Source: Buxus sempervirens (Eukaryota > Streptophyta > Magnoliopsida > Buxales > Buxaceae). From it: a stretch of 64,000 nt of DNA. How positions within the stretch are numbered: position 1 is the first letter of the stretch; every line of letters begins with the position of its first letter. The DNA is taken from NCBI GenBank assembly GCA_947561395.2, contig OX387182.1:56753283-56817282 (forward strand). The letters are read 5' to 3'. The notes under the pieces are model-generated. The model was not told the origin of the DNA and made no database searches. It was given only the letters and a program-made list of their open reading frames with translations. This document shows positions 1 to 64,000 of the stretch, piece by piece. A program made the position numbers and the translations under genes.

Positions 1-295
1 CAAGTGTTGGGCCCCATATCATTGAATAGAGGGCTCCGATACGAGTTTAACAAAATTGAGTTTGCTCAAATCGGAGTTCGGATGAAGGAGATATGATCTG
101 TCGAAGTTTCCGAGCAGCAAAGCCGGAAACTGTACACGTGGCACAGGAACTGCACACGTGGCAGCCAACGCAGCAAAATATCTCAGGGACTAAATCTTAA
201 ATATAAAAATTTCGTACGGGCGATCCGTAGATATAAAAAAGGGTCAAATCAGTCGAATCGGTCAAGTCGAAGGGCAAATCCGTAATTTTTCGATT

Positions 296-543
296 TGTAT
301 CCGGTCACATATACCGGATACACTGCCTATCCTTCATGGCCGGACTTGAAGACCGGATACATAAAGATATTCGCGAGAAATTCGCGCCACTTGGCCGACA
401 GATTCGCAGCGACATTAAATTTTGAAATGATTGAGTCATGTATCCGGCCTGAGTTACCGGATACAAAGGGAAGCCAGTGTATCTGGACTTGAAGTCCGGA
501 TACAAAGAGGCCTTAGTGTATCCGGCCTGAGTTGCCGGATACA
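296..543. repeat. Hairpin array C1: five TATCCGG/CCGGATA stem-loops
   Basis: Units lie at 296-322, about 340-362, 439-465, 478-504 and 517-543. Four are 27 nt long with a 9-bp stem (TGTATCCGG with CCGGATACA, one mismatch in the fourth). The 9-nt loops differ: TCACATATA, CCTGAGTTA, ACTTGAAGT, CCTGAGTTG. The second unit is degenerate. The array ends 10 nt before the TATA box at 553. Confidence 0.85.
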
Positions 544-552
544 TTAAGTTGC

Positions 553-562
553 CTATAAATAG
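553..562 (+). promoter_or_regulatory. TATA box of LTR family C
   Basis: CTATAAATAG is a perfect plant TATA element, placed immediately downstream of hairpin array C1 and upstream of a pyrimidine-rich leader. Confidence 0.65.
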
Positions 563-833
563 CCAATAGCAGCTCATATCCGGGGTTGCCCTTTGTTTTC
601 TCCTTTTCCCTGCTCTCTTCTTTCACCTACTCCCTTCGAATCCCACCCCTCTCAACCTCCTCAACCCTCTTCCACCTCCAAAGACCAAGCAAAGCTATAC
701 CCAGCCCTTGCCTTCTTCTTCACCCTCTCCACTAAAACAAGAGGAGGAGTTGCTGTGCTAAAGAGGAGGCTCCAGCTGCCGTTCAAGCCAAAGAAGGAGT
801 CCCCACCTTGCAAGAAAGTGTAGGAACACTCAG

Positions 834-839
834 GTAAGG
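834..839 (+). promoter_or_regulatory. 5' splice site in the LTR leader (family C)
   Basis: The sequence reads CAG then GTAAGG, a consensus plant splice donor, 272 nt after the TATA box. The minus-strand families A and B have donors at matching places after their TATA boxes. Confidence 0.45.
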
Positions 840-1405
840 CTCCTCACCATCTTGTGTTTGACATATATTAAAATGAGCATTTTCTGAATTTTTTTTACCA
901 AGTTGCCTTCACCCCTCTGCATGGGCTAGTCTTCATGTCATTTTATGCATGCTTTTGCTATTTTTTTTGTGTCATGAGATCCCGCACTACTTAGGAGTCT
1001 ACGTAGGTCCCTTTTTTTTTCTTTTGGCATGGGAGTTTCCTTAGTTACCTTTTTAGTGCTTGTTAGTGTGCTGTTTTGAGAAATTATAGGAGGAGAGTGT
1101 TCCTCCCATCGTGATCAAATGTATCCCCATCATAAGCCCCCTCCTCTCTCCTTTCTTCAAGATTTTACTTGTCTGAGGCATGACTCATTTTAATACCTTA
1201 TTGCTGTTTTTGTGCAAGCATGCTCCATCACCCCCAAGCCCCCATTTGCTTTGATGAATGGATCCCAAAGGAGAAGCCAAATGTGGCTTCTCCCAAACCT
1301 GAACACACGTGGGCCCATCCGGAGGCCCACAAGACTCTTAAAATGTCCCAGGAACCCCCTGGAATCCATCCCGAATGGCCAAAACCAAAAAGAAGCCATT
1401 TCAGG

Positions 1406-1550
1406 GTGATCCGGCAACTCAGGCCGGATCACCTGTGGCCTAGGCATATCCGGTAACTAAGGCCGGATAACCTAGGGCCCCTGTGTATCCGGCCACTCTG
1501 GCCGGATCACCTGTAGACCATGTGTATCCGGCCTGAGTTGCCGAATACAC
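1406..1550. repeat. Hairpin array C2: four ATCCGG/CCGGAT stem-loops
   Basis: Units start near 1406, 1445, 1483 and 1521. They show the same stem as array C1, with GATCCGG or TATCCGG arms and loops such as CAACTCAGG, TAACTAAGG and CCACTCTGG. Several have one mismatch, so this array is older or less constrained than C1. Confidence 0.75.
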
Positions 1551-2591
1551 ACAGAAGCATGATTTTTGCATATTCTGTTGCTCTGCCGAATTCTTGGGTG
1601 AGTTGTACTAAAACCAATGAACCAACGGGGTTTCCGGGCCACCCGGAAACCCAAGATGGGACTTGGACCGACCGGTCCAGCTTGGCACGCTAGTGGGCCT
1701 TCCAACGGGGCCCACCAATCCCAATGAACACCAAAGCATGCTAATTAATTGACCTAAGCAAAAGTGAACCAATTGAATCGGGCGGGCCAAACCCAATGCG
1801 GCCCACCCGAGCCTTGCCATATGAATGAATGCATAAACTGTGTGGTTTGGCCGAGACCATGGGCTAGGGCCTGTCGGGCCCACCAAAAACCCGCTAATCA
1901 AGCCAAGTTAGGGTGCAAACCCTAGACTTCGAAGCACTGGGCCTTCGAGCCCAAAGTCTGAATCACGGGCCCCAAGCCCAGTGACCAACCCACTTTGGCA
2001 AGATTAAAATAAGATAACATAAAATCACTTGGCCACCATGTGGGCCCACCTAAGGGGCCCACAAACCAATCCGGCCCATCACTTGCATAAAAGTCATTTA
2101 AATTGCAAACCTAAACCTTAATGAAAAACCAACTCATCATCCAAAGCCCACAGGGCCTCCTAGGGTTAGACAGAGGCCCACCAAGGGCACACGGGCCAAC
2201 TCAAGCCCATCTAGGACACCGGTTGGGCCTTCCAACGGGGCCCACCCAATCAGACTCAGAAAGCCAAAGATAAAATCAACTAAAGGGACCCACACCACTC
2301 AGGTGGTCCCAACAAGACCTAACAAAAATGCATGCGGGACTAGGAATCGGGTGAAAACCAAAGTAAGGAAGCTGACTCAAGTTAGGGAACCCACGGGACC
2401 CGTCATCCAACGGGGTGGATTGGGGTGTCTACGGACTTCCCCAGCCCACAACCGAGAACCAACCTTAGAATCTCAAGCCACAGACCCAAGAGCCTTAATA
2501 GACAAGATTAGGCACCTAGGTATCCGCCTGCACCCCATCAGGCGGTGGCAACTCCGAACTTACCCCGTGCCGCGTTTCCCACGCGCGCACA

Positions 2592-3442
2592 CCAAGTAAA
2601 GCTTCCTCTTGCCCATTTTGCACCGAGACATCATACATCTTAATCTTCCATAGCTCAAAGTTATTTCTTCCATTAAACTTCTCCACCTCAAATCGGTTGC
2701 TTCCCATTTTACTACACTTTTACTCACTTAGGCAATTTTACAAACACCTTGTTCACACTTTCTTCATATAACCCGGAAGCTCCGATACCACTTGTTGTGG
2801 TGAAGTCCCACCACTAGTGAATGATTTACCTAATACTTTGAAGTTCAAACAACCCAACAAAGTAATGGTAATACACCAAACACACAAACAAAGTGTAAAC
2901 TAGCCACTAAGTGTGTAAGAAAATGAAATAGAAGCACAACCACAAACAAGAGACGAGATTTAACGTGGTTCGGCACTAAGGCCTACATCCACGGGCAATT
3001 CGGCAAGATGGAACTCCACTATCAATGCAAAAGATTACAACAAGAGAAGATTTAGAAGACTTACCTCTGTACAAGCTTGACACATAAAACATTCACCCAA
3101 TCCCCCAATATGCAACCTTCCACAATATGTTTGTAACCCCAAACAATTATGAAAGAACCCCCAAATAACTTGGAACAAACCTTGCAAGAGATGGGATGGT
3201 GAAAACCCTTGTAGAGAAAACCCTTGTCTCTTCTCTTCCTCTCTCCTCTTCTTCTCACTCTCTCTCTTAATAGAACCCCACCTAGTGTCTTATAACCCAC
3301 ATGAGAGAGCCCCTCTCATGTACCACACTAATGGTATATAAACTTTATTGCTACCATTTACATGAATGCCCTCATATAAAGTAACAAGTCCCAAGAGAAC
3401 AAAAAAACATAAAGAGAAGTGATTTTATATCACCTCTCAACA
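2592..3442 (-). mobile_element. Ty1/copia element remnant: LTR, primer site and gag start
   Basis: Read on the minus strand: an LTR from 3442 to 2793 (650 bp) that starts TGTTG and ends CAACA, then a two-base spacer, then a primer-binding site TGGTATCGGAGC (2779-2790). This is close to the initiator-methionine tRNA complement TGGTATCAGAGC. Then the gag start codon at 2707. The LTR contains the phrase AACGTGGTTCGGC, common in plant copia LTRs. The element is cut at 2592 by the long LTR to its left, so the rest of gag-pol is outside the window or lost. Confidence 0.75.
2597..2707 (-). pseudogene. Copia gag N-terminus, truncated
   Basis: The frame opens MGSNRFEVEKFNG and continues NNFELWKIKMYDVSVQNG, the hallmark start of the copia-type gag polypeptide (UBN2 families). 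About 37 codons match before the frame runs into the neighbouring LTR and ceases to look like gag. The ATG lies 65 nt after the primer-binding site, as expected. It cannot encode a working gag. Confidence 0.75.
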
Positions 3443-3911
3443 TTTTCTTTGTTATGAAGTCCCCCATATACCAAGCTTACAATAAAGGTAAAGCAAAATC
3501 CTCCTAAACTTCCATTTTTTTTTTTTTAACTCATACTACAAGTTTCTTCACTTCAAACTAATTAAGATATCTACAATGTAACGTGAAATAATCATTAAAT
3601 TGTAGAGGCCAGACCACAATGAAGATAACTGATAGCTGCTGTTATAACATTATTGTGGGGTTGATGACATTCAACTCACTTCTACCTTGGAGCATGGTAA
3701 GATCAGCCAAGAAACTTGAGAAACTAGAAGAAATGCCATGCCAGTCTTTGGCAACCCATCATCCATAGTGCGATCTCAGTAAACTCCAAAAGCATAAAGA
3801 GAAGACAAAGGGGAATTTATAAATCATCATCATAAGCCAATTTCCACCAAAGTTGGATCGGAAGAAAGGGGAATTTATACACAAAAATATTAAAGAGTTC
3901 AGGACTCTTTT
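3443..3911. other. Intergenic, nothing recognised
   Basis: AT-rich DNA between the copia LTR and a foldback element. I see no conserved frame or repeat edges on either strand. Confidence 0.4.
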
Positions 3912-4097
3912 AGAGCGGAATGTGGACTGTACAGCCTCTATCTACACTTATGTTTACAGCATTTAAGGAGTGTCGTTCAATGTGGGTCCTACAAAAAAAA
4001 ATAAAAACTAAAAAAATGGATGAACAATAAGTGAACGGCATCCTATACATGCTACAAATAACATTGTAGATAGAGGCTGCACACTCCCTCATCCGCT
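3912..4097. mobile_element. Foldback MITE, about 186 bp
   Basis: The left arm contains CAGCCTCTATCTACA (3938-3952) and the right arm contains its reverse complement TGTAGATAGAGGCTG (4065-4079). The similarity continues outward as GAGCGGAATG... and CATCCGCTTT.... The arms are about 40 nt each. Flanks share TTTTAGAG, a possible 8-bp duplication of hAT type. There is no coding capacity. Confidence 0.6.
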
Positions 4098-4865
4098 TTT
4101 TAGAGAGCTTTTTGTGAGTAAAACTCTCCTTTTTTTCTCTCCCATGTTGGGCATTTAAACGTTCGACCTAACACAGGACTGTTACATCGAACCTATCTTG
4201 GTTTGGTCAATTGGATTGGGTCAACCCCTTTGGAAAAGAAAATTTGAAATATTTAAGTTTAATAGAGAAATCCATTTTTCATGTAAGAGATTTCTTTACC
4301 TTCTCAAGAAAGGCAAGGCATGCACTAATGGTCTTTGAAGAAAATGAATTATTTAGTTACCAACATGGAATTGGATTTAACTTAATTATAAAAATGATTA
4401 AGAACTTCTCATCCAATTGAATCATGTGTTTTTTTTTTCACATAAACTAAAGATTTGATAAAAAGAATAGTTATAAACCCTGTAGACCATCCCTACAGGA
4501 GTGTGAAGGCCCCAAGTTGGTAAGGTGAAAAAAGTCAAAAATTTAAATGGAGAAGAAAAGCAAGAAAATAAATAAATATAGTGTCAATTAGATTCTTTGT
4601 CGCCCTAATAAATAGAAGAGAAAATAGAATTTGTTCCATCTCTTTAGAAAAAAAAAATATTGATAAGATAAACATGGATAAAGAAAAACAGCATGACCTT
4701 GGAGAAGCACACAATGGAGGACTCTTTCATTCCCTGCTATTCATTTTTTCTGTCTGAAAAATATCCATGTTGGCACCAAACAAAAGAAAATCAATAATTG
4801 ATATTTTTCACAGAAAGTTACAGTCCGCATGACATAAAGGCTTAAGACATATATATATACAGAAA
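4098..4865. other. Intergenic, nothing recognised
   Basis: AT-rich sequence; the short open stretch at 4211-4420 shows no recognisable family and is probably chance. Confidence 0.4.
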
Positions 4866-5179
4866 GGGCAAATTGGTCTTAAAAATTGAGAATTAGTGAT
4901 AATTTTTCAAATAATTGAGATTTAGTGTCATTTTACTGTTAATAAAGACATTCTTCCAACAATGCCCTCCAAAGACTTTGAAAACCTTTTCACTCATTTA
5001 GGTACAAATGAAGTTTGCAAGTCTTTTTGAGGGTACTTTTGGAATAAATTTTTTATGAATAGTAAAACGATATTAGATCCCAATTATTTGAATAAAATAC
5101 CACTGATGCTTAATTTTTAAGAATATACTGACTAAATCTGAATTAGTTTGAAAAAGTATCACTAAAAACCAATTTTCCC
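4866..5179. mobile_element. MITE with imperfect terminal inverted repeats, 314 bp
   Basis: The left end reads GGGCAAATTGGTCTTAAAAA. The reverse complement of the right end reads GGGAAAATTGGTTTTTAGTG. Inside, TAGTGATA followed by TTTTTCAAA recurs in inverted orientation from each side, so the whole unit folds back. Target duplication is not clear. A second copy of one terminus lies at 8511-8563. Confidence 0.55.
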
Positions 5180-5294
5180 AATCTCAAAATAAATGGATCA
5201 TAAATCAACCATTGACATGGTCAGTAACATATAGAAGACCACAACCCTAATGCTACATGAATCTTATTCCTATCTTAATCTGTCAAAAACTATA

Positions 5295-5470
5295 AGGGTG
5301 TGTTTGACACAAAGAATTAGAATTACATAGTTGAATTACAAATATACAGATTTATAATTCTCTAAATTCAAATTCTTTGAATTGAAATTTTTTCGTTTGG
5401 CTATAATAGAGAATTGCAATTCTAATATTTTGAATTTTTGAAATTCTAATTCCAATGTTTGGTTGCCACA
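5295..5470. repeat. AT-rich palindromic segment, MITE-like
   Basis: The segment opens GGGTGTGTTTGACA and ends near TTTGGTTGCCACAA, whose reverse complement TTGTGGCAACCAAA resembles the opening of common plant hAT MITEs. Between them GAATT/AATTC words alternate. The arms are too diverged to fix the ends. Confidence 0.3.
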
Positions 5471-5781
5471 AATAACTTTATATACAAAATTCAATACGAC
5501 TAAAATAAAATAATTGTAGATATCAAATAGCCAATAGTGATGGAGTTATAAAAATAAATAACTGCTATAAATGATCTGATGGGACACCCATACATCACCA
5601 ATTATGAGATCTAATAACAAAAATAATTCAGTGAGCATTGAAACTTTGGACTTGCACAACTACTTCGATTAAATTAGTTCATACAAAGGAACAGATAGTA
5701 CACTCTGAGCATTCATCCAATAGAAGAGAAATTCCATACCTAATGACAGAATTAATTATTATATATATATTTAACTAGAGA

Positions 5782-6114
5782 TGTAACGCCCCAAACCCAT
5801 ACCCAGCAAGATATTGTCCGCTCTGGGCCCAATAGGCCTTCACGGATTTGTTCTCAAGGGATAATACAAGAAAACTTCCCAGTGATCACCCATCCTAGCA
5901 CTACTCTCACCCGAGCACGCTTAACTTCAGGGTTCCAAGGCGATTTAGTCCGTGTTATGTCTTAAAAGGCATCTGGCTTAGTTGAGGGTCTTAAGACTAC
6001 TTATAGCATCTCCGAGCGTTGTGGGATCCCAACCATATATGCACGTCCTTGCCTGGTAGCTCACCCAGTGAGATTACCCATTCACCCGCCCACTCAGACA
6101 GCCAGGATGTCACA
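5782..6114 (-). mobile_element. Cassandra-type solo LTR carrying 5S rRNA sequence
   Basis: A 333-bp unit starts TGTAACGCCCC and ends ATGTCACA. Both sides carry the perfect 5-bp duplication AGAGA (5777-5781 and 6115-6119). Inside, on the minus strand, is a long match to the plant 5S rRNA gene, including AGTTAAGCGTGCTCGGG and AGGATGGGTGA. Cassandra elements are known terminal-repeat-in-miniature retrotransposons whose LTRs contain a 5S gene with its RNA polymerase III promoter. Only one LTR is present, with no internal region, so it is a solo LTR left by LTR-LTR recombination. Confidence 0.88.
5859..5985 (-). ncRNA. 5S rRNA-like domain of the Cassandra LTR
   Basis: The 3' half matches 5S rRNA closely from the A box (AGTTAAGCGTGCT) through the C box (GGATGGGTGAYC) to GGGAAGT. 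The 5' third has drifted beyond easy recognition. It is not a ribosomal 5S gene, but the internal pol III promoter words survive, so transcription is conceivable. Confidence 0.6.
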
Positions 6115-6485
6115 AGAGAAATTAATTACATGTATAGCTCTTGAACCCATTTTTATGATAATCCCATTTAGAATACCAAGAACCCAGTAATTACAATCCC
6201 TCTCTACTAACTATTTCCTTCAATAGAACTGAAAAGGATGAATGTCTCCTTATCTCATTTTGATCACATGTTGAAAAGATGAACACCACCACTAACAGTA
6301 ACATGGCAACCTTTAGTTGCCCAGTTTTGAAACTTTTTTATCAATACTGATACATGTCTGCAGAATCCATGATTGGTTGATTCATGTAAAGCAAATTCCA
6401 TGAATTCATAAAGCTGTCATCACTCATCAGAGATATGAAGATCCTTAGTTTCAAAAACATTAATTGTTGGTTGCGTTTATGTAGT

Positions 6486-6659
6486 TTAGCATCTCTCATC
6501 GAGGGACTGTAATCTATGGCCTAGCTCTCCCATCTGAGCTCTCAAAACTGAATTCTTAGCCTCAGTATTCGAAAAGTGCTGAGTGGTGATGTTCATTGAT
6601 GCAGTGGGATCCGAGATAGATGATGTTGAGCTGTCAGATTGCACATTGATGGTGCTTGA
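6486..6659 (-). pseudogene. bZIP transcription factor fragment (S-group-like) without its basic region
   Basis: The minus strand translates to a serine-rich stretch (QSDSSTSSISDP), then NITTQHFSNTEAKNSVL, then RAQMGELGHRLQSLDE and a stop at 6486. The pattern N-I-T-T-Q-H-F/Y-x-N-x-E-A-x-N-S-V-L-R-A-Q-M-x-E-L-x-H-R-L-x-S-L is the distal leucine zipper of plant S1-type bZIP factors. The DNA-binding basic region (N-x7-R), which should precede the zipper, is absent; the serine-rich part joins directly. This looks like an internally deleted gene copy, not a working factor. Parent gene not identified. Confidence 0.65.
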
Positions 6660-6719
6660 ATACCATGAGTTGGCAGATCATCGCCAAGGCAAGAAGTGGT
6701 GGTGATATCTTTCTAATTG

Positions 6720-7320
6720 GGGCAGTTTTAAGTGCGTTTTAGTATTTTGGACATAACTTTGGCTATGGTTATCGGAATCGCACATATGACCCCAATTCGG
6801 AAAGATATTTCCGACGCGTACGCCATGATACATCGACTAAAGTTTATGTGCATCTTCTTCGACCTCAAATTCCGCTGTTTCCCTCTCCGAATCACTATTC
6901 TTAGTTATTTGTTGCTATTTCTAGTAATACTTCGTTTGTCAATTAGGAAGTGATTTTAAACCCGATTTGGGCTAGATTTTTCACAGGTTGCTTATTTTAT
7001 TCTATATTTCATTTTGGCATGATTTAGGGGATTTTGCCGTTTTTAGTAACTTTCCAGTATAGACGATTTTTGGCTATAAAGTCCGGCTTGTGGACTGATT
7101 TTAGCATTACTTGATTAATTAATATTCAGTTGAATCTCAGAGACGTTTTCTCTGTGTTTTTGGGCAAACTATTTGTGTTCTTCCCTGTTCATCATCTGTT
7201 CAAACTAGCCTACAGAATAATCGCTATTCTGTCCGGCGTCATTCATGTTCGTCAGGATCTGATTATTCTCCTTCCTTCCTCAACTGAGCCACTTGGGCCA
7301 TCAGATCATCAAACATATAC
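6720..7320 (+). other. Possible diverged LTR fragment
   Basis: The wording (GGACATAACTTTGGCTATGG, CCCCAATTCGGAAAGATATT, later TTCTGTCCGGCGTC) resembles the style of long plant LTRs like those elsewhere in the window, but I find no TG/CA ends or target duplication. Open stretches at 6732-6953 and 7130-7339 show no known family. Confidence 0.25.
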
Positions 7321-7532
7321 CAATGTTAATAACAAATAAAATGGGAAAAAAAACTGAAAATCAGATTTTCACTAAGCAAATGGATAGGTAGGGTTGAGTT
7401 GAACATGACATATCAAATAAGAATTTGTTTCAATGAATTCAATAGTTTCTGCTACTTGTTTTATATGTAAGTTCCAAAACAAGCTGTTTTGTTTTTTTTT
7501 CCTTTTCTTCTTTTGCCTGAAGCACAAAAAAA

Positions 7533-7551
7533 GGGGGGGGGGGGGGGGGGG
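7533..7551. repeat. Poly-G tract, 19 G
   Basis: An uninterrupted run of 19 G follows AAAAAAA. Similar tracts occur at 8438-8458 (as C) and about 39937-39960. Length may be unreliable in assembly. Confidence 0.8.
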
Positions 7552-8071
7552 ATCAAACATATGCAAAGTTAGCATCGAAAAGATCGTAATCAAAGAAAAA
7601 ACTAGGGTAACACATGCACATGTGCATGCACACACAGAACTGGTTAATGTTTCAGAACTGGTTTCCAATTGAAGTACCCATGATGATGTTAGCACAAGAC
7701 GAGGAGAGCGAAGAAGCAGTCTAGAGATCAGGCATGCTTCCGTCCCCAGTTCATTAATCGAGAATTGTAAAAAACAGGGGTCTCATTAAAGAATTGTAAT
7801 TCAACATTTTAAGCTTAAAAAAAACTTCTTTTCTTTAGAAATTTTCCGATTTGGTCTTTATTCAGAAGCAATCAATCTTCAAGTGATTGTTAGAAATTCT
7901 TTACATGAAAAAACATACATGCAATTACTAGTTACCACAGGTCATAACTCTGGAAGTCATATTCTATCTTGTATGACCAATAATGCGTTTGTGCATATTA
8001 CAGGTGTAACAACGAGTTACTTTCCACTAGCGAGGTGCACATATAGTATCATATGTATCTATACTATCTAT

Positions 8072-8240
8072 TAGGGGTGTCAATTGGTTCGGTATAAACC
8101 GAAAACCGATGGAACCAAACAGGAAAAAATCGGTTTGGTTTTGTTTTTTTTATAATTTGGTTTGGTTTCGGTTTGAAAAACTACAACTGAATTTATATGG
8201 TTTGGTTTACGGTTTAGGTAGTTAATAAACAAAATAGAAT
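8072..8240. mobile_element. hAT-type MITE, one end only
   Basis: The segment begins TAGGGGTGTCAATTGGTTCG, a typical hAT terminus, followed by subterminal GGTTTGGTTT and AACCGAAAACCG words. No matching right end is visible before the next repeats, so it appears truncated. Confidence 0.45.
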
Positions 8241-8424
8241 CGAAGAAACCAAGACAATGGTGTATACATAAATATATATAGTGGTGGCACATGCATACTA
8301 CACATCCTCACCTTTAACTATAACATATAAGTAGGGGTTTAAATTCAATGTGAAAAGAGTAGTTGGTGGTTTTGCATTATTTTATTTGGGAAAGACAATA
8401 GTTGGGAAGAAAGGAGCCCAGGAT

Positions 8425-8490
8425 GGGGGGGAATATTCCCCCCCCCCCCCCCCCCCCCTCTCCTTTTATTAATAGTATAGAGTAAAAGAT
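8425..8490 (-). mobile_element. Poly-C tract joined to a Helitron-like 5' terminus
   Basis: A G7, then GAATATT, then 21 C (8438-8458) lead into TCTCCTTTTATTAATAGTATAG. Its reverse complement CTATACTATTAATAAAAGGA resembles the 5' end of ATREP-type Helitrons, and the same layout recurs at 28520-28556. I see no matching 3' end nearby. Confidence 0.35.
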
Positions 8491-8510
8491 GCACTCAAGA
8501 ATTGGCCAAC

Positions 8511-8563
8511 TCATTGAATTTGAATTATTTTGAAAAATCATCACTAAAAACCAATTTCCCGAG
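8511..8563. repeat. Terminus of the 4866-5179 MITE family
   Basis: GAATTATTTTGAAAAATCAT followed by CACTAAAAACCAATTTCCC repeats the right-hand end of the MITE at 4866-5179. Confidence 0.5.
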
Positions 8564-11343
8564 TTATATTGCACCCCTAAATTTAGAATAATGATCATTC
8601 ATGCCCCTAGCACTTTTAAGATAACAACTAATACTTTGCCAAATATGGAAGAGAAATTTAAATGAGTCAAATTACCAAATCTCTCTTTTTTTTCTATTTT
8701 CTGGGTAAGATGATACCTGTGAGACATGGAAAATCAATTTAATGACTTCCTAAATCATCACACAAGATTCATAAAAAAGAGGAGTCGCCACCATTTTGTT
8801 TAGGTGTGAATGGACACCAAAATATCAAATCAAATAAAAAAGACAGAAATTAGAGTAAAAATAACTCTAGTTTAAAATACAAAACAAAAAACAAAACAAC
8901 TAGAGATGGGTAAGGGGATTAGGTTATGAATAGAGGAAGGTGTTAGGCACCCCTATTCATCCACACAAGGTGATTGCCAGGTATTGTTCATGTTAAAAAT
9001 AAATAAGGCTTGCTTAATAAAAAAAATCATAAAAGTAACAAAAGTGTATCGTTTTTCATATGAATATCCCAATTAATTCAGAACCTTCAATATGATCACA
9101 CCATTCTAAGGGTTTCATGATTAAAATAAAATTGAGATAAAAATTAAAGAAAACCATCCTAAAGTGAAATCTGACAAAAACTAGCTTTAGGCTAAACCAT
9201 TAAAAGATTGAAAAACCAGATTGAAATCAAATCTCTTGATTAAAATATTGAAGAAGAAAGCTCTTTAAGGTAAAGATCTAATCCAGATCTCTCATTCAAC
9301 CCATGTTGATAAAAAAAATATCAAAAGGAGGAGTTTAGACCCTAGGATCCTCTCCCTGAGATTAAAACAACTTCAAAATCACATCATGAAACCCTAAGGT
9401 TACTTTCAGGCATTTGATTTTAGATCTACCATATAGATCATGGTAGATCTAGAATCCTAGCCAAATATCACCAAAATAAAGAAAACATTGATGTAGGTAC
9501 AATCGTGTGAAAAATCCAAACTATGGGATGAAGTGGGATCTCCTGCTATTGTGAGACACGGGAAAAATCACCGGAGTGATCTCCCGTCCGTCAACACACG
9601 GGCTCAACGCAAAATTGGGAGAGTCGCCACCATTCATAATTATGGGGTGAGAATGGACACCAAAATTATCAAAAATAAGGGAAAAGTGCTAAAAGGCCAA
9701 TTCTAGGGTAAAAATAGCCTTACTTGAAAATCAAATCCAGAGATGGGTAAGGGGACTAGATTATGAACGGGGAAGGTGTTAGACACCCTCATTCACCCAC
9801 ACAAGATGGTTGCCAAGTGTATGTTCATGCTAAAAGAAAATAGGAAGCTTGCTTAAAAATCATGAAAAGCCTTGAAAAAGGAACAAGTGTATGATATATT
9901 CACACGAAGATCCAAATGGATTTTAGATCTTCTCTTATGTCAATATCATTTCTGAAATGTCCTAAAAGGATAAAAATCCAAGCAAAAGAGTGTACAAAGC
10001 CAAGTTGAATCAAATCCGGAAAATTCGGCGAAAGTAATGCCATTTGTCTAGAAATCATTCAAATCCCATTTTAGATTGATCTAAACCAAATCCATTTAAA
10101 AGATCTTAGTAAATAAGGGACTCATGCAAAATTTCAAGTAATTCCGGGTGAAAACCTAGGAGTTATGTTCCTTGAAAGTTGCTGCTGGGGATATTTGAAA
10201 GTGATAAGTAGGTAACTTTGGAAACTCACCTAGAAACATCTACTCCATAAAAACCCACGAACTTTGGTGTGATTGAAGTCTGTATGGCCATCTTTCAAAA
10301 GAAACTAGCCTCATACAAAAACTCATTCGGATGTGCCTTGGGTGGTCTCCCGAACAGGCCCCGAAGATCACAGATTTACCCATAAAAGTGTCATTGAGCA
10401 GTTCTGAGTAAATCGGCTACCAATAATACAAATGGAGTCCAAAAATTATGAAACCAACTGGATTTAAAACTAGACTCATAAAGGAGTGCCCAGAAATAAA
10501 AATCATTCGAATCGGATTTAAAACGAACACATGGCGCTCCGTCGAAGTGACAAGTTCTGTATTTGAACCTGAACTGTCCAATCAACTTCGACAGAGAGGT
10601 GTCAAAAATCCACTTGATAGAAATTAATCAAATTTAGTGAACATAAACTAGACAGCCTCACCTTTCCCATGGTTCTAGAATCACTCCAAAATTCATCCGG
10701 ACGATGAAGTTATGAGTGTCCGAAGTAAGGGTACAGTTGCTGTCAAGCTAAGCCACTTTTGAAGAAAACCAAATCCGAAAAGTGATAAAAATTTGTGATC
10801 CGTGCAAGATGAACACAAATACTTTAAAAATCATTCAAAGACATTCCAGAATTGATTGAGGCCATTTATTTCAGATTTATCACAGTAAATGCAATAAACC
10901 CAAAATATGAGCCTATCCCGCCAAAATAGTGTTATGTATGTGCAAATGTGAAAAACCATATAAGATCAATGGAACAACATAGCATGCATACATATTCATC
11001 AAAATAAGGTTCTAAACAGCCTAGGGTTCCGTTCCATTATCGTTTCCCTCTGTTCTCTCTCCCCGTTAAACACGGTTCTTCAAGATAATCAAGGGTACTT
11101 TGAATATGAAACGGTTTACAATCAATCAAAAGGCTTTATTCTACATAGGTTCTAGCACTAGGGTCAATCCCCAGTCTCGTTTCTCCTAGATCCCGCCTTC
11201 ACGTTTTACAGCTAGGGGTAGTCTCGAGATACTTTGAGCCGGGGAAGGGTTTTCACACACAAAGAAGGTCTTATTCTACAGAAAAGTAGAAAAAGAGATC
11301 TAGATCTAGGAATGTAAAACAGAAAATAAAAGAAAATTTTGAG

Positions 11344-11349
11344 GCTTAC
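11344..11349 (-). promoter_or_regulatory. 5' splice site in LTR A copy 1
   Basis: Minus strand: AACCCAG then GTAAGC, 107 nt downstream of the TATA box. Copy 2 has the identical site at 30421-30426 with the same spacing. Confidence 0.45.
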
Positions 11350-11455
11350 CTGGGTTCTGGATGCACTTCCGCAGCGGTTTCCCTCTTCTCTTGGAGTTCT
11401 TCTTGGCGAGAATTCAAAACAAGAGTTAATGGCTATTTGCTTAAGGAGGAGCCTC

Positions 11456-11465
11456 CTATTTATAG
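11456..11465 (-). promoter_or_regulatory. TATA box of LTR A copy 1
   Basis: The minus strand reads CTATAAATAG, 167 nt downstream (on that strand) of the hairpin array at 11632-11775. This fixes the element's orientation. Confidence 0.65.
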
Positions 11466-11631
11466 GCAAAGGTTAGGGTTAGGGTTTGTGAGAATGGTAG
11501 ACACAACATAATGTCTATAGCCCACCAACCTTAACCCTAAGGCTATTTCCGAGATTTCCCCTCATTTAATGAGGGATATGATGGTAAAAGTGAAAAGCTC
11601 TCGGAAAACCCTAATTTTGAGCAAAACTTGT

Positions 11632-11775
11632 GTATCCGGTATATCAGGCCGGATACACAAGGGCCTTAAGGTATCCGGTATTATATACCGGATACACTAA
11701 GGATTGCTTGTATCCGGTATTTGTCACCGGATACAAAGAGGACTACTTGTATCCGGCCTGAGTTGCCGGATACAG
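11632..11775. repeat. Hairpin array A1: four TATCCGG/CCGGATA stem-loops
   Basis: Four units about 27 nt long, spaced about 38 nt apart. Stems are TGTATCCGG/CCGGATACA with one or two changes. Loops include TATATCAGG, TATTATATA, TATTTGTCA and CCTGAGTTG. The last unit matches hairpin 517-543 of family C over its whole length. Confidence 0.85.
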
Positions 11776-11984
11776 GTGAAAATTCATTTTCTTCAATTTC
11801 TGTGCTGGCTTTCAAGAAGATAATGATTTTTGATGATTGTTTGTGCAATTTGGGGTGTCTACAGCTATGAGCAACATGGATCCATAGAATCCCTCCAAAT
11901 TCATAATAAAACAGTTACATAACATCAACAGGGTAATAAAAACCACATATCACAGATTATAGAATATGGGGGTCTACCCTACGG

Positions 11985-12262
11985 ATCCACCTATTCTCTT
12001 TTCCCCTAGCTCTCTCTTCACGTTTTACAGCTAGAGAGGAGTCTTGAGGTACTTGGAGGTAGGTTTGGGAATACAAACACAAACAAGAGGCCTTATTCTA
12101 CAAAAAAAAAGAGAAGAACAGATTATAGGGTTCTATTCTAAGAATCCACCTATTCCCCTTTCCCCTAGCTCTCTCTTCACGTTTTATGGCTAGAGAGCAG
12201 TCTTGAGGTACTTAGAGATAGGTTTGGGAATACAAGTATAAACTAGGCCTTATTCTACAGAA
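11985..12262 (-). repeat. Internal tandem duplication of LTR family B
   Basis: Two copies of a roughly 145-bp block that contains CTAGCTCTCTCTTCACGTTT, TCTTGAGGTACTT and GGCCTTATTCTAC. The same duplication is present in copy 2 (14285-14565), so it predates both insertions. Confidence 0.65.
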
Positions 12263-12318
12263 ATGGAGAAAATTATACTATTTCTAGAATTAAAAACAGA
12301 AAATAAAAGAGAAAATGG

Positions 12319-12324
12319 ACTTAC
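12319..12324 (-). promoter_or_regulatory. 5' splice site in LTR B copy 1
   Basis: Minus strand: TTCAA then GTAAGT, 94 nt after the TATA box; copy 2 has the same spacing (14624-14629). Confidence 0.4.
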
Positions 12325-12417
12325 TTGAATTGAGAAAGCAAAGAAGCAGGGGTTCCCTTCTTCACTTGGAGCTCTTCAGGCTTCAGATTCTTGGCCATTT
12401 GCTTGAGGATCTGCCCT

Positions 12418-12427
12418 CTATTTATAG
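12418..12427 (-). promoter_or_regulatory. TATA box of LTR B copy 1
   Basis: CTATAAATAG on the minus strand, at the place equivalent to the family A box. Confidence 0.6.
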
Positions 12428-12639
12428 GCAAACCCAGGGGCATGGTTGGTCCAAGGGATATGCCAAGATATAGTTTCAGAAGATTCCAGATTGAGTTAAA
12501 AACAGAGATAATGCCAATCCATTGAACCATAGAGGATAAACAAGAGGATTCAAATGGATAAATAAGAGGATTCGAATCTCCCAGAGAGAGATTTGAGTGC
12601 AGATAAGGCTCAGAAATCGAGAAAGGATAAATTCGCACA

Positions 12640-12770
12640 AAACCCCTGTGCCTGTATATACATTGTGGGCGTGTCTTGCCCGCAGTGTTAATACGGGCAC
12701 GGCATGCCCGTATATCAATTGCGTGTGCAACCAGCCCGTAGATAAAATACGGGCACTGCATGTTTGACCA
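12640..12770. repeat. Hairpin array B1 (GGGC/GCCC type, eroded)
   Basis: Tandem stem-loops occupy the place of array A1 but have a different stem: GTGGGC...GCCCGCA, TACGGGCA...TGCCCGTA, then weaker units. Many CG to TG/CA differences suggest methylation-driven decay. Confidence 0.55.
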
Positions 12771-12858
12771 AAATTTACACTTTTTTGACCTGTTTCAAAT
12801 CCCAATTACATATTTTCAGTTATCTTCTTATTTTGTAGTGCAATTTGGGGTGTCTACA

Positions 12859-13338
12859 ATACCAAATCGATCTCTTCATATAAACTGTTTTTTATTTTTT
12901 AATGCTATCTAAATTTCCTCTTTTTATAAGAATATTACCTTCTTTCTATCTATGTCTTCAAAAAGTCTAATTTCATTACAATTTAAAAAAAATTTTCAAA
13001 TTATTCTGTTCTTCTAGTAATAAAATATTTTTATATTTTACAAAAATATTTTATTTTTTCTAGCTGATTATAATTCTTTTCCTTTGAAAAAATTAGTTTT
13101 TCTGGAAAAAAACATTTTGATATTCTTATCGTAAGATAAAAATACGTATATCATGTTACTAATTAATTATAAACAGTTTAATTCATATATTTATATTTTT
13201 TTTAAACATGCTAAAATGAATAATAAAAAATTATTGTGCCTTTAGTGAAAAATGCATCTCATTTAACCTTGATTTTCAACATTTTCAAAATCCAAATCTT
13301 TATCTCCGTCTTTCTAAAATTGATTTCTATTTTGCATG
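12859..13338. other. AT-rich spacer between two family B elements
   Basis: Very AT-rich sequence with no frame or repeat edge that I recognise. Confidence 0.4.
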
Positions 13339-14623
13339 TGTGAGACATGGAAAATCAATTTAATGACTTCCTAATCATCACACGGGATTGGTTAAAAACA
13401 AAGAGTCGCCACCATTTTTTTTATATGTGAATGGACACCAAAATATCAAATAAACACAAAAAGGCAAATTTAGGGTAAAAATAACCCTATTAAAAAAACA
13501 ACCAGAGATGGGTAAGGGGATTAGGTTCTGAACAGGGGAAGGTGTTAGGCACCCTTATTCATCCACACAAGGTGGTTGTAGGCATTGTTCATGTTAAAAT
13601 AAAGGAGGCTTGCTACTAAAATCATAAAAAATCAAAAAGAGACAAAAGTGTATGGTTTTTTCATACGAATAGCCTGATTAATTCAGAACTTTCAAATATG
13701 ATCATACCATTCTAAAGGTTTCATGATTAAAATAAAATTGAGCTAAAAAATCAGATAAAACCAATCTAAAGAGAAACCTGAAAAACTAGCTTTAGGCTAA
13801 ACCATTAAAAGGTTGAAAAACTAGATTGTAATCTCTTGATTAAAACATTGAAGAATAAAGTTACTTGGAGTACAGATCTGATCCGGATCTCTCATTAGTG
13901 GAGAAATAGAACCCCCACTCAACCCATGTTGATGAAAAAACACAAAAAGGGAGAGTTTATACCATAGGATCCTTTCTCCAAGATTTAAAACAATTTCAAA
14001 ATCACACTATGAAACCCTATAGGTTACTTTCAGGCTTTTGGTTTTAGATCTACCATATAGATCATAGTAGATCCAGAATCCTAGCCAAATATCACCAAAA
14101 TCCAGAAAACAATGCTGTAGGTGCAAAGGTGTGAAAAATCCAACCTATGGAAAGAAGTGGGGATCTCATGATATAAACATCATGGATTCATAGAATTCCT
14201 CCAGATTCAAAATAAAATCATTAAAATATGATCAGGATAGTAAAAGCAGCCATATATCATAGATTAGAGCATATAGGGGTCTACCCTACGGATCCACCTG
14301 TTCTCTTTTCCCTTAGCTCTCTCTTTACGTTTTACGGCTAGAGAGGAGTCTTGAGGTACTTGGAGATAGGTTTGGGGATACAAACACAATCAAAGGCCTT
14401 ATTCTATAAAAAAAGGAGAAGAACAGATTATGGGGTTCTATTCTAAGATTCCACCTGTTCCCCTTTCCCCTAGCTCTCTCTTCACGTTTTACGGCTAGAG
14501 AGGAGTCTTGAGGTACTTGGAGGCAGGTTTGGGAATATAATTATAAACTAGGCCTTATTCTACAGCAATGGAGAAGATTAGATTATTTCTAGAATTGGAA
14601 ACAGAAAATAAAGAAGAAAAGGG

Positions 14624-14629
14624 ACTTAC
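14624..14629 (-). promoter_or_regulatory. 5' splice site in LTR B copy 2
   Basis: Minus strand: CCAG then GTAAGT, 94 nt after the TATA box. Confidence 0.4.
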
Positions 14630-14722
14630 CTGGATTGCGAAAGCAGAGCAGCAGGGATTCCTTTCTTCACTTGGAGCTCTTCAGACTTCAAATTAATGGC
14701 CATTTGCTTGAAGAGAGGCCCT

Positions 14723-14732
14723 CTATTTATAG
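14723..14732 (-). promoter_or_regulatory. TATA box of LTR B copy 2
   Basis: CTATAAATAG on the minus strand. Confidence 0.6.
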
Positions 14733-14937
14733 GCAAACCCAGGGGCATGGTTGGTCCAGGGTTTTCCAAGATAGAGTTTCAGATTGAATTAAAAACAGAG
14801 ATAATGCCAATCCATTGCCAAATGGGATAAACAAGAGAATTCGAATGGATAATAAGAGGATTCACATATCCCAAAGAGAGATTTGAGTGCAAATAAGGCT
14901 TCAAAATCGAGAAAGGATAAATTCGCACAAAAACCCC

Positions 14938-15055
14938 CGTGCCCGTATATACATTACAGGTGCGTGATGCCCGTAGAGTTAATACCAGCATCGCATGCCC
15001 GTAAATGAACTGTGGGCGCGACCAGCCCGTGGAGAAATTGCGGGCATTGCATGTT
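14938..15055. repeat. Hairpin array B2 (GGGC/GCCC type, eroded)
   Basis: Equivalent to array B1, with units such as TGTGGGCGCG...GCCCGTGG and GCCCGTATA words. Stems carry several mismatches. Confidence 0.5.
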
Positions 15056-15230
15056 TGATTAAATTTTATACTTTTTTAACCTGTTTCAAATCCCAATTAC
15101 ATATTTTCAATTATGTTCTCATTTTGTAGTGCAATTTGGGGTGTCTACAGCATGCTAAAATTTCTTTCCGCCCTGAATTATAAGAACAAATTTTCTAACG
15201 TACACATGTTTGCACTTTTTTTGTACAAAC

Positions 15231-15722
15231 ATAGTATTGGGTGCCCTGCCTGGCCTGTAACCCAATACCCCAGGAATGGCCCAGCCAGTGGCACGACTAA
15301 GGCTTGGCCGCCCACAGACCACATAATAAATGCATTAAAAATTCAAAAAATAGAAAAAAGGAAATAAATAATACAAATAATTCTAAAAAATATATTTATT
15401 ATTCACACACATTTTTCACATAATCGGGATACAATTTTTCTCAAAATTGTAAAAAAAAAGGTAAAAAGTTGTAAAAAAAGGTAAAAAAAAAACCTCAAAA
15501 AAGGCAAAAACCCTATTCTTTTTAATGCAAGCTCGCAGGCTAGCACGTGGGCCGACACTGTATGGCACGCTTAAAGCGTGCTGTGCCGACCGCGGGCTTC
15601 GCGGACCACGGCCCACCAGGCGATTGTGTCGGACAGGCTAAATGCTCAGTACCCTAAGCACGACACAGCCTGCTAATAGGTGCTAGGTCGCCCGTGCTGG
15701 CCCGGCCTGATAAGCAACCCTA
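15231..15722. mobile_element. Probable non-autonomous hAT-like element, GC-rich
   Basis: GC-rich islands in AT-rich surroundings, with repeated inverted words such as GGCACGCTTAAAGCGTGC and GCGGGCTTCGCGGACC. The edges are TTGGGTGCCCTGCCTGGCCT (left) and, reverse-complemented, GGGTTGCTTATCAGGCCGGG (right). These resemble plant hAT elements rich in GGGCCGTGCC words. I could not find a matching 8-bp duplication, so the ends are approximate. Confidence 0.4.
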
Positions 15723-17680
15723 TCTAATATTATACTATACCCGAGCTACATCCCTTGTACAAGGATAAGGTTGAATAAAAAAAAGGTATACTAAAATATG
15801 TTACATATTATTGTGTATAGCATAATAATACTCTAGTTACCAAACCTTAATGGTTACGGTATAGTAAGACATAAACAAGGTTAGGGTTTAGCCCAACCCA
15901 CCACTAATCCGACCTTAGTACACCCTTATATATCATTAAATATAAGCTATTTATATATATTTCCTATAGGTAAAAGCATTGTTGCATATGAAGAACAGCA
16001 CGACCAATTGAAACCATCCATATGATATGAGATCTACTTAGTTGATCATATATACAATATATCAACCCATATAAAAACTCTTCACTATATTGAGAAATGA
16101 GCTTTGTCAAATGTACTAATGGTCATCCAATTTTTTAAAAGAAAGATTTTAGTTATAGGAAAGCTTCTATCATGTGAAACTTGTCTTTGAAACTTAGACC
16201 TTGTAATGAATGCACATGTAAGAAAGTGAGGTTCTCCAAATATGTTCCATGGCTAGCTAATTATGTGCCTTAGACAAGAAACCAGAAGAAACCAGGCCTA
16301 CTGGGGCACTGAACAGAAAAAGCTTGGGGGAAGCCAAATATTTGACGGCAAACTTGGATTCAAGAAAATATAAGATTGTGAGGGGAAGAAGTAATATGGG
16401 GAAGCCAAAAACTTGTAACCAACTGGCTATCCAAATTCTTTTACATCCATGCTAGTAGTAAAGCCTAACTGCCTAAGGAGTATGGCCCAGTGATGGAGCC
16501 TATGGTGTTGAAGATGCAGCTTACGGAGGTAACCCAGCATTTGTTGGCAGGCGAAATTTTTAATGAGGATGATGTTGTGTTGTGATTTTTTTCTGTGATT
16601 AAGGCCTCTTGACCTGTCTCTATGTCCATAGCCATGGCTTTCTATACATTAGAAGCCAAGCTAAGTGAAAGCAGAACTAAGGCATTTCTCTCAGAATATA
16701 AGATGGTTTTTCGTAGACAGCTGGTAGCTTTTTCCAAAGAGAAACAGATAGAAGGGAAAGGAATAACAAAACTGAAGGGGACACGACAATAAAGCTTGGT
16801 AAATTGTTGTGAAAAAAATCTTTAGGGACATTTGCTCTAAAGGAAAACAAGAACAGGTTACTGGTTGTTCAGTTAGGGAGTGATTTTTTTGCTTTTTCTG
16901 CTTCCATATGGAACAGTTGATACATAAGTTTCTTACCCAAAGACAAAAAAATTGATACATGAGTTTGGCATGAAAGGACAGAATGTTCCACCAAAAGACA
17001 GAGGAAAAACAGAGGGAATCAGAGTAAAAAGATGTTTGAATTATATATATATAACAGGTGATATTGATAAGGTTAGTCCAGTCAAAAAGCCCAGTAGAAG
17101 TATAACATGAGATGGAATCAGGATTCCAACGGAAAAGATATCCTGGTTTACTAAAAAAGTTGGAAAATTCCATGGTGCAGGAAAAAAAATCTTTGGAGGT
17201 GCAATGTTAGGGTGTATCTAGTGATTGTGTAAATTGCTTGTGCGTTTTTCATAAGCTTCAGATTCTTTTTTATTTCTCCTTTGATGAATAATGATTGTAT
17301 TAAAAATAAATTGATATAATTACATAGGCAATAAAAGTGTGGGATACTCCTCCTTGCCCCACCCATGAGGCACCAAAAAGCAACCTATCAATCCAGATAC
17401 TACTCATTCCACCTATAACACTATATACATTGAAATGTGATGTATAAAAAGCCAATATCACTCCACATAATCCTGTCTCTAATTTGAACACACCTCCATT
17501 CGCATGTTTTAAGTTAGCTGTTCATCTAACATGAACTACTTGGTTGGATTTTGGATAAACTAATTTTATCAAGGATACAGATACTCTCAAGTTAGGATCT
17601 TGTGTTAATTAACTTGAAACTAATTAGAACTTGTCATATCAGCTGAAATTCCACATCATTATACATAACTAAATTTGAAA
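15723..17680. other. Intergenic, nothing recognised
   Basis: AT-rich sequence. Open stretches on the minus strand at 16691-17491 have low-complexity, membrane-like composition and no family resemblance. Confidence 0.35.
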
Positions 17681-17970
17681 TAAAGATTTGGATCCTCTCA
17701 GGTTAGAATCCTCTATTAGTTAGCTCCAACCCAACTAAAGCATGCCACATTTACTAAAATTCCACATCATCGGTTGAGTTTTGAATCAAATCATGTTGGA
17801 TGGTGCCTAGCAATGATGTAAAATTTTAACTGACATGGTAAGGTTTGATAGGAGATGATCTTGATCTTTGAAATCAAACTCACTAGCTTGGAGGTGATGT
17901 GGAATTTCAGTACATGTGGCAAGTTTTACTTTATTTCAAGTTAACCAATAGAGAATCCAAATCCTTCTAT
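17681..17970. mobile_element. Foldback MITE about 290 bp, with a partial direct copy upstream
   Basis: The left arm (GATTTGGATCCTCTCAGGTT ... GCCACATTTACTAAAATTCC) is the imperfect reverse complement of the right arm (GGAATTTCAGTACATGTGGC ... GAGAATCCAAATCC). A diverged direct copy of the left arm lies at 17575-17665. Confidence 0.5.
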
Positions 17971-19166
17971 AAATATAGACCAGATTAACCCTCTAATGTT
18001 AAATATTTTGCAGAACACCTTGTTTATGTCTTTAAAATAGACCATAGCAGCAATTTGTTTAAACCTTCATTATTCTAATGGACACAGTGTATAGAACGCT
18101 TTTAGAAGAAAATACAAGATGCTTCAAATACTTACTGCTAGGGATCTCAAGTTTGTGTACGTCAGAAAATCAATAGCCTACAAAATAGATGCTGAGCATA
18201 CCACATGAGAAAATTTGGAGTACCAACAATCCCTCATGATATGATATGATAAAAACCAAAGAAAAAAAAATGAGAGGATAAAACCCAAGATAAACATGTA
18301 AGTAGGGAGAGGAACTTTGAATATCAAAGATTTTCACTAAACAATGCCACAAAATGAAAGCTTTCCCTTTCATCTCTTGCAAGAAAAGTTAAGCCATAGT
18401 GTTGCCCAAAACATAATTTTTAAGACAAACAACTCACATTCAAAAAATTTATTTGGGGAGCCCAACTTCTCTTGTATGCTATAGATAAGTCCTATGTCAC
18501 TATGTCACATATTAAGAAATTAAAATTTATTTGGGAAGCCCCATCATTTATTCTAATGTACATGTCAATCATTAGGGTTTGCATAATTAAGATATTGTTC
18601 ACGTGTCTAATCCAAAGCATCCCTTGTCAAATAAATGGTTTAGATTAAATAAATCATTCTTTCTAATATTATACAACATATCTATTATATATATATAAAA
18701 CACAATATTGTTATACATGTAACCATAATAATCAGTAACGTGTTTAAGAAAGGTTATGATAATAACTATTAGAATACAGTTAGAGTGAACATGATAAAAT
18801 CAGATAAATAGCTTGTGTGTGTGTGTGTGTGATTATTAATCACAAGTAAAATATAACTGCTAGATGTTGGACTGGCTCAGCCCTGCCCCAAGCCATAGAA
18901 ACCATGCTAAATGATCATTTTTAACTGCTAGAAAAAAACAGGAAACATATGAGAAACGAGAATAATATACACCTATATGAAGGATTATTACATATCAACT
19001 TCTCTTTGTTGCTTCTATAAACATTATATATGAACAATCACCAGATTTCGTTGGGGTCAGTCTGTTTTATTGGCTTGTTTTCGCAACAGGAAACACACCT
19101 GCGACATCAGTGCTATGTACATCTTTTGGTATCTTCCCTTCAATCCCAAGTTTAACAGTCGACTTT
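17971..19166. other. Intergenic, 3' side of the PPR gene
   Basis: AT-rich, with a short GT microsatellite near 18815-18832. No gene seen. The first part next to 19166 should hold the 3' untranslated region of the PPR gene. Confidence 0.4.
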
Positions 19167-21244
19167 CTACCAGTTATCCTTGCAGGAGCATTGCCCATGG
19201 ACAAAATGGTGGAATCTGTTTGAGTCTCTCAAGATGATAGGTTGTTTCAAAATCTTAGATACAAACTTCATAAACAAATGGCAATCAAAGCAAGCACGCA
19301 AGTTCTTCATGATCCTTATAGGAACCCCTCCCGGCTTGCTCATCAAACCAAATGCAAGGGCGAGTTTCTCACTGTGGTAGCGGATGGCCTCAAACTTTTC
19401 CTCTTCCCCGACATCATGTAGAACCAGTTTTGTATTGGGAGCAAAGCCAGCTTCCTGCAGTTTCTCTATCAGTTTGCCCAGTTCTAAATAAATTTTTTCT
19501 GTTTGGGGGTGAGTTCGATCATCTGACACGAACTTGTGGACCTTATTATTGATCTCAATCCAACTGTAAGCTGTAAACTTGTGAATCTTCCTCTCTTTCA
19601 TGAGAGATCTCGTGAATGCCACATCTTCCCACCTTCCAGAAGCAGCATACATGTTAGACAACATAATAAAAGGGCCTGCATTGAGTGGTTCTAACTCAAA
19701 AAGATGTCTTGCTGCCATTTCTCCATCTTCTATATAACCATTTGCAATAGAAACAGATAATAGAGTAGACCAAATCAAACAATTGGGTTCATCGGGCATG
19801 CCTGTAATTAGATCCACTGCTTCGTCAATGTGCCCTGAGCGACCAAGGAGATTGATCATACATGCATAATGGTCCAAAGTGGGCGTCATGCCATGCAGAT
19901 CAGTAATTGAATGGAAACATCTCTGCCCATCTTCAATCAAGCCAGAATGGCTATAAGCAGAAAGAACTCCAACAAAGGTAACATTATCCGGCTTGAAGTT
20001 TTCTTGCAACATCCTGTTGTAAAGTGCCAAAGCCTCTTGATCCCATCCATTTTGTGCATAACCTATGATCATGGCATTCCAAGAGATGACATTACGAGTG
20101 GGCATCATTTCAAAAACCATCCAAGCATCCAAAATTTCTCCACATTTCGCATACATATCAACTAGAGCACTGGAGACAAGAAAATCACTCTCAGTTCCTG
20201 AATGAAGTGATCTCGAGTGGATTACCTTACCGTGACCCAATGAGGCCAATCTGGAACAGGCAGTGACCACACTTGAGATGGTAAAACAGTCAGGTATAAC
20301 ATTTTGTGCTAACATCTCACTAAAAAATGCCAAAGCATCCTCTTCTTTCCCATTTTGGACATAACCAACTATCATATTGTCCAACAAACTTTATCTCTCT
20401 CCTTGATCTCCCTAAAAATCCTCCTTGCATCTTCTACCAACCCCCTTTGAAAATAAGCTCCAAGAACACTAGAGACTGTAATGGGATCAGGTTTGATTCC
20501 CAATACCTGCATTTTACGAAACAAATCCAGACATTCTGCACTCTGCCCATTTCTTAAATACCCGGATATCATGGAATTCCAACACACAACATTCTTATCA
20601 ACCATTCGATCAAACAACCGCCGAGCATCATCAATTTCACCACACTTACCATACATATCAGTTAAAGCATTCCAAACAAAAACATTTCCTTTCAAATTAC
20701 AAACAACAATCCTTCCATGAATTTGCTTCCCTTGCTTTGAATCCAATAAGCAAGAACACGCCTTCAAAAGGCTCACAAGGGTGTACTCATCAGGCTCAAA
20801 TCCATCTTTCTGCATCCCAATAAAAAATTCCAAGGCTTTTCTAGAACACCCATTACTAGCAAAACCTGCAATGACCGTATTATACGATACCAAATCACGG
20901 ACAGTCATCAAATCAAAGACTACCTGCAAATCGTCAACTGAACCCCACTTCGAATACATAGAAAGCATTGCATTCCATGAAAAAACATCTCTGTGGGGCA
21001 TTTTGTCGAACAGGTATCGAGCGTCGGAAATTTTCCCGGACTTCGCGTATAGCTGTAGAAGTCGATTCTTAAGGTATGGGTCATTGAATAAGTGGAACTC
21101 CATGTGAGACTGTAATCTCTTTGCTTGATCGACATCATTGGATCGGACACATTCGAGTAGGAGACGAGAGTATTCTTCAGCTCGTGCATAACCCCGAGTG
21201 TAAAGCAAGTCTATGGCTTTCCGCAGCTTTTGCTTTGCTTTCAT
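19167..21244 (-). pseudogene. PPR protein, PLS class with E and DYW domains; frame broken once
   Basis: Two overlapping minus-strand frames join into one roughly 692-residue protein. The first (21244-20372) starts MKAKQKLRKAI and carries PLS-type PPR motifs (RDVFSWNAMLSMYSKWG, NVFVWNALTDMYGKCG, NVVCWNSMISGYLRNG). It stops just after KERDKVCWTI. The second (20387-19167) resumes with MIVGYVQNGKEEDAL, more PPR motifs, the E/E+ region and a C-terminal DYW deaminase. The deaminase shows the HSE zinc/catalytic motif, CFDCH, the second CSC site and a DNW ending in place of DYW. Such proteins bind organellar transcripts and edit C to U in plastids or mitochondria. The break near 20374-20385 is explained by one missing base in a short A run, so it is either a recent null mutation or an assembly/sequencing error; everything else is intact. 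No intron is needed. Confidence 0.85.
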
Positions 21245-21319
21245 CCAAGACTTTTGTTTGCTTTATCTTCTTCGCTGTGTTTGAATCTAGATTTGGAGAG
21301 AAAAGAAAAGAAAGTGTTA

Positions 21320-22030
21320 AAATGTTATTTTCCCTCGTTTAGTTTAAACGAAGGAAAATGAGATTTTCTCTCCAAATTTTCTCTCCCTCTTTCTTTCAAA
21401 TGTAAAAAAAACTTTTCTTTCCAAAAAGATAGAAATTTTAAAAGAAAAGAAAATTCACCATCATTTATCACTATTCACACCACTCACCCATCCCACTACT
21501 AGCAACATCCATCACTACCACAACCCACCACCCACCAATCCACCATCACCACCACCGCCAACCACCACCACCATTGACCACCACCACCCATCACCATGAC
21601 CCACCAACACCACCACAACCATTTGCCACCACCACCCACCACCACTACCTACCACCACCACTACTAGCTATCACCAACACCTACCACCACCCACAATCAC
21701 CCACAACCACCGCCAATCACCACCACCTACCACCGCCACTCGACAATGCCGCCCACCACCGCCACTCGACACTGCCGCCCACCACCACCATCACGCGGCC
21801 ACCGTTGCTGCCACCACACTAACCCAACCAGCACCCACCTACTCTTACTTGCCCACCATCCCAACCCAGCATCTTGTTAAAATATATTTTTCTTTTCTTT
21901 TCATTTTTCATCTCATCCAAACATAGGAAAAAGAAAAGAAAATCAATATTTTTCTTTTTTTTTTCTCTTTTTTTCTTTTCCTTCTTAGCTTTCTTTCCTT
22001 TTTTCCTCAAATCCAAGGCTCCAAGCACAG
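21320..22030. repeat. CCA/CCACCA low-complexity block with TTTTC-rich borders
   Basis: About 330 bp of imperfect CCA/CCACCAC repeats (21475-21830) lie between AT-rich borders full of TTTTCTTTTC. The ends include CTCGTTTAGTTTAAACGAAG, a perfect inverted repeat. An apparently similar element in the opposite sense (GGTGGT-rich, bordered by TTGTTTGTTCGAAAATGG) lies at 54180-54590, suggesting a repeat family rather than a coding His/Thr-rich protein. Confidence 0.5.
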
Positions 22031-22078
22031 CCTTATTGTCATCTTAGTTGAGATGTAGACAGTCTAAAAGACCAGATC

Positions 22079-22246
22079 ACTTCTTGTGGTGGCTCTATCT
22101 GCAGCCTTTAAGTGAAGCCTCCACAAGATGAAAACACGTGTCCTGTGGCTTAAAACTATTAGTTGCGTGTTTGCATCCACATGACACGTGTTTGCATCCT
22201 GTGGAGGTTTCACTTAAGGACTGCAAATAGAGCCACCACAGGAAGT
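22079..22246. mobile_element. Long-arm foldback MITE, 168 bp
   Basis: The left arm opens ACTTCTTGTGGTGGCTCTAT (22079). The right arm reverse-complemented opens ACTTCCTGTGGTGGCTCTAT. Pairing continues for about 70 nt through CACGTGT words, leaving a short loop. The RNA would fold into a near-perfect hairpin. No coding capacity. Confidence 0.75.
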
Positions 22247-25198
22247 AAATTGCTAAAATACCACTAAAGGACGAAGAAACTAATGTTCACGAATCGAAAC
22301 TTACCCTGAACCTTTGTCTCTCTTGGGTTGGGATTAATTTTTAAAAGCCCAAAAAATTTCAGATGGGCTTGGTAAAAAATAAGATATGTCGGGCTGACTT
22401 GGCCTAGTCCAAAGTTTAATTATTTAATTGGTTTTTACTTTTTACTATTTAAATAATTTTTTTTCTAACCTTAGGCCTAATTTACTCATATTTACTCCAC
22501 AAATCTTCACTCTTCTATCTCTTCTTCAAAATGGTAATACTTTTTGTTGGTAGCTAGCTGAAATTTATTCCCAACATTTTTTTGAATTATCACAAAAAGA
22601 AAAGATTTGTGTTTTTGCCTTCTTTTGAAATATAAAATTAAATTTCTAAGTGACTATTGTTGGGCGGGCTTAATCGACTTGGGCATTTAAATGTGCTATA
22701 CTACAAAAAGACGTTTTTTTGGGGGTGCAGTACCAAAAAAAGCCTAAATTGTAGTATATAGGCGATTCAGGTAAAAATGTAGAAATTTTTTTTTTTACCC
22801 AAATCACCAGCATCTTGATGATTTAGCTAAATCATACTTACCTCATACACACATATAAGTGCATCTAACATATAAATTAGTGCTTTCAAATGGCGCATTA
22901 AACATTTAAATCAGTACATCCAAAATTGTCTACAAATGGGTAGTTTACTTGTGAGCTTTCATTACTACTATTTGTCGTGCACCCTACAAATAATTAAATG
23001 CATCTAACATGTAAATTAATGCATCCAAACTTTTACAAAAAATATATATATATGAATTTTTCAAAAAATCTATATATATATATATATGTTTGTCGACTTG
23101 GAACTTACCCATTATCCACTTCGCAAGAGCCTTGAGAGCGTAGGGGCCCAAGAAGGTTACTTCTTTCTTCTTCTTGTTTTTATTTTTATTTTTTTATAAA
23201 TGACTTTGTAAAGCATGTCATATGTGTTGTATGGAAGAATGCAATTTCAGTTGACAAATGCAAAATATTAGCTAGTGAAAATAATAGGGTTTTCAACCCT
23301 GAACAAAGCCAACAAAATTTCGGTGGCATGCATTCCTTGATGGGAACAATTATTCCTGTTAGACTGTAACATCAAGCTTACAGTGTCTCCTATGATGTAA
23401 GATATGCATAACTAATGACTTATTTTCTAGTTAGCAGAGACATCCTTTATACTAGTAATCAAGCGGTGAACAAAATTAAAGGTCATCTGTAAATGAACTT
23501 GTGCACTCAAAAGTGTTCCCTAGAACGCTTTGGATTTGTATGGATTAATTTTTGAGTGGACCAATATGAGGATTTTTACATTCTAGATCATGTTTGATTT
23601 TCAAGATCTATAGTCTTTCATAGGATTTGGATCTGTAGAATGCATAAAATCTTTATATAAATGAATTTTTGAGTGGGATCAAGTTCCCCGGAACACTTTA
23701 TTCTTCCATTTTCTATAGACAAAATTTCAGCAATTTATATGAAACCAATTTCCATTTATGTTTGATTGAAGTTAGAAAAGTTTTTACCATACTCGTTGCT
23801 GAACTTTTAACTTCGGTTAAGCTTATCTCTGTTCAATGTTTATCCATTTTCAAATCTCTAAATCTTATTTGATGTATCTATCAATCAAGCTTAATTTTAC
23901 TCAAAATTGATTTGAATAAAGTATTAACGTTTAAAGCTATGTTGTTTAGTAGCAAACAACAACGATCAACCAAGACAACCTTTCTTATACAATTTTTGGA
24001 TATCACTTGGCAAGAGATAAAATATATATTGACAATTTTGCCCTTCTTCTTATGATCATTAAAAATTAAATACCAAGAATAGCCATTAGTAGGTTGCTTC
24101 ATTGCTTATAATATTGGTTCAAATAAAAAAAGTTAGAACATGTTCACATCTACCCTGAGGGCATTTTGGATACTCAAGGTATAAATAAAGTTTTTTTACT
24201 TTTAAATGTTGATTAAAAGGGGCAAATTTGTGGATTAACATTTTCTTATTTATAATTTTAATGGTCAAACGTTTCGAAGAGGGAGATTGTTACACGCATC
24301 AAACCTCAAGATCATAAAACTGATATTTTAGATACTTTAGGGAAGAAAGAGGGATTGTTGGAAATCTTGAGTAGGTAAACTATGAATATTCCATTAAAAA
24401 ATGATAGAATAAGGACATTATCTAAAAATTAATGGATGGATCACGGTATCTAATACCTTCCCTCGCTCGTAATAAAGCCTGCTTAGAATTGATGGTTTGC
24501 TCAATATTTCATCCTTTCTTCCTTTTTATTTTTATACTTTTAATGTGTTTTGGTGAACTTCCATATCTCAAAGACCTCAAATAAGCCTAAAATTTGTGAA
24601 ATATGATATTTCCACCACATGATTTCGATGGTGTTACATAAGCAAAGATCTCAAATTAATCAAAAGAATCTCCAATAAAGTTAAATTTACTGCCCCAATA
24701 AACCAGCTACTGCTAATAGCATCTCTTCTTTCATTACATTTATTAGTTTTTGTTTATGTCTATATAGTTGTCTTGTGTAATACGTTATCTTTGGGTTAAG
24801 CAAAGTCCATGTCATTGCATTCCATTTTCCAAAGCAAAAGAGCTCTATTTTATACGCTTTTCTTGACTTTTATGGTGTAGAAAACATATATTTCTCCCCG
24901 CACACCTTGGAATTTGGAAATATTACACCTTTCAAAGCTTAATTTACAAGTTTTAAAACTCGGACCGAAAGAGAGAGAATTGGTTGGGACTTGGGAGGTT
25001 CAAAATTATAGATTATTATAAAGTAAGCAAGTGGACTTGACTTTTGTGCAGCACCGGGACCACCGTCCCACCCACTTGCGTGACAGCTTCCAGGAATAAG
25101 ACTACCAAGAGAAAAAAAAGCTTCCAGGAATAAATGCTCTCGGCCGGTGTAGTCTTTGTCTTTATCCACACTTTCTATAAAGCAACGGTGGGAGTCAT
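22247..25198. other. Intergenic, nothing recognised
   Basis: AT-rich sequence, with TA microsatellites near 23045-23090. A few short open stretches (23669-24102, 24939-25169) lack recognisable motifs. Confidence 0.35.
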
Positions 25199-26560
25199 TT
25201 GATTCCTCACAAGTGCAGTTGCAGTGATGGGTTCTTTTCTCTACTTTTTTTAATTACTTCAGCAGCTTCCTGGAAGCTTGTTTGTAGATCTGAATCAGAG
25301 GCGGAGCTTATCAATAGCGTCTTGAAAAGGGTTTTCAGTCTACCATGCACTCCACCTGCTCGAAGTGTTGTCAACATGAGCTTCCTTGTGCAAATGGAGA
25401 TACAGGTGAGGCAGTGAAAACTAGGTGTGTAACTCGTACTCGCTTTTATGTTTATATCAGTTCTTGGTTTAAAGTAGATCATCAGATGAAAGATATGGCG
25501 GGCAGTTTGGATGAAATGCCAACATATGTGTTTAATTTGCACTTTGGGGTTACGGATCTGGACTTGGGAATTGAGACTAGAGAAAGCTGGGAGAGTTTCT
25601 TCTCTCTGCAGATATTGAGGGTTGTCAAAAAGGATGGTGATAAAGGATATATAACTAAAGTTTCGAAATGCGAATGTGATTTGAAGAATGTTTTAGCAGT
25701 TGGTTTTGTTGGAATGGGAGGTCTTGGAAAAATAACACGGAATCATATTATTAGAAGGAACAAAAATAAATTCGGAGATAACAATATGGGTATGTGTCTC
25801 TGATGATTTTGATTGATGATTTTGTTCCATAGTATAAACTCGTGTCCATCAGATTTTTACTTATTTTAGATGATGTTTGGACCGAGAATTATAAAATTAT
25901 ATTGATATGAGGTAGAAAGTTATGTGGGTAATCAGCGTTTCAGAGGAAAAGTAAAATATTATCCACATATACTAAGCTACAACTACTTGCCATATCCAAT
26001 TATGGATGGCAGAAGATTAGCTACAATCACTTGCCATATCCAATTATGGATGGCACAGGATGTGGTATATGATGTCTGGTTATTCATAAAAAAAATGATG
26101 GTTGATCAAACTATGGATGGCACAAGATGACGTTTAGTCAATTAAAGGTGATGAATTTGATATAATATCTTGTTCTACTTTATTTCTTGGAAGAGTCCAA
26201 GACGTGTCTCAATTACTTTGTCCATGTTAATTGAGATGATTCTAGAGAGAAATATGAAAAGTACACTTACGCATAATAATATCCAATCACCTCTTTCTTG
26301 GTGATCATCTTCTTGGCGTTCTGATTTAAATCCGTCACTCTGTTCAAGGCATGTTTTGCTTTGAATCAATTTGTTGAGCTTTTCTGAGGGATTGGAGGAT
26401 ATTAGCTATAATTCTGTTCACGATGGTTTGTATTAGAAGAACAAGAAGAAAATGAAGGATGGCCAGTAGTAGAAGGAAAAAAGGGTTGGGAGCAGCATTC
26501 TTTTGTGAAACAAAGGGGTCATGACTTCTTTTAAGTGTTTTTTTTTGTAATAGATGAATT
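25199..26560 (+). pseudogene. CC-NBS-LRR resistance gene relic 1
   Basis: The frame at 25345-25803 includes a coiled-coil-like phrase (QMKDMAGSLDEMPTYVFNL, comparable to K-x-I-x-x-I-x-x-R-L-D-E-I in Rx-type N domains). Further on is the P-loop FVGMGGLGK, followed at once by frame decay and a stop at 25803. The kinase-2, GLPL and LRR parts are missing. A short tandem repeat of TTGCCATATCCAATTATGGA lies at 25980-26060. Relic 2 (50200-51420) shares the same order of words down to the trailing non-coding part (GTTGTGATGT near 26580 and 51312), so both come from one ancestral truncated copy. Confidence 0.6.
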
Positions 26561-27235
26561 TAATAGCTCGTTGGAAAGTTGTGATGTATTTATGTTTCAT
26601 TTTCTTTCTCTTAATTTTGTTGTTAGGAGAGGGGGGACTAATTGTAACTTAATATTGGTATTATTCTTTATGAGAATTTCTCTTCAGACAAATGCTAGTT
26701 TTGGTACCATGGTTTTTTCTGTCAATGTTGAGCCATTTTTCTTCTTGTCATCATATTACTCAAATAACGTCTAGTTTTGATTCTGAATGATTGTTCATGA
26801 CAATTTTCCCAGAAATTTTCTCAGAACAACGCTTGAATTCATGTACACCATGGATGATAAGAGCCCATACTGCTACAAATCTAATGACACCCATCTCTAT
26901 ATCAACTTTTTCTTCAAAACATGAGAAGGGACATAAGGCCTCACTAACTTTTCCAACTACAACAACATTACTCCTTGATGGGAGCAAGGACATGTAGGTC
27001 ACAAGATCAAGTTCACTGGAGGCTATTGTTCAGTTGTGGCCAGTAACTCTTATTAATGGTCTCCTGTGCCACTTTCTTTAACACAATTCAATTACGTTGC
27101 TCTTTTCTTCTAAAATTTGTAAAATGACCCACAACAAACTCAAAAGGTAATTTATCAATGGTCAACGTAAGCCAGAAGTTCGCCAAATCGGGGTCCGTTG
27201 CTAAGAAAATTGGGGTTTAAGTCTTTTCTTGTGAC
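26561..27235. other. Intergenic, nothing recognised
   Basis: No conserved frame. Stretches around 26760-27002 are open on both strands but show no family. Confidence 0.35.
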
Positions 27236-27397
27236 GGGATGAAATCGTATGCAGCAGATCTTGCAGCATCTCATAGCTGTTGAACGTTTCACATTTTTTA
27301 ATGTCAAATGTTAGTTGAAGTAACAATTTCACGTTTAAAAATGTGAACAAAAAAACAGGATTTGTCGCAAGATCCCTGCGCTAGGCGATTTCGTCCC
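27236..27397. mobile_element. Foldback MITE, Mutator-like termini
   Basis: The left end GGGATGAAATCG and the reverse complement of the right end GGGACGAAATCG match. Pairing continues through CAGATCTTGC / GGGATCTTGC and GAACGTTTCACATT / AACGTGAAATTG. The flanks TTGTGAC and TTATGAC could be a decayed target duplication. Confidence 0.5.
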
Positions 27398-28319
27398 TTA
27401 TGACTCACCTTATAGTCTCTCGATGTCCCACGTTGTAAAAGGCATAGCAGGCTAATAATAATTATATTCTATTAATAAATAGTATCACTTTTATTAGGTT
27501 AATGATATTACCACCTTTTCATCAGGAAAACATTTCTTCTAATGCCAAAATCCGATGGTTTCGTGAAATCACTGGCTAGGATGGAATTTGAATTTGTGGG
27601 ACCCTTTCTTCACATGGGTATCCATCCGTGTGTTTCACGCTGGCACCACTGAGTGGCTTCGGGTGAAACGCTTTCTTTGAACAGTCATGGTAGTTAATTA
27701 AGATGGACTCGTAGAGTGCATTCCATGATACCATCCATGAAATGCACGGTTATGATTGTATTTCGTGGCAATAAGTGGAGCCCACACCCCAAAACACAGT
27801 CCCAGCCAATGCCAGGATACCATTATACCATTGGCTTCTATCACTAGAGAAATATGTTAATACAAAGCCTATCCAACTGGGTTACTATTTTTATTGATGA
27901 AGTACATGTGTTCTAGAAAATCAAATTTGTGTTGGACAATCAACGTTGTAAAATCTTTTGTAACAAAAGAAACGAAGCCATAACGAGGGAAGTTCTCAAA
28001 ATCTTAATCCACCCTCATTCCTCCCTCACGTAACAGACCTCTTGATTTAAATATTCCGCCACTAAGCCCATGCGTTCAAATAAAATTATAGTTTAAGTAG
28101 GATAAGTTTTTATAAGGATTAGATTTTTGTAGTTATTTCTTATGATCTTTTTTGAGATTGAGCAGGAGTAAATTTTGATTAAAAGCAGGATGCCATGTCT
28201 ATAAAAAGTGACGTAATCTTTGATTTTAAAAACGGAATGATAAATTTTCTTTTTAGCTATTCTTCATAAGGTGAGACTCTTGTTTTCCAATGGTATGTGA
28301 GACTGTTATTTTATGATCT
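27398..28319. other. Intergenic, nothing firm
   Basis: Contains GTGGGACCC and TTTCACGC words typical of decayed MITEs, but no edges can be placed. Confidence 0.3.
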
Positions 28320-28556
28320 ACTAGGGGATTGCACGTGCTACGCACATGGCCAACTACAAAACATATAATTTGTAAACATTATTATGGGGCCCAATGGATA
28401 CTTATAGGGTGTTTAACTTTGAATGTAAGTGGAGCAATGGCCGCATTGCTATGGGGGATTGTTTTTTTTTGTGAGGGGAAATGTTTGGGAAAAAAAAGTG
28501 GGACCAGAATCAAAGAATATTTCCCCCTCTTTCCTTTACTAATAGTATATATGAGA
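28320..28556 (-). mobile_element. Short non-autonomous Helitron candidate
   Basis: On the minus strand it begins TCTCATATATACTATTAGTA. It ends with a small hairpin GTGC-GTA-GCAC, then GTGCAATCCCCTAGT. A hairpin 10-12 nt before a CTRRT terminus is the Helitron signature, and the 5' phrase TATACTATTA recurs in ATREP-like Helitrons. The expected A/T host flanks are not clear, so this stays tentative. Confidence 0.4.
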
Positions 28557-30420
28557 CTTTGTTACCTTGTGATGGTGAGCTAATTTTACCAAACCACAGT
28601 AAAAGTTAGTGAGACCCAACAATTTTTTCAAGAGAATGCTACCTTGTACTTGTGAGACATGGAAAAATCACCGGAATGATCATCCCTCCGTTAACACACG
28701 GGCTTAACGCAAAAATGGGAGAGTCGCCACCATTCATAATTTTGGGGTGAGAATGGACACCAAAGAGTTCAAAAATAAGCAAAAAGGGTTAAAAAGCAAA
28801 TTCTAGGGTAAAAAGAACCCTACTTGAAAATCAAATCCAGAGATGGGTAAGGGGATTAGATTATGAACGAGGGAAGGTGTTAGGCACCCCCATTCATCCA
28901 CACGAAGTGGTAGCCAAGTGTATGTTCATGCAAAAATGAGAAAGCTTGCTAAAATCATAGAAAACCTTGAAAAAGGACCAATGTATGATATTTTCACATG
29001 AAGATCTAAATGGATTCTAGATGCTCTTTTATGTCAATATCATTTCTGGAATATCACAAAAAGATGGAAATCAAAGCACAAGTTATTCAAAAACCAAGTT
29101 GAATCAAATCCGGAAAATTCGGTGAAAAGTAATGCCATTTGTTTTGAAATCATTCAAATACAATTTTAAATCAAATCAAACCAAATTCATTTGAAAGATT
29201 ATAGTAAATAAGGGTCTCATGCAAAATTTCACTTCATTCCGATAAAAATCCTAGGAGTTATGCTCCTTTAAGGTTGCTGTTGGGGATAATCAAAAAGTGA
29301 TAAGCGGGCAACTTTGGAAAATTGTCTAGAAAAATCCACTTCATAAAAATCCACGAAATTTGATGTGATTGAAGTCTGTATGGCCATCTTTCGAAAGAAA
29401 CTAGCCTCATACAAAAATCCCTTCGGATGTGCCTTGGGTGGTCTCCCGAACAGGCCCCGAAGATCATAGATTTACCCAGAAAAATGCCATTGAGCAGTTC
29501 TGAGTAAATCGGCTACCAATAATTCAAATGGAGTCAAAAAATTATGAAACCAATTGGATTTAAAAATAGACTCATAAAGGAGTACTCAGAAACAAAAATC
29601 ACTCGAATCGGACTTAAAACGAACACATGGCGCTCCGTCGAAGTGACAAGTTCTGTATTTGAATCTGAACTGTCCACTCAACTTCGACAGAGAAGTGTCA
29701 AATATCCGTTTGATAGAAATTTATGGAATTTGGTGGACATAAACTAGACAGGCTCACCTTTCCCATGGTTCTACAATCACTCCAAAATTCATCCTGACGA
29801 TGAAGTTATGAGCGTCCGAAGTCAGGGTACAGGTGCTGTCCAGTTAGGCCCTTTTTGAGTAAAACCAACTCAAAACTGTGATAAAGTGTGTGAGATGAAT
29901 CCAAAACCTTAAAAAATCACTTGAAAACACTCCAGAATTGATTGAGGCCATTTATTTGAGATTTATCACAATGAATGTAATAAACCCCAAATATGAGCCT
30001 ATCCCGTCAAAATGGTGCTATGTATGTGTAAATGTGAGAAACCATATAAGATCAATAGAACAACATAGCATGCATCAAAATAAGGTTCTAAAACAACCTA
30101 GGGTTCCGTTCCATTATCGTTTCCCTCTGTTCTCTCTCCCCGTTAAACACGGTTCTTCAAGATAATCAAGGGTACTTTGAATATGAAACGGTTTACAATC
30201 AATCAAAAGGCTTTATGCTACATAGGTTCTAGCACTAGGGTCAATCCCTAGTCTCGTTTCTCCTAGATCCCGCCTCCACGTTTTACGGCTAGGGGTAGTC
30301 TCGAGATACTTTGAGCCGGGGAAGGGTTTTCACACACAAAGAAGGTCTTATTCTACAGAAAAGTAGAAAAAGAGATCTAGATCTAGGAATGTAAAACAGA
30401 AAATAAAAGAAAATTTTGAG

Positions 30421-30426
30421 GCTTAC
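30421..30426 (-). promoter_or_regulatory. 5' splice site in LTR A copy 2
   Basis: AACCCAG then GTAAGC, 107 nt from the TATA box, identical to copy 1. Confidence 0.45.
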
Positions 30427-30532
30427 CTGGGTTCTGGATGCACTTCCGCAGCGGTTTCCCTCTTCTCTTGGAGTTCTTCTTGGCGAGAATTCAAAACAAG
30501 AGTTAATGGCTATTTGCTTAAGGAGGAGCCTC

Positions 30533-30542
30533 CTATTTATAG
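30533..30542 (-). promoter_or_regulatory. TATA box of LTR A copy 2
   Basis: CTATAAATAG on the minus strand, in an unchanged context relative to copy 1. Confidence 0.65.
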
Positions 30543-30708
30543 GCAAAGGTTAGGGTTAGGGTTGGTGAGAATGGTAGACACAACATAATGTCTATAGCCC
30601 ACCAACCTTAACCCTAAGGCTATTTCCGAGATTTCCCCTCATTTAATGAGGGATATGATGGTAAAAGTGAAAAGCTCTCGGAAAACCCTAATTTTGAACA
30701 AAACTAGC

Positions 30709-30851
30709 GTATCCGGCATGTCAGGCCGGATACACAAGTACCTTAATGTATCCGGTCTATGATGCCGGATACACTGAGGTCTACTTGTATCCGGTATTTT
30801 CCACCGGATACAAAGAAGGACACTTGTATACGGCCTGAGTTGCCGGATACA
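30709..30851. repeat. Hairpin array A2: four TATCCGG/CCGGATA stem-loops
   Basis: Same spacing as A1. Loops include CATGTCAGG, TCTATGATG, TATTTTCCA and CCTGAGTTG. The loops differ from A1 at several positions, whereas the stems are nearly unchanged. Confidence 0.85.
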
Positions 30852-30891
30852 AGGAAAAAAGCCTTTTTTTCGAATTTTAACACAGGCAATA

Positions 30892-30973
30892 CTTATTTAC
30901 ATGTAATATCGTTTAAGTAAATGTCCTCGTATTTTTTAATCTTTATTTACTTAAGATATTACATGTAAATAAG
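30892..30973. repeat. Foldback inside LTR A copy 2
   Basis: CTTATTTACATGTAATATC pairs with GATATTACATGTAAATAAG across about 40 nt that are themselves partly paired. A close relative sits at 35772-35884 in the unrelated LTR D. Confidence 0.75.
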
Positions 30974-31424
30974 CAAACACCCCCCATTTGAATCCATTAA
31001 AAAGAGTTCCAGACCCAAATTCCAAGTGAATAAAAAGTCAACTTTCCAGTTCTAGGCAAAATTCCGATTTTTCAGGTCTGGAAAAAAGGTTCAATATGTT
31101 AAAACCATGGTATTCGTTAAGATTTAAAATCTCAAAAAATTCATTTATGCAATAACATTGCTAAAAACCTGATTACCGGGAAAAATTATCTTGAAATCTT
31201 GCTTTAAAAAATATTTCATTTTCTGGGGTCAAAAGTCAACAAAATTCAACCGGAAAAAGTTTGACTTTGCACAAAAGATAGAATTTGGGTCTTTTCCTTT
31301 ACGGCTTTGGATTCAAATGGGTTAAGTATCTCAAACCCAATGCAAAGAATTGAAAATTCCAATAAAATATTTCTCTCATTCAAGATTTATCAAAAATCGT
31401 GCAATTTTGGGGTGTCTACAGTAC

Positions 31425-31912
31425 TAGGGCTGGCAATAGGTCGGATATTTATCCGAATCTGATCCGAAAATGTCAAATTCAGATATGAGATATAGATTCA
31501 TGGTTTGAATATGGATATTGGATTTCGGATCCGACAAAATTTGGATTCAAATTCGAATCTGTTTGTATCCTATCCGAATAGGATCCGAACTGAAATTAAT
31601 ATACTACACATAAACCCAGACCAAAGATAGGTTAGACCATTTGTAAACTTTGTATAAACCATGGTTGAACCAACCTTATTAAAACAAAAATCAAAGGGTC
31701 TTGTGTTTGTGAGAAATCAAATTTGGATCTAATTCAGATTTTAGTTATTCTGTTTGGTCAAATATTGAATTCGAATACTGTATAGGTATTCGATTTCAAA
31801 TTTAGATTCAGGTATAAAAGATCCATCGGATTTTGGATCAAATTCGGATATCATTTTTTCTTTTTTGGTTTGAATTTGGATCTTACTAGATCCATACCGA
31901 TTGCCAGCCCTA
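31425..31912. mobile_element. hAT MITE, 488 bp, left tip hit by LTR A copy 2
   Basis: The termini TAGGGCTGGCAATAGGTCGG and (reverse-complemented) TAGGGCTGGCAATCGGTATG match. The 8-bp duplication CCTTGTAC is found at 31913-31920 on the right. On the left it is now 2.8 kb away at 28642-28649, because the LTR inserted between base 1 and the rest of the MITE. The body is rich in GGATCCGA/TCGGAT words. Confidence 0.82.
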
Positions 31913-32339
31913 CCTTGTACCACCCAGTTGGAAGGGACAAAAGCACTTAGGTTGCATTTGGAATAGGGTTGTCATAAGTAGGATCTAGATGCGAATTCGA
32001 TCCAAGAATGTTGAATATAGATTTCAGTTGATAACCCAAGGTTTGAATACATATATGAAGAGATTCCGGTTAAATTCATATAAAATATAAAAGTTCTAGT
32101 ATCTGATCTGAATAAGATTTGAATGGAATATATTGTAATATTTGTATTACAGTAACATTATTTTAATCTTCTTAGAATTAAGTATATATTTTCTTAACTC
32201 TTTATAGTAAAACAAGCAAGGAGGAAGTACGGTCATTAGCAACTAGTTCAACCACCCATGATGGTTCCATCTCTGTGGATCATGAAGAACCGTCACCATT
32301 TGGGTCAACCTTTGTTGGGCCGTGAAGAAGCAGAAGCCA

Positions 32340-33420
32340 AGGCTCCGTTTGTTTTGGAGTAAATCGTTTTCTTTTGGGAAATATTTACGTTGGAAAATAT
32401 TTTCAGGAAAATCAAAGTTTTTCAACTGTTTGGACGAACATTGGAAAATAGGGTTGAAAATGAAAAATTTTCATTTTTTATGTTTGGAGTAAATGAAAAT
32501 AATAAAGAAAAACTTAACAAAAAATATTCACATTTAAAGAAGGATGCAACTCTGTTTGGTTCAAATTGAACCCAAAAACCGACCCAAACCGACTTTTGTT
32601 CGGCGTAGATAGTTGTTTGGTTCAGTTTTAGTCCAAAAATTCTAAACTGAACCAAAAATTCGGATTTGGGTTGGATGCTTGATTAAACAAAACCAAACCG
32701 AATTCATATATTTGCTTAAACCGAACCAACCTAATATATTATATATATAATAGAATATATATTAAATTTGAAAGTTTACCTTTAAACTTTGAGGATATTA
32801 CAAAACAATATCCTTGTTTGAGTACAAGCATGTGTTGGTTTAACCTGAACCAAACCAAATAGAATTGATTGCATGGAATTTGGTTTGATTTAGTTTGGGT
32901 CTTGGTTTTCTTATTTATTTTCGGTTTAGTTTTCAATCCGGTTCCGTTCGCGTACAAGCATGTGTTGGACTAACCTCAACCAAACCGAATAGAATTAATT
33001 TCATGGAATTCAGTTTGGTTCGATTTTGGTTTTGGTTTTCATATTTATTTTCGGTTCGGTTTTCAATTTGGTTCAGTTTGATTCAATTATAAATATTTTT
33101 GGTTCAGTATTGGGTTGGCCTCAACCCAAATTAAATTGAAATGACCCGAGTTGCACCCTTACATTTAAATGGTATGTCAAATTTAGGAAAATGACATACG
33201 GGATTTTTAATGGTAAGTCATTTTCCAGAAAATAGCTATTTTTTAGGAAAATCATTTTACACTGTATTATATTTTACATAGAAATAAACATGTGGAAAAC
33301 CACATTTTCTGCTAAAAATATTTTCTGTATTAGATTTTACATAAAAAAAATGAACGGATCACTAGTAATTTTTCAGAAATACAAAATCCTTCTATTCACC
33401 TAACTATTTTCAAATTTTTT
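32340..33420. mobile_element. GGAAAATnTTT-rich repeat enclosing a hAT element
   Basis: The segment opens GGCTCCGTTTGTTTTGGAGT and both flanks of the inner element are full of GGAAAAT/ATTTTCC words typical of a plant MITE family. The right boundary is vague. Confidence 0.35.
32538..33160. mobile_element. Non-autonomous hAT element, 623 bp
   Basis: The ends AGAAGGATGCAACTC and (reverse-complemented) AAGGGTGCAACTC match after a short offset. The 8-bp duplication ACATTTAA occurs at 32530-32537 and 33161-33168. The interior is GGTTTGGTT / AACCGAACC repeats, with a direct repeat built on TACAAGCATGTGTTGG (32824 and 32954). Confidence 0.65.
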
Positions 33421-33499
33421 TATCGCTACAGATGAATTAACAACTTGTTTTGAAAGAACCAACCAAATGAAGAACAATAAAACTAAGACATTTTGGTTA

Positions 33500-33760
33500 G
33501 ATGGATTCAATCAAAGGGACACATGCTGCCATGCTATTAGTCAATGTCGAAAAAGTCGCTCGAGGAGCACCAAGTCTTGCAACATGTGGTGCAATCTAGT
33601 ACGATAGCAATGGCTGTTTTGTTGATGCTATAGTGTCAATTCATTGAAGGGCTTAAATAGATTAAAGCTATAGGTGCAAATTCTATTGAAGTGGAGAGTG
33701 ATTCAAGCTACATCTGCAATCTTATGGTATCCAAATTTGGAAGCCCACCCGGGAGCATCA
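33500..33760 (+). pseudogene. RNase H-like relic of a LINE-type element
   Basis: Broken frames read ARGAPSLATCG..., DSNGCFVDA and, after shifts, EVESDSSYICNL. These fit the plant RVT_3 RNase H pattern (G-x-A-x-x-G-G-x-x-R-D-x-x-G, then W-x-E-S-D-S). Stops and shifts rule out function. Confidence 0.45.
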
Positions 33761-33899
33761 CAAATTGAGTTTAGGAAGCCAAGGATATTATTTTGTCCAT
33801 TTGAATTTGTTTGTTTGTTTGATTTTAGGGAAGCAATATGGCCGCTGGGAGAATTGCAAATCTATATATATAATATATGGGAATCGGTTTTCACCTAGA

Positions 33900-34608
33900 G
33901 AGCTCCAAGCCTCCATTCCTCAAACCTGGTAGCTCCACATCATTACTGACATGGCAGCTTACATGTCATATGAGCTTAAACGTTTCTTCCTTTCCTCACT
34001 CGTTAAATTAACGAACACCCTTAACGCCTCCACATCTTCCTTCTGAGAGAACCTTGCGCGGTGAAAGCATCATACGTTTTGGAGGCGGCTGATAACGGAA
34101 GCAAAGAAGTAGCAGCAGTTAAGGAAACACGGCGATTGTAAACGGAAGACAATAATTGGAAGAAACTATGGCTGTTGGTCTTCCATAACGAAAGAGAACT
34201 TAAGCGGAAGGCCTCAGAAAAATTTATATTCTCCTCTTCTCATACAAACAGGCAAGCCTGGAAATATGTTTTGCTCTCACAAAGTCTATTTACCCATTAC
34301 AGCAAGCTTGGCATTCTGGATTTCTCTTTACTAGGTAAGTTCCAAACTAACCTTGGATTCATACTTTCATCTTTTTTTTTTTTTTTTGGTTTCGATTACT
34401 TTGTTAAGAGAACTATGTTCTGGCTTTTCCTCTCTTTCTTCTATATGTAATGTTCTCGATTTGATCTTTTAAACTAACCTTGGATTAATACTTCCGTTTG
34501 TTTTTTTTTTTTTCTGTTTCTATTACTTCGTTAACAGATCTATGTTCTGGCTTTTCCTCTCTTTCTTCTATTTGTCATGTTTTTTTTTTACCTACCCGTC
34601 AACTCTTC
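33900..34608 (+). other. Exon-like segment and T-rich direct repeats
   Basis: Position 34336 ends a purine-rich segment with ACTAG then GTAAGT, which looks like a non-coding first exon and donor. Next come two copies of a roughly 115-bp block (34345-34450 and 34470-34585) containing AAACTAACCTTGGATT, a long T run and TATGTTCTGGCTTTTCCTCT. Parts recur after LTR D (37888-38290). No protein is recognisable downstream. Confidence 0.35.
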
Positions 34609-34909
34609 TGTAAAATCCCGAATTTTAATAACATAAAAATATTTTAGATTTTGTTGTTAATTAGTTTAATTAATGAAAAATTTTAAAAAATTGAGAAGAG
34701 GAAATTAATTTGAGCTAAATTTAAAATCTAAATAGGATGAATTATTTAAAATGGGAAAATTTTATTTATTTGGGGGAGATGCTGGTGTAGGTTATCTGTG
34801 GAGTGGCAGGTACCTGATCGCACACTTAAATGAGTTGAATAGGTAGGAATCTTGGTGGGCGAGCGTTGCACCAAATCAAGTGTTTCAAAACTCGTCGAGC
34901 GGCGAAGGA

Positions 34910-34918
34910 TATATAAGG
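34910..34918 (+). promoter_or_regulatory. TATA box of LTR D
   Basis: TATATAAGG, with a second candidate TATAAATA a few bases downstream (about 34923-34930). Confidence 0.5.
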
Positions 34919-35208
34919 TAAGTATAAATACCTAGCGTATTTAGACTCGTAGGGTTTTTCTTTTCGTTTGCGGGTACTTTGAGTTGAAGGCGATTACGGC
35001 TGGTGATATAGGGTTTGGAGAGGAGAAGAAGTTTGGGTTTTCCTACCGATCCAGTTGTTCCGTGGTAAAGGTATCCAGGAAAGACACTCGCGAAACGAAG
35101 GAGTTTGGGTGCCGATCGACTGGGCGGTGATCGACTGTGTGTCGTGGATCTCGGTTGGTTTTTGCTTCACGAAGGGTGCTGTTGCAAAGACTTGGAAGCG
35201 CGTGTAAG

Positions 35209-35214
35209 GTGAGT
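35209..35214 (+). promoter_or_regulatory. 5' splice site in LTR D
   Basis: GTAAG then GTGAGT, about 290 nt after the TATA box, comparable to the donors in families A, B and C. Confidence 0.35.
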
Positions 35215-35771
35215 GGCACCGTTTTAAACCTGGTTTGTGTTATTCGTAGTTTTTGATTCAAATGAATGCATATGGTTGTCGAATGAATTATTCACTGGAT
35301 TTCTGGGCGGAGATAGTCCGAGGGATTTTCTGTATAACAAATTGGGAATAAATGAAAAGTGTGTTAGATTAATTTCAAAATATGTTTGAATGTGTTCTGG
35401 GGGTATTAGGAGACTAGAGGAGTGGTTACAGATTGAAAAATTTCGGCCAGAGTTGAAGATTTGGAGTTAACAGAGAATCGAAAAACACAGTGGGTATCCG
35501 CCCACTTGGTGCCCACTTCGGGAAGTAGGCGCATAGAAAAACCAGACCTGGCGCCGAGCTCCTGCCCACTTGGCGCTCAGCTCGCGCCAACTCAAATTTG
35601 ATGCGCTGTTCTCGCGCCTATCCCGCGCCCTTCTCCCGCCGACTTCGCGCCCTTCTTGCGCCCACTTACTATCGAGTAGGCGCATATCCGCCCACTTGGC
35701 GCTCACTGGCGCCCACTCGAGTTAAGTAAGCGCACCTACCCAAATTTGTTGAATTGGTTGAAAATAGCCCC

Positions 35772-35884
35772 CTTATTTACATAAAAGACATTTAAGTAAA
35801 TGTCCTGTGTATTTATTGCTCCATTTACTTAAATGTCCTGTGTATTTATTGCTCCATTTACTTAAGTCTTTACATGTAAATAAG
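35772..35884. repeat. Foldback with inner tandem duplication in LTR D
   Basis: CTTATTTACAT... pairs with ...ATGTAAATAAG. The middle contains a tandem duplication of about 40 bp (ATTTACTTAAATGTCCTGTG). It is followed by CCCCCCATTTGGAA and later GTCAACTTTCCAGTT, the same order as after 30973 in LTR A copy 2. Confidence 0.65.
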
Positions 35885-36778
35885 GTTTTACCCCCCATTT
35901 GGAACCAATAAAAATACTTCCAAGGTCTAATTCCCAGCCAATAAAAAGTCAACTTTCCAGTTCATGTCTAAATCCCGGTTTTAATCAAAAAGCCTGGTTT
36001 GGGTTTAATACCCAGATGAGTGATTCAGGAGCCCAGAAAATTCTAGGAGATGTGTTTACCCATCAATAGACTACAAACAAAATTTGAGCCCGAAACTCCT
36101 TGTAGAATTGTCTAGAAAAATTATATACCAAAAGTCAACGTTTTTTACTAGACTTAGAATATTTTGAGGTCCGAAACTTTTTGTCTCAGAATTGATTGCT
36201 TTTTGGTATGGTGACCTTATAGGGGATCCTAAGACTATTCCACTCATCCAAAATGTGTTTTGAGGTCTTTACAACATTCGTTTTGATTGATTTGGATTAT
36301 GAAAGCGAAATTGAGAATCTAGGAGATGTTTTGCTGATTTATGTTTAATCGAAGTTGGATGCTGAAATCATTTCTGTATAATGTGCTTTATTCTGAAAAG
36401 TCAGTTTTGAAACCATATTGTTTTGCTGAAATACATCTACACTATTATGCTAGTTCACCTTTGAATGCACAGTGCACTTCAGGAATGATTTACTGGAATA
36501 TTGTTTTATATCGGTGGCCAGTTTAGAATCATATCTTATTCTGTTCTAGTTGGAACACTTGTGAGGAATTACTGTTCTGGTTGGAACACTTGTGAAGAAT
36601 TACTGTTCTGGTTGGAACAACTAGTGATGTGTGTACTGAATGCGGAGTTTTAATTGGTGATTTATCGGTTTTGGTTTAGCTTGTCCTGGATCCAGAGTCT
36701 AAGCTTAGTAATGTGATGTATTTTGTTTTATTGGTGTAATGGCATGGCCATGGAGTGTTGCCACGACCAGTGTAGAGC

Positions 36779-36899
36779 AGCCAGAAACCCTGAGTAAGCC
36801 TGGTTGTCGATGCCGATACCCGGAGTAGGCCGGCATTGGATGACGATACCCTGAGTATGCCGTCATTTCAGAGTGTCCGATACCCTGAGTAGGCCGGAA
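36779..36899. repeat. Covarying hairpin array D1: four stem-loops
   Basis: Successive units keep the loop ACCCTGAGTAGGCC (small variants) while stems change on both sides: AGCCAG/CTGGTT, ATGCCG/CGGCAT, ATGACG/CGTCAT, TCCG/CGGA. Confidence 0.75.
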
Positions 36900-37094
36900 A
36901 TGTGTACATGGAGGTGTGGATGTCGCTCTGGCATGTAGATTAACCAATCTAAGCAACTACATGACATTGACCAATGTTGGTATTTGATTTTGTTTGACGT
37001 GATATGTTTTATTCGCTGGTTTGTTGGTATTTATGGTTCATGGAATATTGTTTACCGATTATTGGGTATTGTACCTCTCGCCAGTGTAGAGCAG

Positions 37095-37201
37095 CATCAT
37101 GACCCTGAGTGGTATGGTGTTGTCAATGCCGATACTCGGAGTAGGCTGGCATTGGATGACGCTGTCATTTCAATATCCGAAACCCTGAGTAGGCCGGATA
37201 T
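37095..37201. repeat. Covarying hairpin array D2: three stem-loops plus one collapsed
   Basis: Units are CATCAT/ATGGTG, CAATGCC/GGCATTG and ATATCCG/CGGATAT around CCCTGAGTAGG-like loops. A GATGACGCTGTCATT remnant looks like a unit that has lost its loop. Both arrays are preceded by CCAGTGTAGAGCAG, so D1 and D2 are a roughly 310-bp duplication. Confidence 0.75.
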
Positions 37202-37766
37202 ACATTGGAAGGCGTGGGCATTGGTTATGATGTGACTTTATTGTTGATACGGGTTGGGACCCGAGTTATATCTTTTGAGTTGTTGAACTATGTTTTCTTC
37301 GATATGTTGCTACCTGGTTATACATGACTTTACGGCTATATGCATGATTGATATCGTCTTTAATGCTTGGTTTATACGATGGTTTTCCTCACGGATGTAA
37401 ATTGGATCGTTGAAGTTTTGTTGGGTTATACGTGTTATCATCGTTGTATATGGTTTGTAATCGTGGCATGTTTTAGAACTGAACTAAATGTATTTGTGCA
37501 TGCATGTGCTGCTCACTGGGATATTCGTATCTCACCCCGTTGCTTTCGTTTTGTTTTCAGATACTCTCGGAGAGCTCGATACTTGCGGGTAGTTACTTAG
37601 ACATGTGAGTTTTATTTTAATTTGGGAATATTTTAGCGCACTCTGTTATATAGCTATGGTTGTATTCATGTTTTTCCTTCACTCTGATATTGCGATCCTG
37701 TGTTTTAAATTAACCTCCGGGGATGAGTTACGGTGTTATTTCGTGACTCGGATCCGGGGCGTTACA

Positions 37767-39191
37767 TCTTCTCATGACGTTTAAAAATCCATATGCATAG
37801 CAAGTTGGCAAACAACGAAATTGCCACATGGCTCAACATCTAAGCCATGGCATATAGACTAAGTAGTTCATTTATGAACTCAACGTCATTTTTCTGTTTC
37901 TATTACTTTGTTAACAGATCTATGCTCTGTTAGTTATGTTCAAAACATTCTTATAGTTGAATTTGACAAGATATTTTAGATACGTTAAACAATCTATGTT
38001 CAATAAATAAAAAAATATGTCCAATGAAGTGTGTAACCTGTTCAATATATTCTGAACAATCTTTAAATTATATGTTTTAAACAATATATGTTCGGTTAGT
38101 ACAAGTTATTTTTTGCAGCTCTTTTCTGTTTTACCCTTATATTGGATTCTCTTATGGTTTTTGCTGATTACTATAGTTTTTATTTTTTCTGTTTTACCCG
38201 GCAAATGTTCTCATGACTTTAAAAAATGCATATTCTCATGACTCAGCATCTAAGCCACGGCATATGGATGACTCTGTTACAATATATCAATTTAACAAAT
38301 TAGTTCTAGCAGAAACACAACAAAAATTAATGTACCTGCTATCTGTTAAGAGTGTGCAATTCGTTGATCATGCATCGTCAAATCGTATAATTGCCAGCTC
38401 ATTGATCAGATATTTTGAATTTCTTACCATGTGTTTCAGATGTCTTCGAAAAGCTTTGTTTGTTCCTTACAAGTATATTGAAATGCTAATCATTTGATCA
38501 AAAAATAAATAAATAGTGATTAATAGAGTTGCCCTACCACCAAGGGATCGAAAACTAGAGTTAAAAGTTGCTTCCCGTGACTTACTATTCTCAAGGTCTA
38601 TATCTAGCCTTTAAAGTTCTGTATTGTATTATGAGGAAAAAGATTTCTGACCACATACCACTTGGAGAAGAAATGAACTATGGTACTGTAAATTACATGA
38701 AATATGTGTGGTGCATCATACATACATATATTAAATTGTAAATCACCATAGCAAGGAGTCAATGACAATTTGCACCTATAAATTGTTACTACGGCTGCAA
38801 TATTTTGAACATTAATATTGACACTTGTTTCGTTATATAAGTTTCTGGGATAATATTTTGAACATTTCCCATTAAGCAGGTATGGACAATTTGGATTCAT
38901 TTAATGTAACCAAAACATTTGGCAACCAAGACGATTGTAACATTTTCCACAACACTGCACGCTTCAGCTTAGTTTGTAATGTTATAAGAGGGATAAAACG
39001 ATATATCATCTAAGTTTCAGATCGCTCTACTTTGTTTGAGCTCCTTACACTATGTTCTTTGTTTCTTTCTCCCAATCAAAATACAAAATAGAAGAGAGCA
39101 CGAAAGTTGTAGGCATGGCAGCTTCTAAGTTGAATCACTCGTATCTCTGTCTTTTGTAGTCAAAGAGTTCAAAGGCTTATACTTTCATACT
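37767..39191 (+). other. Continuation of the local tandem repeat; no gene
   Basis: TCTCATGACGTTTAAAAATC (37770) and TCTCATGACTTTAAAAAATG (38210) begin two diverged copies of a unit. These also contain CATCTAAGCCATGGCATAT and TTTCTGTTTCTATTACTT. LTR D interrupted one copy. The open stretch 38213-38497 lies in this repeat and shows no known domain. Confidence 0.45.
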
Positions 39192-39371
39192 ATGCACCGA
39201 CTCAAGCAAATCCACTCTCAAATGATCATCTTTGTTTGCAATCAAGACAAGTACGCTACCAGTCGATTACTGTCCTTTTGTGCTCTTTCAAACTCTGGCA
39301 ATCTGTTATGCAATAAAGCTCTTCAGAAATACCCATGGCCCCAATTCTTTAACTTGGAACACACTCATTAA
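39192..39371 (+). pseudogene. PPR gene N-terminal fragment
   Basis: A 59-codon frame reads MHRLKQIHSQMIIF..., then ATSRLLSFCALSNSGNL, a typical PLS-class PPR opening (KQIHAQMI ... SRLLSFCA). A one-base shift near the end recovers LTWNTLINSC, the next PPR motif start. It is truncated after that and non-functional. It is not obviously a copy of the gene at 19167-21244. Confidence 0.6.
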
Positions 39372-39869
39372 TAGTTGTAGTGGTTGCAATTAAGTTCTTG
39401 TGCTGCTATTTTACTCAGGTTTTTTTTTATTTAATGAGGAAGCTCTATGGTTGTACTAATCCGCCCTTATCAGGTTGGTAAGGGAATGGGTCGAGGATTC
39501 CCCAGTTCTATTAAAAGATAAAATATATATATATATATATTAGTTAAAAATATATTTATCTATTAAGTATGCATTTTTTTTATATGTGATATATGATATA
39601 TACTCAAATAATGTTTTAAACATATAAAAATAAAAATTTAGTAGACTAAGGTTGGGTTTGAGGATACCAAACCCTAACCATTAGGCGTAGGGCGGATTTG
39701 GGCTCATCTTGAATGATTGCATCGACCTGTGTCTTGAACTCGCCTCGAAAGGGACCTTAATCTATTATAATATTGTCCTTCAGAAATATTATACATAAAT
39801 ATATTGTTAATTTATATATTTTTTCCGGCCCAGTGGGGGAGTTAGGTTTTGGTATAGATTAAAACCTAA
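39372..39869. other. Intergenic, TA microsatellite
   Basis: AT-rich, with a TA run at about 39522-39540. No gene seen. Confidence 0.4.
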
Positions 39870-40033
39870 GATTGATGAGCTAGTGTTTGCCAAAACCATC
39901 CCATTACCATCCCAAAGGATGAGAAAATAAAGGAAGGGGGGGGGGGGGGGGGGGGGGGGGAGAGGAGAAGATTGATGAGCTAGTGTTTGCCAAAACCATC
40001 CCAAAGGACGAGAAAATAAAGGAAGGGGGGGGG
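39870..40033. repeat. Direct duplication ending in poly-G tracts
   Basis: The block ATTGATGAGCTAGTGTTTGC ... GAGAAAATAAAGGAA is present twice (from 39870 and 39969). Each copy ends in a G run, the first of about 24 G (39937-39960). Confidence 0.7.
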
Positions 40034-40334
40034 TATGCGCTATAGTTATCTCCTTCCAACTAGGGGTGGCAATCGGTCGAATACGGTACGGATCTACCAG
40101 GATCCGTATTCGATCCGAAAAAAAATTACCGATATCCGTATTCGATCCGATATCCGACGGATCTTTAATATCTAAATCCGAATTCGAAATCCGAATTCCA
40201 TCCGAAGTCCGAATTCGAAAACCGAAATCCGAAAATCCGAAAGCACAGCGAGGAGAAGATTATACAGTTAATATCATACATAACAATCAATCATTCTTAT
40301 TCAGCATCAAAATCAAGATTCGCTACAATGGTGA

Positions 40335-40473
40335 TGTTGGGTAGAACTCCACTGGCAATGGTGACCCCAGCAAGCAATTTCCCCAACTCCTCATCGTTTC
40401 TGATAGCCAACAACACATGCCTTGGAATGATCCGATTCTTGTCATCTCTCGCAGCATTTCCGACCAACTCCAA
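40335..40473 (-). pseudogene. Captured histone H2A fragment
   Basis: The minus strand encodes [19 protein letters not shown], then [18 protein letters not shown] and SGVLPNI, the C-terminal half of the H2A histone fold (alpha 2 to the docking domain). One residue is missing at the DNKK site. The usual VLLPKK end is replaced by unrelated residues before a stop at 40297. The N-terminal half is absent. It is a captured piece inside the hAT element, not a histone gene. Confidence 0.85.
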
Positions 40474-40474
40474 G

Positions 40475-40933
40475 CCAAAACAGAGCAAAGAATGGACAAC
40501 CATCAGTAGTTCTGGGGAAATTGATGGGGAAAAGGATTTGAAGCAGAAGAAGAGGAAAAAAACTGAGAAGCACTCAAAGAAAAATGAGTCAAGCTATAGC
40601 ACGGATGATGTTGCATTAGATAAGGAATAGAAGAAAAAACCAAAGGAAGTAGATAAAAGCGAGATTGAAATGTTTGACGATGGAGAGACTCCGTTTGCAG
40701 ACCTGGTAGTCTCTGATAGTGTCGAAAATTCCAAAGAAGAGGTGAAGAAAATGAATCATACATCTGGTCAAGATGTTAATTTGCATAGTGAGGAGGTTAT
40801 ATTGCCTGGTAAAAGGAAAAAATTTTCCAAAAGTCTAGGCATGTGTTCTGCGCTTCATATTGAATATATCTCAGCAGCAAGATACTCGAGAACTGCGACA
40901 AGATCGATCGGAGCTCCGGTTCCTACCCTTTGA
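40475..40933 (+). pseudogene. Captured lysine-rich host exon(s), parent unknown
   Basis: The plus frame is strongly charged ([18 protein letters not shown]), has one stop at 40630, then continues KSEIEMFDDGETPFADLVVS and EEVILPGKRKKFSKS. The composition suggests a nucleolar or chromatin protein tail, but I do not recognise the family. It sits back to back with the H2A fragment, so at least two captures or one already rearranged source are involved. Confidence 0.45.
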
Positions 40934-41117
40934 GCATATCGGCCTTTCTTGAGAAACCTAGCGATATGGCCCACCAGGAACTGTAGTCCATCGTTCATGG
41001 AATTCGAGAGGTACTTCTTTCGCTCGTCACCTCATCTGCCTGCGGCTCCTTTCTTCGCGCCCTCCATTTCTGCAACCCAAAACTCTGCAACGAAACGAAA
41101 CGAAGAAGAAGAAGACT

Positions 41118-41345
41118 GCGATGGTGTTCGTCAAACTTCTACGATGGTGTTCGTCGGCGGTGGAAGAAGAAGACTGCCATGGTGTTCGTCGGCGGTGGTG
41201 TTCGTCAAATTTCTGCAACCCAAAACTCCTTCAAACTTCTACAGCAAATCAAAAGAAGAAGATTGCGATGGTGTTCGTCGACGGTGGAAGAAGACTGCGG
41301 CAGTGTTCGTCGCCGGTGGTGTTTGTCGAAGGTGGAAGGAGAAAA
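41118..41345 (+). repeat. GATGGTGTTCGTC internal repeats of the hAT element
   Basis: GTGTTCGTC occurs about seven times with GGAAGAAGA spacers. Frames through it (61-159 codons) are by-products of the repeat. Confidence 0.55.
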
Positions 41346-41727
41346 CCCCCAAATTTCGCAGGGCAGAAGTCGGAGAAGTCGGCAGAGAAGAGAAGTCTAG
41401 GGTTAGGGTTAGGGCAAATGGATTTTAGGGCAAATGGATTTTTGGCTTTACTCTTTTAAGTTATGGTTCAACCATGTTTTAATTTTTGATGGTTCAAGCA
41501 TGGTTTAATGACTTTGGGCTGGGTTTATCTATAATAAAAATATGTTTTCGGTTCGGATCATATTCGGATCGGATAAGTGCATATCCGAATTCGAATCCGA
41601 TTTTTTTCGGATCCGAAATCCGAGATCCGTATTCGAATTTCGGATCTAAATTATATATCCGAATTCGATAATTTCGGGTCGGATTCGGGTCGGATTCGGA
41701 TATATATCCGACCCATTACCAGCCCTA

Positions 41728-42843
41728 CTTCCAACTATGTGTGTACGTTCAACATATAAAATATTATAAATTAGTATTTGTGTATAAAATACAATATATA
41801 TAAACATACTTTATATTCATATGATTGATCATTTTCAAATTTATTTTTCATTTTTTGGATTTTTATAATTTTTCAACATATTCGCACTAAAAATGCAATA
41901 GAAATAAAGTGGTAGAAATATAACTGCACTTTGACATGATGAGAAACAAGTTGCCAACTTTTGTTTCTCAATTATTTACGTTCTACCTTTAATGTTAATG
42001 ATTTTTATTAAAATCAAATAAAAATTACTTTGGTAAAAGTATCCTCAAAGATTTGTTCCAATATTATTTAATCCTTTTAATTTATTTGTATTTTAAAATT
42101 TTTTTCTCTAGGTTATATCTTTATGAAAATGTAAGGCTATTCCCAATTGCCCGTAAGCTAATCAAATATATATAAATATATATATTTGTAGCTTCTCTCA
42201 TTGACTCGATGTTTTTTTATTCTTTCATTTTTTTTCTATAATTTCCAAAATGAACCATGATATGATATGCTTTAATAATTAAACATGTAATATTGTCTAT
42301 TACTAAACATGTTTAACTTTTACCGTGTCTGCTAGTTTTGGTTTATATGAGAATTGCAAATTTTGCTGTTGGCTTAAGATTATACCTCATTCGTTAAAGA
42401 TAATTTTAAGAGAAATTTACACTTACCTTTCTTCTGGTTTCTGACAACGATAGATATCTATTCTGAGGTTTTTGAAATGACACTTACCTCCTTTCTATTT
42501 TTGCTATCTACTTCATATCCCTATCTTTTGTACAATTTTATTTAAATTTGAATATGTTTTGATGAATTTAGTGTTCTTTAAGTACAAAAGTATAAGATTT
42601 TAAAATTTTTTATAATAAATTTTTTTTAAAGGTTTAAAAGTATTAATAATCATTTTCAAAATCAAGGGTGATTTAATTTTTAAATTTTTCTTATTTCAAA
42701 TAAAAATTTGATAACAGATAAAATAGTCAAATTATATTTTATAATCCTGAGGAAGAAAGTAAGCGTCATTTCAGAAACCTCGAGGAGGGGGTATCTGTAG
42801 TTATCAGAAACTATAGGGGAAGTAAGTTTAATTCACACTTCTT
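41728..42843. other. AT-rich spacer, nothing recognised
   Basis: Homopolymer-rich sequence without frames. The part 42410-42840 (TTTCTGACAACGATAGATAT ... GTAGTTATCAGAAACTATAG) hints at another foldback. Confidence 0.35.
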
Positions 42844-43465
42844 TTAAGGGAAAATTACGAAAAAGGGCTACTTTACAGCAATTATTACAAAAACATGCCA
42901 CTAAGATGGCAAATTACACAAACATGCCACTTTACAGGAATAATTCCGATGAAGGGTCACTTAGGGTTTGTACAATCTTGAATGGCCAAAATACCCCTGG
43001 TTAAAAGGGGGGAAAAGGAGTTTCTCCATTTCGTTCGTCATCTCCAAAAAAAAAATTGCAGAGGGCGATTTCTCTCCGACGGAGAGGACCCCCTTTTTCT
43101 CTTCTCCTCCAGCAATTTTTCCGACGAAGGTGACCCCTTTTCGCTCTCCTTCTGTTCATCAACATTGCTCTTCACCGACCTCAACGTTGCATCAACATTG
43201 CTCCCCCTTTGATTGGTACCAGAAATACTCCGCCTTAGCTCCGCTGCTCAATCTCTACATTCCGCGGCATCATCGGATCCTCGTTGTTAGATGCGACAAC
43301 TCAGGTACCAGAAAATATTTATTTTATATATATTTTCTTCATCGAGATTATTCTATTCGATTTCCGCCATTAAAGTACCTTTTGTATAATTTTCCCTTTT
43401 TCTTTCCCCGCGAAATCTGTATCTTGATTGTGGCTTTGATATGTATGGATACGATTTGGGGTTGA

Positions 43466-43711
<246 letters not shown>

Positions 43712-44604
43712 TAATCCCTTTTCGTGGTTAGGGCATTTTGAGAGGATGGCTTAGTAAATGATAAGTTCTTTGCCACATGCTTTTACTCGGAGTGATACTC
43801 ATTTTGGGGCCAATAAACTACAGAAAGAATAATTGATGGTGTATTTCGAAAATGTATCAATCATGGTAAGTTTTACTAGGAACTTCAATTTGTCCTAGAG
43901 GGAATTTCTCCAATGACCGCTATCTAGTGCCGGAATAGCTGATTTAAACATTAGGTGATCCTGAAACAATTATGTAAATACTTGGTAAGGATTCTGTCTC
44001 ATTTGAGTCTTTGGCTCCTACTTGACGTGGGAAACTCTTAATGTGATCCTTCCATATCTTGATGTTATGATAATATATATGTCAAATTGTAGACTCATTT
44101 TGGAAAATGATTATAATTATTTTGATTAGAATTTTTTAGGATTTAAATGGTGGGTTTTGTTGTCAGTGGGAAAAGAACATTATCAACAAGTGGACAGAAT
44201 AGAAGAAAAATGTCTTGTGAGGAGGTTGAGGTTTTCTTACCCCTACCTTGAAGTGTCATGACCATGGAGGTCGCAGATTCTATATATTGATTTGTTTTTC
44301 AGTTTTGCAACACTCAAAATCCCAGTATGTTGGGATCAATATATTAGAAACAGTTAAAAGGGTTTAATGATCATTTGTGGTTCTCCTTAGGATAAAATAT
44401 CTTGTTTTGGACCATGCGCTTAATGGAATAAAATACTAATGGTATTTTTGAGAAGAAAAGGAAATAGTTAGCTTTGTGTCATCTTCATATGAATCATAAA
44501 TTGGCCTTACATATCATAGCTAATCTTTGTTGTCTACGTCATTTGAACACCTCTAAAAGAATGAAATATTAATCATGGCATCTGTTAGACTCTACCAAAA
44601 CAGA

Positions 44605-44802
44605 TTCTAGTGCTACACACCTAGATTTTATTTTGAGGCAATGAAGAATGATGCCATCTGTAGTAGCCATTAATGATATCAGTTCCACCTAATATTAGTA
44701 CATTCTAGTGCTACACACCTGGATTTTATTTTGAGGCAATGAAGAATGATGCCATCTGTAGTAGCCATTAATGATATCAGTTCCACCTAATATTAGTACA
44801 AT
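44605..44802. repeat. 99-bp tandem duplication
   Basis: Two almost identical copies begin TTCTAGTGCTACACACCT and end CACCTAATATTAGTACA. One C/T-type difference (CCTAGATT versus CCTGGATT) is visible, so the duplication is recent. Confidence 0.85.
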
Positions 44803-44942
44803 TCTGGCAGGGTGATATGTGGGTTACACACCTTATATCTTCACCTGTAATGATTTTATCATCGTACAATAACAGTTCATGGGATCTAGATTAATCTCCT
44901 GACATGTTAGCCATTGTTCCCTTTTTTATTTTTTGGCTACAG

Positions 44943-45059
44943 GCATGACGGAATCGAAGAGGACGACGGCAAAGCTGACTATAACTAACTTCCAGGATGA
45001 GGGTGCTATTCTTCATCAGTTGATTCATGGTATTACTAGAATTGCAGAAACATGGTCCT
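44943..45059 (+). other. Exon-like segment, parent unknown
   Basis: TTTGGCTACAG precedes and GTAAGAA follows a 117-bp open segment encoding TESKRTTAKLTITNFQDEGA, then LHQLIHGITRIAETWS. Splice-like borders and codon-like composition suggest a captured exon. No family recognised. Confidence 0.4.
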
Positions 45060-45431
45060 GTAAGAATATATGTTGTGTTTTAAGTTGCATTTGTGTTTCT
45101 TGTGCCTGTGCGTAAAACACCTCTAATTTGGAATTGTAATTCGTACTTGGTTCTTTCACCGTTAATCCAGGTGTACTAATTAATGATGGTTACTATATTC
45201 TCTTTAATAATCTATACTGTCATTGTTCTTCATGAGTTAGGATCCTAAGAGGGATGTGGGTGTGGTGAATAAATGCAGTTCCTGCAGGAGGCCCTTTTGC
45301 ATTCAAGGTGGGAACTCCACCAAACACAACAGTAGTGAAATTAAAAGACATAAGTGTACTTTAACAGTACTTTTTAACCAAACACAACGATAACTCCACC
45401 AAACATGCATCTCAATCACCGGCAAACCAAC

Positions 45432-46062
45432 TCATTGCTCTAACTTAACTTTGTCAATGTCGTGAAGCAATTCACGGTATATGTCAAACATTTTTCTTGC
45501 ATGGTCACGCTCTTCCTGCAACAGTGCTCGTTCTAGTTCCCATGCTTCTGCCTGCATTTGTTTAGTGTTTTCTGCATTGCATGAATTCGTTGATTCACCC
45601 TTTTATACTCCACCTTCGTTCAACCAAGAGAAGAAATGGCAACTTTGTTCGCCCTGGAAATACAATGACATGAAACTCAATTAGGAAGTACATATTTTGC
45701 AAAATAGATCATGTGGAAGGAACATGTTCGACTGCTATATAACTCCACACATACTTGAAAAGGACATCGGTAAAATCTTCTCCCTTTGTTTATTGGAGTT
45801 TTTGCAGTCAACACACGGCATGGTCCCCTCCCACATTCGCAAAGAAATAACTCATCGCACCAAACAAAATACCCACATCCATTTCCACCATTTCCCTATA
45901 AGAAAGAAGATACATATAGACAGTTTTATTGACAAGTGAAAAAATAATGCCTTGGATTCCACATCCATTACGGATGATGGACAAGTGAAAATATAATGCC
46001 TTGGATTCCGCGAGGTGTGCAAGAGTTTTCTTTTAAACATCCCTTTCCCGCATGGACATGGG
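45432..46062 (-). pseudogene. GRF zinc-finger / coiled-coil gene, broken
   Basis: On the minus strand, from about 46062: a first finger-like segment CPCGKGMFKRKLLHTSRNP then YIFTCPS. Next, at about 45841-45755, a second CECGRGPCRVLTAKTPINKG then RRFYRCPFQ, followed by a GTATGT donor. After an intron (acceptor at 45654), GEQSCHFFSWLNEGG completes the C-x-C-G...C...C-x-F-F-x-W pattern of GRF fingers. One in-frame TAA then separates it from a coiled coil ending MFDIYRELLHDIDKVKLEQ and a stop at 45432. GRF fingers bind nucleic acid. A 47-bp tandem duplication lies in the first finger. The single stop and the duplication indicate a pseudogene carried by the long-TIR element. Confidence 0.7.
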
Positions 46063-46083
46063 AATCGAGCATGGGGATTAGTA

Positions 46084-47495
46084 GCCTTCAGCGTAGGATA
46101 CATGGGACTCGAACGTTGCATACATGAGACTCGAGCTAGGTTACATAGGACTCAAGCACATCAATATGGGACTCAAGCTATTTTATTGAGGACTCGAGCG
46201 TATCATACGTGGGACTCGAGCTATTTTATTGAGGACTCGAGCGTAGCATACATGGGACTCGAGCGTATCATACGTGGGACTCGAGCTATTTTATTGAGGA
46301 CTCGAGCGTAGCATACATGGGACTCGAGCGTATCATACGTGGGACTCGAGCTATTTTATTGAGGACTTGAGCGTAGCATACGTGGGACTCGAGCTATTTT
46401 ATTGAGGACTCGAGCGTAACATACATGGGACTTGAGCGTATCATACGTGGGACTCGAACTATTTTATTGAGGACTCGAGCGTAGCATACATGGGACTCGA
46501 GTGTATCATACGTGGGACTCGAGCTAGTTTACGTAGGACTCAAGCGCATCAATATGGGACACAAGCTATTTTATTGAGGACTCAAGTATAGCATACATGG
46601 GACTCGAGTGTATCATACGTGGGACTCGAGCTATTTTATTGAAGACTCGAGCGTAGCATACATGGGATTTGAGCGTATCATATGTGGGACTCGAGTTATT
46701 TTATTGAGGACTCGAGCGTAGCATACATGGGACTCGAGCGTATCATATGTGGGACTTGAGCTATTTTATTGAGGACTCGAGCGTTGCATACATGGGACTC
46801 GAGTGTATCATACGTGGGACTCGAGCTAGTTTACGTAAGACTCAAGCGCATCAATATGGGACACAAGCTATTTTATTGAGGACTCGAGTATAGCATACAT
46901 GGGACTCGAGCGTATCATACGTGGGACTCAAGCTATTTTATTGAAGACTTGAGCGTATCATATGTGGGACTCGAGCTATTTTATTGAGGACTCAAGCGTC
47001 ACATACATGGGATTTGAGCGTATCATACGTGATACTTGAGCTAGTTTACGTAGGACTCAAGCGCATTAATATGGGACTCAAGCTATTTTACTGAGGACTC
47101 GAGCGTAGCATACATGGGACTCGAGTGTATCATACGTGAGACTCAAGCTAGTTTACGTAGGATTCAAGCGCATCAATATGGGACTCGAGCTATTTTATTA
47201 AGGACTCAAGCGTAGGATATATGGGACTCGAGAGTAGCATACATGGGACTCAAGCTAATTTACATAGGACTCAAGCGTATCAATATGGGACTCAAGCTAT
47301 TTTATTTAGGACTCGAGCATAGCATAGATGGGACTCAAGCGTATCATACATGGGACAGAAGCGTATCATACATGGGACCTGCGCTACTTTACGTTGGATT
47401 GAGCGCGTCAAACATGGGACTCAAGCTACTTTAAGTTCAACTCAAGCATAGCATAAATGGGACTCAAGTGTAGCATACATGGGATTCGAGCGTAA
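46084..47495. repeat. CTCGAG minisatellite, about 1.4 kb
   Basis: The basic unit is 20-23 bp: GGGACTCGAG followed by one of a few spacers (CGTATCATACGT, CTATTTTATTGA, CGTAGCATACAT, CTAGTTTACGTA). Three units commonly form a 65-bp higher-order repeat. More than 60 units; the edges are more diverged than the centre. Frames through it are incidental. Confidence 0.9.
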
Positions 47496-47829
47496 CAATC
47501 TGAATCATTCTTCACTATTTGACGAGCTAGGACGTGAGTAGAGGCTATCAATGTAATTTCCACAAAGACAAGTTTGACAATCATACAATCCTTTAAAATG
47601 ATTAAAATATCAAAATTTTGGTGTTAAATAAAGGAAAAAATTGACAAAGTGACAAATATTGAATGGCTCATAGATGATTGAACTTCATTTGCAGACAACT
47701 GAGTCCACAAGGATGTAGATATAACTGTAGAAATATGAACCACAGGTGAATCAGGTTAAAATCTCAATATGGCATTCATTTTGGACTTGATATGACTGAC
47801 AGAAAACTATTAGCAGAATGTAAGTGTAC

Positions 47830-47920
47830 CGTGGCCATCTGCTTTTGAAACATAGCCCCGTTGTAGCCGCTGAGATAAATATGTTGCATTATGTGCAGCA
47901 AATTCCTTGGATTCTTCCAT
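47830..47920 (-). other. Exon-like segment, parent unknown
   Basis: The minus strand reads TTTGCTTTGTATAG, then a 91-bp open segment encoding MEESKEFAAHNATYLSQRLQ and RGYVSKADGH, then GTACACTT. Acceptor and donor are well formed. I do not recognise the parent; another captured exon is likely. Confidence 0.4.
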
Positions 47921-49084
47921 CTATACAAAGCAAAAGGAGATGTAAGGGAAGGATAATGAGACAGTAAAATGTAATACCACATTACTATCTTTTATAGTGT
48001 AGACAAGTGAAAGTTAATCATGAATTCACTTTATGGCATCTCAAAGTTCAGAGCTAAATCATAATCATAAGCGACACGATCTTGTTACAACAAAGCATAA
48101 AAAAATATACAAAAAGCCTCAAAACAGAAATAAGGAAGAGGATTTGCCAGATATAAGTTTATATATAAGAACATGCCCAACTGAATAAGATTGTCAGCAT
48201 CAAAATCTGCTCATCATACAATAGTAGCTTGATCCAGATAACAAATCTCTTCCAAAAAGATTAACGAAACAAGCTGAACAAGCCAAGGATTTCTTTTCAA
48301 TATTCCTATTCATTCTATTTATAAGCTGCCCATATTATTGCTCCTTCACTGATACACAAATTTAATAGAGAAAGGTGAAATTCATGGGGCTTTAAACTCG
48401 ACCAAGCAGCCATTTAAATATATCAATTCTCACATGTGAACATAGAATTAATTTGATTAACTGTAATGCAAAGGGACAAATAGGAGAAGCCAAAACTGAA
48501 AAACAAATCAATATATAGAATCTACGACCTCCATGGTCATGACACTTCAAGGTAGGGGTAAGAAAACCTCAACCTCCTCACAAGACATTTTTCTTCTTTT
48601 CTGTCCACTTGTTGATAATGTTCTTTTCCCATTGACAACAAAACCCACCATTTAAATCCTAATAAATTCAAATCAAAATAATTATAATCATTTTCCAAAA
48701 TGAGTCTACAATTTGACATATATTATCATAACATCAAGATATGGAAAGATCACATTAAGAGTTTCCCACGTCAAGTAGGAGCCAAAGACTCAAATGAGAC
48801 AGAATCCTTACCAAGTATTTACATAATTGTTTCAGGATCACCTAATGTTTAAATCAGCTATTCCGGCACTAGATAGCGGTCATTGGAGAAATTCCCTCCA
48901 GGACAAATTGAAGTTCCTAGTAAAGCTTACCATGATTGATGCATTTTCGACATACACCATCAATTATTCTTTCTGTAGTTTATTGGCCCCAAAATGAGTA
49001 TCACTCCGAGTAAAAGCATGTGGCAAAGAACTTATCATTTACTAAGCCATCCTCTCAAAATGCCCTAACCACGAAAAGGGATTA

Positions 49085-49375
<291 letters not shown>

Positions 49376-50199
49376 TTATGCAAAAGGTACTTTAATGGTG
49401 GAAATCGAATAGAATAATCTCGATGAAGAAAATATATATAAAATAAATATTTTTTGGTACCTGAGTTGTCGCATCTAACAACAAGGATTCGATGATGCCG
49501 CGAAATGTAGAGATTGAGCAGCGGAGCTAAGGCGGAGTATTTCTGGTACCAATCAAAGGGGGAGCGATGTTGATGCAACGTTGAGGTCGGTGAAGAGCAA
49601 TGTTGATGAACAGAAGGAAAGCGAAAAGGGATCACCTTCGTCGGAAAAATTGCTAGAGGAGAAGAGAAAAACGGGGTCGTCTTCGTCGGAGAGAAATCGC
49701 CCTTTGCATTTTTTTTTAGATGATGAACGAAATGGAGAAGCTCCTTTTTCCCCCCTTTTAACCAGGGGTATTTTGGCCATTCAAGATGGTACAAACCCTA
49801 AGTGACCCTTCATCGGAATTATTCCTGTAAAGTGGCATGTTTGTGTAATTTGCCATCTTATTGGCATGTTTTTGTAATAATGGCTGTAAAGTAGCCCTTT
49901 TTTCGTAATTTTCCCTTAAGGGGGACTTCTACGGATGTATTACCCAAAAAAAAAAAAAAAAGGGTGTACATGTAATGCTTGTTTAATGTAAGATATATAC
50001 AAAATTTCTATGAAAGAAAAAAACGGAAAACGCTTAGCACGTCCGAATACCTGCGTGAAAGCTACGAGGGATGAATGCTTTCGGCTAGCTTTCTCTTATT
50101 TTCATACAAAAACACATGCCAGTGTTCGCTTTCTATATAACAGAACCGGTGATAGTCATGTTATTCATTACATGAGCATCTGTAGTGAGCAGTGACAGG

Positions 50200-51420
50200 T
50201 CTGTTACTCTATTTCGTCTGTTACTCTACTTCTCATATACTTCAGGAGCTTCCTGAAAGCTTGATAGGTGCAGTTGACGCAACTTATATATGCCGAGGTT
50301 GTAAGTGGTTGTGAGGCGAGCTTCATAGGTGCAGTTGACGATGCACGCCACGTGCTCGACGATTTGTCAACGTAAGATTCACAGAAGATTCCTTGTGAAA
50401 TGGAGACTGAGTTTGAGGGGTTAAAAAATAGGTGTGTAACTTCTTGGCACTTCTATGTTTACTTGCATTCTGGGTTTCAAATAAATAATAAAATGAAGGA
50501 TATTGCAGACGTATTGGATGAGATGGCAGCATATGCGTTTAGTTTCCGCTTTAGGGTAATGGAAGTACATTTGAGAATTGATAATAGAGAGAGGGAGCAG
50601 ACTCACTTCTGTTTGGAGATATTGAGAGTGATCAAAAGGGATGGGGATGAAGGATATTTAACTTCAAATGATTGGGAGATGGTTTTAGCTATTCTCATTT
50701 TTGGCATGGGAGGTCTTGGGAAGATGACAGTAATCTGGGTTTATGTCTCTGACAATCTTGATTCGTTTTTTATCTATTCTTGTTGTTGTTACGGGAGGTC
50801 TTGGGAAGATAACAAGAATCTGGGTTTATGTCTCTGACAATCTTGATTCAAGATATTTTATTAAGGCATGTGGTGGTATAAAAAATAAAGTTTTTGCAGC
50901 CATCAGTTTTCAAGATGAAAACTAAAGTGTCATTAGATATCTAGCTACAATCATTTGCCATTATATTTGTATTTGTTAAGTTTTTCCGAAGAATGAAATA
51001 TAGATGGCACAAGATGTGGAAGCAGAAGTACCTTTGTAAATAACTAGTGAAGTTTCCAATTTCATCTTACTTGGTGATTGTCTTGTCATTTTACTTTTTT
51101 TTTTCTAAGGGATGGAAAGATATTATCTCCAAGTTTGTTTATGACTCTCTATATTAGAAAACAAGTACAAAATGGAGGGGGCTTATATAGAAGGAGGAAA
51201 AAGAAAGGACAGGGAACGACATTTGTGATTGTAGAACAAGGGCTCATGAGTCAGTACAGTTTTAAGTGCTTTTGTATCTGTAATTGACTATGCAATAGGT
51301 CATTGGAAAGTTGTGATGTCTTTTTTTTCTTTTTATTTTTATTTACTTCAGTTGTTGGGAGATGGGGACTATTGTAATTTGATATTGGTTTTATTCTTTA
51401 TGATAAATTTTCTTCACATA
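50200..51420 (+). pseudogene. CC-NBS-LRR resistance gene relic 2
   Basis: The frame 50400-50837 has a coiled-coil segment (NKMKDIADVLDEMAAYAF), then GMGGLGKMTVIWVYVSDNLD, combining P-loop and RNBS-A-like words with the normal spacer deleted. A 75-bp tandem duplication repeats GGAGGTCTTGGGAAGAT ... GACAATCTTGATTC (50709 and 50790). No kinase-2 or LRR follows. It shares structure and trailing sequence with relic 1 at 25199-26560. Confidence 0.6.
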
Positions 51421-52249
51421 AATGCTACTTCTGATGTTATATTTTTTTTTTAAGTCAATATTTTATTAATTAAGAGTTAGCTTTAGTGATGTATTTTTGT
51501 TGTCTTCCTATTCCTCAAATAAGAGCAAGTTGTTACTGTGCAAAATTGTTTGTGACAATTGTCAAACATCCAATACCTATATGGAAATATGTTTTGAGAT
51601 AAAAAAAAAAAAAAGGAAAAATAATGGTAGCGGTAAGTTATTTTTTAACATTTGATTTATATGTTCCTCACCATTAATTCTGGATATCTATGTCAAATGG
51701 TAGGAATCAATACCATTAGACATCTAACCATTCAACAAATATTACTGATAAAAAAAAATTAGACAAATATTATTTTGTAAGGTAAATTTACAACTCCAAT
51801 ATGAAGTGCATTTGGTTTAGCTGGATTAAATGATGGTCGACCTTTTTTTTCTTGAGGAAACTTTGTAAAAGATGAGATAATTTATATCATCTCTCATCAC
51901 CAGGTTTACTTATGTTGATCTATTTAGCCTGTAGCTAAAAGACCTACTTTCTTATGATTACGAGGTTCATTTTATATGAAATCCAATCAGGGGAATTCAG
52001 CATCCCACCTTTTTTTTAACTATCCAAGGCTTTGATACATTTTGAAATCGAGAAATCTCTACTGGAGCTGCCCCATATTTGGATTGATGGTCGGTCTAGA
52101 TTGTAGTTCTTGTGGGGTTGTCATAAAAAAATATATATTTGTTCTTCACTTGCTGCTTTTTAAGTTATATTTCGGTGCTGATAGATACAGGTAAACTTGG
52201 GCATCTGAAAAGTCTTATAAAGTGGCAGATCTCATTTTTGCTTGTTCTC
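51421..52249 (+). other. Upstream region of the INTS9-like gene
   Basis: AT-rich; must contain the promoter and 5' untranslated region of the gene that starts at 52250. I see no single convincing TATA box. Confidence 0.3.
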
Positions 52250-55200
52250 ATGAAGCATGTAAGTCTCTCTCTCTCTCTCTCTTTCTCTCTTTCTCTCTCT
52301 CCTTCCCCAAAAGCATCCCTTTGTTTTGCATTCACTAGTTTCAACTTTTGTACAGACATGCTTGAGCAAAGGTGGAGGCTTCTACTTCCCACCATGTCAC
52401 ATAATAAATTTATGTGGTTTTCAAGTATTGATAGATTGCCCAATTGACCTGTCAGCTATCAGAATCTTCTCTCCAATTCCCACTGAGTCCTATCGAACTC
52501 CAGATATCGAAATTTCTGATACTTCAGTCCATAAATGTTCCAGCTTGGATTCTGGAGATCAAAAGAGGCGGAAAACAGAAAAAACACTTGAAGTGAATGA
52601 TCTAATATGTGCAGAGCCATGGTACAAAACTGTCAAGAGCTTGCACTTGTGGGATGTTACTTTCATTGATGTTGTCTTAATTTCTAGTCCAATGGGCATG
52701 CTTGGGTTGCCGTTTCTTACTCGAAATAACAATTTTTCTGCTAAGGTAATCAAACAGGAATCATTTTTTTTCTTTTCCATTTGCTCATCCGTGAATTTGG
52801 TTGAAATTGATTTTGATCGGGTTGTATTTTTGGGTATAAATGACCAAGTCAGGTTTTTGCCACTCAAGCAACAGCAAGACTTGGGCAGCTCATGATGGAG
52901 GATCTTGTTTCAATGCATATGGAATTTATGCAATTTTATGGACCTGAAGAGTCTGGATGCCCTCAGTGGATGAAATGGGAAGAGCTAGGATTGCTTCCAT
53001 CACCATTGAGGGAGATAGCATCGGGCAATGATGGGTCAGAGGTGGGCAGCTGGTTTCCGTTGTATAGGTAATTTTCCAATGCATTTGTTAGTCTATGAAA
53101 TTTTGTGTCTTGTATTATTTGATGCACTTTTCCACCTAAAAGACAGTATGTAACCTTGTAATACTTTGAATAACAAAATTATCTTGTAGACTAATGATGC
53201 ACCTATTTGAAAGTGGTTACATCTGTTTATGTACTTTATTATTTGAGTAATTAGATTTTATGATGCATTCCTGGAGTTAATTGAGTACAAGATTGCATCT
53301 GATGTCTAAAGTAACAGTATGCTATGTGATAAAAAGTACATTTGGTAACCGAATAACACTACTGGATGGTGTGTGGTTACATAGGTTCTGAAAGGTTTGT
53401 TCTGATCCTTTGATGATATGATTTCGTAGTTAAGTTATAACTATATTGTTTTTTCAAAAGGGTTTTTAAAGAACCCACTTTTCCCATAATATTTCTAGTG
53501 TTCTGTAATATGTGTACTTAAAAAAAGAACTAAGAAAGTATTTAAGCTGGTAGCACTTGTAACGGAAAATCTCCTTGAGTAGAGACAGTTCAGACATGAT
53601 GGTGGCCCGTATTTCCTTTATTTATTTTTTTGCTTCATTTTCCTTGTCTTGTTTTCTGATTCGATTGATCTACACTTCCCCCATTCCTGAAGGCTTGAAA
53701 TGAATAATGAATGCTTAGTTTGCTCTGTCATATCAAAATAGAGTGCAAAACCAAAATGAATTGAATGTTCTTGAATTTAGCAGAGACTGAAATGAGAATG
53801 ACTTCTGATTATTGTTTCTCTAAGTCTTCCATATCTCATGGAATGTGATAAAGTTCTCAACAGAATGATAAAAAATTTTTGCATTCTGTGGTTAAATTGA
53901 TTGTATGGAAGGGAAAATGAAGTATATGTTTGGCCAAGATCAAGTTTTTAATGTAGTGCTGGGCCAGTAATTAGTTCTTCTACTGGTACACAGTTTGTGT
54001 ACAATGTAATCTCTTCTAATTATTTATAATATTAACCTTTGATTCCTGATCAAAAAAAAAAAGGATCAAGTTTTTAATGGAAAATGAAGTAGTATTCTTC
54101 AGTCCATCTTGATAAAATGAAATTAAAGAAAGAAAACAAAAATAGAAAATGAAAAGACGAAAAAGGAAAATAAAAATAAGTTAAACACTTAAGTCTTGTT
54201 TGTTCGAAAATGGAAAATATAAAAGGAAAAAAAATTCCTTTTGGAAAGTAGTGAGACAAAGTTCTTGTCAACTATGGTAATGGTATTTGGTGACAAACCA
54301 ATTGGTAGATGTTGCTTGGTGTCAGTGATGATAGGGGCAATGGAGGTGTAGGTGGTGGTAGTCTTGTACACGGTTGTTGGTGTTGATTGTACTAGTGGTT
54401 GTGGTTGTGATGTGTGGTGCTTTATATGGATAGTAATGATGGTTGTTGGTGGTGGGTCATGTGTGATTGTATTTGCAATCGGTATTGCTGGTAGGCAGTG
54501 TTGGTAGTGGTGAAGGTCAATTGTGGTGGGTGGTGGTGATATTAGTGACTATTGTAGGCTGTGGGGGCTGTAGTGTAACACCCCGATTCCCATTAGACAT
54601 GATATGGTGTGCTAGCGGCGCATTGGAACATTTATTAAGGCAAGTGGTCAACCAAAATTAACATTTCATAATTAATGAACCAGCATAAATTGAAAGTTTA
54701 TTAATCCAACCATGAAATACACCAATACTGTAAACAATAATAGTCAAAGATAAATGTTTCAGTGCAATCCCATTGAGATGGCACCCACAAAATAAAAGAA
54801 AATAAAATTTAATAATTTAAAACAAGATCTCTAATTATGTGGTTCCTCAGTTGGAACTTGGCTCCTGCAGCTATGGCGTGGGTAATATGGGGTGAAAGGA
54901 ACAGAGGAATTTTTAAGAATTTGGAAAGCAAAGAGTCAACGTTGGAGCGAGCTATGTTGAGGTTGATGCATAGTTGGTTGCTAGGCCAACCGGCAGGAGT
55001 TAACATTTCCATTGAGGACTTTTTGTTATGTAATAGTTTTTTTGATCTGAGTGGTAGGGTTTGAAGGTTACCGGAAGAGTTTGAGTCTTTCCTTGGTCTA
55101 GTTGAGTTTTTTTCTGATCTGAGTCAGTTGTAGTTTAGATGTCCTGGTACACAGTCTGTGTACTTGTATAATTTTCTAACAATATATATAATATCCATTA

Positions 55201-58200
55201 ATTACTGATAAAAACAAATTATGTGGTTTCTCTACATAATCATTCAAATGTAACAAATGATCAAACTAGTTGTCCCTTCTTGGAGGTTAATTCCAATTCA
55301 CACCTGAAAAATGTAACCCAAAAAGAACTATGCTTAAGTAGAGAGGTGTTATTACCCTCCAATGTAACCCAAAAGTTAAAACTAATAGTTTTAACTTTTG
55401 CATCTCTCATGTTCGTAGCTTAAATTGTGCTTGTTGTGGCCTTTAGATCGACTCCAATTTCAACATTTTTGCTTGGAATTGGTTTTCTGCTTGAGTCGGT
55501 ATGTCCATTTCAGCCACTAGCTTTTAAAAACTGATTTTCTGAACCTGGCCGCTGCACTCGCTATGTACTTTATGCACATGTATTATTCATGAAAAATTAA
55601 AAAAAAAATAAAATGAAAGAGGGGAAAAAAATGTCAAGGAACTTATTTCATTATATGTTAACCAGACAGCTCTTTTGGCTTTGAACTCATTGTGCTATAT
55701 GTTAGCCTAATGGAATCAGAAAACCTTTAAAAATTAATTACCAAATGAGATCAAGGAAATTGGTTCTCTGAGTGAATTCCTAATCCAGAATGAATGCCAA
55801 ATGAGGTCTGAGTTTTAAAACCATGGTCTCAAATTTTTTTTCACCCAGCTTTTTGTTCTGTATATGGTAGCTGTCCTATTTTGTTGCCCAACATTCTGCT
55901 CTATATAGCGTAGAAATCTGAATGGTTATCTGAATTGCCTTTCAGCTCTAATGGAATATGGTAGTCAATTAGTGTTTTTAAGAGTGCCTCACTGCTAACC
56001 CATCCAGATCTATGATACGCAACATCATTATCAATATCCCTTCCTCTTATGAGAAGTTTTGGCAAGGTTTCATGCTATCTGCCACCATGATGCAATACTC
56101 CTCCTGAACCTAGGGTTAGGATTATTGACAATGTACAAAAGATATATCAACCAAAAGAAATATTGGGAGAGTTACAATATTTCTCTGGTATTTATGTGTG
56201 GATATTTATGTCTATAATGTGTATATATAATTATGTTTCTGTGTGTGTGTGTGTAAATTTGAGTTGAGGTTAAAGAGAAATGGAATGCTTAATTCTCATA
56301 TCAAAGCTGTATATTTTACATTTATGGATTGATTTGTTCCTGAGTGAAAGGAACTGGCCAAACATAATGGGGAATTAGGCATTAATCCAAGTTCAGACTG
56401 GGAGACCTTTTGTTCTTAGCCAATTTATGCATTCAATAAGCCTTTTAAATTTTAGAGTATATGGCGTCGTGGGCCTAAATTTTCTTACTACCATTAAAAT
56501 ATAGGAATTTTAACCATAAGTTGGTTTCGTGCTTTCCCAATAGCTTTACACCCTAAAGGCTTGTCAATAGGTGGAACCGAACAAATCTTTTGGGATGATT
56601 GAAGAGAAGACGGGGTAATTTTGGGGAGCAAGTTGGACTTGAAGAATGGAAACCTTAGTGTCCTCTCTAGTTTCAGAGAAGAAGAGCTTCAACAATAACT
56701 CATGAACCTGCTTTTTCAACAGGTTAGATGGATGCAAAAGTTGGTGTAGTAGAAGCTTTTTTGACACCATCATTGTATATAATGTATTCTTTGCTTATAT
56801 AGGCTATTTGTTTTTCAAATTCATAGACTACTGTGGACTTGGGAGACATATCACTAGAAGAAGCAAACACTGTTTCATATACTTATTTTTTGTGAAGTTT
56901 TCTGCCACCCTCTTTTGAATTATCATTCATAACATTCTGATTGTAACTTCTGTTATTTGAAGACGTAATAAGCGATTTGTCTCAGTGCAGCAGATATGAA
57001 GGATTGCATACAGAAAGTCCAGGCTCTGAAATATGCTGAAGAAGCATGTTACAATGGGATTTTGAACATACAAGCATTAAGCTCTGGTGTAGAAATAGGC
57101 TCTTCTAACTGGACGATAAATGGTCCACAAAGACGGGTTGCCTATGTGTCAAGCTCCATCTTCGAATCTACTCATGCAATGAATTTCAATTACCATTCTC
57201 TTCAAGCGAGTGACCTTATTTTATTTTCAGATTTCTCGGCCTTGCATAGCACAACGGATATTAGTACGGATGCTAATTGCTCAGCCATCAGGTATATTGT
57301 TTTTTTTCCCCTTTGTGTTTCAACTGGGGATCTTCATGTTAATATAACTTGTTCAATATTATATCTTATAATAATTATTATTTTATGTTGTAACTCTTCC
57401 TATTATTTAAATTTGGCAGTGATGAAAAGGAGGAAACAATAAAATCCTTACATAATACTGATGAGAGTTTGGAGGAGATGGAGAAGTTGGCTTTCTTATG
57501 CTCCTGTATCATAGATTCTGTTAAAGAAGGAGGTTCCGTCCTCATTCCTATTGGTAGGGTTGGAATTGTCTTAGAGTTTCTGGAGCAGGTTTCACTATGC
57601 CTAGAATCCTCAAGTATGAAGGTATATAGTCCTCCCCCTCCCCATGCACTGATAAGTGTCAAGTAGATACCTTCCATATGGCTTGAGAGTTCAATGAATT
57701 GATCATGAGTTCATCTTTGAAATACCAATCTGGAATGTGAAAATTGTCAGTTGACAAAAGCTTTACAATTTTACACTGATTAATGGTGAAAGGTGATCAT
57801 ATGAACGTTTCAAAATTTTTTCTTTTTCATTTATTTGCATGTCCATTTTGCTTTTAGTTTTTAGTATAAACTTTGTTTGTTTGTTTGTTTTTTTTTTTTT
57901 TTGATTGGAAATAATTATTGTATAAATTAATACATGAATAATCTTTGGGCCAAACCCCGTGTACATAAAGAGCACAGTAGACTGGTGACAGCAAACAAGT
58001 ATTTGCCAAGGTGTTTGCAAGCTACGCCCAACCTAATTTACTTCAGAACCCATGATTCATCCCAATGCCTATGGCTGCATTATGCTTCACTCCTCTGAAT
58101 TCAGGGAGATAGCAACATTGAAGGTTCCACCATCAAATTTTTTGAACTAAAAATTCTCCAATTTTTCCCGTTCATTTTTGTGGAAAATGGTAAGTATATT

Positions 58201-61200
58201 CCAAATGTAATAGTTACAAGTATAGGCTGTACAATTCTAAATAATCAGCCAACATGGCTGATGACCTGTCTAGAAGACAAGATTAAAACCATAAAAGGCT
58301 ATACAGTTCTATGCTCTTCAACACTCCTCTTGAAAACCCAAAAGAACAAAACCAGAATTGGATTTAAGCCGTGCTTATATTTCCCAGGCTGCTCTTAAGC
58401 GTCGACACCAGTTGAAGGTCCCACCTTGAGGATAATTCTCTGTTCGATGATCTTCCACGCTATAGCCTTTATAAGAAAATCGAGCCTTGACGTCAAAGAC
58501 TATTCTCTTAATGATATTTGACGGAGGAAGAAATTGATTCTTAAAAACTCATCGATTTCTCTCAATCCAGATATGGTAAATAGCAGCTGAAAACGAGCAT
58601 CTTCTTATTATAGCTGGAAATCCATCTCCCCTTAATATGGATGATGCCTAATGAATCTTCTCAGCCCATGGAAGGATAATATGAGCTAGGCTGCATCTTC
58701 GTAGTAGCTGTTCCCACACCTCACCAGCATCGTAACATAGTTACAAGCAAAGAAAAGATGAGAAGTTGATTCTGCACTTTGCTGGCAGAACAGACAACAA
58801 GGTCTTACTTGGAAATTTAGTTTAGCAAGCATATCCATAGTCTTCAGTCCTCCTTTGATCGCCAACCATAGAACAAAAGAATGGCGAGGAATGTTTCTAG
58901 ATAACCATACCAAGCTAGCCAATGAAGCTTCAGGTTGATTAGGCTGAGGATCATTACCTTATCACTTGCTTACCCTCGCATTTTTTCTCTTGCTCGTTAC
59001 CCTCAAGCCTTTGTGTCTGATGTCCTTTCTTGGTCTTCTTGTGGGCTCTCTTGGAACCTTCATCTCCGTAGAGATCTTAGACCGGCTGAGGCTGAGGATG
59101 TTGCCTCTCTTCTTGATTGTCTTAGGGATGTTGTTGTTGATCAATCTAGTCCTGATAAAGTTGTATGGTCGGCCTCCCCATCAGGGTCTTTCTCTTCAAA
59201 GTCATTCTTTAACATTCTTCGCCCTAGGGGATTGGATCCTTCTCCTCCCTTTTCAGTATCTCGATTATGGAAACCTAAAGTTCCTCTTAGGATTATGGCG
59301 TTTTTGTGGACAGTACTTCTTTACAGGATTAACACAGCCGACTGGATCCAAAGGAGGTGGAGGAAGATGGCCTTATCCCCTTACGTCTATGTTCTATGCA
59401 TGGAGGATGGGGAAAGCATAGACCACATTTCCTTGGAGTGCCGTTTTGCGTGGTCCATATGGTCGAGCCTTCTTAGCATCATTGGGACATCATGGGTTAT
59501 GCTAAGTTTTATCATCCAGTTGCTTGACCAGTGGTGCTTTAGAGGTCTTGAAAGGAAAGGGCAAATCATGTACAAAGTAGCTTTCCACTCAGTGGTGTGG
59601 CATATATGGCTAGAGAGGAACCACAGGATTTTTCAGGATTGGAAGAGTGACTGTTGAGCATGTGGTGGAGGGTATTCTGGCAGCAATAGTTGCATGGGTG
59701 TCAGTCCAGCCTGAGTTTGGTGGATTGGGCATATCAAAGATTGTTAGGGATTGGCATACTTGTTGTTTCCCATCTCTTCAGTAGTTGTAGGTTCTCTAGT
59801 GCTCTCATTTCTCATGGGTCCACTACTTTAAATTGTATTCTCTTTATCCTTTATTTATAATATATTCTTCGTTACTCACCCAATAAAAAAAAACATTTAG
59901 CAGAATGAGTTGCAAGTTGAAACCAGTGTTTGGTACATGTAGATAAAATGTGTCTTGATCAAGCAGAATGAGTTGCAAGTTGAAACCAGTGTTTGGTATA
60001 CATGTAGATAAAATGTGTCTTGATCAAGCTTGACATGTTAAGAAGCTTGCCACCTCTAATTATTTGTCTTGTTCACTAAAAGTTTGCCACTGAACCACCA
60101 AAAGAAAAAAGGTTGTTACGAAGTAATTTAATAATTGAATGTTGGGTTAGGAGTTTGCCTCTCAGTTGGAATGAGGGGGTCTCCCTTATTTTTGTTGATT
60201 TATCTCATGTTAAACAGAAAACACTGTTGCAGAAAGATATATTATGATATCATGTATTGTTCTATGTAACAACATATATTGATATATCATAGGATATTTT
60301 GTAAAATCATATATATTTTTTCTTTCATTTTATATTGATTCTCAGGGAAAGCAGATATATTGGGATAATATTGAGATATTTTTTTTACCATGTCCACCAT
60401 TGCAGCCTGCTAGAAATAATCTTTATTTAGCTATGTACCTTTACATTATTACTGACTTTATTTTGGTCCTTTTAAGTTGTTTGGTCGTGTCCTATGTAAT
60501 GAATGATATAAAGGATAGCCGGATATTAATAAACTGGACGTCAGTGGTATGCTCAAACAGGCAAGTTTGGAAATGGGCTATATTTATTGCATCTGCACTT
60601 GTTTTGAATTACTGAAACACTGGGGATAACATTTTGTAGAGGGAATCTCCATAATTATCTATTTCCCCTGGACAGCCTTATACAGAGTACTTAAAACGGA
60701 TATGTTCCAGAATCACTTCATACTTTTTTCGCTTCAATCTCACCAGTTGACATCCATTAGACAGCTTTATATAAAGTACTTAAAGCTTTCTTATAGTTTC
60801 TTAGATTATTTCACAAATGGGTTCTCATCATTTCCGCTCTGGAAATAAATTACATTCTCCCCCCCGGATGCTTCTTATACTGCTACCAAAGGTCACTTTG
60901 ATGGTGGATGCTCTTAAAAGATTCATCTTGAATATGAATATCCAGAAAAAAAGGAGATTATTAGCACGAAGCTGCAGCATTTTATCGAAGGGAACTCTTG
61001 GAGAGTGGAAAATGATAATCAAGAGGTGGTTGGCGTATACATAGGCTCAAAACTTTTTCTTCAAGTTTAATGAGAATCCTTTCTCCCATATTAACTTCAT
61101 CCTGAATTTGAGGTTTCTAAGGTTTTTGACCCCTAAAATTCTCTTATTTTCTTTTCTGCCACATTTTGTTGTCAAGGGAGTTTTATATTGCATAATTTCA

Positions 61201-64000
61201 TTAATTATAGGATGCTACCACTTTTGTAACTTTTTTATCATGTCAAAACACTTTAGATAAGTGGCAGATGAATGTCCAAGTTAAGTCCATTATACACCAG
61301 AATCGTATGAAGGAAAACGTCTTCTTTTCTTTCTTCTTTCCAATTTTTACACAATTCCTTACTGGGTTGGATTTATTTTGGAACTGTTGATAGCAACACA
61401 CCTCCTTAATAATGTATGTATAGATTCTATTTTTAAATCCCATTTTATATATGATTATGAAAGAATAAATTTCTACTGATTTATAACAACTTTTTGTTGC
61501 TTTTTGCCATGTCATGCTATTTGTGATTAACCATGCTGACACATTTTGTACTTGCTTCTAAATCATTCTTAGTATTGGCCCAAAAATTCTTTACTTTATT
61601 TACACTACCAATTCAAAATCTTTGGATATTGCATTTTATTTATTTATTTTGGTGTTCCTTTTCTCTTTGATTGGTTATGTTTACAACCACTACTTAGCTG
61701 TGCTTTCAACACACAGTCATATTATTAAACTATGTTGTAGGTTCCAATATTTATAATCTCTTCTATAGCAGAAGAAATGTTGTCTTTCACCAATGTTGTG
61801 CCCGAATGGCTATGCGAGCAGCGCCAACAAAGGGTATAACTTCTCCAGAACTTATATGCCCAAATTGAAGCAAAATTTTTATTTGATTTTCATATTTTAA
61901 TTAGTAAGAATTATGCGATTCTTTCTTGGTTTCGCAGCTGTATTCTGGTGAGCCATTGTTTGCACATTTAGAGCTCATAAAACAGAAAAAGGTTCATTTA
62001 TTTCCATCAGTTCATTCACATGAGTTACTGTAAGTTATCTCCTTTTCTTATGTTATTTTTAATTTAAAACAGTTTTGCTAGATATTCATCCAGTGGCCAG
62101 AAACAATTTTGTCATGCATCTTGGGATCTGTTCTGCTTGCTTACTCCTCTTTCTTATTCTTGCCCTTATTAACATTTAGTTTTGCTTTCCACCTAATGCC
62201 TCTCGTACTTGAAAACAGCAGTATAGCAAAATTTTATTAGAGTATTGACTGTCTGTTTGCTGAATGCTTAGATTCAAAATTTTGCTGCCCTTAAACTCAA
62301 TACATGGACATGGCTTGTATATAATGTTCTGGGTCAGTAAATGGATGGAGCCTACTATGAGATTTTCTAGGAAAAAGTAGCTGGGTTAGATGATTTTCGC
62401 CATTTGAATGAATAAAATAAGATCAGCTTGCTTGGCAATACTGATTTTTGGTCCTATAGCCCTTGGGGTTAAGATTGATCTATTAAGTTCTTTGTTCATC
62501 CTGCTTTTCATCCACACGTTTGCTACGAGGTTTAAGGAAATTCTGAGCACTAAGACCGTGGGTCCTCCAATTGGAATTTTTCAATGTTTTCCCCCTACCT
62601 TTACTTACAATAAATTAGAACTGAGGTAAGCACAGTGATTGTGAGAAATCACTGAACTTAAAAATTCACATTGTCTGTCATTTATTATGTTTAAGGAGCA
62701 GGTACCATGTGTGCAGGTCAATGTGGCGGGAACCATGTATAGTGTTTTGTCCTCACTGGAGTTTGCGACTTGGTCCTGCTGTTCATTTGCTTCGACGTTG
62801 GTGTGGGGATCAACACTCTCTGCTTGTTCTGGAGGTATAAGTTTTTCTATATTTTATCTTACCAATTAGGTATGACGGCTTCCATATATCCCACTTATCC
62901 CATAAAACATATTCCTATGCATATAGTTAGACTTATGTAATCTAATTATTGATGTTTTACCTATGCGGTATGATGTATTTACATGTTGCAGCAAGAAGTG
63001 GATGTGGATCTCGCTCTTTTACCTTTCAAACCAATGGCAATGAAGGTCCTTCAGTGCTCATTTCTTTCTGGAATAAAGTAAGTGTTCTCTGATTCGCTCG
63101 TTAATTGTCTGCATTTCTGTTTATCACTGAAAAAAATTACATGCATAGCGAACTCAACACACATAGTTACAACATTTTCATTTCTTTTGATGAATATGTC
63201 TTGTTGTTCATTTTCACTTGAACTTCTACAAAATTCGAAGATAATACTCTTAAGAGAGTTTACCCCATAGATTTCCGGTATGGTCTTGAAGAGCTACTCT
63301 CTGAACTTCTATTGCTTTTTAGCATTCGGAAATTTGGCATCAAGAAGTTACTTTTGGCTGAATAATGTGGAAGAGAAAAAGCATTACAAATGATTATTGG
63401 GTAAGAGGATGTTTTGTTGACCTTCCTATGGCTTTCAGATGGCATAATGACCTCAAGAATTCAAGAACTCTTTCTTGTCCATTAAACTATTTAACTAACT
63501 GGGTATTTCCATTATGTCAGTCTTTAATCTAGACTGATGCCTCTTCTTTGTAGGTTGCAGAAAGTTGGACCTTTGTTGGAGATGCTGCAGCCAAAGTTTG
63601 TCCTGGTAATCTTTGTGTATATCTGTGTGCATTTAAGTTTCATCATATTGGAAATGAAAATATTATCACCATATTTTTCTGGATCTTGGTTTTACCTTGC
63701 CATGCTACAGAAGCCTCATATAAATTTACTCTATTTTCTTTTTTGCTCACGATAGTTTCCAGAGGATTTGAGGTCGCAGATCCTCATTTCACAAGGGAGT
63801 TCATGCTCGGTTTACTCCTACATAGAGAATGAAACATCAGATATTCCATGCTCAATGGATGCTATTGAAGCTGATGTGTCGACAGACTTGGCATTCCAGC
63901 TCCAGTGGAGAACAGAGGATGACATTGCTATTGCAAGATTGAAGGGGGAGCTTTTCATAGAACATGGTAAACATTTGTTATTACCGGGAAAGGACCTTAC
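52250..64000 (+). CDS. INTS9: Integrator complex subunit 9-like protein, 3' end outside window
   Basis: Exons: 52250-52258, 52356-52745, 52853-53067, 56986-57291, 57420-57621, 61741-61833, 61938-62029, 62717-62834, 62992-63077, 63554-63605 and 63756 onward. All junctions are AG/GT and phases agree, giving about 603 residues. The protein opens MKHTCLSKGGGFYFPPCH and contains PWYKTVKSLHLWDVTFIDVV, LISSPMGMLGLPFLTR, ATARLGQLMMEDLVSMH, VPEWLCEQRQQR and IARLKGELFIEHGK. It is an inactive metallo-beta-lactamase/beta-CASP protein of the CPSF73-100 family. With INTS11 it forms the Integrator cleavage module that processes snRNA 3' ends in the nucleus; plants have the same pairing. The first coding exon is only nine bases. 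Introns 3 and 5 are about 3.9 and 4.1 kb and hold LINE debris. No stop or frameshift was seen, so it looks functional. Confidence 0.9.
52261..52302. repeat. CT microsatellite at the first intron start
   Basis: A CTCTCT/TTCTCT run begins just after the donor of the nine-base exon, within a 97-bp intron. Confidence 0.75.
53954..54063 (+). mobile_element. Tiny 5'-truncated LINE tail in intron 3
   Basis: A 110-bp LINE 3' end with a final A run. The 16-bp duplication GATCAAGTTTTTAATG is perfect (53938-53953 and 54064-54079). It shares TGGTACACAGT.TGTGTAC with the LINE tail at 55145-55165. Confidence 0.8.
54180..54590. repeat. GGTGGT-rich low-complexity element in intron 3
   Basis: A GGT/TTG-rich core follows TTGTTTGTTCGAAAATGG and GGAAAA words. 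It resembles the reverse complement of the CCACCA block at 21320-22030. Confidence 0.45.
54845..55216 (+). mobile_element. 5'-truncated LINE fragment in intron 3
   Basis: 372 bp flanked by the perfect 12-bp duplication AATTATGTGGTT (54833-54844 and 55217-55228). The frame NLAPAAMAWVIWGERNRGIF is the extreme C-terminus typical of plant L1-type ORF2 (W-x-I-W-x-E-R-N-x-R-I-F). Confidence 0.8.
57884..58925 (-). mobile_element. LINE 3' fragment, minus strand, in intron 5
   Basis: The poly-T at 57884-57903 is its poly(A) tail. The frame 58922-58686 reads IPRHSFVLWLAIKGGLKT, then CCLFCQQSAESTSHLFFAC, a zf-RVT domain of L1-type ORF2. It meets an opposite LINE head to head at about 58926-58940. Confidence 0.75.
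58935..59896 (+). mobile_element. LINE 3' fragment, plus strand, in intron 5
   Basis: The frame 58935-59657 ends ORF2: WSASPSGSFSSKSFFNIL, then LWKPKVPLRIMAFLWTV, DHISLECRFAWSIWSSLL and VVWHIWLERNHRIFQDW (zf-RVT and C-terminal region). A 3' tail ends in A9. The reverse transcriptase core is missing. Confidence 0.75.
59897..60030. repeat. About 64-bp tandem duplication after the LINE tail
   Basis: AGCAGAATGAGTTGCAAGTT ... GTGTCTTGATCA is present twice in direct succession (from about 59900 and 59963), with a two-base difference. Confidence 0.75.

Follow-up and report, generated by a model that had tools for sequence, protein, structure and literature searches.

A solo LTR in the Buxus sempervirens genome carries an array of four hairpins in which nearly the same 15-nt loop is borne by four different stems (36777-36901). 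The array and the domain around it are the best conserved part of the LTR, changes inherited by several copies mostly keep the pairing, and the C-G pairs decay in a manner that points to selection on the sense RNA. Tentatively, and with somewhat less than even confidence, we propose that the array belongs to a sense-RNA domain in a leader intron that would be recognised by Gag for the packaging of genomic RNA. The window, i.e., the whole stretch of DNA analysed, spans 64,000 nucleotides (contig OX387182.1, positions 56,753,283 to 56,817,282), and all coordinates below are window coordinates unless a contig is given.

The hairpin array and its copies

The window copy of the LTR, LTR D, is a solo LTR without a coding region. 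Its borders and hairpins are as follows:

34604..34608, no strand: left target site duplication TCTTC, before LTR D
34609..37766, plus strand: solo LTR 'D', ends TGTAAAATCCC...GGGGCGTTACA, with a 5-bp target duplication
37767..37771, no strand: right target site duplication TCTTC, after LTR D
36777..36807, plus strand: hairpin H1, arms 36777-36784 and 36800-36807
36808..36838, plus strand: hairpin H2, arms 36808-36815 and 36831-36838
36839..36867, plus strand: hairpin H3, arms 36839-36845 and 36861-36867
36872..36901, plus strand: hairpin H4, arms 36872-36879 and 36895-36901, with a 1-nt bulge and one mismatch in the window copy
37081..37201, plus strand: degenerate second array, a duplicate of the first
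37092-37122, 37124-37154, 37155-37169 and 37173-37201, plus strand: H1', H2', loop-less H3' and H4' of the second array

The stems are CCAG/CTGG in H1, ATGCCG/CGGCAT in H2, ATGACG/CGTCAT in H3, and TCCG/CGGA with an outer AGT/ACT in H4, where a 1-nt bulge is frequent. An earlier note on this DNA had described seven consecutive stem-loops, whose stems differ entirely yet remain paired. All five stems that it named (ATGCCG/CGGCAT, ATGACG/CGTCAT, CAATGCC/GGCATTG, ATATCCG/CGGATAT and TCCG/CGGA) were present in the window, and seven stem-loops can be drawn, but they fall into two groups, four at 36777-36901 and three, plus a loop-less one, at 37092-37201. Pairing of differing stems holds for the four primary hairpins, with the exception of the bulge and the mismatch in the window copy of H4. 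The stems are not all independently different: judged by 83% identity between 36767-36845 and 37081-37161, the second array is a degenerate duplicate of the first, and H2 and its second-array copy have a common stem by that duplication. H3' lacks almost exactly its 15-nt loop and is a bare palindrome, as is also the case in related copies such as L078 and L083.

The loop 12-mer CCTGAGTAGGCC was found as an exact match 13,983 times in the 676.5-Mb genome (247 contigs), versus 26 times for the same word read backwards. The window contained 33 hairpins with a stem of at least 6 and a CTGAGT- or CGGAGT-type loop, a count that covers both strands and includes nested variants, two further arrays (A and C, see below) and two unrelated places; five dinucleotide shuffles contained 0 to 4. 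When the arms of seven distinct hairpins were swapped, 158 of 294 stem positions were paired, versus 49 of 49 for the hairpins' own arms (G-U allowed), although these hairpins, which include two divergent H1' and one H4', with H4 and one H1' taken from other copies, were chosen by hand as good examples, and the 49/49 figure therefore partly reflects selection. Without any choice, each of the 28 stem pairs was standard in 88 to 101 of 101 copies.

These copies were drawn from 120 sequences, the window and 119 loci. One sequence without anchors and nine identical to others were dropped, which left 110 unique copies, and nine more fell outside the length of 160-170 nt. The full-length first array, with H1 to H4 in unchanged order, was thus present in 101 of the 110 unique copies, and most of the other nine lack some of the hairpins or have extra ones. 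Of the loci, the first 40 were picked by the exact loop 12-mer in the first 18 Mb of contig C1, loci L051-L070 by the H1 stem-loop (19 exact, one with one mismatch), L071-L090 by similarity to the window LTR, and L091-L129 by an exact flank word that occurs 2,768 times in the genome. Since the flank word holds the three outermost letters of the H1 5' arm and a strand of the junction-closing helix described below, these pairs were not freely sampled. The second pair of H1 was A-T in 78 and C-G in 21 of the 101 copies, and 19 of the 21 C-G copies stem from loci picked for this variant, the exceptions being L029 and L034. An alternative pair in H2, on which no copies were selected, was C-G (CCG/CGG) in 63 and A-T (CAG/CTG) in 26 of the 101.

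Some copies are near neighbours. The arrays of L017, L030 and L031 (C1 at 8.88, 8.94 and 9.00 Mb) are identical and spaced by 61,027-61,028 bases, apparently through a tandem 61-kb duplication in the assembly. A stretch of ~1.56 kb located 228 kb upstream of LTR D (G000:C1:56561298-56562854) is 100% identical to it and may be either a segmental duplication or an assembly duplicate.

Conservation along the LTR was followed in 60-base windows over 12 aligned LTRs, namely the 15 with a target duplication minus L037, L038 and L045, which were excluded by eye as near-copies. Mean pairwise identity was 0.74 to 0.89 across 36649-36948, values that are inflated in the hairpin windows because the 11 fetched LTRs were found via one loop 12-mer. 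Outside this block no 60-base window exceeded 0.67, and 36 of the other 47 lay between 0.2 and 0.5. Flanks that do not contain the loop word were still conserved (0.74 at 36649-36708 and 0.84 at 36709-36768).

Fold of the domain and changes in its pairs

A consensus fold was calculated from 62 copies (371 columns), selected out of 81 candidates, the rest of which had no flank, were of the wrong length or were identical to others. In the predicted fold, H1-H4 project from a junction closed by the helix CCAC-ACC-GTGTA/TACAT-GGT-GTGG, and the array is enclosed by a long-range helix, so that the domain measures ~260 nt (36710-36968):

36710..36735, plus strand: 5' strand of the long-range closing helix (inverted repeat I1, 77% complementary; consensus fold)
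36761..36774, plus strand: 5' strand of the junction-closing helix (CCAC, ACC, GTGTA; consensus fold)
36905..36919, plus strand: 3' strand of the junction-closing helix (TACAT, GGT, GTGG; consensus fold)
36943..36968, plus strand: 3' strand of the long-range closing helix (inverted repeat I1; consensus fold)

Some pairs of the long-range helix are poorly kept, with pairing in, e.g., 39 of 62 or 43 of 60 copies. The consensus fold had an energy of -111.8 for the sense strand and -99.5 for the antisense strand. Single-copy fold energies were unremarkable when compared with shuffles (mean z of -0.9 sense and -1.4 antisense in 15 copies; -1.06 and -1.50 in the window copy, antisense being no worse). 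Other strongly folding stretches are found in the same LTR at 35500-35868, with GGCGC/GCGCC-type and ATTTACTTAAATG-type inverted repeats and a folding z of about -5 at 35629-35748 and -4.6 at 35749-35868.

To follow changes in the pairs, substitutions were placed on a tree of the copies and called inherited when common to a clade of a given size and private when present in a single copy. On the array tree (101 copies), 17 of the 19 changes inherited by clades of at least three preserved the pairing and two disrupted it. Of the 142 private changes, 76 preserved and 66 disrupted it (65 in another run, as the counts vary with random tie-breaking; one-sided p = 0.002 for the contrast). With clades of at least two, 25 changes kept and 10 broke the pairing (p = 0.04). 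In the domain (86 pairs), the ratio of keeping to breaking was 45:17 at clade size two, versus 139:156 for private changes (p = 0.0002), and 29:16 at clade size three (p = 0.02); at clade size of at least four it was 17:11, and the contrast with 139:156 was no longer significant (p = 0.12). Several of the inherited changes go via G-U pairs.

A single transition in a C-G pair yields either G-U, which is paired in the sense RNA, or C-A, which is not. Inherited decay of C-G pairs in the domain produced 20 G-U and 4 C-A (p = 0.0015), and private decay 95 G-U and 70 C-A (p = 0.06). The bias was absent from unpaired columns; in the array alone, the G-U to C-A counts were 14:7 for inherited and 55:41 for private changes, which is not significant. 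With the fold of the opposite strand, the bias on inherited branches was reversed (5 G-U versus 19 C-A), and for pairs that both folds predict, the sense direction gave 17 versus 3. The folding program is therefore not the source of the bias. We conclude that the strand bias points to selection on the sense RNA.

The earlier note had argued for selection on structure and for a structured RNA or DNA module. The former is borne out by the conservation of the array and by inherited changes that mostly preserve pairing, and for the latter the asymmetry between G-U and C-A favours the RNA side. The "classical" covariation that it had invoked is only weakly present. Covariation was tested by a procedure modelled on R-scape (G statistic, background correction, and a null in which substitutions were re-dealt on the tree). 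In the array alignment (101 copies), 0 of 28 structure pairs reached E < 0.05, while the best two of 12,880 column pairs were both structure pairs (E 0.42 and 1.05); when selected copies were removed (82 left), only the top pair was structural (E 0.8). In the domain alignment (62 copies), 1 of 100 structure pairs was significant, H1 pair 147-165 (E = 0.02, one-set test), a signal that rests on the 19 of 62 copies selected for that stem and vanishes without them, the top pairs then being non-structural (best E 0.09). Pair 102-306 had an E of 0.03 in a two-set test, both with and without the H1-selected copies. Covariation is weak because the family is too conserved and independent changes are too few.

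Weak covariation is also what would be expected of a functionless mutational origin, in which template switching perfected imperfect palindromes and duplication then spread them. The duplication that gave the second array, and the absence of almost exactly the loop from H3', fit such an origin as well. We nevertheless consider it highly improbable, since the domain, including its flanks without the loop word, is conserved far above the rest of the LTR, and since inherited changes pass via G-U pairs.

The array could also act as a DNA-level element, i.e., as an enhancer, as protein-binding palindromes or as cruciforms, and arrays A and C elsewhere in the window, which have tandem hairpin-like repeats near presumed promoters, are in line with this. 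In the copies read, however, the D loop is found in a single orientation, the array lies ~1.85 kb downstream of the candidate TATA box, and DNA pairing would not yield a strand-specific bias of G-U versus C-A. A DNA-level role of array D is thus already disfavoured, and we regard it as very unlikely. Arrays A and C themselves (439-543, 1405-1551, 11630-11774 and 30823-30853) fit DNA-level repeats better. Their stem, GTATCCGG/CCGGATAC, hardly changes, whereas the loops vary and include CCTGAGTT and, in reverse complement, AACTCAGG; relative to a TATA-like box close by, the loop is oriented differently in A than in C. A kinship of these arrays with D, suggested earlier on the strength of the common CCTGAGT, could not be established. 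The A and C hairpins occur in both orientations relative to presumed promoters.

Elsewhere in the window, units of 43, 65 and 107 bp that contain GGACTCGAG are repeated in tandem at 46105-47433, and two ~1.4-kb sequences of 96-98% identity (42844-44307 and 48491-49919) form an inverted pair with ~4 kb between them.

The host element and the putative leader intron

The LTR has TG..CA borders, a 5-bp target duplication and, in a related copy, an adjacent primer-like site. A perfect 5-bp duplication was found at 15 of 41 loci, a few of which may be due to chance, as several candidate ends were tried. Directly after the related 5' LTR of locus L017 lies the primer-binding-like site TGGTATCAGAG, which we take to be a tRNA primer site. 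The LTR end followed by TGGTATCAGAG was found at 794 sites genome-wide, not necessarily all of the same family, and at 0 sites in the reversed control. Self-priming by a 5' hairpin, which occurs in some chromoviruses according to the accessible passages of PMC3601003, was set aside in view of this tRNA-primer-like site behind the LTR.

Donor words recur as pairs ~7.3 kb apart, e.g., at C1:24007678 and 24015038, and locus L131 is the interior of the element with this pair. Its open frames matched Retrotrans_gag, zf-CCHC, RVP_2, RVT_1, RT_RNaseH, Integrase_H2C2 and rve, in the gypsy order, with the rve match (31.3 bits) below the cut-off of 32.6; a Pfam Chromo match was marginal (25.0 bits, E 1.8e-5, versus a curated cut-off of 25.1). 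The array-bearing 5' LTR L017 matches L131 at 97% identity over 1948 nt. By its domain content, L017/L131 is classified as a Ty3/gypsy element of chromovirus type, with the chromodomain match being marginal; going by the length of the LTR, it may belong to the Tekay/Del clade.

Another locus, L130, carries gag, integrase and RT domains of Ty1/copia type downstream of this LTR end and its primer-like site. It was set aside as the host element because the intact array element is Ty3/gypsy, and it may represent a nested insertion, a neighbourhood or a chimera. At L048, a leader similar to that of L130 begins 57 nt behind an array LTR; this LTR has its own 5-bp duplication and may be an unrelated solo LTR. 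L132, which adjoins a relative of the window subfamily, contained zero ORFs of 150 aa and has a second LTR-like start 258 nt in.

Promoter-like and splice-like motifs of LTR D are the following:

34923..34930, plus strand: candidate TATA box, by motif only, with a further TATA-like site at 34910
35209..35215, plus strand: candidate 5' splice site AG/GTGAGTG, by motif, with GT at 35209
37540..37560, plus strand: candidate 3' splice site, a pyrimidine tract and CAG (ending at 37560) before ATAC

The predicted donor and acceptor bracket the hairpin domain inside the LTR, and both motifs are common to diverged LTRs with differing exon-side letters. By strict patterns, the AG/GTGAGTR donor was found in 18 of 41 loci and the acceptor in 23 of 41. 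Three of the 18 trace to segmental duplication of a single locus, and L019 and L044 have the donor at differing distances. In one subfamily, with at most three mismatches allowed, there were 535 donor sites and no match to a spliced junction, i.e., no LTR copy lacking exactly the putative intron, which fits a leader intron and yet is also expected if splicing never occurs. According to the accessible part of PMC12786077, plant LTR elements are mostly without introns, with exceptions; an intron in the LTR would therefore be unusual.

The donor and acceptor motifs that flank the domain in diverged LTRs are also compatible with a domain that regulates the splicing of the leader (through the use of LTR splice sites) or its translation (by shielding upstream AUGs). 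This seems quite unlikely to us, as splicing control would not by itself call for a loop repeated fourfold on differing stems. An Rfam search with the whole LTR D returned two chance-level matches (E 1.3), both outside the hairpin domain, and the domain itself had zero matches to Rfam families at E up to 5, neither to a hammerhead (retrozyme-like) nor to another known RNA.

Proposed role and known systems

The hairpins, their conservation, the keeping of pairs by inherited changes and the strand bias are observed; transcription, splicing, a binding protein and packaging are inferred. The chromovirus-type element would make a sense RNA in which the ~260-nt domain folds as one unit, its junction closed by the long-range helix and its hairpins exposed as arms, each with the near-identical loop. 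As the domain is located between the candidate donor and acceptor, only leader RNA that stays unspliced would contain it. The same loop on unrelated stems within a conserved fold suggests repeated recognition of the loop by a protein, which would most likely be the element's zinc-knuckle Gag. Since the domain would be removable by splicing, it could tag unspliced genomic RNA for packaging or export; Gag, by reading the loop, would mark that RNA for packaging, and a packaging tag inside the putative intron would explain why LTR copies retain the intron. On the doubtful side is the wider idea that the LTR keeps an intron of its own to house a multi-hairpin RNA tag, with the loop repeated four times on interchangeable stems, and that copying unspliced RNA only would both proofread the RNA and protect the intron.

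Packaging by Gag would be our first choice and nuclear export our second. The domain could be an export element for intron-containing genomic RNA that acts via host factors, in the manner of RTE, MTE or CTE. Its position in a putative intron, its size and its multi-armed fold are all compatible with export. The RTE has a multi-hairpin architecture, and the CTE of simple retroviruses is an export element. In the accessible passages of a 2025 review (PMC12786077), RNA export in plant LTR elements appears as not directly studied, and RTE and MTE are cited as cis-acting export elements. The fourfold loop, however, fits a binding protein that oligomerises, for instance Gag, no less well, and the empty Rfam search of the domain speaks against an export element of a known kind; we therefore think export unlikely.

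How plant LTR elements distinguish genomic RNA from mRNA, and how genomic RNA exits the nucleus, is poorly known, and a small conserved RNA domain, with a flank word found 2,768 times in one genome, offers a concrete candidate for probing. A literature search, largely without subscription papers, returned no description of such a hairpin array in a plant LTR.

Among plant elements, short repeated motifs in an LTR are likewise present as tandem repeats in U3 of tobacco Tnt1; in the accessible text of PMC3601003, repeats of this type are tied to transcription, whereas the D array follows the candidate promoter and shows a strand bias in its pairing. For barley BARE, the passages available from PMC3735527 argue that one class of unspliced RNA is packaged and that spliced RNA must be avoided, and they mention conserved dimerization and packaging signals. 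BARE and LTR D both represent plant LTR elements, but separate ones, and those passages (PMC3735527) contain no LTR hairpin array. The RTE of mouse IAP and the MTE of musD are structured cis export signals, according to the accessible parts of PMC12786077 and PMC1363727; like the domain described here, they are structured cis elements of LTR elements, and they act on full-length RNA. The likeness lies in structure, and an export role of the LTR D domain is a proposal.

The preferred reading, packaging by Gag, has a parallel in retroviruses. Retroviral psi is a multi-stem-loop packaging signal, a structured leader RNA with several exposed loops. The domain of LTR D, which also lies downstream of a candidate splice donor, would correspond to a psi that follows the major splice donor. 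It differs from psi in being located within the LTR and within a putative intron, and in presenting one 15-nt loop on four stems, through which it may serve packaging.
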